Shown piece by piece: positions 1 through 64,000 of a stretch of DNA of 64,000 nucleotides. The stretch's first letter is position 1, and each line of letters starts with the position of its first letter. Below the pieces are notes generated by a model that saw nothing but the letters and a program-made list of their open reading frames with translations, had not been told where the DNA came from and ran no database searches. A program made the position numbers and the translations under genes. Origin of the DNA: an uncultured Gammaproteobacteria bacterium (GTDB taxonomy: Bacteria; Pseudomonadota; Gammaproteobacteria; Pseudomonadales; Azotimanducaceae); contig CAJWQG010000005.1 of NCBI GenBank assembly GCA_913045175.1, forward strand, positions 23,078 through 87,077, written 5' to 3'.

Positions 1-111
1 GATCTGATGCGAGGACGTCAGGAACTGTTGGAGGCTATAGAGGCAATGCGTAACGGTCTTGCACAGCTCGACCATGAACTATCCAAGCGCAACATTGATA
101 TCGTTGATTAG
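1..111 (+). CDS. C-terminal end of an unidentified protein (partial)
   Basis: Frame 1 is open from the first base to a TAG stop and encodes about 36 residues (DLMRGRQELLEAIEAMRNGL...). The fragment is charged and helix-prone, with a heptad-like spacing of L, I and M that would suit a coiled-coil or helical tail. The start lies outside the window, so the family cannot be named. It is too short for the supplied ORF track. It points toward the ribbon-helix-helix gene, which is convergent with it. Confidence 0.4.
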   Translation, partial: DLMRGRQELLEAIEAMRNGLAQLDHELSKRNIDIVD

Positions 112-142
112 GTAACGACCAATACCTTTTTGATTCACGTGA

Positions 143-343
143 TTAGATAACGCGTTTCTTCTCAAGACGCTTAATTAGATCTGTTAACTTCTTATCAGTG
201 GTAGAACTACTGAAGGAGTCATTCAGGATATTCGTGATTTCATTATTCATCGAAGTGTTGTTCGACTTGGCGCGACGCTTGATTTTTTTGTGCAACCCCG
301 GTGGCAAACGTAAAACAAACTTAACCTGTTCGACTTCTGGCAT
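143..343 (-). CDS. Arc/ribbon-helix-helix DNA-binding protein
   Basis: A 66-residue protein with an Arc-like fold signature: a short beta strand (VKFVLRLPPGLHKKIK), a basic helix, then NNTSMNNEITNIL, the second helix typical of Arc-type dimers. The C-terminus is a charged tail ending EKKRVI. The ORF can be extended to a GTG at 400, but the ATG at 343 has a GGAG six bases upstream and begins where Arc-like proteins normally begin, so that start is preferred. Such proteins bind palindromic operators as dimers of dimers and usually repress their own promoter. A tandem pair of palindromes lies 130-157 bases upstream (473-500). No toxin partner is seen, so an antitoxin role is not supported. Confidence 0.75.
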   Translation of the reverse strand: MPEVEQVKFVLRLPPGLHKKIKRRAKSNNTSMNNEITNILNDSFSSSTTDKKLTDLIKRLEKKRVI

Positions 344-472
344 CCCCGACTCCATCGATAACAATTGATATGCAGGATTATAGGTGCGCCCGTCCTTCAC
401 CGTTGTAAGTTATTTATTACAATGTTATTGGGTTTGTATTTCAACATCATGCTGATAGCACTATCAACAAAG

Positions 473-500
473 TTGTTAATAACAAGTTGTTGATAACAAG
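473..500. promoter_or_regulatory. Tandem 14-bp palindromic repeat, candidate RHH operator
   Basis: Two adjacent 14-bp units, TTGTTAATAACAAG and TTGTTGATAACAAG, differ at one base. The first contains a perfect 6-1-6 palindrome (TTGTTA-A-TAACAA). A further half-site, GTTGATAA, follows at 503-510, and a looser copy (ATCAACAAAGTTG) precedes it. Adjacent short palindromes are the usual layout for Arc/MetJ-type repressors. The element lies upstream of the RHH gene and downstream of the 3' end of the thiolase gene, so it can only serve the RHH promoter. The binding role is inferred. Confidence 0.5.
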
Positions 501-557
501 CGGTTGATAAAAGTTGCTAGAGAACAGGTATCGGGTGGTTATCGCGCAGCGATGTGC

Positions 558-2051
558 TCAGGGTTCATAGATCGTTTTGCCTTCAACGCTGCTCAGCTTC
601 CCTGTAGCACCAACTTGTTCTTCGGTAACAAAACTATTCAAGAGATCAATGTCGGTAGGGGTATTCGCAAGGAATCTTTGATCGCGCTCGGTGCGTCCAA
701 GCACAATGCCGCGAGTGGGCATCCCCTCTCTATCATAGGAAACTGTATAGGCCTCAATCGTACCTTCTCCAGAAGCTGACAAATCCACCTCTTTACCTTT
801 AGGACGCGCCGGCAGATCATCAATCAGACCTTCTCGTGGTTCTTCCCCCGGTTCGCCCGAGAGGATCGTGGCAGCATGCTTGGTAAGATGCCAGCCATTC
901 CCAGTAACCATCCCACTACCCCCTTTATTCCTGACAATTTTTTCAGTCATCTCAGATAAGGAGTGCAGTGTGTAGGCACTGGCGGGACCACCTGCATAGG
1001 GCAGTCCGCCCGTGACCGTAAATCCTCTTGGATCATCGATAGACAGGTCGAGTACTTTGCAGGCCATCTCGACCGCCACCGGGAAGCAACTGTAAAAATC
1101 AAAATGGTCGATGTCCGACACGTTGAGACCTGCATTGGCCAGCGCACTCACGTGTGTATCTCTCATAGCAGGACAGTCAGTGTAATCAGGACGCTCACTT
1201 ACCCACCATGGTTCCTCGTTGCTCGACGCACCGCCACGCCAAAAAACCATTCGATGATCAGGAACACCGAGCCGCTTGGCATGGGCAAGCGAACATATCA
1301 GAACACCAGCCGCCTGCTCAGTGTTCAATATAGAATTTAAATATTTTGGATAAGGAAAAGCGATCATGCGATTGCTGGGCGTCACCGTAATCAACTCTTC
1401 CGCGCTCCGCCTGGTAGGGAACCACGCGTACGGATTATCCGCAGCGACTTCCGTGAATCGTGTAAACAAACGACCTATACCCTGATTGTGTTCTTCGATC
1501 GACAAACCAAGAGAAGCCCTCATGGCGTTCTCAAATAGTGGATAGACGTCCGGTGGATCTTCGAGGCCGTATAGTGACTCCAGTTCATTATTCCCTGGCT
1601 CATCGTTTCCGATCATCACCGCCTGACCCTTACCACCACGAGTCCACACCAGCCGTTTCCCAACGCTACGCGCCTTCATTAGCACCTTAAGATTATTGCA
1701 ACCCGCTACCAATGCCGAGCTATATCGCCCTTGAACTATCTCGTTAGCGATACGGTTCACAAGCATCGTTCCCGCCTGACCGCCGGTTCCCGTAACATAT
1801 TGACCTGAAGGCGTTGCTTCGATTCGAGCGGACACAAGATCCACCGGATTATCAGGGTGCCATCCAACAGTCTCTACCAATGCGATCGTATCAAGACTTT
1901 TGAGTATCGCGTCACCGGCACCGCTAGCTTCAGCCGCTTTTGTTGCCACTGTCGCGAGCATTTCCACTGGTTCAATAAATCGATCAACGTCTGCATCTCG
2001 ATCGACTAGTTGTCCAGTCCCGACAATCACCGGTACGTTTTCATCACTCAT
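558..2051 (-). CDS. Thiolase-fold acetyl-CoA acetyltransferase-like protein
   Basis: A 497-residue thiolase-superfamily protein of the long 'acetyl-CoA acetyltransferase' type. The N-terminus has the strand PVIVGTGQLVDRD; the middle has DHFDFYSCFPVAVEMACKVL and TVTGGLPYAGGP; GNGWHLTKHAATILS carries the conserved His. The usual nucleophile motif (CxSG near residue 90) is not seen; the equivalent stretch reads GTGGQAGTMLVNR. About 110 residues after the LTKH motif form an OB-like extension. The ORF track starts at a GTG at 2093, but the ATG at 2051 has CAGGGG just upstream and starts directly at the fold. It probably acts on acyl-CoA esters in lipid or sterol side-chain degradation; the exact reaction is unknown. 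Confidence 0.8.
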   Translation of the reverse strand: MSDENVPVIVGTGQLVDRDADVDRFIEPVEMLATVATKAAEASGAGDAILKSLDTIALVETVGWHPDNPVDLVSARIEATPSGQYVTGTGGQAGTMLVNRIANEIVQGRYSSALVAGCNNLKVLMKARSVGKRLVWTRGGKGQAVMIGNDEPGNNELESLYGLEDPPDVYPLFENAMRASLGLSIEEHNQGIGRLFTRFTEVAADNPYAWFPTRRSAEELITVTPSNRMIAFPYPKYLNSILNTEQAAGVLICSLAHAKRLGVPDHRMVFWRGGASSNEEPWWVSERPDYTDCPAMRDTHVSALANAGLNVSDIDHFDFYSCFPVAVEMACKVLDLSIDDPRGFTVTGGLPYAGGPASAYTLHSLSEMTEKIVRNKGGSGMVTGNGWHLTKHAATILSGEPGEEPREGLIDDLPARPKGKEVDLSASGEGTIEAYTVSYDREGMPTRGIVLGRTERDQRFLANTPTDIDLLNSFVTEEQVGATGKLSSVEGKTIYEP

Positions 2052-2128
2052 AGCGGACCCCTGAAATTCAGGCGCCATAATACCATTACGCACTTATGCT
2101 TGGTCCACCTGCTCCAAACCGATAAACG

Positions 2129-2728
2129 TCAATGCAGAATATTCTCTTCAACAATGGAGCACATCGAGGCTCGTATGACTTGAGGGTCATAGCGCCCAAT
2201 ATGGTTCTTGAGCATTCTTCGCTGAATAGCATCCTGGAGCTCTAGCGTGATACCTCGATACATCATCAATTCTTCGTATTCAGTAACGGCGCACAGAATC
2301 CTGGCCGAAAGCGGCACTTTTGCGTCCGCATCATTTTGTAGAAAGCCGTCACCCGATGAATACTCTCGGTGTTTCAGAATGACATCGCAAATTTGCCTGG
2401 CGTCGTCGCTCAATCTAAAAGCGGAGAAAACCGGATACTGTCGATAGGCTTTCATTTCCACACTGGATAAATCAAGAAAGCTTTTTTTGCGCAGACTGTC
2501 GTGTAAATAAAGTTCGCCCACCCGGTGAACCCTCGCTGCGAGCTCAAGGTGGACGATCTGCTCTTCATCGAGACCCAGTTGACGTGCGATTGCCACGCAA
2601 CGGGTAGCCACCTTCCGGGATAGCAATCGCCTCGGGGCCTCAAGATTCGCATGCGCTAACACACAGGTGTCTACCAGATGCGTGTATTCGGGACTGGCGA
2701 GCCAATGTTTCACCCTGTCACTACGCAC
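2129..2728 (-). CDS. Degenerate HD-GYP-like protein
   Basis: A 199-residue protein that aligns by eye with the HD-GYP phosphodiesterase fold. RVHRVGELYLHDSL matches the HDIGKIxxP stretch, HREYSSGDGF matches HHExxDGxGYP, and VPLSARILCAVTEYEEL matches the final helix. The metal-binding HD pair is replaced (VHRVG) and the GYP motif is missing, so c-di-GMP hydrolysis is unlikely. It may bind a ligand or partner instead. The ORF start is a GTG at 2728; a second GTG lies at 2713. It lies 77 nt upstream of the thiolase gene on the same strand and could be cotranscribed. Confidence 0.6.
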   Translation of the reverse strand: MRSDRVKHWLASPEYTHLVDTCVLAHANLEAPRRLLSRKVATRCVAIARQLGLDEEQIVHLELAARVHRVGELYLHDSLRKKSFLDLSSVEMKAYRQYPVFSAFRLSDDARQICDVILKHREYSSGDGFLQNDADAKVPLSARILCAVTEYEELMMYRGITLELQDAIQRRMLKNHIGRYDPQVIRASMCSIVEENILH

Positions 2729-2889
2729 TTACTGAACAGATTCTAGCTCCATCTTGCTTATCTTGAAGTAATTGTTCCTAAAAGAGGAGCATCAACCATG
2801 CCACAATTTAAATCGTTTTAAATCGGACAGTTAAAAAAATACTATGACCAATTTACGTCATGAAATGACAAGAATGACGACTCATCGAG

Positions 2890-4143
2890 CTACCTATCCC
2901 GTCGCAAGAGGGGTTCTTCTACAAATAAAACAACGATGAATACCCCTACAACACCAAAGCAAGCCATCAACGGAAAAACGCCGCCCAAATATAGCGTTTG
3001 CGTGGCTAACCCCACCAGTACCGGAGCACTAAACGAACCTGTGTCCCCCATCAGACGCCAGACGCCAAGAAACTCACCTCTTTCGTGTTCGGCCGCAAAG
3101 TCTGATCCAAGAACAACATTAATACCGGCACCAAGCCCATTACCCACACCGGCCAACATAGCGAACAGACAAAGCGTCAGGAATGAGCTTGTCCAGGGCA
3201 ACATCACGAGTGCCAGCGCTATGACACCCATAGAGGAAACTGCCGCGTGCTTTCTCCCCCAATTGTCCATCATGTACCCCGCAAGAGGGAACATTGCCAT
3301 GTCAACTCCTGCTGCGATTCCAGTTATCAAACCAATCTCGGAAGCGTTGAGACCAATAGCATTAGCCCAAAGAGGTATCAGCAGCTGTCTCGATGCTCTT
3401 AATATAGACAGGCAGAAGATCGCCATGCCGGCCGTTAGAAAGGTGCGGCTGTGACCCATAAATATGTGAGGAACAATGCGCAGAAGTCCCGGTTTGGCGC
3501 TCGAATGCTGCTGTTTCTTCTCTGGCACGAAGACCACAATTAACACGAATGCAATACAAGCGATGATGCTTACCAGCACAAACACCCACTGAAAACCAAA
3601 CTGATGGGCTACTATGCCACTAACGATTGGTCCCATCAGGTTACCAAAGCGCTGAAGACCCGCCATCGTGGAAATCGCTTTCCCGCGCTGATGATCAGTA
3701 ACAAAAGTGCTTATGTGAGTTATTCTGGCAACCAGCCAAATCGCCATCGCACAACCAAAGAAAAAAGCCGCACCAGCAAGTTGGAGGGCACTTTGAGCCT
3801 GACTACTGGCAATGCCCATAACGGCCATCATGCCGATGCCAACCAACATTATAAACTTGTCGCCAAGACGGCTAACGCCATACCCGGCCGGCACATCTGC
3901 AGCCATATTACCCAGGCCTCGCAGCGAAAAAACCAGCGCGGCTATACTGACACTTCCACCCAGGTCGAGTGCAAACAGAGGAATGGCGAGAAGAATACTG
4001 CTCTGACAGAATGACATCAGCAAGGCAGGCAGGTAGATCGAAAGCGCTAACGACCGATACATCTGCCAGGTGGTCAATCCGGTTTGATCCATTACAGAAC
4101 CAGACAAGAGGGTGGAACCCCATAATACCATCCGGCGAGACAT
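2890..4143 (-). CDS. Major facilitator superfamily transporter
   Basis: About 417 residues with twelve hydrophobic segments arranged 6+6 around a basic central loop (VPEKKQQHSSAKPG), typical of MFS drug or metabolite exporters. Loop 2-3 carries GYGVSRLGDKFIML and the second half repeats it as GYMMDNWGRKHAAV, the duplicated MFS signature. The start is uncertain. The ORF track begins at a TTG (4146) followed at once by ATG (4143); ATGs at 4092 and 4062 would still leave the first membrane helix whole, and none has a strong ribosome site. The substrate cannot be read from the sequence. It is divergent from the zinc-ribbon/sirtuin pair. Confidence 0.85.
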   Translation of the reverse strand: MSRRMVLWGSTLLSGSVMDQTGLTTWQMYRSLALSIYLPALLMSFCQSSILLAIPLFALDLGGSVSIAALVFSLRGLGNMAADVPAGYGVSRLGDKFIMLVGIGMMAVMGIASSQAQSALQLAGAAFFFGCAMAIWLVARITHISTFVTDHQRGKAISTMAGLQRFGNLMGPIVSGIVAHQFGFQWVFVLVSIIACIAFVLIVVFVPEKKQQHSSAKPGLLRIVPHIFMGHSRTFLTAGMAIFCLSILRASRQLLIPLWANAIGLNASEIGLITGIAAGVDMAMFPLAGYMMDNWGRKHAAVSSMGVIALALVMLPWTSSFLTLCLFAMLAGVGNGLGAGINVVLGSDFAAEHERGEFLGVWRLMGDTGSFSAPVLVGLATQTLYLGGVFPLMACFGVVGVFIVVLFVEEPLLRRDR

Positions 4144-4194
4144 CAAACGCTAAATCAGGTATCTTCTGCGGCACAACAGACAGGGGGTTTTCTA

Positions 4195-4377
4195 ATGCAA
4201 TGTCCTAAATGCTATGGCGACATGATCATGGACCAACGATCTCTTGACGAACCTGTCAAAATTCGTTTCGAGTTGTGCATTGCCTGTCACGCTACATTCC
4301 TTGATGCCGGCGAATTTAGGCAGTATATGAGCGATGAGTACCACTACCAGTTTCGGGCATTGCTGCCAGAAATCTAA
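4195..4377 (+). CDS. Small zf-TFIIB-type zinc-ribbon protein
   Basis: Sixty residues with MQCPKC at the N-terminus and CIAC about 24 residues later, followed by FLDAGEFRQY. CPKC-x(n)-CxxC-x-(F/Y)DAGEF is the signature of the TFIIB-like zinc-ribbon family of short bacterial proteins, which are thought to bind one Zn atom; their function is not established. It resembles the second half of the two-ribbon protein at 23290-23682. Its last 44 bases overlap the start of the sirtuin ORF in another frame, so the two are probably translated from one mRNA. Confidence 0.7.
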   Translation: MQCPKCYGDMIMDQRSLDEPVKIRFELCIACHATFLDAGEFRQYMSDEYHYQFRALLPEI

Positions 4378-5206
4378 GATTTCCTTTAATACGATTGAAG
4401 CCCTGACCCAATTCATTAGCAGCCGTGAAAACCTGGTGGTTCTCACGGGTGCCGGGTGTAGTCTCCGATCCGGGATCCCAACCTACCGGGACACAAGGGG
4501 TGCATGGCAACGCGCTGATCCGATTTATCACCAGGAATTCATCACCAGACAGACAAGCCGGCAACGTTACTGGGCACGCAGCATGATTGGTTGGCCAAAT
4601 GTAGCAAACGCGTCCCCCAATGACGCACATCGAGCCCTCGCTAGCATGGAGCATTCTGGCAAAATTGGACTGCTGGTTACGCAGAATGTCGACGGACTAC
4701 ATCAACGTGCTGGACACAAAAGAGTGATCGATCTACATGGCCGCCTGGACCGCGTGGTGTGCCTCGGTTGCGGCGCCTTTAGTTCTCGACACGCACTACA
4801 GCAGCGATTACTACTCGCGAACCCAGCGATACCAGCCAGCACCCAATTCGCGCCTGATGGCGATGCGGATGTTCAAGTAGATGTATCATCAGTTGAGGTG
4901 CCTACATGTCTCGACTGTAAAGGAATCCTCAAGCCAGACGTTGTCTTTTTTGGCGATACTGTCGATCCCTCTATCGTTCAATCAGTCTATAAATCTGTTA
5001 GTGAAGCGGACGGTCTGCTAATTGTTGGGTCATCGCTCAAGGTTTACTCGGGGTTCCGATTCTGTAAAAGAGCGGCAGAGTTAAAGAAGCCAATTGTATG
5101 TATCAACCCTGGGGACACTCGAGGTGATGATCTATACAAACTAAAGATAAAATCCGACTGTGTCGGAGTCTTGACCGAACTAATCGAAGCACTAGCGTTA
5201 CGATAA
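4334..5206 (+). CDS. Sir2-family NAD-dependent protein deacylase (sirtuin)
   Basis: A 290-residue sirtuin. The NAD-binding motif is VVLTGAGCSLRSGIPTYRD, followed by TQNVDGLHQRAG, the catalytic His in DLHGRLD, and the zinc pairs CLGC and CLDC. KPDVVFFGD and GSSLKVYSGF complete the family core. The long insert between the two Cys pairs and the GAGCS-SGIPTYR form resemble class II (SIRT4-like) enzymes, so lysine deacylation or ADP-ribosyl transfer is expected. The annotated ATG overlaps the zinc-ribbon gene by 44 nt and has no clear ribosome site. The conserved part begins near residue 22, so translation might begin at a non-ATG codon near 4390. Confidence 0.9.
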   Translation: MSTTTSFGHCCQKSKISFNTIEALTQFISSRENLVVLTGAGCSLRSGIPTYRDTRGAWQRADPIYHQEFITRQTSRQRYWARSMIGWPNVANASPNDAHRALASMEHSGKIGLLVTQNVDGLHQRAGHKRVIDLHGRLDRVVCLGCGAFSSRHALQQRLLLANPAIPASTQFAPDGDADVQVDVSSVEVPTCLDCKGILKPDVVFFGDTVDPSIVQSVYKSVSEADGLLIVGSSLKVYSGFRFCKRAAELKKPIVCINPGDTRGDDLYKLKIKSDCVGVLTELIEALALR

Positions 5207-6088
5207 GACTTTTTCCAGCGTCCTGTTCAACGGAGTAAGGTCCAGATTTAACCGACCAGCGAGCGAACTCACATCCACATCATCGTCGTGATCGAGAATC
5301 CGCAACATATCTCGGGTGATCGGTGGTGCGGAAAAAAGTATCTCCAGAATCCAGGCAAAAGCTATTCCAACACCCAATGGTAAGCTGATGATCATTGGGT
5401 CCATCGCTGTGACTAATGATGCTCGTCGAATCAAAGCAATCCGATTTAGCGATTCCGGGCCCGCGAGCTCAATGACCTCTGTGGTATCCCTGCCAAGCAG
5501 CTGGGTTATAGCTTCAATAATATCGCCTGCATATATAGGTTGCTCTTTACTTTGCCCCCTAAGCGTAACCACAAATTTTGAACTCGCTTTCTTGCCAAGC
5601 GAACGCGATGCAAAGTCATCCTCGCCTAAGACCATTGGAACACGAACAATTGTTGAGGGTACAGAACCTGCTATCAGAATCTCTTCCGCCTCTCCCCGAG
5701 AGGCCAAACATGCATTATCAGAGTCAGAATCGCTACCCAGCAGACTGAGATAAACAATGCTCTTTATTCCCACCCGCGCCGCTGCGGACGCCAGGACCCT
5801 ACAGGGCCGTTGATGTGCACTCTCATATGTATTACCCTTGCCGGATTTGATGACCCCAACGAGATGGACTGCATGATCACAGCCATCGATAGTCTCAATC
5901 AGAGATTTCTCATGGGTATAGTCAACAACCTCAATCGTCAGGTTTTCCAACTCACCGACTGAAGCATGAAGACCTTCCTCTGCTCGTTTCGACCGAACAA
6001 TCGCGAGCACCTTGTACTCGCCAACAAACCTCGCTATCAGTCGACGACCTAAGTGACCATTTGCTCCGGTTAGTAATATGGTTTGCAT
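5198..6088 (-). CDS. NmrA/NDUFA9-like NAD(P)-binding reductase
   Basis: A 296-residue atypical short-chain dehydrogenase. It begins with the dinucleotide-binding motif ILLTGANGHLGRRL, followed by a basic residue cluster after strand 2 (VRSKRAEEG). VHLVGVI sits at the strand-4 position and IVRVPMVLG at strand 6. No YxxxK catalytic pair is evident, as in the NmrA and complex I NDUFA9 groups, which often act as redox-sensing or assembly proteins. The ATG at 6088 was chosen over the ORF-track start at 6118 because it begins one residue before the first beta strand. It is convergent with the sirtuin gene (9-nt overlap) and divergent from the phosphatidyltransferase gene 49 nt away. Confidence 0.8.
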   Translation of the reverse strand: MQTILLTGANGHLGRRLIARFVGEYKVLAIVRSKRAEEGLHASVGELENLTIEVVDYTHEKSLIETIDGCDHAVHLVGVIKSGKGNTYESAHQRPCRVLASAAARVGIKSIVYLSLLGSDSDSDNACLASRGEAEEILIAGSVPSTIVRVPMVLGEDDFASRSLGKKASSKFVVTLRGQSKEQPIYAGDIIEAITQLLGRDTTEVIELAGPESLNRIALIRRASLVTAMDPMIISLPLGVGIAFAWILEILFSAPPITRDMLRILDHDDDVDVSSLAGRLNLDLTPLNRTLEKVLS

Positions 6089-6136
6089 ATGCCGATTATG
6101 CGATATTTGGTCTCTCAAGTCGCAATCCGATCCGCG

Positions 6137-6670
6137 ATGAACATCATTCTGCTACCAAATATATTAAGCGTATCCAGATGCGTACTCGCGCTTCCCATGG
6201 GCTATTTCATCGTTCAAGGTGCCTGGCTGTACGCCTCCATAATTCTATGGATCGCAATTGCAACAGACATTGCGGACGGACAACTGGCAAGGTATCTAAG
6301 CTCTCAGAGCAATTTGGGTAGTGTGCTGGATCACGGGAGCGATGCGATTTTCGTAACGATCATGCTGGCAGCACTTGTATACCATGAATTAGTGCCCATT
6401 GTGCTCCCCGTTCTGATACCCATCGCCTTCCTGCAATATATGCTTGATTCCAAAGCGTTAGCTGGCAAATCGCTTCGCACCAGTATTCTTGGGCGACACA
6501 ACGGAATCTGTTATTTCATCCTGGGAGGATTCCCGATAATGCAACACGCGTTAAAGATTTATCCGATTGAGGCTTCGACTATCTTTTGGGTAGGTTGGGG
6601 GTTGCTACTTTCCACCATCGTGTCGATGGTCGATCGACTGTTATCGCTGCTACGTGGTGTTAACAAATGA
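6137..6670 (+). CDS. CDP-alcohol phosphatidyltransferase family protein
   Basis: A 177-residue polytopic membrane protein with a perfect family signature: DIADGQLAR, then eight residues, then GSVLDHGSD, that is D-x2-DG-x2-AR-x8-G-x3-D-x3-D. The four aspartates bind two metal ions and the last acts as base in transfer of a phosphatidyl group from CDP-diacylglycerol to an alcohol. About six hydrophobic segments are visible. The ATG at 6137 (MNIILLPNILSVSR) is the start normal for this family and avoids overlap with the divergent reductase. The acceptor alcohol (glycerol phosphate, serine, inositol phosphate or other) cannot be decided. Confidence 0.85.
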   Translation: MNIILLPNILSVSRCVLALPMGYFIVQGAWLYASIILWIAIATDIADGQLARYLSSQSNLGSVLDHGSDAIFVTIMLAALVYHELVPIVLPVLIPIAFLQYMLDSKALAGKSLRTSILGRHNGICYFILGGFPIMQHALKIYPIEASTIFWVGWGLLLSTIVSMVDRLLSLLRGVNK

Positions 6671-6740
6671 TCCCCCAATTGCCCTGGGCATTTTGGACGG
6701 CTCATCTGTTTCGGTTATTTGGTAACTATCAGGCTCATCG

Positions 6741-6763
6741 ACTGGACTGAAATTCAGTCAGTC
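6741..6763. terminator. Inverted repeat between convergent genes, possible terminator
   Basis: The near-palindrome GACTGAAATTCAGTC, flanked by partial copies of GACT/AGTC, lies at the convergent 3' ends of the phosphatidyltransferase and the FHA-GGDEF genes and contains the latter's stop codon. No run of T follows on either side. A bidirectional terminator is possible but not proven. Confidence 0.25.
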
Positions 6764-7666
6764 TTCGGCATCTGCTCCGGGCAGCGGATCATGAACAACA
6801 CGATTTCGACCTCCTTCCTTGGCAGCGTATAGATGCTTGTCTGCGGCCTCTACCAGGGCTTCCGCCTCCTCCATCTCATCGTCACCATTCCAGCAGATAA
6901 CTCCCATGCTCACGGTAATTTGTAGATCAACAGAATCGTATTGAAAAACGTGATTCTGCACTGCTTCACGAACACGCTCTGCAAGGTTAACCGCAGCCTC
7001 CAAAGTTGCACCCCTCAGCAGGAATACAAACTCCTCTCCTCCATAACGAGCAAATACGTCGTAACCTCGTGCAGTATCCTCGATCAACTCCGCCATGTGC
7101 TTCAGGATAAAGTCACCAGCCGGGTGACCCCAGGTATCATTCACCTGCTTGAAGTGGTCAATATCAAACAGGATGATCGCAAGACCCACTTTATTCCTGC
7201 GATTGTAATCAAACTCTTTTTCAAGGACCTCACTGAAGTAGCGCTTATTGTATATCCTGGTCAGACCATCCTTCACCGCCATATTCATTAGCATCATATG
7301 GTATTCGGTGTCGTCCTGGTCCTGGTAGGTAAACTTGAAGACGATATTTCCCAGCGTTACCTTGTCGCCCTCACTCATTACAGTTGCTGTAGTGTTTTGT
7401 TCCTTGTTAAGTAAACAACCATTGGTGCTCCCTAAGTCGGATAGATAGTACTCAACCGCCCGGTCGACAATCATCGCATGCCGACGGCTGATAATAATAT
7501 CGGAGACGACAAGGTCAACGTCGTCACTACGCCCTACAATAGTAACGTCGCTCTCTAGTTCGTACACCTGACCAATAAAATCACCCTTGATCATGACGAG
7601 GCAAGGTCTTTTGTCACCGTCCGCTTCCTCAGAAGGACCTTCTCGGTACTCAGTATTGTCTGACAT
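6758..7666 (-). CDS. FHA-GGDEF diguanylate cyclase
   Basis: A 302-residue cytosolic protein. Residues about 22-115 are an FHA phosphothreonine-binding domain (TIVGRS, SRRHAMI, DLGSTNGCLL). Residues about 130-290 are a GGDEF domain with the active-site motif RYGGEEF. An intact inhibitory site, RxxD (RGYD), sits five residues before it, so product inhibition by c-di-GMP is expected. Metal and substrate residues are present (FDIDHFKQVNDTWGH). It should make c-di-GMP from two GTP, tied to a phosphoprotein through the FHA domain. A Ser/Thr kinase partner is not present in this window. Confidence 0.92.
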   Translation of the reverse strand: MSDNTEYREGPSEEADGDKRPCLVMIKGDFIGQVYELESDVTIVGRSDDVDLVVSDIIISRRHAMIVDRAVEYYLSDLGSTNGCLLNKEQNTTATVMSEGDKVTLGNIVFKFTYQDQDDTEYHMMLMNMAVKDGLTRIYNKRYFSEVLEKEFDYNRRNKVGLAIILFDIDHFKQVNDTWGHPAGDFILKHMAELIEDTARGYDVFARYGGEEFVFLLRGATLEAAVNLAERVREAVQNHVFQYDSVDLQITVSMGVICWNGDDEMEEAEALVEAADKHLYAAKEGGRNRVVHDPLPGADAED

Positions 7667-7776
7667 CCCTAACGAGTTCTTTAATTCTTATAAGGTGAGG
7701 TGGAATCTAGCCGAAATCACGACAAAGTATAGCGCCTGAGCATCTCGCATCTAGAGTGATAGCACCGTAATTTCAA

Positions 7777-8541
7777 TTACTTACCAAAGCGACGTTCACG
7801 TTGCTGGAATACCCTAATTGCCCGCCAGAAATCAATCATGCGGAACGCGGGCCAATAGACTTCGGTAAAATATAATTCGGAATAAGCACTCTGCCAGAGC
7901 AAGAACCCTGATAATCTCTCTTCTCCAGAGGTCCTGATAATCAAATCGGGATCACGAATCCCTTCAGTGTAGAGGTATTGCTCAAAAACGTCTTCATCGA
8001 TGTCTTCAACCTGGACCTTGCCTCCTGCAACATCATTAACCACTTTCTTGACTGCATCGACTATTTCTGCGCGGCCCCCATAACTGATCGCAATATTCAG
8101 CAAAAAACGATCATGATTCGCGGTCATCGCCTCAATTTTTTCTACCTCTTCTGTCATCTCTGGCGAAAGGTCTTCACGGCGCCCGATAACGTTAATTCGC
8201 ACGCCTTCCTGCTTGATCACAGGATCCACTTGAAATTCCCGGAGCTTGCGGAGTATCAGTTCCATCAAGTAATCAACTTCATCCGAGGAACGGTTGTAGT
8301 TTTCCGTCGAAAATCCGTAAAGGGTGACAATACGAATGTCTAAACGCCAACACCAACGCAGAAAGTCTTCCAGCTTTTCCGATCCGGCATTGTGGCCCTC
8401 GTTAGATGCCATCCCCTGCACCTGAGCAAATCGTCGATTACCATCGACAATCAAACCAATATGATGAGGCTTAGGGCCCGACTTTATTTGCGACCAAAGA
8501 ATTGGTTCATAAAGTCTATAGAGGAGAGATGGCACTTTCAT
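7777..8541 (-). CDS. Cis-prenyltransferase (polyprenyl diphosphate synthase, UppS family)
   Basis: A 254-residue cis-prenyltransferase with HIGLIVDGNRRFA (catalytic Asp), FSTENYNRSSDEVD, and the C-terminal IIRTSGEERLSGFLLWQSAY and RERRFG motifs. These enzymes extend farnesyl or geranylgeranyl diphosphate with isopentenyl units to make the lipid carrier for peptidoglycan and surface glycans. The lead-in LYRLYEPILWSQIKSGPKPHH, GLIVDGNRR in place of the usual GIIMDGNRR, and the closing RAIRVFQQRERRFG look more like archaeal or actinobacterial forms than a standard proteobacterial UppS. It may be a second, specialised enzyme. The ATG at 8541 gives the usual family length; the ORF-track start adds 53 unlikely residues. 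Confidence 0.85.
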   Translation of the reverse strand: MKVPSLLYRLYEPILWSQIKSGPKPHHIGLIVDGNRRFAQVQGMASNEGHNAGSEKLEDFLRWCWRLDIRIVTLYGFSTENYNRSSDEVDYLMELILRKLREFQVDPVIKQEGVRINVIGRREDLSPEMTEEVEKIEAMTANHDRFLLNIAISYGGRAEIVDAVKKVVNDVAGGKVQVEDIDEDVFEQYLYTEGIRDPDLIIRTSGEERLSGFLLWQSAYSELYFTEVYWPAFRMIDFWRAIRVFQQRERRFGK

Positions 8542-8693
8542 TGCTATGTGGTATGGCCCGGTGCAGACAAGGCGCACAAGCATAGCATTGGCCCCTCGCC
8601 GGTTGCTAGGTCGACCGTCTGATCGAGGTTCGTGGTTGTCAAACGCCGAGACGTTGGTTATAACTCCACTCTTCTTACACTCGGATACACCCA

Positions 8694-10955
8694 ATGGCAC
8701 CGCTTACGGGGCTAAAGGTTCTTGATCTCTCTTCAGGGCCTGCCGGTGGTCTCGCCACCATGATACTTGCCGATTTTGGCGCCAACGTCCGTCGCGTCAT
8801 AGACACGGAATATGACTCACTTAACGATATGCCATCAGCCCGAATGTGGCTTCGGGGCAAGGTAACTACAAATGATTTCGACACCAGCGACGTCGACGTG
8901 ATCCTGGTAAGTCTGCCTAACTCCCACCACTGCAAATACGAAGCGATCGCCGCTGAGAATCCGTCGGTCGTTTACTGCGAAGTAACATCAATGGGAAACG
9001 AAGCGCTACCCATGTATGAAGGCGTTGTCTCGGCAAAAGCAGGTCGCATGAAGCAGATGGACGCTATCCTGGGAAACAAAGGACCGTGCTACTCCGCCGT
9101 TCAGGTCGCCACTCACGCCACTGCCATGAACGTGGTCTCTGGCATTCTTGCTGCCCTGCACAAACGCCGGCGTACGGGTTACGGAGACAAGCTGACAACC
9201 AGTCTCTTGCAGGGATTAATGCCCTATGACATGGGGATGTCTATGCAGCTGCAGATTCGGGAACAACGATCCGACTGGACACGTAGTAGACCGCACCCAA
9301 AACGCCGCATGCCAACCCTCTTATATCAACCGGTCCAGTGCGCTGATGGTAAATGGCTCCAATTAGGAAATCTGCTCGATCATTTATTCGAGAACTTCAT
9401 GCGTATCATCGGACTCGAAGATCAGCTGGCGCTTCTGCCAGAGGCAACCGAAACGGTGCGCAATCAAATTCTGGAAACTATGCAGACTAAGACCCGCGAC
9501 CAGTGGATGGATATCTTTGTAAAGGACGGTAGCGTCGCTGCACATCCCTATCTCTATCCAGAGGAAACCCTGGTGGATCCGGACATGACCATGAACGGAC
9601 ACATCACGGAGCTGTCGGGCGTAACTCAGTTGGGACCATTAGCAAAGCTAACAAAAACTCCTGCCGAGATTACGCTAAGTAGCAAAGAGGGCACCGGCTG
9701 GAAAGTCAGCCCCGGAAAGAATAGTTCTGATGCGCCGCTCAATGGCGTCACCGTCATAGAAATCGCGACCATTATCGCCACGCCACTGGGCGCCTCTTTC
9801 CTTCGAGATATGGGTGCCAGGGTCATTAAGGTTGAAGCAGTCGGTGGTGATCCACTTCGTGAAATCCACTACGACGGTGCGTTGCGATGTAATCAGGGTA
9901 AGGAAAGCATCAGTATCAATCTGAAGTCACCTGAGGGTCAGGCAGTAGTACATCAACTCATCCGCAAAGCCGATATTGTGATGCACAACTTCCGGCCCGG
10001 GGTACCTGAACGACTCGGGATCAACTATGACCAGCTAACCAAACTCAACCCCTCGCTGATCTATCTGTCAGCCAACGGCTACGGCACCGCTGGTCCAGGG
10101 GCAAAAAGGCCATCTACACACCCCATTCCCGGCGCCGCCATGGGTGGTGCGGGTTACCAGGCCGGCGGCGCTCCAGAGGAACTGCTCAGCATCGATGAGC
10201 TACGCGACACCTCCCAAAGATTGTTCCTCGCCAACGAAGTAAATCCAGATCCGAATACAGCGGTGGTGGTCTGCGCCAGCACCCTTTTGGGTCTGACTGC
10301 GCGCGACCAAACCGGCGAAGGACAGCAGATTTTTATCGACATGTTCGGCGCAAATGCCTATGCGAATTTCGATGCCATGGTCGATTTTGAGGGCAAACCT
10401 ATGCGCCCCACTCTCGGTAAAGACTTGAAGGGGCCTCACCCTCTGTATCGCTTATACAAAGCAAATGAGAGTTGGGTCTTCCTGGGAATAAAAAGGACCA
10501 GGGAATGGGAAGCGTTTTGTCAGCTAACAGAAGAAGAGATCAACTGGCCAGAGGTATCGGACCATGCATTCTGGGAAGATAACGGCGAGCTCACCACTGC
10601 ACTTACTGAGTTCTTTGCCAAAAAAACTGCAGAGGAATGGGAAGACTTTTTCAAAGGAACGGCTATCGCCTGCGTCCAGGCCGACAAACAATACCTGTCA
10701 GAGTTCTTCCGAGACCAATGCAATGAAGCATCTCAGTGGATGACACGGGTTCCTCACCCGGATATTGAAACCTACTATAGACATCGGCCAATGGTGTCCT
10801 TTTCCAGCGCCGACCCTGAACTCGGGGGACCACCAACAGCCGGAGAACATACCAACGCACTGATGCACGAACTTGGCTATAAAGATGAGCAGATTACTGA
10901 ATATTATTCCATGGGCGTTCTATGGCAGGACGAACAGCGGGATGACCTGTCTTAA
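8694..10955 (+). CDS. Fused double-domain class III (CaiB/BaiF) CoA transferase
   Basis: A 753-residue protein made of two CaiB-like halves. Half one begins PLTGLKVLDLSSGPAGGLAT; half two begins near residue 345 with PLNGVTVIEIATIIATPLG. Aligned by hand on the LAALHK/TGxG segment, half two has an aspartate (NPDPNTA, D519) at the position of the catalytic CaiB Asp169, while half one has threonine (ATHATA, T140). One active site per chain is therefore likely, with half one structural. Class III enzymes move CoA between carboxylic acids; the substrate here is unknown. Its stop overlaps that of the convergent Hsp70-like gene within TTAA. Confidence 0.88.
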   Translation: MAPLTGLKVLDLSSGPAGGLATMILADFGANVRRVIDTEYDSLNDMPSARMWLRGKVTTNDFDTSDVDVILVSLPNSHHCKYEAIAAENPSVVYCEVTSMGNEALPMYEGVVSAKAGRMKQMDAILGNKGPCYSAVQVATHATAMNVVSGILAALHKRRRTGYGDKLTTSLLQGLMPYDMGMSMQLQIREQRSDWTRSRPHPKRRMPTLLYQPVQCADGKWLQLGNLLDHLFENFMRIIGLEDQLALLPEATETVRNQILETMQTKTRDQWMDIFVKDGSVAAHPYLYPEETLVDPDMTMNGHITELSGVTQLGPLAKLTKTPAEITLSSKEGTGWKVSPGKNSSDAPLNGVTVIEIATIIATPLGASFLRDMGARVIKVEAVGGDPLREIHYDGALRCNQGKESISINLKSPEGQAVVHQLIRKADIVMHNFRPGVPERLGINYDQLTKLNPSLIYLSANGYGTAGPGAKRPSTHPIPGAAMGGAGYQAGGAPEELLSIDELRDTSQRLFLANEVNPDPNTAVVVCASTLLGLTARDQTGEGQQIFIDMFGANAYANFDAMVDFEGKPMRPTLGKDLKGPHPLYRLYKANESWVFLGIKRTREWEAFCQLTEEEINWPEVSDHAFWEDNGELTTALTEFFAKKTAEEWEDFFKGTAIACVQADKQYLSEFFRDQCNEASQWMTRVPHPDIETYYRHRPMVSFSSADPELGGPPTAGEHTNALMHELGYKDEQITEYYSMGVLWQDEQRDDLS

Positions 10956-12349
10956 GCTTGAAATTGGTATCCATGGTAGCTGGCAATCGCAAGGCCTGCG
11001 GCAACACTTGTAAACGGATCATGTTCCGTCACTCTTCCTGGAAACCTTGCCTCTAACAACCTTCTAACTGCTGCAATCTGGGAAGACCCGCCCGTACGGA
11101 TAACTACGTCAATATCCTCAAGACCGCATCCCGCGTCGGCCACCACCTTATCTATAATCGAGTCAACTTCCTGCAGCATAGAAATCATCATTGTTTCAAG
11201 TTGATCTCTGGTAAAACTGATCGACACATCCAATTCAGGAATATCCAACACCGTTTCATCCATTTGCGACAGTCTTGCCTTAGCATCTTTAATTGCCTGG
11301 AATACAAGATAACTGTAATTGTGGGTAATCAAGTCATCCAGACGTTCAAACTTTGCGGCAGCTTCACCACCCTGCTTTATGCAGTCAGCCACCTTGGCAC
11401 GATACTGGTTCTGGTTCAGCGTATAGGTGACCGCCCAGTTCAACAGGGCATCTGCAAACTCGTCAAACGGAAATTCGTTTTCAATCAATCTACCATCAAC
11501 GGTGCGGCGCCAGATCTCCCCTTTCCCGAGCAAAGGAAACAGAAGTTCCTTAAAAATCAGTTGATCGATGTGGTCACCGCCAATAGACAAACCAGCGGTC
11601 GACATAACATTGAAGGACATTCCGTTAAACTCGACAACACTGAGATCGAGCGTTCCGCCACCGAAATCCAGTGTCATCACTCTACCTTCTTTCAGTGCTT
11701 TCTCATCATGTATATAGCTCAGGGTTGCCGCGACCGGTTCCGGGTAAAAGGTGAGCTGTGGGATAGCCGCATGCCTGCATGCTTCAGAAAGACGCGAAAA
11801 CGCCAACTCATTTCGATGTTGGTCATGGCCTTCGAACAAAACCGGATGTCCAAAATGTACGTCCAGCAATTCTCCTGGTAAAGAATCCTGGATGGTTTTT
11901 CGAATACGAAGCAAAATCGGTGTAATCAAGGCAACAACCCGGAACGGATGATTGAACACCAACAACCTTCTGATAGCTGGATTGCCCAACAGTCTCTTCA
12001 CGCCGCGAAACAATCTTCCCGGCATTCCACGGTCGACCCAGGGTTGACCGTAAACATTACTGCTCGAGATCTCAGCTTCGGAGAATGGGTCTCGACTGTC
12101 CGCATCATTTGTCACCATGGCACTTTTAGCAATTAGCTCTGGCGTCAGTTCAACGATACGATCTCGATTCTCATCGATATACAGATCAACTGCTGTCTGT
12201 CCGGTGGTGGTCTCAAGCTCCCGGTCAAGATGCAAAGCAGTCGGCATAATAGCGTCTGAATCTTCCAACTGGACAAGCACGACCCGACTACCATCGAACC
12301 AGGCCGCGGCTGAGTTGGAAGTACCGAAATCTATCCCTACACCAATCAT
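10952..12349 (-). CDS. Hsp70-family ATPase-domain protein (YegD-like)
   Basis: A 465-residue protein with actin/Hsp70 ATPase motifs only: phosphate 1 VGIDFGTSNSAAAWFDG, phosphate 2 VMTLDFGGGTLDLSVVEFNG, and adenosine IRTGGSSQIAAVRRLLEARF. PEPVAATLSYIHD matches the Hsp70 PxAA segment. No substrate-binding beta domain or EEVD tail follows, which puts it with the short YegD-type chaperone homologues whose clients are unknown. A basic stretch near 130-165 (RLFRGVKRLLGNPAIRRLL) is an insertion. It is divergent from the LLM gene across a 108-bp AT-rich gap that probably holds both promoters. Confidence 0.85.
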   Translation of the reverse strand: MIGVGIDFGTSNSAAAWFDGSRVVLVQLEDSDAIMPTALHLDRELETTTGQTAVDLYIDENRDRIVELTPELIAKSAMVTNDADSRDPFSEAEISSSNVYGQPWVDRGMPGRLFRGVKRLLGNPAIRRLLVFNHPFRVVALITPILLRIRKTIQDSLPGELLDVHFGHPVLFEGHDQHRNELAFSRLSEACRHAAIPQLTFYPEPVAATLSYIHDEKALKEGRVMTLDFGGGTLDLSVVEFNGMSFNVMSTAGLSIGGDHIDQLIFKELLFPLLGKGEIWRRTVDGRLIENEFPFDEFADALLNWAVTYTLNQNQYRAKVADCIKQGGEAAAKFERLDDLITHNYSYLVFQAIKDAKARLSQMDETVLDIPELDVSISFTRDQLETMMISMLQEVDSIIDKVVADAGCGLEDIDVVIRTGGSSQIAAVRRLLEARFPGRVTEHDPFTSVAAGLAIASYHGYQFQA

Positions 12350-12457
12350 AACTTATTGTTATTTAACGTTTTTTTAACTATAGAAGCAGAAAATAAGTTG
12401 GCAATTAACGCACATTTCTATGACCAATCAAAGTAGATTTTTGTGCTAGCATGAATT

Positions 12458-13378
12458 ATGAAAATCGGTATTTCCATAACCAGCGCTTACCCAACTGCAG
12501 CCGGCCGTGACGGTGCCGCACAGATGATTGCAAGAGCCCGGGCCGCAGCCGATGCAGGTTTGGATTCACTATTCGTTGGTGACCATCACGTCGTTCCCAC
12601 TCCCTACTACCAGAACACACCAATTTTGGGCCGACTCCTGGCAGAATGGGACGAAAGGCCCGCGGGCGCCCTCTATCTTTTACCATTATGGAATCCGGTA
12701 CTGCTGGCTGAACAGGTCTCCACCCTTTCGTGCATCGCGAAAGGACCCTTTATTCTCCAGTGCGCCCTCGGCCGTAGCGAGCATCAGTTCAATGCCATGG
12801 GCGTAAACATCAAATATCGACCTTCAGCATTCGAGCAATCCCTAGCGACTCTTCGTGCTTTGTGGCGAGGCGAATCAGTTTCTTTGGAAGGTAGATGGGT
12901 GTTCGAAAAAGCAAAAATCGCCCCTTTGCCTCCCGAAGATATTTCCATATGGATCGGCGCATCTGCTCCCGTAGCGATTGAGCGTGCTGCGCGTCTTGGT
13001 GACGCATGGCTCGCGGAACCTGGAACAACCATCAAGGAAGCTGCGCAAGCGCTAACAATCTATAACGAGGCGCTGGCCCGACTCGATAAGGAAGTGCCAA
13101 AAACTGTTGCCATCAGGCGTGACATTTACGTTGCCGATTCAGACAAAGACGCAAGACATGTCCGACAGATTGTTGAAGATAATGGTTATCGGGGATTTGA
13201 CCCTGACGCCCTGGTTATCGGCGACGTTTCTTCAGTCGCAGATACTTTCAATTCGATCGGTGAACTCGGATACACCGACATCATCGTACGCAACCTTCAC
13301 AGTGTCGGCGAGAAGGCAGTCGCATCAACGGAAAGACTGATCAGTGTACGAGAAAAACTGGGATTAACCACCAATTAA
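12458..13378 (+). CDS. LLM-class flavin-dependent oxidoreductase
   Basis: A 306-residue TIM-barrel protein of the bacterial luciferase-like family. The first strand is KIGISITSAYP, followed by DSLFVGDHHVV (the flavin-side His pair), LPLWNPVLLAEQVSTL, and CALGRSEHQFNAMGV. VAIERAARLGDAWL is the family's late nucleotide-contact segment. It should use reduced FMN or F420 to oxidise an unknown substrate. The ATG at 12458 is preceded by AT-rich DNA and an overlapping upstream ATG. The 3' end overlaps the convergent DyP remnant by 15 nt. Confidence 0.88.
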   Translation: MKIGISITSAYPTAAGRDGAAQMIARARAAADAGLDSLFVGDHHVVPTPYYQNTPILGRLLAEWDERPAGALYLLPLWNPVLLAEQVSTLSCIAKGPFILQCALGRSEHQFNAMGVNIKYRPSAFEQSLATLRALWRGESVSLEGRWVFEKAKIAPLPPEDISIWIGASAPVAIERAARLGDAWLAEPGTTIKEAAQALTIYNEALARLDKEVPKTVAIRRDIYVADSDKDARHVRQIVEDNGYRGFDPDALVIGDVSSVADTFNSIGELGYTDIIVRNLHSVGEKAVASTERLISVREKLGLTTN

Positions 13379-14234
13379 ACTAAGATCGGGCTCACCGTTC
13401 TTCATGGCTGGACACCAAAAATAGCTGGTACCCAATGGCACGCTAAAACTAAACAAAGCATCAGCAATCCCGTCATTGTTGCCAAGAATCTGTCGCATTA
13501 TCATGTCAAAGGCAACAAAACTATGACCGAAGGCGACAAATACGAGTCCCTCACCGGTTGAGTCTGCGTAAGGCATAGAACGCCGCAGGACGAAAGCCTC
13601 TGGATCGAAACTCTCCTGGGCCGTCCTCTTAACATGTGCCAACTCCGGCGCATCATCAATCTCTTCATTATCGCTAATACGCCGACCAATGGTGTTATCA
13701 CGCCTATCCGGGCCAAAATGGCGGAACCGATCTAGATCATGCTGCCATTGCTGAACTGCCACGAAACTACTTCCAGCAAGGCCATCAGACGTACAAATCG
13801 CAGCATCGGCAGCCGCATCATCGGTAGGGTTTTCAGTACCATCTTCGTATCCGGTTAGATCACGGCCTGTGTCATAGAAAAAGCCATCGGTTATCTCATA
13901 AAGCGTGATATGTGGTGCCAAACGCTGCTCAATGGAAAGTGCCAGATTCGCGAGTACACCGGGTCATCACCGCGCAACCAAACCAGAGTGCGTATGGTAA
14001 TTAAGGGATCCCTATGCCTGCACCAGAATACACTGGTGCAGAATCAAGACCGGAAACATTACTCCCAAGGAGTTGAACCAACGGCTGGCCTAAACCAAGG
14101 ACGACGCTTTCCCCATCTGTGACTTCTTTAAGTCCCTGAAGTAAATCATCGGCTCTTACATCAAGAGATAATGTACAACTCAGGTAACGAGCGTGCCGAG
14201 GTACCTCAGCCAGAATTCCGGACTGTGCACTCAC
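13364..14234 (-). pseudogene. DyP-type haem peroxidase, broken by a stop and a frameshift
   Basis: Two ORF-track entries form one DyP peroxidase of about 290 residues. The N-terminal piece (SAQSGILAEVPRHARYLS) ends at a TAA at 14001-14003, inside the conserved GIP-PYALWLRGDD stretch, which continues in the same frame. Near 13960 a one-base deletion shifts the frame; beyond it SIEQRLAPHITLYEI leads into GRDLTGYEDGTENP (the GxxDG acid), AHVKRTAQESF (proximal His) and RRSMPY (distal Arg). All catalytic residues survive, so the damage is recent or artefactual. The GTG start overlaps the stop of the yejF-like gene (GTGA), so the two were translationally coupled. Confidence 0.85.
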
Positions 14235-15859
14235 GCATCCGACTCACGACGCACGGACAAGTCAAACGCAGCTGAAATCAGTTCTCTTGTGTAGTCAGTT
14301 TGAGGATTATCGAAAATTTCATCCGATGTGCCGCTTTCGACAATCACACCATCCCTCATAACAATAACGTGATTACTAAGTGCCCTGACCACCTTTAGAT
14401 CATGACTAATAAACATGTAGGTTAGATCATATTTGCGTTGCAGGTCTCGCAATAAGTCAACAATCTGCGCCTGAACGGACATATCGAGCGCCGATGTTGG
14501 CTCATCGAGGATCAATAATTTTGGTTTGAGAATCAGGGCTCTGGCCACCGCGATACGCTGGCGTTGCCCTCCAGAAAATTCATGGGGGTAACGGTCTTGT
14601 GCACCCTGGTCGAGCCCAACCTCCGCAAGCGCGTCGGCCACTCTTTTACGACGTTCCGTCTCGGAAAGATGTTTCTCGTGAACCAGTAGACCTTCTTCAA
14701 TAATCTGATGAATCGATAGCCTGGGTGACAAGCTACCAAATGGATCCTGGAAAACGATCTGCATGTCACGACGAAACGGCCGTAACTGCTTAGACTTTAG
14801 TCCCTGCAGGTTGGACCCTTCAAGGATGATGTCTCCTTCAGACTTCACCAGACGCAGAATCGCCATACCAAGTGTAGTCTTGCCCGAACCAGACTCTCCC
14901 ACTATGCCGAGGGTTTGGCCGTGCGAGACCTCCAATGACACATCGTCGACAGCCTGCAAATATTTACTGACGCCAAAAAAACCTTTGGCAAGCGGAAACC
15001 GGACATTCAGATGCTCACACTTTAGTAAAACATCGGACTCCTTTATTCCTACCGGGCGCCCCTTCGGCTCAGCGGCCAGAAGATGACGAGTGTATTCATG
15101 CTGGGGGCGCTCGAAGATATCTTCGCAATTACCCTTTTCAACAACTTCACCATGGGTCATGACACAGACCCGATCCGCCATGCGCCTAACGACACCGAGA
15201 TCATGGGTAATCAACAACATCGCCATTCCCAGACGTTGTTGTAGTTCTTTCAACAGTTCCAGTATCTGTGCCTGAATCGTAACGTCCAGCGCTGTCGTGG
15301 GCTCATCGGCGATAAGAAGGTCTGGTTCGTTAGCCAGCGCCATGGCAATCATCACGCGCTGCCGTTGACCTCCAGAAAGCTCATGAGGAAAAGAGCGCAT
15401 TTTTTCTTCTGGATTCTGCAATCCAACCAGCTGTAATAATTCTAAAATTCGCTCGCGCGAATCCGCTATCTTCAGGCCACGATGGATAAGTAATATTTCG
15501 CCAATCTGCTTTTCTATTCGGTGTAACGGATTTAGCGATGTCATCGGTTCCTGGAAAATCATCGTAACCTTGCTGCCACGAATGTTTCGCATCACATGAT
15601 TACCCGCGCCCATGGTCTCAAAACCATCGACCTTTACGGAACCCGAGGGATGGTTTGCGACTGGATAGGGTAGGAGTTGAAGAATCGAAAGCGCAGTAAC
15701 GGACTTGCCTGACCCTGATTCTCCGACCAAGGCTACGGTTTCACCGTGCTGAATATCAAAACTGACATGTTTAACAGCCGGTTCATCTCGAAAATTTACC
15801 GACAAGTCGTCTATAACAAGAACTTGTTCCGTATCGGGTATTGTCTCTGCTTCACTCAT
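14231..15859 (-). CDS. yejF: Double-ATPase subunit of a peptide ABC transporter (YejF-like)
   Basis: A 542-residue cytosolic protein with two fused nucleotide-binding domains. Each has Walker A (GESGSGKS and GESGSGKT), a Q-loop (IFQEPMTSLNPL and VFQDPFGSLSP), the LSGGQRQR or FSGGQRQR signature, Walker B (LLIADEPTTALD and LLILDEPTSALD) and an H-loop. This DppD-DppF-type fusion is the form found in the E. coli YejABEF microcin/peptide importer. The matching binding protein and permeases are not adjacent but at 45.0-49.2 kb, about 29 kb away. The symbol rests on architecture and that inferred partnership; another oligopeptide system is possible. Confidence 0.85.
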   Translation of the reverse strand: MSEAETIPDTEQVLVIDDLSVNFRDEPAVKHVSFDIQHGETVALVGESGSGKSVTALSILQLLPYPVANHPSGSVKVDGFETMGAGNHVMRNIRGSKVTMIFQEPMTSLNPLHRIEKQIGEILLIHRGLKIADSRERILELLQLVGLQNPEEKMRSFPHELSGGQRQRVMIAMALANEPDLLIADEPTTALDVTIQAQILELLKELQQRLGMAMLLITHDLGVVRRMADRVCVMTHGEVVEKGNCEDIFERPQHEYTRHLLAAEPKGRPVGIKESDVLLKCEHLNVRFPLAKGFFGVSKYLQAVDDVSLEVSHGQTLGIVGESGSGKTTLGMAILRLVKSEGDIILEGSNLQGLKSKQLRPFRRDMQIVFQDPFGSLSPRLSIHQIIEEGLLVHEKHLSETERRKRVADALAEVGLDQGAQDRYPHEFSGGQRQRIAVARALILKPKLLILDEPTSALDMSVQAQIVDLLRDLQRKYDLTYMFISHDLKVVRALSNHVIVMRDGVIVESGTSDEIFDNPQTDYTRELISAAFDLSVRRESDA

Positions 15860-15979
15860 CGATCAGGTTACTGGTGACCACGAGCTTGCATCATAACGAT
15901 AGTAAGGAGGAATGTCAGCGTTGCTCTGGGTCAACGCTTGTGTCGTTAGTAGCTGACCTGTGCTGCTCAGAACCCGATA
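15860..15979. other. Intergenic region with a 7-bp hairpin
   Basis: The gap holds AGCGTTG (15917-15923) and its inverse CAACGCT (15932-15938) around an 8-nt loop. It lies downstream of the TolC remnant on the minus strand and upstream of the yejF-like gene. No T-run follows, so a terminator is only a possibility. An AGGAGG at 15905-15910 on the plus strand has no ORF behind it. Confidence 0.2.
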
Positions 15980-17223
15980 TCAAGCGAGGATAGAGATGTA
16001 GCGACCCGATATCGCCGCAATTTTTGCACGCAATAACTCGTTCTCTACATCAAGAAGATCAAGTAACGTTCTTTTATTAAGCGCCAACTGCTCCTTATAA
16101 ACTTTAAGCACTTCTTCGGTTGAGTTTACGTGGGCTTCAAGATGCTCTAGCCGCATGAGAATGTCTTCCAGTTCGTTCCAGATAAGCGTTGCATCCTATT
16201 CTACCGCCCGGCGTACACTTCGTACGGTCTCCCTCGCGGCAAATTCTCGCGCTTCCGCCTCATTCATTCGCGCTCGGTCGCCGTCCCCTCGAAAGAGGTT
16301 ATATGACATCCTAACTACTGCAGTCTCGTCATCATTGTCACTAACGGTCCCATCAATGTCCTCATTTCTGGTCGCACCCACCTCAAGATCCAATCTAGGA
16401 TGGAATGCACCACTGGTTTGTTTGCGGGCTGAAATTGCGGCCTGTAGATCTGCTTCGGCAGCTTTTAATCCTGGATTGTTGCGATATGCCAGTTCAATCG
16501 CCTGCTCCAACGTTGACGGTAATCCTTTAACCACCGGAGGATCGAAAAGTTGGTCAGGATTCTCGCCTACCACCCGATAGAACTCAGCTCGACCATTTTT
16601 CGAGTCTCTCTAAGATAACAGCACATTCGATTTCGCCTGTACTTTACGACCAACCGTCTGTACAACATCCACTTTCGTTCCAACACCGCTTTCGAAGCGC
16701 TCCTGAATTTTCGAGAGGGTTTCTTCGTGATGCCTGAGATTTTCTTCCGAGAGTTCAACGACCGCGTCACGTCGCAACACTTCAAGATAAACCTGAATAG
16801 CCCTAAGGCTGACATTCTCCTGGCTGCTGGCCAGACGCGACATGGCAGCCAAAAATAAATGCTCCTGCTGCTTTACCAGATTTCGAGTCGCAAAACCGTC
16901 ATAGAGAAGTTGAGTAAGCTTGAGACTGCCCTACATCCGATCCAGTTCCAGGTCACTCTGTCCCGTGCCTACGTGCCTACGAGCGCCGCCCGTGTCTTTG
17001 TGTTATTCGACGCTTCTCGACCACCCGCGATGACGAGATCCACTACCGGGAAATAACCACTTCTCGCCTGATTGCGGAGTTGTTCGGCGGCTTCTACATT
17101 ATACTTGCCGGCCAGGATGTCCGGATTGGTCTGGAGAGTATTGGCCACTACGTCGGTCAAGGACTGGCCCTGGACCTGAGAAATCAGCAGTGAAGCTGCA
17201 AGAAATGCGATAAATCGGGACAT
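15980..17223 (-). pseudogene. TolC-family outer membrane protein, broken
   Basis: Fragments in two frames rebuild a TolC-family protein of about 414 residues. It has a signal peptide (MSRFIAFLAASLLISQVQG) and an N-terminal helix with NPDILAGKYNVEAAEQLRNQ. SLKLTQLLYDGFATRN is the hallmark 'tQxLFDGF' strand. ASSQENVSLRAIQVYLEVLR, then ENP and NNPGLKAAEADLQAAIS, start the second repeat, and RTLLDLLDVENELL closes it. Lesions are one frameshift near 16970-16985 and three in-frame TAG codons at 16931-16933, 16610-16612 and 16196-16198. At each TAG the family expects a residue such as Glu. The gene is the T1SS/efflux outer-membrane channel type; it is probably inactive unless the lesions are errors. 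Confidence 0.85.
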
Positions 17224-17325
17224 TATTCGGCACGCATACACAATCATGGCCCCTTATTATGGTCGTCGAGCCTCATTGTAACCACTTCTACTCAATGAAA
17301 GAAATCTTTAACTCACTCACATAAG

Positions 17326-20300
17326 TTATTGAATTGTAACCCCTGCTGACTCATAGCTACCCACAATCATGAAGGCAGACCATACATAGGGGTATCCCCA
17401 CTCCGGTGAATTAAGTAAATCGAGCTGAGTCTCACGTAGAGCCACTCTGGCTGGCGTGCCCTGAAGAATACGATCATAAAAGTCGCTCATTAATGCCTGG
17501 GTACCAGCGTCACTAACTTCCCACAAAGAACTAACGACCTCGGCAACGCCCGCTACCTGAAAAGAACGACGCAGACCGTAAACACCTGCCCCCTCGTGAA
17601 TTTCGCCAAGCCCCGTCTCACATGCCGATAGCACCACCAGTCTGGTACCTGAAAGATTCAGATCAAGCACCTCCAATGCGGTAAGTACACTATCATTAGT
17701 TGTATCTATGTCACCAAGAAACTGCGCATTATTGTTGATACCTACAAATGCCAATCCTGCTCGCAGCAGAGGATTATTACCCGAGGGTGGGACATGAACC
17801 TCCGCACTACGTTGCGCCTTCAATATTCTATTTCTCAGCGTGTCATCTGCTTCAAGAAAGAAGCCGTGAGTAGCCATGTGGAGAATTTCGGGTGGCTGGT
17901 CGATTTCTCCGAGGATTTTTTCCTGAGCGTCCTGACCAAAAAACATCGAGCTTGGTTCTTCATTCTTCTGAACCTGATCAGTGATGATTCGCCCTTCTTC
18001 CTCTGCACCAAGTAATGGCGAAAAACTGAGCCCACGGAGCCCACCTCCCACGCCTCGAATGCCAAGTCTGAGCGCTGCAGATCTGCGACCTTCAGCTTCG
18101 GTACGGTCCTCTTCGCTCACTACATCTTCGGAATCATAGTCGGGACCGGCAACAATTAAATATTCACCCTGCACAAGACTGTATTCGTTAGGTAAAAGAT
18201 CTCTGACCGAGGTCAGGATATGCAGGTCATTAGTCTGGATTAGATACTCTTCATCAAAATTGACCAGCGCGTTAAAAGGTAAAATATTGAGTGTTCCATC
18301 GGGTATAAGATAAACATATTCGTTGTCACCGATTGCTTCGCCGATGGGCTCCCATACTTCTTCGTAGGCAATCTGTCCAATTTCCAATAGCTCATCTTCG
18401 TCGGCCAGGTCGTCCTGAATAATCGTACGGTATTCGATTATTGCGGCATCAACATCGTCCCGGTTTTCATACACGACCAGGTCGAACGAAACTCACCAGA
18501 TTCGTTGGACGCAATCCCTGCAAGAAGCTTCTTATCTCCTCCTTCTTCAAAAGCCAGGTAATCAACCAACGTTGTACCTTCCGGCAACACCGAAGCCAAC
18601 CTGTCAACGTTCACCTGGGCAATCGAAGACCGGTATCTCGCACTCGCCCTGCCTAATTCCCCTTGCAGTTCGTTAACTTTCTGTTCAAGTGCATAGAGAA
18701 CTTCAACGTGGCGACCCTGAGTCTCCGCCGTTGGACCCGATAATGTCATTGCCGCCAGATCCTTGCGGGCACTTTCAGGTTCGTCCGCTATCTTGGTCAT
18801 TTCCGGGTCATTAGCGATTTGAGAAATCTGTTGGATTTCAGAGGTAATCTTGAGCAGTAAACCCTTGCGTTGCAGACTTGCCTCTATAGCGCGCTTGCCG
18901 CCATCTGCGGGGTCCACTCGGGTCAGTAAGCTTAGGTATTCATTAAATTCATCGCGATGCAAACGAAGATAACCTTCCCGTGCGTTCTCGCCAGTCACCC
19001 AAAGCATTCGGTCTAGAAAAACGCTCCTACGCGCAAAACCGAGGCTACGCATATCAACCGCGGCCTGCGTCATACCCCGGGCTTCTTTTACCCGGGCGAG
19101 GTTTTTCAGCGTCTCAAAGGTATAGGGATGCTGCTCACTCAACACCATCTCTGCCAGCGATACGGCCTCTGTAAGCATCTGATCTGCTTCTTCAAGTCTG
19201 TTCTGAACAAAATAAATGTCACCCAGATCGATCATCGATCTAATGCTGTCGAGATGCTCTTTTCCGAGCGTACTTCGACGCAATTACAAAGCTCGCAAAG
19301 CGACTTGCTCCGCTTCAGGTAACTGGTCCAGACGAGTCAACACTCGACCGCGATTATTCATGGCCTTCAGGGTCGGCTGATGATCCTCGCCAAACAACAG
19401 CGTCGATTCTTCCTGAATCGTGGCAAACATTTCCCCGGCTGCCTCATATTCCTCCATTAGCATGTAGAGAAAGGCAAGATTATTGCGGACGGCTATCGTG
19501 TCTGTGTGTTCTTCACCAAGGGCCTGCTTTTCGTATATCTGCCCCAGGTTGTTCATTGCGACCAGTGTTGATGCATGGGACTCACCTACAACCTCGGTCA
19601 ATCCCACCCATGCCTCTTCAAATGTGGCTTCCGCCTCTGCCAGGAACCCTTGTGCCTGATATATTGCCCCCAACTCCAACAAGGTATTGAAAATGTTTAG
19701 CGGTTGATCCTGCCAGAACTGCAAGCCGTAGTCCAAAACCTCATCGGTAACTTGTTGCGCACTTTCGTAGACTTCCTCATCCCGAAAAACTCTCGCTAAA
19801 TAGGATCGTGCGCCATGGCTCGCCTCGGTTTCACCCACCTGAGCAGCGGTTTGCATCACGCCCGTCAGTAACTCACTACTCTCCTGGTATCGTCCTTGCT
19901 TCCGATAAACTTCAGCCAGTTGGCTAAGGGCATTTAGCGCCACCCCGTCGATCTTGGGCTGACTGGCTCCTAATCGGTCTATTGCTTCCTGATACATGAT
20001 TTCGGCGGTATCCAGATACCCCACTAGTTACTGCAAGCCCTGCCAGATAAACCAAACAGTTAACGGATTGGGGATGATATCTGCCATACCCCTGTTCATA
20101 GATCCCGCACACATCAGACAAAACGCCGATTGCTTCACCGACTTCGCCCGCATTTTCGAGTAGCGTGGCAGTAGATATCTGCGCTTCGAGCGTTAGACCA
20201 TGAAACGGTCCCAGCGACTCTTCATACCTTGAAGCCCTAAGTTCATTCAGCGCCAACGCATCTTCCGTTGCACCAACAGCACCATACAGCTCGACCATTA

Positions 20301-20966
20301 AGCCAACGATTTCCAGCGTTCCCGGATGTGTCTCTCCCAACACTGCAACCCCGGCAGCCAAAGCTGCGTTGTAATAAGCATCAGCCTCCTCTGCAACCTC
20401 GGCCAGGCGATACAGGTAACCCATATCACTCATCGCTTCCACGGTAATCCAGTGGTCCTCACCCAGCATGTCCTGAGCTAACTGCATCACCAGTTCCTGG
20501 TTTTGCAGTGCCGTTGCCAGATTCCCCGAAGCGTATGCGGCATCTCGTTCTACTCGCAGTTCGCAGTTCGCAGTTCGCTGATCGCGGCCCGCACCTCATC
20601 GTCACCTATCTGACTAACAGCGTCCTGCATTGCAACAAGTTCAACAGGAATCGCAGAATAAACTTCTGATATTTTGTCATGCAGGTCCGCAACGCGTTCC
20701 TTGTCGCTTGCTATTGCTATTTCAACCTGTTCTGCCAGCACTTCAGCAGCTAGCTCAGAAGCGCCCAACTCCTGGGCCAGATAGACGACCATCTCAATCG
20801 TTTCAGCATCACCCGGCTTGTTAACCAGAATTTCAAGATATAGTCCGAGAGCTGCCTCAGCATCCCCCGAGCCCAGGGCGGCTTCCGCCTGCTCGTTTAG
20901 ATCATTCGCGACAGCGGGATTGAAGCAAAACAGAAATAAAATCAGACAGGATAGTGCTCGATTCAT
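17326..20966 (-). pseudogene. TPR-CHAT protein (caspase-like peptidase domain), broken in four places
   Basis: Five ORF-track pieces make one protein of about 1,210 residues. The order is signal peptide (MNRALSCLILFLFCFNPAVA), many TPR repeats of the kinesin-light-chain type (LGEDHWIT, LGETHPGT, LGEEHTDT, LGKEHLDS at regular spacing), a helical linker, and a C-terminal CHAT domain. The CHAT dyad is intact: His in HMATHGFF and Cys in VVLSACETGLG. Lesions are a triplicated 7-mer (20554-20578), an extra G in a GGGG run near 20020, a TAA at 19284-19286 where GAA fits, and a one-base slip near 18480. Restored, it would be an exported or periplasmic CHAT protein. Its targets are unknown. Confidence 0.85.
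20554..20578. repeat. 7-bp tandem repeat (TCGCAGT)3 inside the TPR-CHAT gene
   Basis: Three exact TCGCAGT units plus TCGC lie within the coding part. On the coding strand they read ACTGCGA. With one unit the frame reads S-E-L-R-V-E-R-D and joins the downstream TPR frame exactly; three units add 14 bases and lead to a TAG after T-A-N-C-E. One or four copies would be in frame, two or three out. This is a slippage-prone switch or a simple duplication mutation. Confidence 0.85.
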
Positions 20967-20982
20967 CTTGGGACCCTTCTTT

Positions 20983-21012
20983 CTTTAAGGTGTCAGACTT
21001 TAAGGTGTCCGA
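20983..21012. repeat. 15-bp tandem duplication upstream of the TPR-CHAT gene
   Basis: CTTTAAGGTGTCAGA is followed at once by CTTTAAGGTGTCCGA. It sits 17 bases upstream of the TPR-CHAT ATG (20966) on the minus strand, inside its leader or promoter. Copy number could affect expression; that is inference. The rest of the 20967-21145 gap is AT-rich and should also hold the promoter of the divergent dehydrogenase gene. Confidence 0.7.
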
Positions 21013-21145
21013 CTCAATGGCCATATAGGCTACATTATTGCGTATTCGTAACCAATTACCACCGCATTATCAATAACAGTCCGATCACTGGATAAACCAC
21101 GAGACGAGATGGTACATTGCCATTTTAGATAGTCACGGCGTCACT

Positions 21146-22627
21146 ATGGAAGAGAACTACGACATTGTTATCGTTGGTGCAGGCAACGCTGCACTCTGCG
21201 CGGCACTCGCCGCACATGAGCGCGGCGCATCTGCATTGATTCTGGAACGAGCCCCGGAGTCACAGAAGGGTGGAAACTCACGCTATACGGCGGGCGCAAT
21301 GCGCGTCACCTATGATGGCGCTGATGATCTTCGCACCCTGATGCCAGAACTTTCCGACGAAGAAATTTCTCAGGCAGATTTCGGTACGTATACCCGTGAT
21401 CAATTCTTCGACGATATGGGTCGTATCACGCAATATCGTTCCGATCCGGAACTGACAGAAATCCTAATCGACAACTCTCTTCCAACACTGCAATGGATGA
21501 ACACCAAAGGCATCCGTTTTCTTCCCATGTATGGCAGGCAAGCGTTCAAAGTGGACGGGAAATTCAAGTTCTGGGGTGGATTGACCGTCGAAGCCTGGGG
21601 GGGTGGTCCCGGACTGATTGAAAGTCTGCATAAAGCCGCCGCAGACCTTGATATTCCAATACGTTTTGACAGCCGAATGATAGACATTAATCTGGAAGAC
21701 GGAAAAGTAACCGGCGTCAAGGTTAAACAGCGCCAAAGAATTGAGGATATTTCCTGCAAAGCAGTCATCCTCGCTTGTGGCGGGTTTGAAGCCAACAGTG
21801 AGTGGCGTACTCGCTACCTCGGTCCTGGATGGGAACTCGCCAAGGTACGAGGCACCCGCTACAACACTGGCGATGGCATCCGTGCGGCGCTCGCATCAGG
21901 AGGCGCCCCGAATGGCAACTGGTCAGGGTGTCACGCTGTTGGCTGGGATAGAAACGCGCCGGATTATGGCGATCTTAACGTCGGTGACGGATTTCAAAAA
22001 CACTCTTATCCTCTCGGATTACTCATCAATGCAACAGGAGAAAGGTTCGTCGACGAAGGCCTCGATTTTCGGAACTACACCTACGCTAAATACGGTAGGG
22101 AGATCCTCAATCAACCGGAGCAATTCGCCTGGCAGGTGTTTGACAGCAAGGTAACGGACCTACTCAGAGATGAATACAGAATTCGTGAGGTAACGAGGGT
22201 ACAGGCGAATACGATTGAAGAGCTCGCGGAGAAACTTGAGGGAGTCGATGCCGCTCGGTTTAAAGATACGATTACTGCTTTCAACGCAGCAGTAGATACC
22301 AGCGTAGATTTCAATCCCGCGATTAAAGACGGGCGCAGAACTAATGGGCTTGAATTAAACAAGACCAATTGGGCGAACCCGCTCGACACGCCGCCATTTT
22401 TCGCCTACCAGACAACCTGCGGTATCACTTTTACTTTCGGTGGCCTGAAAATCAATAACCAGGCTTGTGTGATGGATCAGGATGACTATGAAATTCCCGG
22501 ACTATTCGCCGCTGGCGAACTGGTCGGGGGCCTCTTCTATTTCAACTACCCTGGGGGTACTGGTCTTACCTCTGGCGCTGTATTCGGCAAGATTGCCGGC
22601 CACAGCGCAGCCGAATACGTAGCTTAG
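21146..22627 (+). CDS. FAD-dependent tricarballylate dehydrogenase-like protein (TcuA-like)
   Basis: A 493-residue flavoprotein of the fumarate reductase/succinate dehydrogenase FAD family. It has the Rossmann motif DIVIVGAGNAALCAALAAHE, ILERAP for the ribose contact, and GGNSRYTAGAMRV for the pyrophosphate/isoalloxazine contact. AVILACGGFEAN and the C-terminal GLFAAGELVGGLFYFNYPGGTGL close the FAD site. GGNSRYTAGAMR and the overall length match TcuA, which oxidises tricarballylate to cis-aconitate. No TcuB or TcuC partner is present, so the true substrate may differ. Its TAG stop overlaps the GTG start of the acyltransferase gene (TAGTG). Confidence 0.8.
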   Translation: MEENYDIVIVGAGNAALCAALAAHERGASALILERAPESQKGGNSRYTAGAMRVTYDGADDLRTLMPELSDEEISQADFGTYTRDQFFDDMGRITQYRSDPELTEILIDNSLPTLQWMNTKGIRFLPMYGRQAFKVDGKFKFWGGLTVEAWGGGPGLIESLHKAAADLDIPIRFDSRMIDINLEDGKVTGVKVKQRQRIEDISCKAVILACGGFEANSEWRTRYLGPGWELAKVRGTRYNTGDGIRAALASGGAPNGNWSGCHAVGWDRNAPDYGDLNVGDGFQKHSYPLGLLINATGERFVDEGLDFRNYTYAKYGREILNQPEQFAWQVFDSKVTDLLRDEYRIREVTRVQANTIEELAEKLEGVDAARFKDTITAFNAAVDTSVDFNPAIKDGRRTNGLELNKTNWANPLDTPPFFAYQTTCGITFTFGGLKINNQACVMDQDDYEIPGLFAAGELVGGLFYFNYPGGTGLTSGAVFGKIAGHSAAEYVA

Positions 22628-23217
22628 TGATCCATCCTCAATGTAACTACATCGCGCATTCGGCAGGCAGGTTCGTCATGTGGGCATCAGGCTGGCGGGT
22701 AGAAGGAAGTGTACCTCCCACTGGGAAAATGATCATAATCGCCGCACCCCACACCAGCAACTGGGACCTACTCTACCTTCTCGGCGCGGCCTACAGCCTT
22801 CACCTGAGTATTTACTGGCTAGCAAAAGACAGTCTTTTTATACCTGTTGTGGGCAGCATTCTGCGCTTTTTTGGTGGGATACCCATAGATCGCTCCAAAA
22901 ATAATAACGTCGTGGCACAGCTGGTAGAACGATTTGCTCACCAGGATAAACTGTCAATTGTTATACCTCCGTCGGGTACCAGGAAGCGAACCGAATTCTG
23001 GTACTCAGGTTTTTACCAAATTGCCAAAGGCGCCAAAATACACATGGTGTGTGGGTTTCTTGACTACGACCGGAAAGTAGCGGGGCTAGGTCCGGCGTTC
23101 GTACCAGGAGAGAATATTTCCGAGGATATGGACAAGATCCGCGATTTCTATCAACCAATTAGGGGACGCTACCCCGAGAAGACCAGTCGAATCAGATTGA
23201 AACAGGAAAGCCCCTAA
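22627..23217 (+). CDS. PlsC-type acyltransferase
   Basis: A 196-residue member of the glycerolipid acyltransferase family. Motif I is PHTSNWD (H-x4-D catalytic pair), motif II/III is GGIPIDRSKNN, and IPPSGTRKR replaces the usual EGTRS motif. The short length and PPSGTR form match a group of small bacterial acyltransferases often annotated as 1-acylglycerol-3-phosphate acyltransferase-like. The GTG start overlaps the preceding stop by one base, giving tight coupling with the dehydrogenase gene. The acyl acceptor is unknown. Confidence 0.8.
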   Translation: MIHPQCNYIAHSAGRFVMWASGWRVEGSVPPTGKMIIIAAPHTSNWDLLYLLGAAYSLHLSIYWLAKDSLFIPVVGSILRFFGGIPIDRSKNNNVVAQLVERFAHQDKLSIVIPPSGTRKRTEFWYSGFYQIAKGAKIHMVCGFLDYDRKVAGLGPAFVPGENISEDMDKIRDFYQPIRGRYPEKTSRIRLKQESP

Positions 23218-23289
23218 AAAAAGTAAGTTTCTCGATTTCATCATCAAAGGCATGGATAATGTGGACTCTACTAACTCAGTGGAGTCCCA

Positions 23290-23682
23290 ATGGATTGCCC
23301 CAAGTGCCACGCATCGATGGAAGAAGTTACATTAAGCACGCTCAAAGGCGGCGTGACTGTTGATCAATGTAAAAACTGTCATGGCATCTGGTTTGATATC
23401 GGCGAAGCGGAAGCACTTAAAGATAAGTGGATGTCCGACTACGTTGATTCAGGAGACCCCGGTGTTGGCAGGGACCACAAAAAAATACGAGACATAGATT
23501 GACCACGTTGTGGTAAACGCATGCAGGAGCTATCTGACCCGTTGCAGATCCATATTCAGTATGAGGCTTGTGACGAACATGGAATGTACTTTGATGCCGG
23601 AGAATTCACCGACTACAAATACGAAACGTTGATGGATATCTTCAGAGGCTTCGTTTTTGCCGTACGCAAAGAAAAAGAATAA
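23290..23682 (+). CDS. Two-domain zf-TFIIB zinc-ribbon protein with an in-frame TGA at a Cys position
   Basis: The first 70 codons encode one zinc ribbon (MDCPKC, then CKNCHGIWFDIGEAE) and end at a TGA at 23500-23502. The same frame stays open for 59 more codons to a TAA at 23680-23682. It encodes a second ribbon: [TGA]-PRCGKRM, YEACDEHGMYFDAGEFTDY. In this family the TGA position is the first Cys of CPRCG, so TGA replaces TGC/TGT. The 4195-4377 protein is homologous to the second half. The TGA could be a point mutation, a sequence error, or a selenocysteine codon giving a UxxC motif. If it stops translation, a one-ribbon protein remains. Confidence 0.7.
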
Positions 23683-23738
23683 GCCGCAGGCCCTTCGCCA
23701 AGGATAATATGGCGCCCCAAAACATGATCCGGTGCTAG

Positions 23739-26345
23739 ATGGAAGAATTAGTTTCACGCAGATTACGTCACCGAGTACGCGTTCTCGGCGATCTGCTCGG
23801 CCAGACAATGGCTGCGCAACTCGGCGACGAGTTTCTCGAGAAGGTTGAGCAGATACGACTGCTGGCAAAAACGAGACGACAGGAAGGGCATGGTGATTTT
23901 GCACAACTTCGCGAAGTCCTGGCAGACCTGGATGAAGATCAACTTATTTCTGTTGCACGGGCCTTCAATCAGTTCCTGAATTTAACGAATATTGCAGAAC
24001 AGGCCGATGCAACGGAAAACCTTCAGTTCCCTGATGCCTCACATCTAAAAACCCTTTTCAACAAGTTAAATCAGCTCAGCATCGAACCAGCAAAAATCGC
24101 AGAAACTGTAAACAACCTACATTGTGACCTTGTGCTCACGGCCCACCCCACAGAGATAACACGAAGGACGCTTATTCAAAAATACAACAGAATTGCAGAG
24201 GCTCTTGCCGAGGTGCTGGAAAACGAACCACTGGGTGAACAAAGCAAAGTAGAGCTAACGCGTCTGATAGCGGAAGTCTGGCACACAGACGAAATCCGAA
24301 CTGAAAGACCTATGCCCCAGGACGAAGCCATCTGGGGATACGCGGTCATTGAGCACTCCTTGTGGCACGCGATACCTAAACTCTGGGAAGGGTTAGATGA
24401 GCTCCTCCGAGAACACACTGATACTTCTTTATCCATTGATTGTGCCCCGATCACCATTTCGTCGTGGATGGGCGGCGACCGTGATGGAAACCCAAACGTC
24501 ACAACGGACGTAACAGATGAGGTACTTCGTCTAGCCCGCTGGATGGCCGCAGACCTCTACCTTAGAGACCTTGAAGAGCTGCTTTCGCAACTATCGATGT
24601 CCATGTGTAACGACGAAGTTGCCCAGCTATGTGGGGAAGAATCGCACGAACCGTATCGATCAATTCTCAGGGACCTGCGCGCCAAGCTAAATGCCACGAG
24701 GGACTGGGCGGAAACAAAAGATCCTCCATATGCTGGGCTGATAGTCGACAGGAATGACCTCTTCGAACCGCTACATACCTGTTACCGCTCATTACACGAA
24801 TGCGGGATGGGCATCATTGCCGAAGGACTACTCAAGCAGACACTGATTCGCATCACGACCTTTGGCGTTACCCTGATTGACCTGGACATCAGACAGAGTG
24901 CAGATAAACACACAGAACTGATGGAAGAACTTATCTCTTTTCTTGGAATGGGAAGTTACAAGTCATGGTCAGAGAAAGCACGACATGACTTTCTTTTGGA
25001 AGAACTTGCCAATACAAGACCGCTTATCCCGGAAAGCTGGGAACCAGAGGGTGAAGAGGGAGAAACGCTTCGGACTATACGACTTATCGCAAACGGCGAT
25101 GCAGATGGTGTGTCTTGCTATATCATCTCCATGGCCAAAAACCCCTCAGATGTTTTGTCAGTTATTCTACTCTTGCGCAAATCGGGTCTTGCGCGATCGT
25201 TACCCATAGTGCCCTTGTTTGAAACTCTGGACGACCTTAATAACGCCGCCTGGACACTCGAGAGACTACTTCGGGATCCCATGTACCGGGGATACATCGA
25301 CGGACACCAACAGGTAATGATCGGGTATTCCGACTCTGCCAAAGACGCCGGACAAATGGCCGCGGCCTGGGCACAGTATCGAGCTCAGGAAGAGTTGGTT
25401 GAGGTAACAGAAAAATATGACATCGACCTGACTTTGTTTCACGGCCGCGGGGGTGCAGCCGGTCGCGGTGGCGCACCAATCAGACAGGCTATTTTGTCAC
25501 AGCCTCCCAGTACCATAAAACGTGGCATGCGAGTTACCGAGCAGGGAGAGATGATTCGTTTTAAGTATGGCTCTCCCCTGTTGGCACAAAACAGCATGGA
25601 TCTCGTTCTCAGTGCGGCTATTGAAGCTAACCTGATTCCTTCCCCCAAACCCAGGGATAACTGGCGTAACCTCATGGATCGTCTTACCACTGTCGCGATG
25701 CAGGACTATCGGAACACGGTCAAAGACGAATCCGATTTTGCCGACTACTTTCGGTCTAGCACACCTGAACAAGAACTTAGCCTTCTGGCTTTGGGGAGCC
25801 GCCCTACAAGACGCAATACCAACAGCAATGCCATTAGTGACTTACGTGCAATCCCCTGGGTATTTGCCTGGACCCAGAAGCGGCTTATGATTCCTGCCTG
25901 GCTTGGTACCAACGCGGCTTTAGCCAGCGAATTTTCAACGAAAGATAAGTTTGTCATCAAGGAAATGATGTCCGAATGGCCGTTCTTCCAAACCCAAATG
26001 GATCTATTGGAAATGGTACTGACCAAGGCGGACGCAGAGATCGCTCAACATTATGACGAAGTATTGGTTCCAGATAGCCTCCTTCACTTCGGCGAGCGTT
26101 TCCAACGGGAACTCACCTCTCTGATAGAGAACGTCAACCAGATTAAGGAACAAAACATACTACTTGAACATGCACCTGACGTACGGCGGACCATTGACCT
26201 TCGTGATCCCTATACGGACCCGCTACACTTCCTGCAAATTGAACTTATCTCCCGGTATCGCATGGATGACTCCAACGAACGGGTCAAGAAAGCGCTACTG
26301 ATAACAATCGCAGGTATCGCGGCAAGTATGCGAAACACTGGCTAA
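23739..26345 (+). CDS. ppc: Phosphoenolpyruvate carboxylase
   Basis: An 868-residue cytosolic enzyme, normal for bacterial PEPC, which fixes bicarbonate onto PEP to give oxaloacetate for the TCA cycle. Visible motifs are VLTAHPTEITRRT (catalytic His), SSWMGGDRDGNPNVT, GYSDSAKDAGQMAAAWA, FHGRGGAAGRGGAP (mobile loop), EQGEMIRFKYG, and RAIPWVFAWTQKRLMIPAWLG. It ends in NTG, the conserved C-terminal tail that joins the active and allosteric sites. Only 56 bases separate it from the zinc-ribbon gene, and the next gene starts directly after its stop. Confidence 0.97.
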   Translation: MEELVSRRLRHRVRVLGDLLGQTMAAQLGDEFLEKVEQIRLLAKTRRQEGHGDFAQLREVLADLDEDQLISVARAFNQFLNLTNIAEQADATENLQFPDASHLKTLFNKLNQLSIEPAKIAETVNNLHCDLVLTAHPTEITRRTLIQKYNRIAEALAEVLENEPLGEQSKVELTRLIAEVWHTDEIRTERPMPQDEAIWGYAVIEHSLWHAIPKLWEGLDELLREHTDTSLSIDCAPITISSWMGGDRDGNPNVTTDVTDEVLRLARWMAADLYLRDLEELLSQLSMSMCNDEVAQLCGEESHEPYRSILRDLRAKLNATRDWAETKDPPYAGLIVDRNDLFEPLHTCYRSLHECGMGIIAEGLLKQTLIRITTFGVTLIDLDIRQSADKHTELMEELISFLGMGSYKSWSEKARHDFLLEELANTRPLIPESWEPEGEEGETLRTIRLIANGDADGVSCYIISMAKNPSDVLSVILLLRKSGLARSLPIVPLFETLDDLNNAAWTLERLLRDPMYRGYIDGHQQVMIGYSDSAKDAGQMAAAWAQYRAQEELVEVTEKYDIDLTLFHGRGGAAGRGGAPIRQAILSQPPSTIKRGMRVTEQGEMIRFKYGSPLLAQNSMDLVLSAAIEANLIPSPKPRDNWRNLMDRLTTVAMQDYRNTVKDESDFADYFRSSTPEQELSLLALGSRPTRRNTNSNAISDLRAIPWVFAWTQKRLMIPAWLGTNAALASEFSTKDKFVIKEMMSEWPFFQTQMDLLEMVLTKADAEIAQHYDEVLVPDSLLHFGERFQRELTSLIENVNQIKEQNILLEHAPDVRRTIDLRDPYTDPLHFLQIELISRYRMDDSNERVKKALLITIAGIAASMRNTG

Positions 26346-27212
26346 GTGTCACAACAAATTACCATTGTTGGAGCGACCTCAGGCCCCGGCAAGTCACTTT
26401 TCCTAAGACTTGTCGAACAGGGCCACCAGGTAGAGGGTATTGGTCGAAACCCCGACAAGATTTCAGCTATTAAGAAACAACTTGGCGAAAAATATCCGAA
26501 CGCGAAGATCTCCGCAATCGACGTAACACGGGATCAATCTTTTCTGGATACTACTGAGGTGCTTATCCACTGTAGCCGTCCGGAACTGGCCAAAACATTA
26601 ATTTCAGGAAATCTAAATCGGTTTATCGCAATCGGGTCCACACGAAAATTCACTCAATTCCCGGATACAAAATGTCGCGACGTCTGTGAGATGGAATCGC
26701 TAGCACTGGCGAGCGAAGTCGACGCAACGATTCTTCACCCTACATTGATCTATGGCGCAGAGGGCCTCTCCAATGTTGAACGTATCATTGCCACAGCGAA
26801 GAGATCACCCGTCGTCCCTCTGCCAATGCGCGGTAGATCGCTCATACAGCCTATACATTGTGACGATGTGGTCGACGCTATTATCAATTGCCTGCACAAC
26901 GAGGTTCTTATTAACAAGAGTATCGTTATCGCCGGACCGACACCGATAACCTACCGAAACTTCGTAGAAACCATTGTGGGGACCATGGGTTTATCTACAA
27001 GGATAATCTCGCTGCCTTACTTGTTCATCGCGGCCGCAGCCCACGTCACCCGCTATCTTCCGAAGATACCTACCATCGACCCGGCTGAGGTCAAGCGTTT
27101 ACTGGAAGACAAACACTTTGACACCGTGGATATGCAACGCAGCCTGGGTATTACCCCCCGAAGCTTCGAGGCTGGAATGACACAATACGCAGACACGCTA
27201 AAAACACGTTAA
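26346..27212 (+). CDS. NAD(P)-binding epimerase/NmrA-like protein
   Basis: A 288-residue atypical SDR protein with the N-terminal motif ITIVGATSGPGKSLFLRL (GxxGxxG replaced by GATSGPG), RNPDKI for the phosphate contact, and ILHPTLIYGAEG late in the fold. It resembles the product of 5198-6088 in layout (both carry a PI-x-x-D-D-V/I segment near residue 180), so the two may be paralogues. The GTG start follows the ppc stop directly (TAAGTG), so it is probably cotranscribed with ppc. Function is unknown; sugar-nucleotide or quinone-linked chemistry is possible. Confidence 0.78.
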   Translation: MSQQITIVGATSGPGKSLFLRLVEQGHQVEGIGRNPDKISAIKKQLGEKYPNAKISAIDVTRDQSFLDTTEVLIHCSRPELAKTLISGNLNRFIAIGSTRKFTQFPDTKCRDVCEMESLALASEVDATILHPTLIYGAEGLSNVERIIATAKRSPVVPLPMRGRSLIQPIHCDDVVDAIINCLHNEVLINKSIVIAGPTPITYRNFVETIVGTMGLSTRIISLPYLFIAAAAHVTRYLPKIPTIDPAEVKRLLEDKHFDTVDMQRSLGITPRSFEAGMTQYADTLKTR

Positions 27213-27232
27213 CTCGCTCAATACCAGTTCGC

Positions 27233-28555
27233 TCAGATACCAGGAAAGCCATTGGCTTTGATGTGCTCAATAAGCACGTCCCGAATCAATGTCTGGTAGT
27301 TGATTAGCTCCACCTCGCTGGGCGTCTTATTCTTTGTGTGAGATCCAATAAAACTGTTAGTTGCAACAAGATAGGTTTTCTCATCATCGATTTTATCGAT
27401 TCTATGGTGAGGGTCCCGTTCCCTGTTTAACATGTAACGCACATGCGAACCCTTCATTCTGAGACCCACCAGAGAATTACCGAATGGTTCAATAGTCCAT
27501 ATATTTCGCGCGGTAACCGAACCTTTGCGAATAACATCCCGAATCCCACCCATATTGTAGAAACCAAAATCCGCATCGATAGCGCTGGCTATTACGGTTT
27601 CGAAAATAATCTGCAATTCTTCCTGGCTGTAGTTACGATCTGCCTGTGCGATCTGATAGCCAACCTGAGCCGAGACTTTATCTGTCCACTGCCTAACCGC
27701 AGACGCCACCGCGGGTTCCGGACCCGGAAGTTCTTTTGCAGGAATGAGTTCTGCTTTCGCACTTAAAACCTCGTTAGTCACCGTATCCACCGTTAATCTT
27801 ATGTGGCCAACATGAGAACCGTACTCTCCTGCCTGGGTCACCAGGGTATCTCCTACCATGACACCAGGATCGACTACCGTATGAGAATGACCACCCACAA
27901 TAACGTCGACACATTCAGTATCACGCGCAAGTGCCAATTCCTCTTCGTGACCTACGTGAGACAGCAGGACCACAAGGTCGACCTTGTCGCAAAGCGCCGA
28001 GACAGCCGCTTCTATCGATTCCTTAGGATCTGCAAAACTAAGGTTCTCGTTTCCCATGGGGATAATCATGTGAGGCGTCGCCTCAGTAATCACTCCGATG
28101 ATGCCAACTTTAATTCCATCCACGTCTTTGACCAGGAGCGGCGCATCAGCGATCAACGATCCATCCGGACTGTAGGCGTTAATAGCAAGCAGCGGATAAC
28201 TTGCAATCTCTTTAAATTTTTCTATCTGGCGAAAGCCATGGTCAAACTCATGATTACCAAGAACCGAAGCGTCGTATCCCATAAGATTCATCACTTCGAA
28301 GATCGGCACCCCCTCAAACAAAGTGGAAACCGGGGTCCCGGATATGCTGTCTCCTCCATTGAGAAACAACACGGCTGAATTGTTGTTACGCACCTGATTC
28401 ACGTAGGCAGTAATTCGTGCTGCCCCCGCAAACTCATCTTCTTGCTTGATGCGCCCATGAAAATCATTTGTATGAAGTATGACGAGGTCACGCTCTTCGG
28501 CGAACGTTGGTAACTGCCATAGAAACACGGCTAACGACAATACGAATTTGATCAT
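27233..28555 (-). CDS. Periplasmic 5'-nucleotidase (UshA/CpdB-type metallophosphatase)
   Basis: About 440 residues, starting MIKFVLSLAVFLWQLPTFAEER, a clear signal peptide. The metallophosphatase motifs are ILHTNDFHG, LNGGDSIS, VLGNHEFDHG (catalytic His) and GGHSHTVVD. The C-terminal domain has the substrate-stacking region (FGFYNMGGIRD, EPFGNSL). It should cleave phosphate from nucleotides in the periplasm to recover phosphate and nucleoside. The ATG at 28555 was chosen because it begins the signal peptide. It is the last gene of the minus-strand series running from the urease operon, 56 nt behind the kinase-like gene. Confidence 0.88.
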   Translation of the reverse strand: MIKFVLSLAVFLWQLPTFAEERDLVILHTNDFHGRIKQEDEFAGAARITAYVNQVRNNNSAVLFLNGGDSISGTPVSTLFEGVPIFEVMNLMGYDASVLGNHEFDHGFRQIEKFKEIASYPLLAINAYSPDGSLIADAPLLVKDVDGIKVGIIGVITEATPHMIIPMGNENLSFADPKESIEAAVSALCDKVDLVVLLSHVGHEEELALARDTECVDVIVGGHSHTVVDPGVMVGDTLVTQAGEYGSHVGHIRLTVDTVTNEVLSAKAELIPAKELPGPEPAVASAVRQWTDKVSAQVGYQIAQADRNYSQEELQIIFETVIASAIDADFGFYNMGGIRDVIRKGSVTARNIWTIEPFGNSLVGLRMKGSHVRYMLNRERDPHHRIDKIDDEKTYLVATNSFIGSHTKNKTPSEVELINYQTLIRDVLIEHIKANGFPGI

Positions 28556-28611
28556 GGTTTCAGCTCGATAAAATATCAACGTTGGATTATACCGCCTCCA
28601 AAGCAATAACC

Positions 28612-29235
28612 TCAGTTTACAAACAGCTTTCTCACGTAGAGTTCATCCAAACCTTTCAAACCTTCAACGAAGGCATCGCAGTGGACTGCAATGGTACGAC
28701 GGTGCTCCTCATACCTGGAGAGATGCCTAAAGTTTCTGATTCGAAGGCGTTTGGGGAGTCGTCCCCAATAGATTGAGAGATCCGCAATATCAATCAGCCC
28801 GAGTTCCTTGTTGGAATTCAAAACAACATTCCCCAGATGCAGCGAGCGGTGATAAATACCCTTCTCATGTAGTTGTTTATAGAGGCTACCGAGGTTAAGA
28901 ATCGTTTCTTCATCCAGGGTAGAACCGATATCCCTTAATGTCATTCCTTCAAGCGGTTTATATATCACCCCAGACCTACGGATAGAGGAAATTCGACAGA
29001 TCTCAAAAATCTCGGGCACAATGATATCCAGATCTGCCAGGCGCCTGGCATTATAAGCGAATCTCCTGGAGTACGACCAAAATCTGGCGAAAGAAACGAA
29101 ACGCTTTACGCGGAACAACTTAAGGTAGTTGCCATTCTCAAGTCTTAGCACCTTGTCGCCAAAGGGATCATTAGCAACTATCTCTACCCCTTCGCGTAGC
29201 GCCCTGTATTCCTCGACGGTGAGCGTTTTCTGCAT
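28612..29235 (-). CDS. LPS-kinase/InaA-like protein with an altered catalytic loop
   Basis: A 207-residue small kinase-fold protein. LRLENGNYLKLFRVKRF resembles the Lys-bearing beta strand. GIYHRSLHLGNVVLNSNKEL is the catalytic loop and GLIDIADL the DFG-like metal site. In lipopolysaccharide kinases the loop reads HxDLHxxN; here Ser replaces the Asp base. Proteins of this form are often annotated 'toluene tolerance' or InaA-like, and activity is unproven. It starts 10 nt after ureG stops on the same strand, so it is likely read from the urease mRNA although no link to urease is known. Confidence 0.72.
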   Translation of the reverse strand: MQKTLTVEEYRALREGVEIVANDPFGDKVLRLENGNYLKLFRVKRFVSFARFWSYSRRFAYNARRLADLDIIVPEIFEICRISSIRRSGVIYKPLEGMTLRDIGSTLDEETILNLGSLYKQLHEKGIYHRSLHLGNVVLNSNKELGLIDIADLSIYWGRLPKRLRIRNFRHLSRYEEHRRTIAVHCDAFVEGLKGLDELYVRKLFVN

Positions 29236-29245
29236 ATGACCGTTA

Positions 29246-29860
29246 TTAGGAAGCTTCTTCCCAAAGTCCTTCTTTCCTGACGAAGTCGACTACAGTATCC
29301 AGGCCGTCACCCGTTTTAAGATTGGTAAAGACGAAAGGTGAATCCTCTCTCATTCGTCTGGTATCACTTTCCATAACTTCAAGTGATGCGCCCACGTGAG
29401 GTGCAAGATCAGTTTTGTTGATTATCAGCAGGTCACTTCTGGTAATACCTGGGCCACCTTTTCTTGGGACCTTCTCACCGGCGGCAACGTCAATAACATA
29501 TATAGTCAGGTCAACAAGTTCGGGGCTAAACGTTGCACTAAGATTATCGCCACCACTCTCTACAATTACGATCTCAAGTTCAGGAAACCTTACGTTGAGC
29601 GCATCAATCGCAGCCAGATTCATGGAGGCGTCCTCTCGAATTGCAGTATGTGGACAACCGCCGGTTTCAACACCCACGATCCTGTCTTCAGGCAGGGCCT
29701 GAGCTCGCCAAAGTATCTCCGCATCTTCCTGCGTATATATATCGTTAGTAACAACTGCCACTTCGTATTCCTTTGAAAGCTTTCTACACAATTGCTCTAC
29801 CAGGGTAGTTTTTCCTGCACCCACAGGCCCACCGATTCCAACACGTAATGGCTCTGACAT
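29246..29860 (-). CDS. ureG: Urease accessory GTPase UreG
   Basis: A 204-residue SIMIBI GTPase that delivers nickel to urease. It has the P-loop [13 protein letters not shown], the metal-binding CPH motif in [14 protein letters not shown], the switch region VESGGDNL, and the specificity motif NKTDLAP. The ORF track starts at 29947, but the ATG at 29860 begins at the family start and has AGAGGAG eight bases upstream. It follows ureF after a 52-bp gap that contains a 12-bp tandem repeat. Confidence 0.96.
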
Positions 29861-29883
29861 CTTTCTACTCCTCTTTTCTCTAA

Positions 29884-29907
29884 CTATTGCACTTGCTATT
29901 GCACTTC
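29884..29907. repeat. 12-bp tandem duplication between ureF and ureG
   Basis: CTATTGCACTTG is followed by CTATTGCACTTC in the 52-bp ureF-ureG gap. The rest of the operon has gaps under 20 bp or overlaps, so the duplication explains part of the unusual spacing. No function is evident. Confidence 0.7.
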
Positions 29908-29912
29908 GACAA

Positions 29913-30572
29913 CTATGACCTGAATATCCGTGAATACTGAGTTTCATGGCTGGCGCTTGCGATCACGAAACCTAGAGCAGTCACACCGATGGCGTCGCAC
30001 TGCACAGCATTCGCGGCAGCATCACTTATAACCGGCCCAAGGTCACGTAAAATTCGCTGACCCATCCGATGACCCAGAGGTACCAGTTTGACGGCAGCCA
30101 ACACCTGGTTTTCACACCAGGCCCAGGCATAACCATTCAGCGCATCCTCCAGCGGAATCTGATTATTCACAGCAATAACCGCGAAGGCAGCGGTGAAACC
30201 CATTTTCTCTGCGGGAAGTGTTTCGTCTAGTTCACCTGCAAGGTCACAAAGCGCAGTCCCCATTTGCTCTTCTTCATCACGTAGCTCGGCAGTCTCCCTG
30301 CATGCTCTACACAGCCTGTCGAACTCTTTGACACCCTCTTTGTCCCCCGCCTTCCAGGCGTCGTAGACCTTACAGATAATGGGCAGGTCAACCGACCCGA
30401 TACATCGCTCCAATAAACCTGCTATCCAGGATTCCGTCGTCTCAACGTCATTTACCCATCCACGATTGATTGCCTGTTCCAGGCCCTGGGAATAGTGAAA
30501 TGCACCGACAGGTAAAGCCGGTGAAATTAACTGCCATAAACGTATCGATCGCCGGGAAGAATCAGTGTTCAT
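29913..30572 (-). CDS. ureF: Urease accessory protein UreF
   Basis: About 219 residues, all-helical, with [21 protein letters not shown] at the N-terminus (the UreF signature) and [17 protein letters not shown] later. UreF bridges UreD and UreG in the apo-urease activation complex and gates GTP hydrolysis. The ATG at 30572 overlaps the end of ureE by 11 nt (ATGAACACTGA) and starts where the family starts; the ORF-track start at 30659 would add 29 residues. The C-terminal SIFRS-like tail is ordinary. Confidence 0.94.
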
Positions 30573-31008
30573 GACTATGGACATGGTATGCACCACCTTC
30601 GGGTTCAAAAGGCGCGTTCTCGTTAACCGGCTCACAACCAAGGCCCCACACCATATCATCCAGAACGTGATCGGTGAGGTATCGCACCCATGCTGGGCCT
30701 ACCTGAACCCAGACATGCCTGTTACCCAGGTGGTAAGCAATTCGTGCCAACAGCTCAGGATTGTCCGAGTACGCTGTCGAAACAGGCTCCTCGGCTGCCG
30801 AAACCAATATAACACGGCCCGACTCACTCCAAAGGTGATCGCCACCACGTACCACTGTACCGCGAGGTAACTTGATCCCAATGGATTCACCTGAATCCAG
30901 AACTGCCTTAAGCCTGGTCTTTTCCCGTTTTGCGTATTCCAAAAACAACGTGTCTGAAACGCCGCCTACCTTGTCAGCATCACCAACTATTTGTGTGAAC
31001 TCATCCAT
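30562..31008 (-). CDS. ureE: Urease nickel metallochaperone UreE
   Basis: A 148-residue protein with the UreE layout: an N-terminal domain (KTRLKAVLDSGESIGIKLPRG), a central metal-binding domain (AYHLGNRHVWVQVG, with the conserved His) and a short His-rich tail (YHVHSHEH). The tail binds nickel but is much shorter than in Klebsiella. UreE hands Ni(II) to UreG. It starts 2 nt after the ureC stop. No nickel permease gene is present in the window, so nickel must enter through a system encoded elsewhere. Confidence 0.95.
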   Translation of the reverse strand: MDEFTQIVGDADKVGGVSDTLFLEYAKREKTRLKAVLDSGESIGIKLPRGTVVRGGDHLWSESGRVILVSAAEEPVSTAYSDNPELLARIAYHLGNRHVWVQVGPAWVRYLTDHVLDDMVWGLGCEPVNENAPFEPEGGAYHVHSHEH

Positions 31009-31010
31009 TG

Positions 31011-32714
31011 CTAGAACAGGAAGTAACGTTGTGCGAGAGGCAACTCTTCTGCCGGCTCACAGGTCAATAGCGTTCCATCCGCCCTTACTTCATAGGTCTC
31101 GGGATCTACCTCAATGTCCGGGGTATAGTCGTTTAGCCGCATATCGGACTTACTTACCTCACGCGTATTACTGACGGGCATTAGACTCTTTTGTAAATTG
31201 AGTGACTCCGCCACGCCATTGTCCATTGCCGCACCGGACACAAAACTGAGCGACGTTGCCGTCAATGCGCCACCAAAAGCACCGAACATGGGTCGATAGT
31301 GAACCGGCTGAGGGGTCGGAATCGACGCATTGGGATCTCCCATGGGGGCTGCCAGGATTGCCCCACCCTTGATAATCATGGCGGGTTTGGCGCCAAAGAA
31401 AGCAGGTTTCCACAACACCAGATCTGCAAGTTTACCAACCTCTACGGAACCAACTTCGTTCGCGACACCATGGGCAATAGCAGGATTGATCGTATATTTC
31501 GCGATGTAGCGTTTCACACGAAAGTTGTCATTACGCGCAGAGTCCTCTGTTAAGGCGCCACGCTGCACCTTCATCTTATGCGCAGTTTGCCAGGTGCGGG
31601 TAATGACTTCGCCAACGCGTCCCATGGCTTGTGAATCTGACGCGATCATGGAAAACGCGCCAAGGTCATGCAGGATATCTTCCGCCGCAATGGTCTCACG
31701 CCGAATACGTGATTCCGCAAACGCAATATCTTCAGGAATACTCGAATCAAGATGGTGACAAACCATCAACATATCCAGATGTTCGTCGATCGTGTTGACT
31801 GTATAGGGTCTTGTAGGATTCGTGGACGAGGGCAATACATTAGGCAAACTACACGCCTTAATAATATCGGGCGCATGTCCTCCTCCTGCCCCTTCAGTAT
31901 GAAAGGTATGAATCGTTCGATCCTTAAATGCCGCGAGCGTGTTCTCCACAAAGCCTGATTCATTCAGTGTGTCCGTATGAATTGCCACCTGAACATCCAT
32001 GGAATCCGCGACCCTAAGACAGCAATCTATTGCTCCCGGCGTCGTCCCCCAGTCTTCATGGAGCTTCAACCCCATCGCACCGGCGGCGACCTGTTCAGTC
32101 AGCGCTTCAGGTAGGCTGGCGTTTCCCTTGCCCATAAATCCCAGATTCATCGGTAAACCATCGGCAGCCTGCAACATCATAGCGATGTGCCACGGACCAG
32201 GGGTGCAGGTGGTTGCGTTGGTTCCTGTGGCAGGACCAGTGCCACCACCCAGCATCGTGGTCACACCGGACATTAATGCCTCTTCTATTTGTTGCGGACA
32301 GATAAAGTGGATGTGTGCATCGATACCTCCCGCAGTCAGAATCTGTCCTTCCCCTGCTATCGCTTCGGTACCCGGCCCAACGACGATATCTACATTAGCC
32401 TGGGTATCGGGATTCCCCGCCTTACCAATACCTACTATTCGACCTGCTTTAATACCTACGTCCGCTTTGACGATACCCCAGTAATCAACAATAAGCGCAT
32501 TAGTGATCACGGTGTCCACAGTTTCGCTGGATGGTCGCTGAGACTGACCCATACCGTCCCTAATGACTTTCCCTCCACCAAACTTAACCTCATCACCGTA
32601 AACGGCATGGTCATGCTCCACCTCAATGATGAGATCGGTGTCGCCCAGGCGCACTCGATCTCCGGTGGTTGGACCAAACATATCTGCATAGGCCTGACGA
32701 CTCATTTTACTCAT
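31011..32714 (-). CDS. ureC: Urease alpha subunit (catalytic)
   Basis: A 567-residue catalytic subunit that hydrolyses urea to ammonia and carbamate at a dinickel centre. All key residues are seen: HIHF (two Ni ligands), GLKLHEDWG with the Lys that is carbamylated, [10 protein letters not shown] and TEGAGGGH (further ligands), the flap [13 protein letters not shown] with the catalytic His, and ASDSQAMGR with the Asp ligand. The start ATG at 32714 has GGAGG ten bases upstream and overlaps the ureB stop by 4 nt. Length and motifs indicate a working enzyme. Confidence 0.98.
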
Positions 32715-33028
32715 GACTTATCCTCCAAAGCGCCCATAACTTTCTGGTTAAAGCCATAAACCTCTTTATTTCCAGCAAACTCAACCAAGGTTACCGTCCG
32801 GGTTTGCCCGGGTTCAAAACGCACCGCTGTGCCTGCCGGTATGTCGAGTCTAAATCCTCGTGTGGACTCACGGTCGAAAGAAAGCGCAACGTTGGTTTCA
32901 TAGAAGTGATAGTGAGAGCCAACCTGTATCGGGCGATCGCCCGAGTTGGAAACGGGCACCTCGATTGTGCTGCGTCCTTCATTAAGCAGTAGCTCGCCTG
33001 ACTCGATAAACATTTCTCCGGGAATCAT
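32711..33028 (-). CDS. ureB: Urease beta subunit
   Basis: A 105-residue beta subunit with the family core [28 protein letters not shown] and [20 protein letters not shown]. It packs around UreC in the (UreABC)3 assembly. It starts 9 nt after ureA and its stop overlaps the ureC start (ATGA). Separate ureA and ureB genes fit the usual proteobacterial layout rather than the fused Helicobacter form. Confidence 0.97.
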
Positions 33029-33037
33029 GACAGCTCC

Positions 33038-33340
33038 TTAGGATATTGGATTGTGTACGGTGACAAGTTTGGTTCCGTCGGGAAACGTCGCCTCAACCTG
33101 AACCTCGTGCAGCAACTCGGCAATACCATCCATCACATCATCGCTGCTTAGAATCTCTGTACCGTAAGACATCAGAGCTGCGACAGATTGCCCATCCCGT
33201 GCGCCTTCCATGATAGCAGCAGATATCATGGCAACCGCCTCTGGGTAGTTGAGCTTGACGCCCCTTGCACGACGTTGTTCAGCGAGTTGCGCTGCGAGAA
33301 AAATCAGTAATTTGTCTTTCTCTCTTGGGGTTAACTCCAT
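33038..33340 (-). CDS. ureA: Urease gamma subunit
   Basis: A 100-residue gamma subunit: [38 protein letters not shown], and the C-terminal [20 protein letters not shown]. The ORF track starts 20 residues upstream, but the ATG at 33340 is the universal family start and has GGAGG just before it. It lies 19 nt behind ureD and 9 nt ahead of ureB. Confidence 0.97.
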
Positions 33341-33359
33341 TGCAACCTCCTTCTCTTTA

Positions 33360-34181
33360 TTACGTTGCCCAGATGCGTGGCGCACCCGGTGAAAAACCAT
33401 TGATCAACATACGTATCGCCGACCACAACCGCGTTAGCTCCTCGCGCAGTGCAAAAGCATCATCAGCCAGTGCACGAATCACCAGCACGTCATCTACCAG
33501 CGTTGCCGCCATGTCACAAAAATTCTTTCCATCAATCAGTTCCCGCGTATGGCGTAAAACTTCCTTATCTGCAGGAAACCCGTAGAAGGAACCCAGGACC
33601 AGATGGCTATTAAGCCCCCATGGCGCTGAAAGCACCGCGTCTCCCGCGGACCATTGCTGTCTTTCGATCAGCCGCGGGACTTCATCAACGAGCAGCGTGA
33701 ATACCTGCTCGAATTCACCAGTTGAATAGTCATCACCACTCACGGGGCGCCCCATAGAACAAATCTCCCAACCACAAAAGTGAGAACTGGACTCCAGTCG
33801 TACCGTCGTTGCCTGATGCACACGGCTACCACCAAAAAGCACGGTGTCCTGAGGTAGCCACTCGAGACTCGCGCCCTCGCCCAATTTCAGATCACAAGTA
33901 ATCTGGCTCGTTGCACCTGCGCTGCGATATATCTTCGCAGATGCAGGCGTCGTAATCAGCGCGGCTGCGTTGCTGCAAACTTCCACACTCGTCCCCAATT
34001 CATCGCCACCAACGACACCGCCTGGCGGATGCAAAACATAGACGTGACAAACGCCATCGGGTGGATAAAACGGTTTTTGAATCCGTAAAGGACCCTTATG
34101 TGAACATCTGCTAACTAGTGTCTTACACCCCGATCGACGAAACTGTAAATTGAGGTTCGCCTGCCAACCGTGGAGACTCAT
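33360..34181 (-). CDS. ureD: Urease accessory protein UreD (UreH)
   Basis: A 273-residue accessory protein with the UreD marks [24 protein letters not shown] and [13 protein letters not shown]. UreD binds apo-urease and, with UreF and UreG, forms the tunnel through which nickel passes to the active site. The ATG overlaps the urtE stop by 4 nt, which places urease maturation and urea transport on one transcript. Confidence 0.95.
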
Positions 34182-34873
34182 ACTGACAGATGCTCGGTAA
34201 TCATGGCCTCGGATAATTCCTGCATAGCACCAGCAGCTACTATTGCGCCTTTGCTCATAATATGAAAATCACTCGCGACGTGACGCACAAAGGGTAATTT
34301 CTGTTCGACAACCAATACGGTCAGCGCAAGTTCTCGATTTAATCTGACAATAACTTCGCCAATTTCGTGCACAATATTGGGTTGAATCCCTTCAGTCGGC
34401 TCATCCAGTATCAATAATTTAGGCCCAATGACCAACGCTCGCGCTATCGCTAATTGCTGTTGTTGACCTCCAGACAAATCACCACCGCGCCTTTGCATCA
34501 TTGTTTGCAGAACAGGAAATAGCTCAAATATTAATTCCGGTAGTTGCCGTTCTTCTCTTGGCAACGCGCCCAATCCAGTCAGAAGGTTTTCTTCTACGGT
34601 CAGTAACGGAAAAATTATTCGACCCTGGGGCACGTACCCAATACGCAGTGGCGCCCGACGCTCAGCCGGTTCTGCAGTCATTTCCACACCATCGTAGAGG
34701 ATTGAGCCTGAATCCAAGGGCAGCAGCCCCATGATGCAATTAAGTAAAGTCGTTTTGCCAACACCATTTCGACCAATCAGACTGACGCAACTGCCGGGGT
34801 CGATAGACATGTTCACATCCCACAGAGTGTGGGATTGACCATAGGATTGATTGACATTAGTAATCGAAAGCAT
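34178..34873 (-). CDS. urtE: Urea ABC transporter ATP-binding protein UrtE
   Basis: A 231-residue LivF-type ATPase: Walker A GRNGVGKTT, Q-loop YVPQGRIIFP, signature LSGGQQQQLAIARAL, Walker B LLILDEPTEGIQPNI. The GIQPNI ending is typical of UrtE. It pairs with UrtD to drive urea import through UrtBC. Its start overlaps the urtD stop by one base and its stop overlaps ureD by four. Confidence 0.95.
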   Translation of the reverse strand: MLSITNVNQSYGQSHTLWDVNMSIDPGSCVSLIGRNGVGKTTLLNCIMGLLPLDSGSILYDGVEMTAEPAERRAPLRIGYVPQGRIIFPLLTVEENLLTGLGALPREERQLPELIFELFPVLQTMMQRRGGDLSGGQQQQLAIARALVIGPKLLILDEPTEGIQPNIVHEIGEVIVRLNRELALTVLVVEQKLPFVRHVASDFHIMSKGAIVAAGAMQELSEAMITEHLSV

Positions 34874-35715
34874 CAGCTACCCAGATACACTTCGCGAACC
34901 TTAGGGTCTTCCTGTATAGCATCAAACGGTCCTTCAGCCAGCACGCTGCCTTCATGTAACACGGTAACCTGTTTCGCGATCGACCGAACAAATTCCATAT
35001 CGTGCTCCACTACCACCACGGAACGATCGCCTGCTAAACGAGTTAACAGCGCTGCAGTCGCTTCCGTTTCCTGCTGCGTCATGCCGGCGACCGGTTCATC
35101 CACCAATAGCAACAAAGGGTTCTGCATCAGCAGCATGCCAATTTCGAGCCACTGTTTTTGCCCATGAGACAAAGCACCGGCCTGCTTACCAACCAACTCG
35201 CTCAGACCAATAAGTTCGAGAACCTCACCGATACGGTCTTTCTCCTCACCTGTAAGAGAACAAAACAAAGTAGTCCAAACACGCTTATCGGATTCCATCG
35301 CGAGCTCAAGGTTTTCATGGACCGTATGCTGTTCAAATACCGTTGGCTTTTGGAACTTTCGTCCAATACCCATCGAAGCAATCTCAGGTTCAGACCTACG
35401 CAGCAGGTTTACGCGCTGGCCAAAATAAGCGGTACCCCAGTCCGGCCGAGTTTTACCGGTAATGACATCCATTAAGGTGGTCTTGCCAGCGCCATTCGGA
35501 CCAATAATACAGCGCAGTTCACCTGTCTCTATGTAGAGTGTCAATTCATTAAGCGCGCGAAAGCCATCGAAACTTACACTGATATCCTCCAGGTAAAGAA
35601 TGACACCCCTCGCTGTATCGATGAGTTCCTCACGGGTCGGTGTCTCAACCAGGAAGTTAAATACGCGGTCAGGGTCAACCTGAGTGGGACGGTTTATGCG
35701 TGGATCGTCAGCCAT
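34873..35715 (-). CDS. urtD: Urea ABC transporter ATP-binding protein UrtD
   Basis: A 280-residue LivG-type ATPase with an N-terminal extension of about 40 residues before LEDISVSFDGF. It has Walker A GPNGAGKTT, ITGKTRPDWG, GIGRKFQKPTVFEQHTV, signature LSHGQKQWLEIGMLL (LSHGQ form) and Walker B LLLVDEPVAGM. ITGKTRPD and FQKPTVFE are characteristic of UrtD. Its start overlaps urtC by 8 nt. Confidence 0.95.
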   Translation of the reverse strand: MADDPRINRPTQVDPDRVFNFLVETPTREELIDTARGVILYLEDISVSFDGFRALNELTLYIETGELRCIIGPNGAGKTTLMDVITGKTRPDWGTAYFGQRVNLLRRSEPEIASMGIGRKFQKPTVFEQHTVHENLELAMESDKRVWTTLFCSLTGEEKDRIGEVLELIGLSELVGKQAGALSHGQKQWLEIGMLLMQNPLLLLVDEPVAGMTQQETEATAALLTRLAGDRSVVVVEHDMEFVRSIAKQVTVLHEGSVLAEGPFDAIQEDPKVREVYLGS

Positions 35716-36817
35716 GATTCCCTCTCATACGCAATTGCCGCCAGATGCCAATCACTCCGCGTGGCAGTGCGACGGTTACGATAACGAAAAGCGCCCCAAG
35801 CACGAAAAGCCATACCTCCGGCAAAGCACCAGTAAGGACTGTCTTAATGTAATTCACCAAACCAGCACCGAGCGCCGCACCATACAAGGTCGCCCTACCC
35901 CCAAGCGCGACCCAAACAACCAACTCAATGGAGTTGAGCGGCTGAAACTCACTCGGGTTGATGATGCCAACCTGTGGAACATAAAGTGCACCTGCGATAC
36001 CCGCGATTACCGCAGACACGGTAAAGATCCATACCTGATAGTGTTCCACCCTATAACCAATAAATCGCGTTCTGGCTTCCGCATCACGCACCGCGGTAAC
36101 TACGCGGCCCAGCTTTGATGTAACAATAAATCGACACACGAGATATCCAAGTGCCAATGCCACGACGGAGCAAACAAACAACACTACACGTGTCACATCC
36201 GACTGCAGCGAAGCGCCAAGAATGTCTTTGAAATCGGTCAGACCGTTGTTGCCGCCAAAGCCCAGTTCATTACGAAAAAAAGCCAGCATCAGGGCATAGG
36301 TCAATGCCTGGGTCATGATCGATAAATACACGCCGGATACCCGGGATCGAAATGCAAGCCAGCCAAATAGGAATGCCAGCACCCCCGGCACAATCATGAC
36401 CATCAGCGCCGCAAACCAAAACTGATCGAATCCATACCAGTACCACGGAAGGCTATCCCAATTGAGAAACACCATGAAATCGGGAAGCTCCGGGTCGCCG
36501 TATACGCCTCGAGTTCCAATCTGGCGCATTAGGTACATTCCCATCGCATAACCACCCAATGCAAAGAACGCCCCGTGACCGAGACTAAGGATACCGCAGT
36601 AACCCCAAACCAGGTCAAGTGATATGGCCAGAAGTGCGTAGCACAGATACTTACCAAGCAAGGTGACAGTGTAGGTTGGGATATGGAAAAACGAATCCGC
36701 GGGTACCAATAGATTGGCAACAGGAACCAATATGCCAATGGCTAGCAGAACAGCGAGAAAAACCCAGCCACCTCGATCGTGATCCATCAATCGTTGCAGC
36801 ATCATTTGAGTCAACAT
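35708..36817 (-). CDS. urtC: Urea ABC transporter permease UrtC
   Basis: A 369-residue LivM-type permease with about nine or ten membrane segments. SLDLVWGYCGILSLGHGAFFALGGYAMG is the family's EAA-like start, and VAGIAGALYVPQVGIINPSEF comes before the last helices. It forms the membrane channel with UrtB. The ATG overlaps the urtB stop by one base (TGATG). Confidence 0.94.
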   Translation of the reverse strand: MLTQMMLQRLMDHDRGGWVFLAVLLAIGILVPVANLLVPADSFFHIPTYTVTLLGKYLCYALLAISLDLVWGYCGILSLGHGAFFALGGYAMGMYLMRQIGTRGVYGDPELPDFMVFLNWDSLPWYWYGFDQFWFAALMVMIVPGVLAFLFGWLAFRSRVSGVYLSIMTQALTYALMLAFFRNELGFGGNNGLTDFKDILGASLQSDVTRVVLFVCSVVALALGYLVCRFIVTSKLGRVVTAVRDAEARTRFIGYRVEHYQVWIFTVSAVIAGIAGALYVPQVGIINPSEFQPLNSIELVVWVALGGRATLYGAALGAGLVNYIKTVLTGALPEVWLFVLGALFVIVTVALPRGVIGIWRQLRMRGNHG

Positions 36818-38424
36818 CAGCTTTCCACCGCCCGACCCTTCTGAGGAAAGAGGCCCCGGGGTCGTTTCTGAATAAACAGAATGATGAAAATCAGCACCAG
36901 AATCTTCGCCACTACGGCGCCTGCCGCAGGCTCCAGCACTTTATTAACCACACCGAGGGATAGGCCCGCCACCAGCGTCCCCCAAAGATTTCCAACACCG
37001 CCAAACACAACGACCATGAAAGAATCGACAATATATCCCTGGCCCAAATTTGGCCCCACATTGGTGAGCTGCGATAAAGCAACACCTGCAACCCCGGCGA
37101 TACCAGCACCGAGGCCAAAAGTGAGGATATCGACTCTGGTATTCCTGATGCCCATTGCCTGCGCCATCGCCCGATTTTGCGTAACTGCTCTGACCTCAAG
37201 GCCTAAACGGGTCCGCTGCAATATCGTTAGCAACGCAGCAAATACCAGAAGTGCAAAAAAGAAAATGTAGAGCCGGTTGTAGGTAATTGACAAGCCCTGA
37301 ACAATCTCTAGGGAGCCGCTCATCCACTCTGGCGTTGCAACCGCACGATTTAGTGGAGAAAAGATACTGCGGACTGCCTGTTGCAGGATCAGACTCACAC
37401 CAAATGTTGCAAGTAGCGTCTCTAAAGGCCTGCCATAGAGAAACCTGATGACGCCGCGTTCAATCGCAATACCAACCAGGCCAGACACTATAAACGCTGC
37501 AGGGATCGCAATCAGCAGGGAGTACTCAAGCGCATAGGGAAACAACGTCTGCACCACGTAGGTTGTATAGGCACCCAGCATGATCAGTTCCCCGTGGGCC
37601 ATGTTAATGACTCCCATGACGCCAAAGGTGATCGATAGGCCAATTGCCGCTAACACCAGAATAGACCCGAGACTCAAACCAAAGAACAACGTCTCGATCC
37701 ACTGATAACGTTCTACTAATTCCTCAATATTCGCCAACGAACTTATCGCGGCATCACGCAATTGTTGATCCAGACTCTGGTCGCTGACGATTGCAGTCAG
37801 TTTGACACGGACGTTGGAATCCAGGTTATATGCGCTTGCTTTAATCGCGGCCAACTTAATAGCCTGGTCTTTGGAATCGAGATCAAAAACCACGATCGCG
37901 ACGTCAATGGCATCCTGTACGTCTTCGACCGGTTCCACTTCTCGTCGCTCGAGGAGTATTTCACGTAAACTGACATCGCCCGCGTTGATGATCGCCTGAA
38001 CCGCAGCAATGCGCGCATCAGGATCATCAACATTCAACTGTCGAGACGCAAACAAACCCTTCAACTGGCGACGCAGTTTGTTATTTACGCTGATTTTTTT
38101 AGCGCCGCGCCGACCAACTTTACCAAGATCCTCTCCCGAGGCCGCATCGGTTAGTTGATAGCCGCCACCCTCAAGTGAGACCACGACAACCACAGTATCG
38201 TCGCCTTTCTTCTTGTATAGCTTGCCGTCGATCAACGCCTGAAGAACCACATCGACCCGCTCGTGATCCATCGTTGCGAGCCGACTTGCCGCTTCCAGCT
38301 TGTCGTCAAACGACCGCGTATTGAGCTCATTTACTGCGGAGTCAAAGTCATCCCCAAACGCAGCAGTCGACGCACTAGTAATCACCACGACCGCCAGGAC
38401 AACAAGCGTCTTGAGATTAATCAA
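36817..38424 (-). CDS. urtB: Urea ABC transporter permease UrtB
   Basis: A 535-residue permease. A signal-like N-terminus (VVLAVVVITSASTAAFG) is followed by about 220 residues of HEAT-like helical repeats, an extension common in proteobacterial UrtB. The LivH-type membrane domain then begins near residue 235 (GLSLGSILVLAAIGLSITFGVMGVINMAHGELIMLGAY). The start is a TTG at 38424 with TAGGAG six bases upstream. The 85-bp gap from urtA carries a strong hairpin. Confidence 0.93.
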   Translation of the reverse strand: MINLKTLVVLAVVVITSASTAAFGDDFDSAVNELNTRSFDDKLEAASRLATMDHERVDVVLQALIDGKLYKKKGDDTVVVVVSLEGGGYQLTDAASGEDLGKVGRRGAKKISVNNKLRRQLKGLFASRQLNVDDPDARIAAVQAIINAGDVSLREILLERREVEPVEDVQDAIDVAIVVFDLDSKDQAIKLAAIKASAYNLDSNVRVKLTAIVSDQSLDQQLRDAAISSLANIEELVERYQWIETLFFGLSLGSILVLAAIGLSITFGVMGVINMAHGELIMLGAYTTYVVQTLFPYALEYSLLIAIPAAFIVSGLVGIAIERGVIRFLYGRPLETLLATFGVSLILQQAVRSIFSPLNRAVATPEWMSGSLEIVQGLSITYNRLYIFFFALLVFAALLTILQRTRLGLEVRAVTQNRAMAQAMGIRNTRVDILTFGLGAGIAGVAGVALSQLTNVGPNLGQGYIVDSFMVVVFGGVGNLWGTLVAGLSLGVVNKVLEPAAGAVVAKILVLIFIILFIQKRPRGLFPQKGRAVES

Positions 38425-38461
38425 AAGTATCTCCTAACAATACCCTCCCCCCAAAGGAGGA

Positions 38462-38482
38462 CGAGCGGGTAAAACCCGCTCG
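38462..38482 (-). terminator. Hairpin between urtA and urtB (attenuator or RNA-processing site)
   Basis: A perfect 9-bp stem, CGAGCGGGT / ACCCGCTCG, with a 3-nt loop lies about 28 bases after the urtA stop. No U-run follows on the minus strand, so it is more likely a partial terminator or a 3'-stabilising structure. Such hairpins often let the binding-protein gene be expressed above the permease genes. Confidence 0.6.
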
Positions 38483-38509
38483 CCAATATACCATGAAGCC
38501 TAGAGAAGC

Positions 38510-39790
38510 TTACTCGTAGTTTTGACCCGAACAGGCGCCGCTCTTGACGTTGTAGTTGCCACAAGACAGTGGAGCCTGCCAGTCAGCAGTGATGTCCATT
38601 GACCCCGGCAAGAAATCCGACCAGGCATCGCCAGGTACGGTACCCGGTGTCTGCCAGACTGTATCGAACTGTCCGTCGTCCTGAATCTCACCAATTAAGA
38701 CTGGCTTGGTAATGTGATGGTTTGGCATCATCGTAGCCAGGCCACCGGAAAGATTAGGAACAGCAACGCCGATGATGGCATCCTGAACCGCACTAGAATC
38801 TGTAGTGCCGGCCTTCTTAACCGCCTCTACCCACATCTTGAATCCAATATAGTGCGCTTCCATAGGGTCGTTAGTGACTCGATCTTCATCATCTATAAAC
38901 GCAAGCCAGCTATCGATAAAATCATCGTTAACGTCCGCATCGACACTCATAAAATAGTTCCATGCAGCCAGGTGACCCACCAACGGACCAGTATCAATGC
39001 CGGAAAGCTCTTCTTCACCAACTGAGAATGCGATAACTGGAATGTCCTCAGCGGAAAGACCCTGATTACCTAGTTCCTTGTAAAAAGGAACGTTGGCGTC
39101 ACCGTTAATGGTCGATACCACAGCTGTCTTCTTACCCGCTGAACCAAATTTCTTAATGTCTGCGACAATTGATTGCCAATCGGCATGGCCAAAGGGCGTG
39201 TAATTTATCATTATGTCCTTGTCAGCTACACCCTTCGCTTTGAGGTACGCCTCAAGAATCTTGTTCGTGGTTCTTGGATATACGTAATCGGTTCCCGCAA
39301 GCACCCATCGCTCCGCACCAATCTCATTCATCAGATAATCGACCGCAGGAATCGCTTGCTGATTAGGCGCAGCACCGGTGTAGAAAACATTCTTAGACGA
39401 TTCCTCACCTTCATACTGTACCGGATAGAACAATAGACTGTTTAATTCTTCAAAGACTGGTAGAACTGACTTCCGTGAAACGGATGTCCAGCAACCAAAA
39501 ACGACGTCAACCTTTTCTTTCTCGATCAGTTCACGAGCTTTTTCTGCAAACAAGGGCCAATTAGAGGCTGGGTCAACGACCACAGCTTCCAGCTTTTTGC
39601 CCAGCAAGCCACCAGCAGCATTTTGCTCCTCGACCATCATCAAAATGGTGTCTTTCAATGTGGTCTCACTAATGGCCATCGTGCCCGATAGCGAGTGTAA
39701 TACACCAACCTTAATTGTATCCGCGGCTGCCCAGCTAGCACTGAAGCTTAAAACCACCACTGCGCAAACTCTTATTAGTTGTCTAACCAT
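38510..39790 (-). CDS. urtA: Urea ABC transporter substrate-binding protein UrtA
   Basis: A 426-residue periplasmic binding protein. It has a signal peptide (MVRQLIRVCAVVVLSFSASWAAA), then TIKVGVLHSLSGTMAISE, CWTSVSRKSVLPVFEELNSL and FYPVQYEGEESS, the UrtA hallmarks that separate it from amino-acid LivK proteins. The ATG at 39790 has GGAGGA nine bases upstream and begins the signal peptide; the ORF track starts 34 residues too early. It leads the 13-gene urt-ure array. Confidence 0.96.
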   Translation of the reverse strand: MVRQLIRVCAVVVLSFSASWAAADTIKVGVLHSLSGTMAISETTLKDTILMMVEEQNAAGGLLGKKLEAVVVDPASNWPLFAEKARELIEKEKVDVVFGCWTSVSRKSVLPVFEELNSLLFYPVQYEGEESSKNVFYTGAAPNQQAIPAVDYLMNEIGAERWVLAGTDYVYPRTTNKILEAYLKAKGVADKDIMINYTPFGHADWQSIVADIKKFGSAGKKTAVVSTINGDANVPFYKELGNQGLSAEDIPVIAFSVGEEELSGIDTGPLVGHLAAWNYFMSVDADVNDDFIDSWLAFIDDEDRVTNDPMEAHYIGFKMWVEAVKKAGTTDSSAVQDAIIGVAVPNLSGGLATMMPNHHITKPVLIGEIQDDGQFDTVWQTPGTVPGDAWSDFLPGSMDITADWQAPLSCGNYNVKSGACSGQNYE

Positions 39791-39862
39791 GTGTCCTCCA
39801 AATAGAACCCTGTTTTTGTTGTTACCGATAGGTAGCAATAACTGAGCCAGAATACTGGCGTC

Positions 39863-39878
39863 AATAAGCGCACTTATT
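39863..39878. promoter_or_regulatory. Inverted repeat AATAAG-N4-CTTATT upstream of urtA
   Basis: A perfect 6-bp inverted repeat lies about 80 bases upstream of the urtA ATG. It overlaps alternating GCAC and GTGC half-sites (GCAC at 39870-39873, GTGC at 39879-39882, GCAC at 39889-39892). It may be part of the regulator-binding region. No convincing sigma-54 or sigma-70 promoter was found around it. Confidence 0.35.
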
Positions 39879-39917
39879 GTGCAAAAACGCACATATATAG
39901 GGATTCGGGGGTTTGGA

Positions 39918-39936
39918 GCGCACCAGGCCAGTGCGC
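39918..39936. promoter_or_regulatory. Candidate NtrC-type site upstream of urtA
   Basis: GCGCACCAGGCCAGTGCGC contains GCAC-N7-GTGC with CA directly after the left half, matching the core and spacing of the enterobacterial NtrC site (TGCACCA-N-TGGTGCA); only the outer bases differ. It is centred about 137 bases before the urtA start, a normal enhancer distance. Urea uptake genes are commonly under NtrC, which supports the reading. No clear -24/-12 promoter was found, so the call is tentative. Confidence 0.45.
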
Positions 39937-39953
39937 ACTAGATCACTGCTGGG

Positions 39954-40316
39954 TTATTGTCGATTCTTCATCAATGAGTTTTTAACGTGAATCTTGCCAT
40001 CGCGAAAGGTAAACAGATCACAACCATCGACTTCCAGTTTGGTTCCATCGGCCCTCGTGGCAACAATGGTCCACTCAGAACAGCCACGATTTCCATCAAC
40101 AAAATGGCTCGCGTTCTCGAAAGAAATATCCGGCAGGTCAGTCCAGACTTCTACGAATCGGCGTTTTACCGCTGCACATCCGTCAAAACGCGTACCATAT
40201 CGTTCTGCACCGCCGCCAGTTTCAAATATGCAGTCCTCGCTCATGTAGGACATAATTTTGTCGATATCATGCTCGTTCTAGGCATCCGCATATTGCTGCA
40301 GGTCATCTAAACCCAT
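39954..40316 (-). pseudogene. SnoaL/NTF2-like protein interrupted by TAG
   Basis: The 99-residue ORF (39954-40253) lacks the first helix of the NTF2-like fold. Upstream in the same frame an ATG at 40316 gives MGLDDLQQYADA, then TAG (40278-40280), then NEHDIDKIMSYMSEDCIFET. SnoaL-like proteins normally have W here (AWNxHDxDxI), so TGG to TAG explains the break. The rest (GTRFDGCAAVKRRFVEVW, CDLFTFRDGKI) is normal. It is probably inactive, or translated from the internal ATG without helix 1. The fold serves many ligands, so no role is assigned. Confidence 0.72.
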
Positions 40317-40369
40317 GGGCTCCCCTCCCAACTAGCGAAGGAAGCCATGATGCCATGGACCCTGGGCAG

Positions 40370-40717
40370 TTAACCACCAGCTTTCAACTGATCCAACTCT
40401 TCGGCGCTCACTTGATCGATGGAGATTATCTGACAGACTTCATGTCTTGACTTCACATTGTCAAAACCAGGGCGAACAACATTATTGGTCGACGTAATCC
40501 CAATGCGTTCCGAATGACGCAACTGATGACAGCTATCGCGCAAATTAAGCACATAATGACGCGCTGGCCCAACGGTTACCGACACGCGATTGCTATCGAT
40601 GTATTTCCAATCACTGATGGTATGGACAAAATTAATACGGTCGAGCGGTGTCAATGCCAATACAGAACTGGTGAAAAACGTGCAAAGCAGCGTGGGAAAA
40701 ATGAGTCGATTCTTCAT
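40370..40717 (-). CDS. Small secreted DUF6491-like protein
   Basis: 115 residues with a signal peptide (MKNRLIFPTLLCTFFTSSVLA). The mature part has DWKYIDSNRVSV, YVLNLRDSCHQLRHSERIGIT and a second Cys in SRHEVCQIISID, so one disulfide is likely. The layout matches the small gammaproteobacterial family I know as DUF6491, whose function is unknown. An AAAGGAC lies upstream of the ATG. It is isolated, in divergent orientation to the next gene. Confidence 0.65.
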   Translation of the reverse strand: MKNRLIFPTLLCTFFTSSVLALTPLDRINFVHTISDWKYIDSNRVSVTVGPARHYVLNLRDSCHQLRHSERIGITSTNNVVRPGFDNVKSRHEVCQIISIDQVSAEELDQLKAGG

Positions 40718-40846
40718 GTCTTAGTCCTTTGGATTGTCTAGGTAAATCCTAAAGGCAGGAAACTGAATCAAAACTGAACCTCATCCCTACCATTTTGCTT
40801 TCTTCAGCGTTATGGTTCTACCAGCTTTATGGTGCCGGAGGGGCCT

Positions 40847-41761
40847 ATGAAACGCCCATTACTGATTTTTGCATTCTTTACCTTAACTTTTTCTGCAACG
40901 GCCGACGAAAAAGCCACTGACCCGGCCTGGATAGACCCGGTCTGGATAGATCTTGTCGTACCTGCAGATTCCCTGGCTATCGGGCGTGCCAGTGTAGAAT
41001 CCGTATTGGATACCCCACTCGGGAAATCTGTCAGGAATAACAGAAGAAACACCTACAGCAATATGAATAAGTTCCTGAAAGATGGGTTTAATCTTTCTGC
41101 CAAAAAGCTGCGATATGCCTGGTTCGCGTTCTCGGCCTCCCAGGGAAGCATGATGTTTATACAAGGGGACTTTGACGAAGGAAAGATCACCAAAAAGATG
41201 CAGCGCAGAAAAGACTGGGACACGATTGACATCAAGAACACGCTGCAGGTATCAAACTACAAAAACGATTACGGCTCGCAACAGACAGCAGCACTGCTGC
41301 GAGATAACCTCATCGCTATGGGTTCTCGGGATGTAATGATAGAAGTTCTTGTCAGATGGCAACAAGGTCTCCAATCGCCTCCACGTCCCGGGATCGTTCA
41401 AATCGTCAACAGCGAAGCACAGGTTTCTGCCGTTGTTCTTGACCTGACACCGTTTCAACAAGCCAATCCAACCTACGCTTTGATCAACCACGCGTGGCTC
41501 GAAGGTTATATTGATAATGATGCGCACATGACAATCAGTACCGAATCTTTAAACGCTCAGGTAACACAGGGCCTTGAACAGATCCTGCGAGGGTTGCTAC
41601 AGGTCATACCGACGCGACCCGAAATACTGGCTCAGCCCCTCGCCATCGAAGCGTTAAAAAACGCCAAGATGCAACGCGACGAAGCAATCCTGAATGTGAG
41701 CACATTCATTCCTGGAGATCTGGTGATGACTCGCTTCCCGATGCAACGCCGCGCCTTGTAG
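40847..41761 (+). CDS. Secreted protein of unknown function
   Basis: About 304 residues with a signal peptide (MKRPLLIFAFFTLTFSATA) and no membrane segment after it. I do not recognise the family. The mature part begins with an acidic stretch containing a duplicated DPAWI/DPVWI unit, then a basic region (KSVRNNRRNTYSNMNKFLK), beta-rich segments and a helical C-terminus. The ATG at 40847 is chosen because GGAGGGG stands just upstream. It ends 9 nt before the convergent carboxylesterase. Confidence 0.65.
   Translation: MKRPLLIFAFFTLTFSATADEKATDPAWIDPVWIDLVVPADSLAIGRASVESVLDTPLGKSVRNNRRNTYSNMNKFLKDGFNLSAKKLRYAWFAFSASQGSMMFIQGDFDEGKITKKMQRRKDWDTIDIKNTLQVSNYKNDYGSQQTAALLRDNLIAMGSRDVMIEVLVRWQQGLQSPPRPGIVQIVNSEAQVSAVVLDLTPFQQANPTYALINHAWLEGYIDNDAHMTISTESLNAQVTQGLEQILRGLLQVIPTRPEILAQPLAIEALKNAKMQRDEAILNVSTFIPGDLVMTRFPMQRRAL
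40921..40950. repeat. 15-bp in-frame tandem duplication
   Basis: CCCGGCCTGGATAGA is followed by CCCGGTCTGGATAGA in the secreted-protein gene. It adds five residues (the P-x-W-I-D unit) without breaking the frame, just after the predicted signal peptide. Confidence 0.75.
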
Positions 41762-41769
41762 TTTGAGGG

Positions 41770-43242
41770 TTACAACAAGTCGCAGGTTGGCTTTCTAAGA
41801 CCTGATCGGAAACTTATCGTCGTATCGAAGTCAATGTATTCATCGGAAGCAGTATCGTAGGCGGGCCAGGCGGGCAACGACGGTCCGTTCGGGTCGCCGG
41901 TTTTTGCGAACTGTACCCATAAAGAGCTTATTAGCTCCGCGAGCCGCTGGTCTTCGGCATCATCATCTTCCGGAAGATTATTAAACACATAGGCGATTTC
42001 AATTGAGTGGTACGCGGCGTCAATCGGTACCTTCGGGTTTCGCCTCGAGAAACAATAAAGGTAACCATTGCTGTTGATGTTGTGCAGCGCCGCGGCAACA
42101 TCACGCGTACTTTTCGCAAACGTTGTATCGGTAAAATAATCGGTAAACGCAGCCCTGATATCCTCGTTCGATTCTGCAGGATAGATCTCCAACAAGCTAT
42201 CCCCACTGTCTCCTGCGCGCCAGCGAACGAATGCTTCATAGTTTTCCACTGACTCAAGAACAAAGGAAAGGCCCTCCATTGCTGCCCAATAGCCACCCTC
42301 CTCGGCGTTGATTCCAAGCATGACAGGAACATCATGGGATTCTCTTCGCTCGGTTAAGACCCACTCGTCCATCACCGGTCCAAAACTGAATGCGCTTACC
42401 TGAGCGCCAGCACTCACCACTTCCTCCATGGGAATTTCATTGACTGTTTCATCCAACAAAGATGGAGCATCAAATGCTCGAAGTTTTGCCATATCATCAT
42501 CACCAGATTCAGTGAGCATCTTTTCAGCAAACCGTTCTCCCACTGTTTCAAGCATTTTGAGGGGCGGCCCCACATCAGTACCACCAGGCGCACTCTGGGA
42601 AATGGCACGATGAAACAATCCTTGCGCCAGGGGAGACACCCGAAGAAGATTGACGCTCATGGCACCAGCAGACTCCCCGAAAATGGTTACGCAATCAGGA
42701 TCACCGCCAAAGGCCGAGATGTTGTTACGTACCCAGGTCAGGGCAGCAATCTGGTCCAGCAGTCCATAGTTACCCGATACTCCAGACTTTGATTCAGAAC
42801 TAAGGAGAGGATGCGCGAAAAAACCGAAAATCCCGAGGCGATAGTTAATAGTAACAACAACGACCCCTTTACTTGCTAGCGCCGCGCCATCAAAATTGCG
42901 CTGATGACCCCAGCCGTTTTCGAAACCGCCGCCATGGATCCATACCATTACCGGGCACTGACTACCTTGTTCTCTGCACCACACGTTTAGATACAGACAG
43001 TCCTCGCTGGTACGAGGTCGCTCCTGAATTAACACGTCCGAAAAGAACCCTTCGGACTGTGGACATGCGGGACCAAATTCGGTGCAGACACGCGGCTCGT
43101 CCCAGGGTACAACCGGTTGTGGTTCAACCCATCGCAGGTCTCCCAGGGGAGGGGCTGCATAGGGGACGCCACGATACGCAGCCATGTTCGACGCTGAGTC
43201 GACCACCTCACCAACAATAGGTCCCGCTTCAATTTCGATCAC
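41770..43242 (-). CDS. Type B carboxylesterase
   Basis: A 490-residue alpha/beta-hydrolase of the acetylcholinesterase family. It has YRGVPYAAPPLGDLRW at the N-terminus, SEDCLYLNVW, the oxyanion hole GGGFENG, and the nucleophile motif TIFGESAGAMS. The acid is probably in the INAEEGGY region and the His in AAYHSIEIAYVF. No signal peptide is seen, so it acts in the cytosol on carboxylic esters. The GTG start overlaps the upstream amidohydrolase stop by 4 nt (GTGA), so the two probably act in one pathway. Confidence 0.9.
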   Translation of the reverse strand: MIEIEAGPIVGEVVDSASNMAAYRGVPYAAPPLGDLRWVEPQPVVPWDEPRVCTEFGPACPQSEGFFSDVLIQERPRTSEDCLYLNVWCREQGSQCPVMVWIHGGGFENGWGHQRNFDGAALASKGVVVVTINYRLGIFGFFAHPLLSSESKSGVSGNYGLLDQIAALTWVRNNISAFGGDPDCVTIFGESAGAMSVNLLRVSPLAQGLFHRAISQSAPGGTDVGPPLKMLETVGERFAEKMLTESGDDDMAKLRAFDAPSLLDETVNEIPMEEVVSAGAQVSAFSFGPVMDEWVLTERRESHDVPVMLGINAEEGGYWAAMEGLSFVLESVENYEAFVRWRAGDSGDSLLEIYPAESNEDIRAAFTDYFTDTTFAKSTRDVAAALHNINSNGYLYCFSRRNPKVPIDAAYHSIEIAYVFNNLPEDDDAEDQRLAELISSLWVQFAKTGDPNGPSLPAWPAYDTASDEYIDFDTTISFRSGLRKPTCDLL

Positions 43243-44945
43243 AAATGCGCCAACGGGCCTCTTAACAGTTCCCCGGATGCGGCACCTGTGTGTTCATTGT
43301 CACGCAGTAGAATTTCGCCATTAACAACCGTAGCGAGCAACCCTTGTGCGGTTTGCTTCAGACGTGTTGCCCCCGCAGGAAGATCATTAACAACTTCAGG
43401 AAGATTTGGCGCAAAAGTCTCCGGGTCAAAAATAGCTAGGTCGCCAGCCATACCGAGCCGCAGCAAACCCCGATCATGCAGTCCCCATTGGGACGCGGTA
43501 TCGAAGGTCACATATCGAACTGCCTCCTCAAGACTAAGCGCCTGCTCCTCACGAACCCACTGGCTAAAGATATTGGTTTGCAGCGAACTATCCATAATTT
43601 GTGATACGTGTGCACCAGAATCAGAGAACGTCACGACAGAACGCGGGTGCTTCATCATCTCAATCACGTCCGCATCATCATGATTATTGATGGGTGAACG
43701 AAACAAGGCTTTGAACTTCGACTCCAACGCAATATCGATCAAAGCCTCGACCGGGGAAACTCCCCTGCCCTTGGCAATGTCAGCGAGTGACTCGCCAGGC
43801 TGGGTGAGATCAGTCATATGAAAGACCCAGTCCCAGTCGGGCGGCATGATGGTATGGCCGCCGCGCTTATGACGAGAGCTGGCGCCACTGGCCTCGGCAA
43901 TCAGTTTCTCCCGCAGACTAGCGTCTGAAAAGCTGACACGCTGTTCCGAAAGTGGAAGCCTGCGAATGTCACGCCACACATCCCAGCTATCGAACGGTGT
44001 ATGCGCTTCGAAGCTGTAAATAATATTTAGAGAGCGGGAGTGAACCTGGGCAAACATCCGGCCGCCGGCCTCTGCAACCTCGTCCAGCAGGTCAAAATAG
44101 GAACGCCAAACCTCCGGTGCCTCTCTTTTTGCGAACATGCCCCAGGTAATGGGCACCCCGGACTCAACCGCCAATGATTTCAGGCGCTGGTGGTACTCAC
44201 GAACATTCTCCGGGTCCCTGCCATGATTTTCTCCGGCGATCTCAAAAATGCCAGCCCCGGTTTTACCCATGGCATTCACAATGTGGCGAACTTCCTCCCA
44301 ACCAGCGACGCGACTCGCCACAGGCTTGTGGTCCGAAGTCTCATGGTTTGGCGAGCGAGACGTCGTAAACCCGATCGCACCAGCACGAACGGCTTCCTGA
44401 ACCATCTGACACATCTGCTGAACTTCGGCTTCGGTTGCCTCTTCTTCAAATGCCCGCGCACCCATAACATAGGTACGCAATGCGGAGTGTCCTATATAGC
44501 CTGCATAGTTTATGCCTTTGGGAAGGCTATCGAGAACATCCAGATACTCTGGAAAGGTTTCCCAACGCCAGTTGATGCCGGCCAGCATCGCTTCCCTGGC
44601 GATATCCTCAGCCCGTTCAAGATTGCGAAACACGAGATCGGCCTCATCTTCACGACAGGGCGCCAGGGTGAACCCGCAATTGCCCATAACGACGGATGTT
44701 ACCCCGTGGTAGCAGGAACATGAGCCAATAGGATCCCAAAATACCTGTGCATCCATATGGGTATGACCGTCAACAAAACCTGGCGCAACCACATGACCTT
44801 CGGCATCCAATGTTTCCTTAGCCCGCTCATTAATACGACCGATGCGCGTGATTTTGCCATCGGTAATTCCCACGTCAGCCCTAAATCGCGGCGTCCCGGA
44901 ACCATCAATAACGGTTCCGTTCTTGACTAAAAGGTCGTAAGTCAT
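43239..44945 (-). CDS. N-acyl-D-amino-acid deacylase-like amidohydrolase
   Basis: A 568-residue metal-dependent amidohydrolase of the D-aminoacylase group. It has MTYDLLVKNGTVIDGSGTPR, the metal ligands VDGHTHMDAQVFWDP, VMGNCGFTLAPC (a Cys ligand typical of D-aminoacylases), GHSALRTYVMG and TFSDSGAHV with the catalytic Asp. The length and 'FSDSGAH' form also fit a large uncharacterised subgroup, so the exact substrate is unknown. AGGGGAAC precedes the ATG. It is coupled to the carboxylesterase gene. Confidence 0.88.
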   Translation of the reverse strand: MTYDLLVKNGTVIDGSGTPRFRADVGITDGKITRIGRINERAKETLDAEGHVVAPGFVDGHTHMDAQVFWDPIGSCSCYHGVTSVVMGNCGFTLAPCREDEADLVFRNLERAEDIAREAMLAGINWRWETFPEYLDVLDSLPKGINYAGYIGHSALRTYVMGARAFEEEATEAEVQQMCQMVQEAVRAGAIGFTTSRSPNHETSDHKPVASRVAGWEEVRHIVNAMGKTGAGIFEIAGENHGRDPENVREYHQRLKSLAVESGVPITWGMFAKREAPEVWRSYFDLLDEVAEAGGRMFAQVHSRSLNIIYSFEAHTPFDSWDVWRDIRRLPLSEQRVSFSDASLREKLIAEASGASSRHKRGGHTIMPPDWDWVFHMTDLTQPGESLADIAKGRGVSPVEALIDIALESKFKALFRSPINNHDDADVIEMMKHPRSVVTFSDSGAHVSQIMDSSLQTNIFSQWVREEQALSLEEAVRYVTFDTASQWGLHDRGLLRLGMAGDLAIFDPETFAPNLPEVVNDLPAGATRLKQTAQGLLATVVNGEILLRDNEHTGAASGELLRGPLAHL

Positions 44946-45027
44946 AATGTTCCCCTAGCACAGTGATTCCTTACAATAATCTTTTTTCTAGACCTTGCAC
45001 AACCCAGAGGCTAGAGTTCAGCCTGTG

Positions 45028-46875
45028 ATGAAAACACTACTTATTTTATCTCTCCTGGTTTCCTGGTCCGGCGACCTATTTGGGGGAACGCTGGACGGCG
45101 TTGCCGGCCAGCACGCCATTGCCATGCACGGCCAGGTCAAGTACCCCGCCGGATTCGAGCACTTTGACTATGCAAACCCTGACGCCCCGAAAGGGGGAAC
45201 GATGCGCATGCATAGTATCGGCACCTTCGATTCCTTAAACGGTTTTATCGTAAAAGGAAATTCTGCCAGTGACGTAGGCCTGATATACAACTCGCTTGCC
45301 GCCCGGTCTGCAGACGAGGCGCTCAGCCAATACGGTGAATTAGCCGAAGAGATCTATATGCCGGAAGATCGCTCATGGGTGGCTTTCAAACTTCGTGACA
45401 ACGCAAGGTGGCACGATGGAGAAAAGGTTTCTGTGGACGATGTTATCTGGACCTTCAACGCGCTGCTCAAGGATGGACTGCCGTTTTATCGTTTTTATTA
45501 CGGTAATGTGCAGGAGGTCATCAAGGTCCACGATGACATTGTACGTTTCAACTTCAAGCCAGGGGAAAACCACGAATTACCATTGATCCTTGGACAGCTG
45601 GTGGTTTTACCCAAACACTACTGGGCAGATCGGGATTTCACCAAGACAACACTGGAGCCGCCGCTTGGCTCTGGACCATACCGGGTAGCAACGTTCGAAC
45701 CAGGACGATCCCTAACTTTAGAACGAGCCGAAGATTACTGGGGCAAAAATATTCCCGTTCATAAAGGGCAATTCAATTTTGGTGAGATTCGTATCGACTA
45801 CTATCGAGACAGTGATATCGCACTCGAAGCCTTTAAATCCGGCGAATACGATTACCGACGGGAACAATCTGCCAAGAACTGGGCGACCGGATACAAAGTC
45901 GCCGCTGTGAAAAACGGTTTAATCGTACAACGCAAATTCGACCACAACCGTACTGCTGGCATGCAAGGGTTTGTGTACAACACGCGGCGCGAGATTTTCA
46001 GTGACATCCGGGTCCGCCAGGCACTCGTATACGCCTTTGATTTCGAGTGGTCCAATCAAAATCTTTTTTACAATCAGTACGCCAGGTCGAGGAGTTACTT
46101 TGATAACTCTGAACTCTCTGCTACCGCGCTACCAGGTGCCGATGAACTAAAATTTCTACACCCTTTGAAAGCGTTATTGCCCGCCGAGGTATTTACTACC
46201 GCCTACGAGCCACCAAAAGGTGGAGGCCCACGTCCGATGCGTGGAAACCTGAGGGCCGCGGGGAAACTACTCAATGAGGCCGGATGGGTAATTCGAGATG
46301 GGAAACGCGTTAACAGCCAAACGGGCAAGCCTCTGACATTCGAGGTGATGCTGGTAAGCCCAAGTTGGGAGCGTACCGTTTTACCCTTTGGTAGGAACCT
46401 TGAGAAACTGGGCGTGAAACTCACCGTACGAACGGTAGATACATCCCAGTATCGCCAGCGTCTTGATACCTACGATTTCGACATGATTGTCCATGTATTC
46501 GGCCAGTCGCTATCTCCAGGAAACGAACAGCGGTCTTTCTGGGGTTCCGAAGCCGCGGGTCTCGAAGGTGGACGTAACTACATTGGTATAAATGATCCCG
46601 CCATTGACGCATTAATTGAACACGTGATCGAAGCTCAGGACCGCAGTGAACTCGTTGCGGCAACTCGTGCACTGGACCGTGCGCTGCAGTGGGGACACTG
46701 GGTAATTCCCCACTGGCATGCCACCTATGACCGGGTTGCCTTTTGGAACAAGTTTGGCCAACCGGAGATCACACCATCCAGGGGATTTCAGCTTCTTTAT
46801 TGGTGGGTTGATCCCGCCAGGGCGGCTGTGCTTACCGACAAGTTAGAGTCAGAGGCCCGAGCCCCCAGAAACTAG
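45028..46875 (+). CDS. yejA: Peptide ABC transporter substrate-binding protein (YejA-like)
   Basis: A 615-residue periplasmic binding protein of the SBP_bac_5 family. It has a signal peptide (MKTLLILSLLVSWSGDLFGG), HAIAMHGQVKYPAGFEHFDYAN and PDAPKGGTMRM, which are YejA-type, and an ESLAEDG-like region reading YGELAEEIYMPEDRS. The ATG at 45028 was preferred over the TTG at 44995. It heads yejA-yejB-yejE; the fused ATPase is absent here but a YejF-like one lies at 14.2-15.9 kb. Confidence 0.88.
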   Translation: MKTLLILSLLVSWSGDLFGGTLDGVAGQHAIAMHGQVKYPAGFEHFDYANPDAPKGGTMRMHSIGTFDSLNGFIVKGNSASDVGLIYNSLAARSADEALSQYGELAEEIYMPEDRSWVAFKLRDNARWHDGEKVSVDDVIWTFNALLKDGLPFYRFYYGNVQEVIKVHDDIVRFNFKPGENHELPLILGQLVVLPKHYWADRDFTKTTLEPPLGSGPYRVATFEPGRSLTLERAEDYWGKNIPVHKGQFNFGEIRIDYYRDSDIALEAFKSGEYDYRREQSAKNWATGYKVAAVKNGLIVQRKFDHNRTAGMQGFVYNTRREIFSDIRVRQALVYAFDFEWSNQNLFYNQYARSRSYFDNSELSATALPGADELKFLHPLKALLPAEVFTTAYEPPKGGGPRPMRGNLRAAGKLLNEAGWVIRDGKRVNSQTGKPLTFEVMLVSPSWERTVLPFGRNLEKLGVKLTVRTVDTSQYRQRLDTYDFDMIVHVFGQSLSPGNEQRSFWGSEAAGLEGGRNYIGINDPAIDALIEHVIEAQDRSELVAATRALDRALQWGHWVIPHWHATYDRVAFWNKFGQPEITPSRGFQLLYWWVDPARAAVLTDKLESEARAPRN

Positions 46876-47004
46876 CCAATTCTCGCCCGCAAGCTCAGCG
46901 TCGTGCCTCTAGTTTCTTTGCAAGTAATAGTTTTTTTAACAATTTCCTTTGGAATCTCGCATCTCCTCGCGCAGAATCACGACTTTGTGGACAGAAACTA
47001 GTTA

Positions 47005-48114
47005 ATGTATCCCTACATACTTCGCCGTCTGCTGCTGATAGTACCAACGCTATTCGGCATCATGGTCATCAACTTCATCGTCATACAGTTCGTACCCGGC
47101 GGACCAGTGGAGCAGATGATCGCCCAGCTGACAGGAGATGATGTCGCCGCGACAGCTCGCTTCGGTGGTGGTGCCACGCAGGAAACCGGCGACACCTCCC
47201 AAAGACCAGACATAGGGTCTGAATCCACCTCGCGCTACCGAGGTGCACAGGGTCTACCCCCTGACCTTATCCTTGAGATCGAACAGCAGTTCGGACTCGA
47301 CAAGCCAGCCCACGAGCGATTAATGATAATGATGGGCAACTACATTCGCTTTGATTTTGGTGATAGCTACTTTCAGGACCGCTCGGTAGCCCAGCTACTG
47401 GTCGACAAACTGCCTGTGTCGATCTCCCTTGGGCTGTGGACGACGCTACTGGTCTATCTCATCTCCATTCCCCTGGGCGTCGCCAAAGCAGTAAGAGATG
47501 GCTCACGCTTTGACGTGTGGACTTCGGGTCTCGTGATATTTGGCAATGCCGTACCAGGCTTTTTATTCGCTATCCTGCTGATCATCCTGTTTGCTGGTGG
47601 CAGATATCTGGACTGGTTTCCACTGCGCGGGCTTTTTTCCACAGGATGGGAGGACCTGCACTGGTTTGAGCAGATTAAGGATTATTTCTGGCACCTGACG
47701 CTGCCACTACTAAGCATGGTCATCGGCGGCTTTGCAGGTCTTACCATGTTAACCAAGAACTCCTTCCTCGAAGAGATCAACAAACAATATGTTATTACCG
47801 CGCGAGCAAAAGGACTGACCGAACGACGCATGCTCTATGGTCATGTATTCAGAAACGCAATGCTGATCGTTATTGCCGGATTTCCATCAGCATTTATCGG
47901 AATTTTCTTTACCGGCTCTCTCTTAACCGAGGTAATTTTTTCTCTCGATGGTATTGGGCTGTTGGGTTTTGAAGCGGCGCTCACCAGGGATTACCCGGTA
48001 ATGTTTGGCACGTTATTCCTATTCACCCTGCTCGGGCTAGTCATGGGCATTATCAGCGACGTGATGTACCACCTGGTGGATCCGCGTATCGATTTTGAGA
48101 CGCGAGAAACCTGA
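47005..48114 (+). CDS. yejB: Peptide ABC transporter permease (YejB-like)
   Basis: A 369-residue DppB-type permease. It has MYPYILRRLLLIVPTLFGIMVINFIVIQFVPGGP at the N-terminus, a soluble loop of about 60 residues (GGATQETGDTSQRPDIGSES...) characteristic of YejB, and the EAA motif (YVITARAKGLTERRMLYGHVFRNA) before the last helices. A 129-bp gap separates it from yejA. Its stop overlaps the yejE start (TGATG). Confidence 0.92.
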   Translation: MYPYILRRLLLIVPTLFGIMVINFIVIQFVPGGPVEQMIAQLTGDDVAATARFGGGATQETGDTSQRPDIGSESTSRYRGAQGLPPDLILEIEQQFGLDKPAHERLMIMMGNYIRFDFGDSYFQDRSVAQLLVDKLPVSISLGLWTTLLVYLISIPLGVAKAVRDGSRFDVWTSGLVIFGNAVPGFLFAILLIILFAGGRYLDWFPLRGLFSTGWEDLHWFEQIKDYFWHLTLPLLSMVIGGFAGLTMLTKNSFLEEINKQYVITARAKGLTERRMLYGHVFRNAMLIVIAGFPSAFIGIFFTGSLLTEVIFSLDGIGLLGFEAALTRDYPVMFGTLFLFTLLGLVMGIISDVMYHLVDPRIDFETRET

Positions 48115-49169
48115 TGGTGGATTCTCATTACCGCTGGTTCGGCATGAACATATCACCCATCACCAGGCGCCGAATCGACAATTTCAAACGCAACCGCCGC
48201 GGCTACTGGTCAACCTGGGCCTTCCTGCTATTGTTCGTCATCAGCATGGCCGCGGAACTGGTCGCTAACGATAAACCATTACTGATTTCATTCGAGGACG
48301 AACTGTACTTCGCGACCTTCGTGTCCTATCCGGAAACAGAATTTGGCGGAGACTTTCAAACCGAAGCGGACTACCGTGACGAGTTCGTCGCGGAGCTTAT
48401 CAAGGAGGCAGGCTGGATGGTCTGGCCTCCCATACGTTTCAGCCACGACACGATAAACTACGAACTGTCAGTTCCCGCACCGGCACCGCCAAACGATGAG
48501 AACTGGCTAGGTACTGATGACCAGGGTCGAGATGTTCTGGCCCGGCTTATTTATGGTTTTCGCATCTCTGTATTGTTTGGCCTTGCCCTCACTATATTGA
48601 GTGCGGTCGTTGGCGTGAGCGTTGGTGCCATTCAAGGATTCTATGGGGGTCTGACGGATCTTATCGGTCAGCGTTTCATCGAAATCTGGTCTGGAATGCC
48701 AATACTTTATTTACTGATAATCGTTGCCAGCGTCATCACGCCAAACTTCTGGTGGTTACTGGGCCTGATGTTGTTGTTCTCATGGATGGGCTTCGTCGGC
48801 GTTGTTCGTGCCGAGTTTTTACGGGCACGCAATCTCGACTTTGTTCGTGCCGCAAGAGCACTCGGCACGCGCGATCGAACTTTAATCTGGCGCCATGTAC
48901 TCCCTAACGCCATGGTAGCAACGATTACCTTTATGCCTTTCACCTTGTCCGCTTCCATTACGACCCTGACATCTCTCGACTTTCTGGGATTCGGATTGCC
49001 CCCCGGATCCGCTTCCCTGGGCGAGCTACTCAATCAGGGTAAGTCCAACCTGCAAGCACCCTGGTTGGGTATTTCAGGATTTGTTGTCATCGCCCTCATG
49101 CTGAGTTTGCTGGTTTTTATAGGCGAAGCCACCCGGGATGCCTTCGACCCGCGCAAGGTATTTCGATAG
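48114..49169 (+). CDS. yejE: Peptide ABC transporter permease (YejE-like)
   Basis: A 351-residue DppC-type permease with TRRRIDNFKRNRRGYWSTWAFL (YejE start), a large periplasmic segment after helix 1 (DKPLLISFEDELYFATF, TEFGGDFQTEADY) and NWLGTDDQGRDVLARLIYGFRIS. The EAA loop is FVRAARALGTRDRTLIWRHVLPNA. It forms the channel with YejB. The operon ends here without an ATPase gene. Confidence 0.92.
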   Translation: MVDSHYRWFGMNISPITRRRIDNFKRNRRGYWSTWAFLLLFVISMAAELVANDKPLLISFEDELYFATFVSYPETEFGGDFQTEADYRDEFVAELIKEAGWMVWPPIRFSHDTINYELSVPAPAPPNDENWLGTDDQGRDVLARLIYGFRISVLFGLALTILSAVVGVSVGAIQGFYGGLTDLIGQRFIEIWSGMPILYLLIIVASVITPNFWWLLGLMLLFSWMGFVGVVRAEFLRARNLDFVRAARALGTRDRTLIWRHVLPNAMVATITFMPFTLSASITTLTSLDFLGFGLPPGSASLGELLNQGKSNLQAPWLGISGFVVIALMLSLLVFIGEATRDAFDPRKVFR

Positions 49170-49207
49170 GAACGGTTGTTACCCTAAGCCTGGCCCTTTG
49201 CGGTATT

Positions 49208-49229
49208 AATTCAAGCGCTTGCTTGAATT
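49208..49229. promoter_or_regulatory. Perfect 9-bp inverted repeat, candidate TetR operator
   Basis: AATTCAAGC-GCTT-GCTTGAATT lies 49-70 bases upstream of the TetR gene start. It contains the perfect core palindrome CAAGCGCTTG. Size, symmetry and place suit a TetR-family dimer that represses its own regulator-pump operon. It could also be a terminator for yejE, but it lacks a T-run of note. Confidence 0.6.
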
Positions 49230-49277
49230 TCATGATTGAGATATGTTTGTTATTTCCTTCTTAGAAAACAGTAACTT

Positions 49278-49928
49278 ATGGCCTCTCGCCAACCCATGGA
49301 GCAACCTGCCGAGACTGCAGATGCTCGCACACGGATACTTCAAGCCGCCTTGGAAGTCTTCGCGTCCAAAGGTTACGCTCAGGCGTCAACCCGTGAAATC
49401 TGCCAGCGCGCAGGGGCCAATGTTGCCGGAATCCACTACTACTTCGGTGACAAGGCCTCACTATATAAAGAGCTAATGCAAATCCCGGAGCATATGGTCC
49501 GTCCTCCCGAAATTCTGGATGAAACAGACACATCATTGGAGGCAGGTCTGCAAGCTTGGTACAGCCATGTCATGACCTTCGTACTCGAAACCTACGGAGG
49601 CAGCCACATGCGGCTGCTGTTTTTGCGCGAACAGGTCGATCCTTCTGGATTATTGGATGTGGATCGCGTGGGCATCATTGGGCTTTACCATGAACAGCTA
49701 GTGCGTTTTCTAAAACGTCATCTGGGTATTGAAGAAACGGATTCCGCACTGAATCAACTGGCGATTACCCTCGTGGGCATGGCAATGATGTTCTACGTGG
49801 AGCGCGCCGCAATCCGTCAGTTAACTCCCGGGTTAATGGAATCTGAGGCAGACCTTGAGGCAGTGGTCGAGCGAATGGTTTGCCATGCCATTGCGGCAGT
49901 TGAAGCAGAAAGGAAGCAGCGGGAATGA
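49278..49928 (+). CDS. TetR-family transcriptional regulator
   Basis: A 216-residue repressor. The N-terminal helix-turn-helix is clear (RTRILQAALEVFASKGYAQASTREICQRAGANVAGIHYYFGDKASLYKEL). The C-terminal domain, starting with VRPPEILD, resembles the CecR/DUF1956 type linked to efflux operons. It overlaps the membrane fusion gene by 4 nt, so it is cotranscribed with the pump it probably controls. The inducer is unknown. Confidence 0.9.
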   Translation: MASRQPMEQPAETADARTRILQAALEVFASKGYAQASTREICQRAGANVAGIHYYFGDKASLYKELMQIPEHMVRPPEILDETDTSLEAGLQAWYSHVMTFVLETYGGSHMRLLFLREQVDPSGLLDVDRVGIIGLYHEQLVRFLKRHLGIEETDSALNQLAITLVGMAMMFYVERAAIRQLTPGLMESEADLEAVVERMVCHAIAAVEAERKQRE

Positions 49929-51064
49929 AAGCGAGATTTCTGAATCCTTTAACGCTGGTGCTGGTCGTTGTGGTCATCGCAGTTTTGGTGACGGTCGTTC
50001 CCGGCAGCGCCGACGAAGAAGGTAACAGCGGTAACGAACCGTCCGCCGCTACCGCGCTAACCGTTTCTCTGGTAGAACCAAAAAATGTGGTGTGGCCAGA
50101 GATAATCAAGGCCAGTGGCGCAATTGCCGCCTGGCAGGAAGCAAAGATAAGCGCCGAAATCTCCGGTGCCGCATTAACCGAAGTGCTAGTCGATGTTGGT
50201 GACAACGTTCAATCAGGAGATATTCTGGCGCGATTTGACAGCGCTCCGGCACGAGCTCAACTTGCTCAGCAGCGTGCCTTACTTGATGAAGCGAAAGCTC
50301 ACCTAGCAGAAGCAAAAGGCGCGGCCAAACGAGCACAACAACTTGATGCCCGGGACGCATTAAGTGAACAAGAATCTATCAGAGCGAAAACCAAAGAGCA
50401 GGCGGCACGGGCGCAGGTCCAACTCGCCCAGGCAAGGCTCGACGCACAACAGCTCTCCCTCGACAAAACCCAGGTTGTCGCGCCAGACTCTGGCGTTATC
50501 ACCGCGCGCAATGCGACCCTGGGCGCGGTTGGAACACCTGGTGCAGAACTATTCCGGTTGCTACGACAAAATCGTCTCGAGTGGCACCCAGAACTGACTG
50601 CCGAATCGCTGGTCAACGTCAGCCCGAGTGATACGGCTGAGATTCAACTGCCCCGCGGTATGTTGCTGACCGGCAAGGTCCGCCAAATTGCACCGATGTT
50701 AGATGCCGGGACACGTACAGGAATCGTTTTCGTCGCACTTGATGCCGCAACCACCAACCATGCACGGGCCGGCATGTTTGCGTCCGGAACAATCAATGTT
50801 GGTGAGCGCCCTGCGCTCGCGCTACCTACTTCCAGCATCGTGCACCGTGATGGCTACGAGTATATTTTTCTGGTGGACCGTGAGGGTGGACGGACCACGG
50901 AGCAGAAGGTGACAACGGGTCGACGTTTCTCGGAGTGGATCGAAATCATCGAAGGCGTTACACCGGGCACTTATGTCGTACGAAGCGGCGGCGCATTTCT
51001 GACCGATGGCGATCAGGTGAAGATCGTCGATTGGCCAATGAATGACTTGGGCGGTGCAGAGTGA
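49925..51064 (+). CDS. RND efflux membrane fusion protein
   Basis: A 379-residue HlyD/AcrA-type adaptor. It has an N-terminal membrane anchor (LTLVLVVVVIAVLVTVVPG), a lipoyl half (ASGAIAAWQEAKISAEISG), a long Ala/Gln-rich coiled-coil hairpin (ARAQLAQQRALLDEAKAHLAEAKG) and the second lipoyl half (VVAPDSGVITARNATLGAVG). No lipobox is visible. It joins the inner-membrane pump to an outer-membrane channel; no intact TolC gene is adjacent and the TolC gene in this window is broken. Confidence 0.93.
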   Translation: MKARFLNPLTLVLVVVVIAVLVTVVPGSADEEGNSGNEPSAATALTVSLVEPKNVVWPEIIKASGAIAAWQEAKISAEISGAALTEVLVDVGDNVQSGDILARFDSAPARAQLAQQRALLDEAKAHLAEAKGAAKRAQQLDARDALSEQESIRAKTKEQAARAQVQLAQARLDAQQLSLDKTQVVAPDSGVITARNATLGAVGTPGAELFRLLRQNRLEWHPELTAESLVNVSPSDTAEIQLPRGMLLTGKVRQIAPMLDAGTRTGIVFVALDAATTNHARAGMFASGTINVGERPALALPTSSIVHRDGYEYIFLVDREGGRTTEQKVTTGRRFSEWIEIIEGVTPGTYVVRSGGAFLTDGDQVKIVDWPMNDLGGAE

Positions 51065-54000
51065 ACGTCGCCACCTGGGCTATCCGCGAACCCATTCCTC
51101 CCATCGTGCTTTTTCTTGTATTCACGCTGGCTGGCATCCTGGCGTTTGATCGCTTAACGATCAAGGAGTACCCGGATACCGAGTTTCCCGCAATATCCGT
51201 TACTGCCGCATTGGAAGGTGCCTCCCCGTCTCAGTTGGAGACCGAAGTCACACGGAAAGTTGAAAACGCCATCGCCGGTATCGAAGGCATCGAAAGTCTG
51301 ACCTCAACGGTCACCGAGGGCGTCTCTTTAACCATGATCGAGTTTGTCCTGGAAAGAGATCAGTCTGCCGCACTGGACGATGTCCGCGCGGCCGTTACCA
51401 ACATACGTAGCGATCTGCCGCGAGACCTGGAACCACCGATTGTCAATGACATAGACTTTGCCAGCGCGCCGATTCTCACCTATACCGTGGCATCGGAAAC
51501 GATGGATGAAGGGGCGCTGTCCTGGTTTATCGACGATGCAATAACTCGAAGGCTAACAGCCATCCCTGGTGTAGTTGCCGTCAATCGCCTGGGTGGAGTC
51601 CAGCGAGAGGTTCTCGTGGAGCTGGACCCTGTAAAGCTCGCCTCACTTGAACTTACCGCCGTCGATGTTTCCAGGCAGTTGCGTCTTGCGCAACGGCAGC
51701 TATCGGGAGGTCGCGGTGAGATCGGCGATGCACGTCAATCCCTTAGAACCATCGCAACTGTCGCCAATGTAAAGGAACTGGAAGCTTTCGACATCGCGTT
51801 ACCCGGAGGGCGTCACTTTCGCCTGGATCAAATCGGCACCATCTCTGACACCGTAGCCGACCGGGGCCAAAGAGCTCTACTCAACGGTCGACAGGTGGTC
51901 GCCTTTCAAATTCAGCGTTCTAAGGATTCAAACGAAGTCACTCTGGGTCGAGATGTCGCTGAAGTTATCGCTGAAATGGACCGGGCAGACAATGTTGAAT
52001 TTGCGCTGGTTATCAACCGGGTGAAACGAATTGCGGATGACTTCGATGCATCCATGGTCATGTTATTCGAAGGTGCCTTTCTGGCAATGTTGGTGGTATG
52101 GCTCTTTCTTCGCGACTGGCGCGCCACGTTAATCTCGGCGCTTGCTCTACCCTTGTCGGTCATCCCTACTTTCGCGATGATTTACTGGTTGGGATTCTCA
52201 CTCAATATCATCACAACCTTGGCCCTGACGCTGGTCATCGGCCTTCTGGTCGACGACACTATCGTCGAGGTGGAAAACATCGTCCGGCATTTGCGGGAAG
52301 GGAAATCCTCCATCAAAGCAGCGATGGATGCAGCGACGGAGATCGGACTCGCAGTGGTCACCACCACCATGACGCTGGTCGCCGTATTCCTGCCAACGGC
52401 GTTCATGGGAGGAATGGCCGGCCAATTCTTCAAAGAATTTGGCTGGACCGCGGCAACCGCAGTGCTCGCTTCTCTGGCGGTTGCCCGCCTCATTACGCCC
52501 ATGCTCTGTGCACGTTTTCTTCAGTCTCATCCCCAGTCACCACCTAGCTGGATCATGGACACTTACCTGGATATTGCGCGTCTGGCGTTAAAGCATCGCC
52601 TCATTACGTCTCTGTGCGCTGCACTATTCTTTGTTGGCTCAATTCTCGCGTTGAACAGCCTGCCCCGTGAATTTGTTCCCGCATCCGACAACTCCAGTAC
52701 CCAGGTTATCGTCGAGCTCGCCCCGGGAACACCACTATCCACAACCAACGCTATCGCAGAACTGGTGCGGCAAAAGATTTCGGTTATTCCGGAGATAACC
52801 AATATCTTCACGACGGTCGGCACCGGCAACTCAGACAAACATCGAGGGCCCGGTGTTTCGGATCTTCGTAATGCGAACCTGACCATCGATCTACCACCGG
52901 TAGGCCAGCGAGAAAGGTCTCAGGCTGAGATCGAAGTGGAGATTAGGTCCATTTTAGGCAACGTGCCCGGCGCACGTTTTCAGGTTGGATCCCGCCAAAC
53001 CGGAGAGATACTTCTGATAAACCTGACATCCGAGGACGCTCAGCTTCTGCATCAGACCGCACAAAACGCGATGACAGAGCTACGAGGTGTTCCTGGCCTC
53101 GGCAACGTCATTTCAAATGCCAGTCTGTTGCGCCCGGAGATATTCATCAGACCAAATATGGCACGCGCTGCGGAACTAGGTGTGACCGCATCAGCCATAG
53201 GTGAGACGGTGCAGGTAGCCACCGCTGGCGACTACAGCGCGGCGCTCGCCCAAATGAACCTGCCACAAAGGCAGGTGGATATTCGGGTGCAGTTACCGCT
53301 ATCCACACGACAAGATCTAGCAGCAATTGAGCAGCTACGTGTACCGGGAGCCCATGGCCTTGTTCCACTCGCCGCTATTGCAGAAGTTAGTATGGGCAGT
53401 GGTCCTGCACAGATTTCCCGGTTTGACCGTTCACGTAACATCCGAATCGAGGTCGAGTTGGGCAATCTGTTACTAGGCGATGCAAACGCACTCGTGCGAG
53501 AACTGCCATCGCTTAAACGATTACCGCTAGGTGTATCCTGGGTGGACACCGGCGACTCCAAGATGATGAACGACATGTTCAGCTCATTCGGGGTTGCGAT
53601 GGTAACGGGGCTCATCTGCGTATTCATGGTCCTGGTGCTGTTATTCAAAGATTTCATGCAACCGATCACAATACTGGCTGCGCTTCCGCTAACAATCGGC
53701 GGCGCCGTGTTCGCCCTCTTTATAGTCGATGCTTCTTTTTCCCTACCTGCAGTCATTGGTCTGCTGATGCTGATGGGGATCGCCACAAAAAATTCTATTC
53801 TGCTAGTGGACTACGCAGTTGTTGCCATGCGCAACGGCATGGATGTGCATGATGCTTTACTGGATGCCTGTGCTAAAAGGGCACGCCCAATCGTGATGAC
53901 CACGCTGGCGATGACCGCCGGCATGTTGCCGGTAGCAATGGGTGTTCATGAAGGGTCAAGCTTCCGCATGCCAATGGGTATCGTGGTTATCGGCGGTCTG

Positions 54001-54120
54001 TTGACGTCGACAGTATTAAGCCTGATCGTTGTGCCCGTGGTGTTCACCTACGTGCTTCAGGCCAAGGAATTACTCGCTCGGATTCTCCCGCACGGGCACG
54101 CTGTGGAAACCGCTTCCTGA
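51061..54120 (+). CDS. RND efflux pump (AcrB/HAE1 family permease)
   Basis: A 1,019-residue inner-membrane transporter with 12 membrane helices and two large periplasmic loops. The proton-relay pair is in TLVIGLLVDDTIVEVENIVR; GLLMLMGIATKNSILLVDYA is the matching motif in the second half. EYPDTEFPAISVTAALEGASP marks the porter domain. It exports hydrophobic compounds by proton antiport. The GTG start overlaps the adaptor stop by 4 nt (GTGA). Confidence 0.96.
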   Translation: MNVATWAIREPIPPIVLFLVFTLAGILAFDRLTIKEYPDTEFPAISVTAALEGASPSQLETEVTRKVENAIAGIEGIESLTSTVTEGVSLTMIEFVLERDQSAALDDVRAAVTNIRSDLPRDLEPPIVNDIDFASAPILTYTVASETMDEGALSWFIDDAITRRLTAIPGVVAVNRLGGVQREVLVELDPVKLASLELTAVDVSRQLRLAQRQLSGGRGEIGDARQSLRTIATVANVKELEAFDIALPGGRHFRLDQIGTISDTVADRGQRALLNGRQVVAFQIQRSKDSNEVTLGRDVAEVIAEMDRADNVEFALVINRVKRIADDFDASMVMLFEGAFLAMLVVWLFLRDWRATLISALALPLSVIPTFAMIYWLGFSLNIITTLALTLVIGLLVDDTIVEVENIVRHLREGKSSIKAAMDAATEIGLAVVTTTMTLVAVFLPTAFMGGMAGQFFKEFGWTAATAVLASLAVARLITPMLCARFLQSHPQSPPSWIMDTYLDIARLALKHRLITSLCAALFFVGSILALNSLPREFVPASDNSSTQVIVELAPGTPLSTTNAIAELVRQKISVIPEITNIFTTVGTGNSDKHRGPGVSDLRNANLTIDLPPVGQRERSQAEIEVEIRSILGNVPGARFQVGSRQTGEILLINLTSEDAQLLHQTAQNAMTELRGVPGLGNVISNASLLRPEIFIRPNMARAAELGVTASAIGETVQVATAGDYSAALAQMNLPQRQVDIRVQLPLSTRQDLAAIEQLRVPGAHGLVPLAAIAEVSMGSGPAQISRFDRSRNIRIEVELGNLLLGDANALVRELPSLKRLPLGVSWVDTGDSKMMNDMFSSFGVAMVTGLICVFMVLVLLFKDFMQPITILAALPLTIGGAVFALFIVDASFSLPAVIGLLMLMGIATKNSILLVDYAVVAMRNGMDVHDALLDACAKRARPIVMTTLAMTAGMLPVAMGVHEGSSFRMPMGIVVIGGLLTSTVLSLIVVPVVFTYVLQAKELLARILPHGHAVETAS

Positions 54121-54125
54121 CAGCA

Positions 54126-56153
54126 TTAATCGTCCGGCGCGATAATACCCACATAACGCCGGTAGTGACCGTCGGCAGTATTCATCAGTTCGGCATGTGT
54201 ACCCTGCTCTCTGATCTCGCCATCTTCCAGGAACACAATCTTGTCCGCTCGCTGAATAGTAGACAGGCGATGCGCCACAACGATTAGCAAGCGCTCTCGA
54301 GCGATCTGCTCAAGCGACTCGAACAACAGATTTTCGGACTCGGGGTCCAGGGCCGCAGTAGGTTCATCAAGAATCAGTATTTTCGCGTCCCGGATTAGGC
54401 CACGGGCAATACAAAGCCTTTGCTGTTGACCCACTGACAAGGTATTACCGGAGCGTCCAAGCACAGTATCTATACCATCAGGCATCTCATCGATAAATGA
54501 CATACAGCCCGCCATTGTTAACGCCTCTACTATTTCCTCGTCAGTTGCCTGTGGTTTGGCGAGCCGCAGGTTGTCGCGAATGCTCTCTGCAAGTAACAAG
54601 TGCTCCTGAAACACGTACGCTATATGACTACGTACGCTATCAATATCGAGATCTGACACGTCTTTACCATCTATACGCACGTGACCGTGGGTTGGCTTCA
54701 AAAATCCAGGAAGCAAATACGCAAGGCTGGTTTTACCCGCTCCGGAAGGCCCGACCAGGGCAACCGTTTGACCTACCGGTAAATCCAGCGTGATGTCGGT
54801 CAGCGCCCGCCTGCCATCTGGATAACCATAATCGACATGATCGATCTCCACTCCCCTGGCGATCGTCTCAAGCTGGCCTCCACCAGAGTGGTCATCATCG
54901 GATTCGTAATCTATAAAGAAGAATATACGACGCGCTGGCGCCATTTTGGTCTGTACGGCTAACCAGAAGCCACCGAGCTCAATGGCACCGCCAGCAATTC
55001 CCCAAAAAATGATAAAGATAACCCCAAAGTCTCCAGCTGACATGTCCCCCTTAATAATACTGTTGGTAACCATGACGAAAACAATCCCGCAGACGCTAAG
55101 CACAGCAATAGCCGCGCCTATGAAGAGTGCCCCACCCACAAGCAACGATGCTCGCTCCCGAAAATATGATTCCAGACTACGCACCGCAAACTTCTCAGTT
55201 TCCTGCTGCATGCCCCCCAAACTTTGCACCGCGTCGATATTGTCAAAGATCTCTTCCATTGCATTCGTCGTTGCCGACCCTGCCGAGCGTTTGGTCTGAT
55301 TGATGCGACGCATTAGTTTCGCCGCCGGAAATGTAAGGATGAATACAAGCGGCAGGACGCTCCAAGCAATCCAGACTATCTCCTCTGCCGAGACGCTGTA
55401 AGAGTATCCGATCAAATACATACTGATGAACGACCCCAGCAAAGCGTAAAAAATATGGAACGTCGAGTCCGTTACCGCAAGCGGAATATTTGAAGTGTCG
55501 TACAACACACGATAGATGGAATCGCCTGTACGCTTTTCCGATAAAACGGCCATGGGTAATCGAGTGAGTCGCGCAAAAAGTCTGGTTCTAACATTGTCCG
55601 CCAATCGCTGGCTTAATCGCACGGTGACCCAATACTCAATCACCCCCAGTATTCCGCCGCTCTCGGTATGACCATTACTGATCTTATTCTCAGCGGCACT
55701 GGCTTCATCCTGCCCCGTAAGCGTGTGGCCATACGTGCCCGAATAAAGTTCTGCACCTGTTCGGGCACCAATAAATATCAAGCCGATGAAATAGCCAGCC
55801 GTAATAGTGAACATGATTTCCAACGGAGACATACCTTCCAGGAAGTTTATTATTGGATGCATGAAAGGCGGATATGGGTTCTCGTTCTCGCTGAAGGACT
55901 TCTGCAACAAAACATTGTCGATAATGATTTTGGCTAACCAGGGGAGTAACAAGCCGGGCAGAAAGGCGCACAGACGCAATAGAAATTTAGCCGTAAACAA
56001 CCAACTTACTGCATACAGCAGCTTAAGACAGCGAACAAGCAACACAAAAGATTCACGGGAAGATATTTCTGTCTCGACGTCGATACGATCATCATGATGA
56101 TGTTCGCCGATGAACTTGTCGACAACGCCTTCTTCGGTGACGTTTTCACTCAT
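54126..56153 (-). CDS. ABC exporter half-transporter (subunit 2)
   Basis: A 675-residue fusion of a six-helix exporter domain and an ATPase. The ATPase has Walker A GPSGAGKTS, Q-loop FQEHLLLAE, signature LSVGQQQR (Val for the first Gly), Walker B ILILDEPTAALD and H-loop VAHR. Two soluble inserts in the membrane domain are notable (QKSFSENENPYPPF and SGTYGHTLTGQDEASAAENK). Its start overlaps the partner gene by 8 nt, so they likely form a heterodimer. The cargo is unknown. Confidence 0.88.
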   Translation of the reverse strand: MSENVTEEGVVDKFIGEHHHDDRIDVETEISSRESFVLLVRCLKLLYAVSWLFTAKFLLRLCAFLPGLLLPWLAKIIIDNVLLQKSFSENENPYPPFMHPIINFLEGMSPLEIMFTITAGYFIGLIFIGARTGAELYSGTYGHTLTGQDEASAAENKISNGHTESGGILGVIEYWVTVRLSQRLADNVRTRLFARLTRLPMAVLSEKRTGDSIYRVLYDTSNIPLAVTDSTFHIFYALLGSFISMYLIGYSYSVSAEEIVWIAWSVLPLVFILTFPAAKLMRRINQTKRSAGSATTNAMEEIFDNIDAVQSLGGMQQETEKFAVRSLESYFRERASLLVGGALFIGAAIAVLSVCGIVFVMVTNSIIKGDMSAGDFGVIFIIFWGIAGGAIELGGFWLAVQTKMAPARRIFFFIDYESDDDHSGGGQLETIARGVEIDHVDYGYPDGRRALTDITLDLPVGQTVALVGPSGAGKTSLAYLLPGFLKPTHGHVRIDGKDVSDLDIDSVRSHIAYVFQEHLLLAESIRDNLRLAKPQATDEEIVEALTMAGCMSFIDEMPDGIDTVLGRSGNTLSVGQQQRLCIARGLIRDAKILILDEPTAALDPESENLLFESLEQIARERLLIVVAHRLSTIQRADKIVFLEDGEIREQGTHAELMNTADGHYRRYVGIIAPDD

Positions 56154-58110
56154 GATCTTGACTCACGAGTAACTGCGCCGACGCCTGACTGGCAGCTACA
56201 AATTCCGCATACCGACCGTCATTTTCCACCAGGTTGTCATGGCTTCCTGCCTCTATTACTTTGCCATGCTCTAGAAATACAATCTGGTCTGCATTGCGGA
56301 TCGTGGGTAGTCGATGGGTAATGAGAAAAACAATCTTGTCGGTTCCCCACTCACCGAGGTTTCGCATAACGGCGAGTTCCGTTTCCGCATCCAGAGAAGC
56401 AGTCGGCTCATCGAGAATCAGGATTGGCGTGTTTCGTACAATAGCGCGAGCGAGCGACACTCGCTGTCGCTGTCCTGTCGATAGTTTGCCTCCTCGCTCA
56501 CCCAGTTCTGTGTCGTATCCGGATTCCAACTCCGCGATAAACTGATCTGCACAGGCGATGCGTGCCGCCTCTTCAATCTCTTTACGTGACGCGTTCTTAG
56601 TGGCATAGCCAATATTGTCTGCGACGGTCCCAGCAAACAGAACGTTTTTCTGTAACGCGATCGCCGTATTGCTACGAATGTCGTCAATACGCAGATCGCG
56701 TAAGTCAGTATTATTTATAGAAACCTGTCCATCGTCGGGATCGTAAAGTCGAAGTAGCAGCGACATAAGAGTGGACTTCCCAGCACCACTGCTACCAACA
56801 ATGGCCGTTATGGAGCCTACTTCCGCGCGCAAATTGACGCCCGCTAAAACAGGTTGTTCTTGCTGGTAGGCATAGTACGCATCGCGCCACTCAACTGATT
56901 TGATTGTCGTTGGGAAGTCCAGCGGGTGCTCCGGGTCGACAATATCTGCTTCCAAATCGAGCAGATAAAACGCTCGCTCCAAACCGATAAACAGATCCTG
57001 CAACAATGCCCACCGAGTAATAAGGCTCCCAGCCGTGCCCATCGAACCCGCCAGCCGTCCCCTGAAGTCCTGAAACGCGCCCATATTCCATATCGCGTAG
57101 CCGATAATCGTTACCACGGCGGCGCCCATAAAGGTTTCCCTTTCCTCAAGAACCCACCCGACCACCAGGTACTCGGTTATAAGGAGAAGCACCGTGGCCG
57201 CCGTCGCAACGACCACGTTTAAAACAACAATTATCAGACGCAAAAATAGAGCAGCGTCCAACGCTCGCTGGGAATCCGCGTGAAACCTATCCAGGATTCT
57301 CCGTTCACCCTGATTCGCTTTTACTACCCGCAGGGCCTTCATGGTTTCCTGCAACCGCGAGGTAAGGTCGCTGTTCGCCACGCGGTTTTCTAATGCCCGA
57401 TATCTAATCAGGGGTGTTAACCAGGCGGTCAAAAAAATCATGGGGATGAATATGAAGATAACGGCAACCGCTACCCGAGGATCGAAAAACGCAACAAAGG
57501 CAAGCCCAATCAGGATGAAATAGATCCCTATAACGGGCCCTATAATTGCCTCCTGAACCAGACTCGTAATAGTGGAACTATCCTTGTAGATACGAAAAAT
57601 TGCGTCGCCAACTCGAGACTGGGAATGAAAATTGAGCGAAAGGTGTTCCGCTTTCGTCATCATTGCCACGCGCAGATTCTGATTAATCATCTGCCAGATC
57701 CAGATGTTGTAATAGGTCAACGCCGCACCCATGGGTATGAATAGCAGGCAAAGCATCACAATCCAGATCATAAAACGATCGCGTACGACCCCGCGTTGCT
57801 CCGGGGTCAACGTGTCCTTTAGATTGACGTTATCCTCAATATCACTACCGACATAAGAATCATCCAAAAATAGCACTGCCGCCTGAAGCGGCTGCAGTTT
57901 GTCACCCACCAGAATCTTGTTATTGAAAAGGTCAGTACCCACCAGACCTACCCCGGCAAGAACCAACGTCATAAACAGGGTGAATCCGCCAAGTATCAAA
58001 AGATGTTTGACCAATGGCCGCATAAAGGGCCACGCCTTAAGCGTTAACTGCCAAACGCGGCGCAAGCTTACCGGTGGTATTTCGGATAGATCAACTTCAG
58101 TCGAACTCAT
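56146..58110 (-). CDS. ABC exporter half-transporter (subunit 1)
   Basis: A 654-residue exporter half with six membrane segments and a C-terminal ATPase: Walker A GSSGAGKST, Q-loop LQKNVLFAG, signature LSTGQRQR, Walker B ILILDEPTASLD, H-loop ITHR. A soluble insert of about 50 residues (VGDKLQPLQAAVLFLDDSY...) lies between helices 1 and 2. The ATG at 58110 (MSSTEVDLSEIPP) is more likely than the ORF-track start. All catalytic residues are present in both halves, so both sites may hydrolyse ATP. Confidence 0.88.
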   Translation of the reverse strand: MSSTEVDLSEIPPVSLRRVWQLTLKAWPFMRPLVKHLLILGGFTLFMTLVLAGVGLVGTDLFNNKILVGDKLQPLQAAVLFLDDSYVGSDIEDNVNLKDTLTPEQRGVVRDRFMIWIVMLCLLFIPMGAALTYYNIWIWQMINQNLRVAMMTKAEHLSLNFHSQSRVGDAIFRIYKDSSTITSLVQEAIIGPVIGIYFILIGLAFVAFFDPRVAVAVIFIFIPMIFLTAWLTPLIRYRALENRVANSDLTSRLQETMKALRVVKANQGERRILDRFHADSQRALDAALFLRLIIVVLNVVVATAATVLLLITEYLVVGWVLEERETFMGAAVVTIIGYAIWNMGAFQDFRGRLAGSMGTAGSLITRWALLQDLFIGLERAFYLLDLEADIVDPEHPLDFPTTIKSVEWRDAYYAYQQEQPVLAGVNLRAEVGSITAIVGSSGAGKSTLMSLLLRLYDPDDGQVSINNTDLRDLRIDDIRSNTAIALQKNVLFAGTVADNIGYATKNASRKEIEEAARIACADQFIAELESGYDTELGERGGKLSTGQRQRVSLARAIVRNTPILILDEPTASLDAETELAVMRNLGEWGTDKIVFLITHRLPTIRNADQIVFLEHGKVIEAGSHDNLVENDGRYAEFVAASQASAQLLVSQDHE

Positions 58111-58264
58111 GATCTTTTTGTTACTAGGACAGGGAAAAGACGCGCACTTTAGCATGATTCCAAGGGCATAACTGTGAGGACTAAGTCAAAAAAACACCCT
58201 GCCCACGCCCCTAGGAACTAAAGTCCCCTTATGACAAAATCGGTGTTTTTATCAGGGGAGTACC

Positions 58265-59512
58265 ATGAGCACGGTTAGATCCGAAGGCGAAAATACCTAC
58301 GTTCCTCCTTTCGAACTCACCAAAGGACAGCCCATGCCGTTTGCCGCCAACGACGGACGTTCCTATATGGCCCTTGAACGGGATGGTGACGCCGGTACTG
58401 CAGCGGCAACTGAGGACGCATTCCGCCAAATAGCCAAAGGTGAAGGACAGGAAATCATCGACGTGATCGAGGGTGCACCCCCCGGCCCTATCGAGACCAA
58501 GTGGGGAACTGGTTTTCGCGGCTACGATGAGTGCCTTGAATACATCCGTGAAAACAACATCGAAGCGCCTCCAGGGGGCGTTGCTTTACCGCTTCGCTAT
58601 ACCGTTTCCGAGCTGCCAACCTATTCAATAGTTTCGTCCAACGCACTATGGAACGACCCAGACCGCAAGGCTGACGCAGAAGCACTTCTTAAAGAACAGC
58701 AAGACACTGCCCGAAGATACTTGTACTTTCCCCAGGTACTGCGGGATGCACGCCGCATGGAAGAGTATTACCCAGGACTGGATCCCTCCAGCCCGGAATG
58801 CATGGACCGAATGGGGGTTTCGCTGGCGCATTGTGAATCCAAGTGCGAGAACTTCTATGACGCGGGAGAGGTAGAACGTGTTTTTTACCCGGAAATAGAG
58901 AAACTCTTAATGGAATTCTTCCCGGGGGCGACGGACGCGCTGGTCTACAACCACGATGTGTTCGACAGAGATTATGAAGGTGACCGCACCGAGAATCAGG
59001 AAAAGAAAATTCCCGGGGTAAACGCGAATTACGCCTATCTCGTACACAACGATCTAAATGACAATAGCGGACGCGTACGTTGCCGCGAACTACTAACGAA
59101 AAATCTGCGGAACTTTGGGCGTGAGCAGCGCTGCACTGATGCTGAAGCCGACGAAAAAATGTCGCGGCGTTTTATGTCAATTAATCTTGCCAAGCCAATG
59201 GAGACAGTACAACAGAATCCTTTTGTGCTTTGCGCCTGGCCATCGTTTGCCGACCAGGCATACATCAATAACTACCGCATCTACGATGATCGGGTTGGTG
59301 AAACGACGCGCTTTACCCATCGTCCTGAGCACGAGTGGTACTGGTTCCCGAAACAAACATCTACGGAAGTATCCATGCTCAAGTGCTATGACTCGATAAC
59401 GGTCGGATCCGTCTCTCGCTGGTCATTCCACAGTGCGTGCGATGACCCTACAGCGCCCGCGGACGCACCCTGCCGCAAGAATGTTGTCGTCAGGTCCTAC
59501 GTATTCTTTTAA
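58265..59512 (+). CDS. CmcJ/NvfI-family putative iron oxygenase
   Basis: A 415-residue protein with the hallmarks of the CmcJ/NvfI group. LVHNDLND supplies an HxD pair as metal ligands, and the region around R-x-MSINLAKPMETVQQNPFVLC resembles the family's 'xNvWRP' strand. HEWYWFPKQTSTEVSMLKCYDS, SFHSACDD and the final RKNVVVRSYVFF close the core. Fungal NvfI is an Fe(II)/2-oxoglutarate endoperoxidase and CmcJ takes part in cephamycin methoxylation, so oxidative tailoring is plausible. GGGGAG precedes the ATG. It leads a plus-strand series with an acyl-CoA dehydrogenase and a nitroreductase. Confidence 0.75.
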   Translation: MSTVRSEGENTYVPPFELTKGQPMPFAANDGRSYMALERDGDAGTAAATEDAFRQIAKGEGQEIIDVIEGAPPGPIETKWGTGFRGYDECLEYIRENNIEAPPGGVALPLRYTVSELPTYSIVSSNALWNDPDRKADAEALLKEQQDTARRYLYFPQVLRDARRMEEYYPGLDPSSPECMDRMGVSLAHCESKCENFYDAGEVERVFYPEIEKLLMEFFPGATDALVYNHDVFDRDYEGDRTENQEKKIPGVNANYAYLVHNDLNDNSGRVRCRELLTKNLRNFGREQRCTDAEADEKMSRRFMSINLAKPMETVQQNPFVLCAWPSFADQAYINNYRIYDDRVGETTRFTHRPEHEWYWFPKQTSTEVSMLKCYDSITVGSVSRWSFHSACDDPTAPADAPCRKNVVVRSYVFF

Positions 59513-59530
59513 CCATCACGGGAAGCTGCA

Positions 59531-60682
59531 TTGAGTATTGACGCGATTCGCAAAGAAGTACGGCAATGGCTCGCTGAAAACTATACCGATGAGATTAAGG
59601 CTGCCGAGGAAGGCAGTGAGGTCTACAACGACTGGATAAAGCAGCTAGGACAAAAAGGTTGGTTATGTCCTGGCTGGCCTGTGGAGTACGGCGGTGCCGG
59701 ATTGAGCTTCGAAGAACACATTGCACTTACCGAGGAATTCACTGCTGCTAATGTAGTAACAGGTTTTGACGGACAGGGTCGCAATATGATCGGACCTACC
59801 CTGCTGGAATACGGTACTGACGAACAAAAAGCCAAGCATCTGGCACCCATCGCAAGGGGTGAAATCCAATGGTGTCAGGGCTATAGCGAACCAGGCTCAG
59901 GCTCCGATCTGGCGAGTTTATCGACGAAAGCAGTTCGTGACGGCGATCACTATGTGATCAACGGACAGAAGATCTGGACCTCCGGCGCACATCTGTCACA
60001 GTGGATTTACGTACTGGTACGTACAGACCCCGAAGCAAGTAAACATGATGCGATCACCCTGGTTCTGGTCGATATGGATCAACCTGGCGTGACTGTGAAA
60101 CCGATAAAGCTCATATCAGGCGTTTCCCCTTTTTGTGAGACCTTTTTTGACGACGCCATCGCCGATAGTGTCGTCGGTGAAATCAATAGAGGCTGGACTG
60201 TCGGCAAAAGGCTACTACAACATGAGCGAGCCGGTATTTCAGGCATGGGTGCAGCTGGTGCAAGTGCAAATCTCACAGGACCTTACCACCTGGCGGAGCT
60301 TGCTAAACAATACTGCGGCGAATCTGAATCACGTATCAGTGATCCTGCCATGCGAGACTCGGTAATCCGCCAACAACAAAACGAATACTCCCTTGAATTA
60401 ACCTTACGGCGGTCTCGTGCAGAAAACGACACGGGCGAAACATTGAGTTACGCCACCTCCATATTTAAGGCTGTGCGTGCAGCAACCGTAAAAGCTAACG
60501 CGGACCTCGCAGTACAAATCCGCGGTTCAAGCGGGACCGGTTGGGAGGGCGACAGCTTTACACCAGCTGAAATCGCCGCAACCAGACATTGGCTTCGTTC
60601 CAGGGCAAGTAGTATCGCCGGCGGAACGAATGAAGTTCAGATAAACATCATCGCAAAAAGAGTTCTGGGACTACCAGACTAG
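59531..60682 (+). CDS. Acyl-CoA dehydrogenase
   Basis: A 383-residue flavoenzyme of the ACAD fold. GLSFEEHIALTEEF is followed by QWCQGYSEPGSGSDLASLST (the FAD/substrate 'EPGxGSD' motif), VINGQKIWTSGAHLSQWIYVL, and the C-terminal SIAGGTNEVQINIIAKRVLGLP. The start is a TTG at 59531 with GGGAAG upstream. It introduces a C=C bond into an unknown acyl-CoA and passes electrons to ETF. It is 18 nt after the oxygenase and 9 nt before the nitroreductase, so one transcript is likely. Confidence 0.93.
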   Translation: MSIDAIRKEVRQWLAENYTDEIKAAEEGSEVYNDWIKQLGQKGWLCPGWPVEYGGAGLSFEEHIALTEEFTAANVVTGFDGQGRNMIGPTLLEYGTDEQKAKHLAPIARGEIQWCQGYSEPGSGSDLASLSTKAVRDGDHYVINGQKIWTSGAHLSQWIYVLVRTDPEASKHDAITLVLVDMDQPGVTVKPIKLISGVSPFCETFFDDAIADSVVGEINRGWTVGKRLLQHERAGISGMGAAGASANLTGPYHLAELAKQYCGESESRISDPAMRDSVIRQQQNEYSLELTLRRSRAENDTGETLSYATSIFKAVRAATVKANADLAVQIRGSSGTGWEGDSFTPAEIAATRHWLRSRASSIAGGTNEVQINIIAKRVLGLPD

Positions 60683-60691
60683 AGGCATACC

Positions 60692-61429
60692 ATGCAATCC
60701 GTTATCGACCTGCTACAGTCACATACCAGCATTAGAAAGTTCACCGATCAACCAATAGACGAAGCACTGCTCTTTGATCTGCTTCGTGCTGGACAGGGTG
60801 CGGCAACGTCAAGTTTCCTACAGGGTACCAGTGTCATCCGTGTTAGAAATATGGATACCAGAAAAGCCATCGCCGAGGTTGCCGGGGGTCAGAGGTACAT
60901 AGAAACCGCTGCCGAGTTTCTGGTTTTCTGCGCGGATCTTAAGAGGCCCGCCAACTGCTGCGCACTGCATGAAGTAGACTTCGAAGGTGACTATACGGAG
61001 CAATTCATTATTGCCACTGTCGATGTCGCACTCATGGCACAAAGCATGGTCGCCGCTGCAGAAAGTGCCGGCCTGGGTATCTGCTACATCGGCGCAATCA
61101 GAAACGACCCTCAGACGGTGACTGACCTGCTCCAAATCCCTAAACACGTCTACCCTGTCTTTGGCATGTGCCTTGGTTATCCAGACCAGCAACCCGAAGT
61201 AAAGCCGCGCCTGCCTCTTGAAGTCGTGTTGAAAGATGAAGTTTATGATGACTCGAAAGATGCGCCCATCATTGCGAAGTACGACACGGAGATAGAAGAG
61301 TACTATGGCACTCGCACCGGTGGTGGTCATGGGACGCCCTGGACTGCACAGATCGCCGGATTACTGTCCGGCAAATCGCGACCGCACATGCGGGGGTTTT
61401 TAGCAAAACAGGGCTTTACGTTTAAGTAA
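60692..61429 (+). CDS. NfsA-type NADPH nitroreductase family protein
   Basis: A 245-residue FMN reductase: SHTSIRKFTDQPIDEALL (FMN-binding SxRxF start), GAATSSFLQGTSVIRV, YIETAAEFLVFCADL and AESAGLGICYIGAIRNDP. These are the NfsA/FRP marks. It may reduce nitro-compounds, quinones or free flavin. If it makes reduced flavin it could serve an LLM monooxygenase such as the one at the right edge. It is the last gene of the three-gene plus-strand series. Confidence 0.9.
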   Translation: MQSVIDLLQSHTSIRKFTDQPIDEALLFDLLRAGQGAATSSFLQGTSVIRVRNMDTRKAIAEVAGGQRYIETAAEFLVFCADLKRPANCCALHEVDFEGDYTEQFIIATVDVALMAQSMVAAAESAGLGICYIGAIRNDPQTVTDLLQIPKHVYPVFGMCLGYPDQQPEVKPRLPLEVVLKDEVYDDSKDAPIIAKYDTEIEEYYGTRTGGGHGTPWTAQIAGLLSGKSRPHMRGFLAKQGFTFK

Positions 61430-61434
61430 TACGA

Positions 61435-62886
61435 TTACTTGAGGCGTTCCTCTCGCAGGGTCTTACGGCGAACCTTTCCCGCGTCGTCGCGCAGTGGCTC
61501 GTCGACAAACTCCACAGTTCTGGGAATCTTGTAGCGAACCAGACGTTCTGCCAGATGGTCAAGCAACTGCTCCTCGGTAATCTCTACATCTGGTGCATCA
61601 ACGATTGCGTGTACGACGTTACCCAGGTCTTCATCTGGCAGACCAATCACCGCCGATGAGCGAACCCCCTCGAGCGCATCGATTGCGGCCTCAAGCTCTG
61701 CTGGATAGATATTCGCACCGCCACACAAAATCATGTCTGTCAGTCGATCTGACAGATACAGGTAGCCGTCCTCATCGAAGTAACCCAGATCGCCCAGGGA
61801 TTCAAAACCACCATCCATGGCCTTGGCCTCTGCCCCTATATAACGATACGTGGAACCGGGTCCGGTCTTGGGGCGAATAAAAATTTCCCCCACCTCACCT
61901 AGCGGTAATTGTTCACCGTTTTCCCCGACGATAATAATCTCACAGGTTTCACTCGGTCTACCGACCGACCCTTTGTGCTCCAGCCACTCCTTACCCGTAA
62001 TTATTGTGCTGCCTGTAGCCTCCGTACCCCCGTAAAGCTCCATAATAGCCTCTGCTCCCAGCCACTCTATGTAGGCTTCCTTCAGCCAGGCAGGACAAGG
62101 TGCCGCCAAGTGCCACAAGTTTTCAAGGGATGACAAGTCATACCTCAGCCGTGTTTCTTCCGGCAAATTCCAGATGCGCTGCATCATGGTCGGTACCATA
62201 TATACAGAATCCACACGCTCTTCCTCGAAAATTCGTAGCGTCTGTTCGGCATCAAACCGTGTGGTCACCGTCACCTGATTTCCTCTGAACAACGCCACCA
62301 TCGCCCAGATGAACGGGCCATTATGGTATAACGGTCCGGGAATCAGCACTGACCCCTGCTGCTTGAATCGGAACCTGTCTTCGTCAATATCAAACTTGGC
62401 AGGTGTCGTCGCTACGATAAGCTTGGGTCGACCAGTACTACCCCCGGACGTCATAGCCTTGTAGGTATCTGCAATCATCTCCGGTAAGGGATGATGCTCA
62501 TGATGATCACCCGGCTTAAAACCAGCTTGCAGCACCTTGAACTCCGGGTGCTCCTCCGCAGGCGCCCCAACCACCAGGCTGGGACTCGCCAGATCGACAA
62601 TCTGCGCCCGCTCAAAAGCTGGTAGTTTGGCCGAGACAGGCTGTGGTGTTGCCCCCAGTTTCCATACCGCAAAACACGCCTCGAAGAACTCAACGCCGTT
62701 GGGCAATCCTATAGTGACAAAATCATTTGCCTTAACACCATGCTCTGCATAGGCTCGGGCCAGCCGATTGGTAGCTTGTTCAAGTTCAGTCCAGGTCACC
62801 GACTGATCTTCATGTTTCACGGCAATCGCGTCCGGTTGCCGTTCAGCCCAATAGTGGAGAAGTCGAGAAAGAGAAATAACATTCAT
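61435..62886 (-). CDS. Acyl-CoA synthetase (AMP-forming ligase)
   Basis: A 483-residue class I adenylate-forming enzyme. The P-loop region is TSGGSTGRPKLIV, A5 is LYGGTEATGST, A7 is SLGDLGYFDEDGYLYLSDR (TxxxGD-like), the hinge is ILCGGANIYP, and a C-terminal lysine lies in DDAGKVRRKTL. It activates a carboxylate as acyl-AMP and then acyl-CoA. The short length fits the fatty-acid/bile-acid ligase-like group. It is convergent with the nitroreductase gene (5-nt gap). Confidence 0.9.
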   Translation of the reverse strand: MNVISLSRLLHYWAERQPDAIAVKHEDQSVTWTELEQATNRLARAYAEHGVKANDFVTIGLPNGVEFFEACFAVWKLGATPQPVSAKLPAFERAQIVDLASPSLVVGAPAEEHPEFKVLQAGFKPGDHHEHHPLPEMIADTYKAMTSGGSTGRPKLIVATTPAKFDIDEDRFRFKQQGSVLIPGPLYHNGPFIWAMVALFRGNQVTVTTRFDAEQTLRIFEEERVDSVYMVPTMMQRIWNLPEETRLRYDLSSLENLWHLAAPCPAWLKEAYIEWLGAEAIMELYGGTEATGSTIITGKEWLEHKGSVGRPSETCEIIIVGENGEQLPLGEVGEIFIRPKTGPGSTYRYIGAEAKAMDGGFESLGDLGYFDEDGYLYLSDRLTDMILCGGANIYPAELEAAIDALEGVRSSAVIGLPDEDLGNVVHAIVDAPDVEITEEQLLDHLAERLVRYKIPRTVEFVDEPLRDDAGKVRRKTLREERLK

Positions 62887-62925
62887 TAAAAAGTTACACC
62901 GTTAGTTGTTGTTATTTTGTATCTG

Positions 62926-64000
62926 TTAATCAGGTCGGCCTACGACACCTGCCATCATATTGCGTTTTGCTGCTTCCTTGGAGGATGGCTTTGTTGGCGC
63001 AGCGCGGGCTTTAAAGTTATAGGGTTCAGTATCGATTTCTTCCAACTCCAACTCGCCCGCAAGTACTGCATCTTTCCACTTCTGATGTTCTGCTTCGTGA
63101 GATTGAAACTCTGGCATAAGTTCGTTAGCAAACAATTCCAGACTGGCACAGATATCTTCATGGGTATTTTTGCCCGCCTGATTCAACAGGATTACCTGGT
63201 CGACGTTAGCTTCTTCAAGTTCCTGTAGTCTCTGTCGTATTGTATCAGGCGAGCCAATCAATTCACTGCCGGAGCGCTTCTGACCCTCTGGTGTTTGTTT
63301 CCATTCCTGATAGCGATCCCAAAAATTCATGGATCCCGGCTCGAAGGGACCCTCCTTTGCATACAGTCGTAAAGCGAATTGGAAAAAAGTCCAGCCATCG
63401 GCTTTTTCCCACGCTTCTTCATCGGTCTCGCAGCACATAAACCCGGACACCACAGCAATATTCGGATTGGTCGCATAGTCACACAGCTTCTGCTGATCCT
63501 TTACAAAGGTTTTGTAGTACGCATTCACCCAAGCGAGATGCATCGATGTCGACAAACTTGAAACACAGTGCCCCCATGCCTCGATGGGCGGCGTATCGAA
63601 TGGTGTCTAGCTGGGAACAGGCAACCCAGAGTGGCGGATGTGGTTTTTGTTGAGGCTTAGGGACAACGGCACGTAGCGGAAACTTAAAAAACTCGCCGTC
63701 GTATTCCCAGGCATGGTTCCAGAACATGGGCATCACACATCTGACGGCATCCTCCCACACATCACGCTTGTCCCGATATCGAAGGTTAAAAGGATGCAAT
63801 TCTGTAACGGATGATCCCTCACCCAAACCCATTTCTACTCTGCCGTCAGAAATCAAATCCAGCGTACCAACTTTTTCCGCCACACGCGCAGGATGGTTGG
63901 TGGTCATCTGAATAATTCCATGACCAAGTCGAATGTTTTGGGTTCGCTGACTGGCCGCTGCAAGAAACACCTCTGGCGCTGAAGAATGTGAGTATTCTTC
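62926..64000 (-). pseudogene. LLM-class flavin monooxygenase, frameshifted, runs off the window
   Basis: Two overlapping ORFs in different frames encode consecutive parts of one LLM protein. The upstream part is EEYSHSSAPEVFLAAASQRT, GRVEMGLGEGSS, VVPKPQQKPHPPLWVACS; it continues past base 64000. The frame changes near 63541, where one extra G would separate D-I-D from H-L-A-W-V-N-A-Y-Y in the other frame. The C-terminal part ends VVGRPD. Apart from that one base the gene looks intact, so an error is as likely as a mutation. It is 39 nt upstream of the acyl-CoA synthetase gene on the same strand, so one operon is likely. Confidence 0.8.

Follow-up and report, generated by a model that had tools for sequence, protein, structure and literature searches.

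An in-frame TGA at a conserved zinc-ribbon cysteine of an uncultured gammaproteobacterium, probably a recent nonsense mutation in a genome that carries selenocysteine machinery

When a TGA takes the place of a cysteine codon in an otherwise open frame, is it read as selenocysteine (Sec) or does it end translation? The question is raised by a double zinc-ribbon gene, here called ZnR, that occupies 23290..23682 on the forward strand of a 64,000-nucleotide stretch of DNA (the window) from contig C5 of an uncultured gammaproteobacterium (G000, the source genome; 3.67 Mb in 126 contigs, 98% complete). Two intact genes of the same strand flank it and served as synteny anchors, upstream a PlsC-like acyltransferase gene (PF01553, 22627..23217) and downstream ppc (23739..26345), assigned by sequence and synteny to an 868-aa PEP carboxylase. 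The ZnR frame opens with an ATG at 23290, meets a TGA at 23500-23502 that is directly followed by PRCG, and then stays open to a TAA at 23680-23682, so that its translation, with U for the single TGA, reads MDCPKC...CKNC...DIDUPRCGKRM...YEACDEHGMYFDAGEF....

The first ribbon (CPKC...CKNC, 23293..23424) is intact and matches the Zn_ribbon_TFIIB profile (PF13453) over residues 2-45 with an E-value of about 1e-15, the scores of 56.9-66.7 bits lying above the curated cut-off of 22. In the second ribbon the TGA takes the place of the leading Cys. The half of the frame beyond it (23503..23679) gave no Pfam match when searched alone; it is nevertheless real coding sequence, given that its codon usage is coding-like and its protein is conserved, with about 81% mean identity to outgroups.

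The sequence bears out the earlier note on this DNA, which had placed an in-frame TGA exactly at a zinc-ribbon cysteine, with the frame open on both sides, and had described it as the replacement of a Cys in a UxxC context. The column carries TGC or TGT in 40 of the 40 homologues read at codon level. The nearest copies (G006, G107, G062, G003 and others) are 76-83% identical and share the same Cys pattern. ZnR was matched in 76 of the 207 family genomes searched, and none of these matches has another TGA at this column. The rule applied in a Sargasso Sea survey, that a conserved TGA be present in at least two sequences before a new selenoprotein is called (PMC1088965), therefore excludes this one, which is unique to the source genome among the matches in the 207 genomes. 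Two other ZnR copies were flagged for a TGA, one in G077 at the natural C-terminal end and one in G265 at another column; the latter (L102, G265:C729) is a family member whose in-frame TGA replaces a Gly (FDT*EAE), a lone nonsense change that arose independently. Three further ZnR paralogues were matched in the source genome, and two of them carry an in-frame TAG (L054, G000:C15) or TAA (L055, G000:C10), which cannot encode Sec; in a copy from G025 (L105) a TAG stands almost where L055 has its TAA.

The earlier note had named the absence of sel genes as grounds for rejecting a selenoprotein, and this argument fails, since the source genome holds a complete Sec system. It contains a tRNA-Sec on contig C18 (61.5 bits, anticodon TCA, that is UCA), adjoining genes for SelA (540.7 bits) and SelB (470.6 bits), and SelD (274.7 bits) with a Cys in its own active-site motif; SelD (L017) is preceded by a fused NAD(P)H-dehydrogenase-like domain, and the tRNA-Sec gene follows about 660 nt downstream of it. 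The genome also has an intact-looking SelW/Rdx gene of the CxxU type with the motif YCGGU (L101, G000:C68:2779-2985, reverse strand), and most of the family's SelW genes keep this TGA. We infer that Sec decoding is present in this organism and in use, and missing sel genes cannot dispose of the idea that ZnR is a selenoprotein.

The decision thus falls to the site itself. Published bacterial criteria for a SECIS element ask for a loop of 3-9 nt with a G in its first two positions, on a stem of 4-16 bp, at 16-37 nt from the UGA and with a minimum free energy of -7.5 kcal/mol or lower (PMC13188914), and we coded these criteria and ran them on the ZnR site, on SelW controls and on Cys backgrounds. 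The search around the TGA that the earlier note had proposed came out against a selenoprotein, since the best qualifying hairpin at the ZnR site reaches only -4.0 kcal/mol against the cut-off of -7.5. The small hairpin ACCAC-GTT-GTGGT that had been reported to begin at the A of the TGA is real (23502..23514, forward strand) and was rightly judged too close for a bacterial SECIS, its loop lying 4 nt from the UGA where 16-37 nt are required. RNA at the TGA folds no better than shuffled sequence (z +0.4 to +0.9), and the region has no match in Rfam.

As positive control, all 19 of the SelW Sec sites that could be located in the clade passed the same scan, a sensitivity that refers to this one protein family. 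Their geometry is uniform, 18 of the 19 placing a GUU or GUC loop 22 nt beyond the UGA (L101, L179-L199), which makes them a useful control set for the clade; AhpD-family genes (PF02627) of the source genome contain no in-frame TGA that could have served as a control. Ordinary Cys codons of the window passed in 41 of 161 cases (about 25%), and the homologous Cys sites of ZnR in 1 of 40. The scan is therefore sensitive and not specific: a pass would have been weak evidence, whereas the failure at ZnR is informative.

The state of the gene in related genomes, where those with record titles are mostly metagenome-assembled genomes named Gammaproteobacteria, Pseudomonadales or OM182, points to a dispensable gene. 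The order PlsC-ZnR-Ppc recurs in G001, G003, G056 and G057 and is reversed in G107, with spacers of varying length. Within the genus, G003 and G006 carry the ortholog intact, the source genome an interrupted copy and G001 a wrecked one; no ortholog was found in G002, where only the other paralogue matched, nor in G004 and G005, which gave no match. G001, the sister genome, is the closest relative at the locus (Ppc 90% and an FAD protein 91% identical), and its ZnR, in the same position, has several stops and a shifted frame. The two inactivations are independent, because the G001 pseudogene still has TGT at the site of the TGA.

Other genes of the window are interrupted too, as the earlier note had said in pointing to further nonsense changes nearby. 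A TolC-like outer membrane efflux gene (OEP, PF02321; 15932..16963, reverse strand) holds four in-frame stops and no frameshift, three TAG codons at 16931-16933, 16610-16612 and 16196-16198 where G003 has Glu, and a TGA at 15980-15982 where G003 has Arg. A TPR gene (18438..20984, reverse strand) has an in-frame TAA at 19284-19286, again Glu in G003, besides frame breaks near 20015-20029 and 20559-20562, and is adjoined by an intact CHAT-domain gene (17326-18492). The stops at these Glu and Arg columns cannot be Sec. G001 lacks the TPR and CHAT genes at its equivalent of this locus (L090) and retains the TolC-like gene in a truncated, decayed form, so that the genes interrupted in the source genome are those truncated, decayed or absent in its closest relative. 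All of the interruptions lie close together, within about 7.6 kb, and the large neighbours Ppc (868 aa), the FAD protein (493 aa) and the CHAT protein (388 aa) are untouched.

Sampled stretches of seven genomes were also screened by codon usage for interrupted genes, but true gene junctions and GC-rich genomes disturb the result too much for rates to be compared between genomes, and it served only to locate candidates. One in-frame TAA in the window, at 33038, was taken up as a further interruption and rejected, as it is the true junction of the urease gamma and beta genes, which together with the alpha gene are intact (31011-33403, reverse strand). Reassignment of a stop codon was rejected as well, because each of the three stops is found both inside frames and at the ends of intact genes. 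ARAGORN showed no suppressor tRNA for UAG or UAA on the loci covered, a weak negative, as the tRNA set is incomplete and includes none for Ala, His, Ile or Tyr.

Taken together, we consider it likely, with a rough probability of three in four, that the TGA is a genuine recent nonsense mutation in a dispensable gene, in a lineage that is discarding ZnR along with the neighbouring TPR/CHAT/TolC-like block. The stop is absent from all orthologs, the site shows no recoding signal and relatives do without the gene. A nonsense codon is favoured over Sec by the failure at the SECIS scan where the clade controls pass, by the codons that homologues have at this column and by what has become of the gene in the sister genome. 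A TGC or TGT in the Cys codon would have changed to TGA, translation would stop at 23500, and a 70-aa fragment with one intact ribbon would be left, the second ribbon being lost; the TGA is presumably real in the living population and terminates translation there. Of the two alternatives that the earlier note had left side by side, the nonsense mutation is thus the one supported, and the selenoprotein is disfavoured at this site in spite of the sel genes. That the mutation should have struck a Cys needs no special cause, because stops that are not Sec are common both among ZnR genes and in this part of the contig, and of the 59 one-step routes that lead to a stop in ZnR, 7 (12%) start from Cys codons; a chance fall of a TGA on a Cys is not very unlikely.

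If the mutation is genuine it must be recent, since the protein of the source genome evolves no faster than the intact one of G003 on either side of the TGA. No relaxation of constraint is visible on this branch, which is compatible with a very recent event. As a general expectation, neutral decay, like random sequencing error, should add on the order of fifteen missense changes for each stop, and amino-acid change on this branch is not raised in ZnR, in the TPR gene or in the TolC-like gene, the last having 16 unique changes in the source genome and 15 in G003 when set against the outgroup G056. For the single stop of ZnR a very recent mutation explains the lack of a missense excess. Simple neutral decay does not explain four stops without missense decay in the TolC-like gene, where we can only guess at a mosaic of strains, each carrying a loss-of-function allele of its own, or at an unusual mutational or selective process.

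The same lack of missense change is what lends some weight to the main alternative, an error of sequencing or of the assembly consensus, or a strain mosaic in the metagenome assembly, in which case the TGA would be unreal and the population would carry Cys. The TGA is known from a single assembly, one in 126 contigs and with relatives that, where they have record titles, are themselves nearly all assembled from metagenomes. However, random errors should have added about 15 or more missense changes per stop, which are not seen either, and they would hardly be confined to about 7.6 kb while sparing the Ppc, FAD and CHAT proteins, or strike just those genes lost from the sister lineage. We therefore regard an artefact as unlikely, if far from negligible.

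It is also conceivable that the 70-aa single-ribbon protein is functional and that the TGA shortens the gene product without loss of function, because the PF13453 domain of the first ribbon is complete and finishes well ahead of the stop. Both ribbons are retained by the close orthologs of the family, however, and the second half of ZnR is as conserved as the first, which indicates that both halves normally matter; in addition, the whole gene has been lost in the sister genome. Such a shortening seems to us highly improbable.

Just as little credence can be given to a UGA read as Sec, with UPRCG in the second ribbon. This reading has in its favour a host with tRNA-Sec, SelA, SelB, SelD and a SelW-type CxxU gene, the exact exchange of a conserved Cys for TGA in a UxxC context and the conservation of the frame on both sides. 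Against it stand the missing SECIS where 19 of 19 SelW controls of the clade have one, a TGA confined to one genome, the ongoing loss of the ortholog in the genus and the nearby stops at Glu and Arg columns. Furthermore, the CxxC...C pattern suggests that the Cys is a structural zinc ligand and not a redox residue, and a literature search for zinc ribbons with Sec or as pseudogenes found nothing relevant. A newborn selenoprotein, in which Sec has just replaced the metal-ligand Cys and is inserted without a recognisable SECIS, before one has evolved, is the least credible reading of all.

The finding is an ordinary one. Its use lies in showing that a TGA at a Cys in a genome with sel genes is not sufficient for calling a selenoprotein; a true Sec-containing zinc ribbon would have mattered more.

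Compared with known systems, the gene is a clear ortholog, next to ppc, of the PF13453 double zinc-ribbon proteins of marine Gammaproteobacteria (Pseudomonadales and OM182 metagenome-assembled genomes), from which it differs by the TGA that replaces the leading Cys of the second ribbon and by D120G at a near-invariant site. It resembles bacterial selenoproteins with Cys homologues, such as the SelW-like CxxU protein of the same genome, in having Sec genes in the host and a TGA on a conserved Cys in a UxxC context, but unlike them it has neither a SECIS nor a second member with TGA, and the position looks like a metal ligand. Although no excess of missense changes has yet built up in ZnR or in its more heavily interrupted neighbour, which sets it apart from the single-nonsense pseudogenes of gene-losing lineages, it is like these in having one stop, a conserved frame, a decayed ortholog in the sister genome and broken neighbours.
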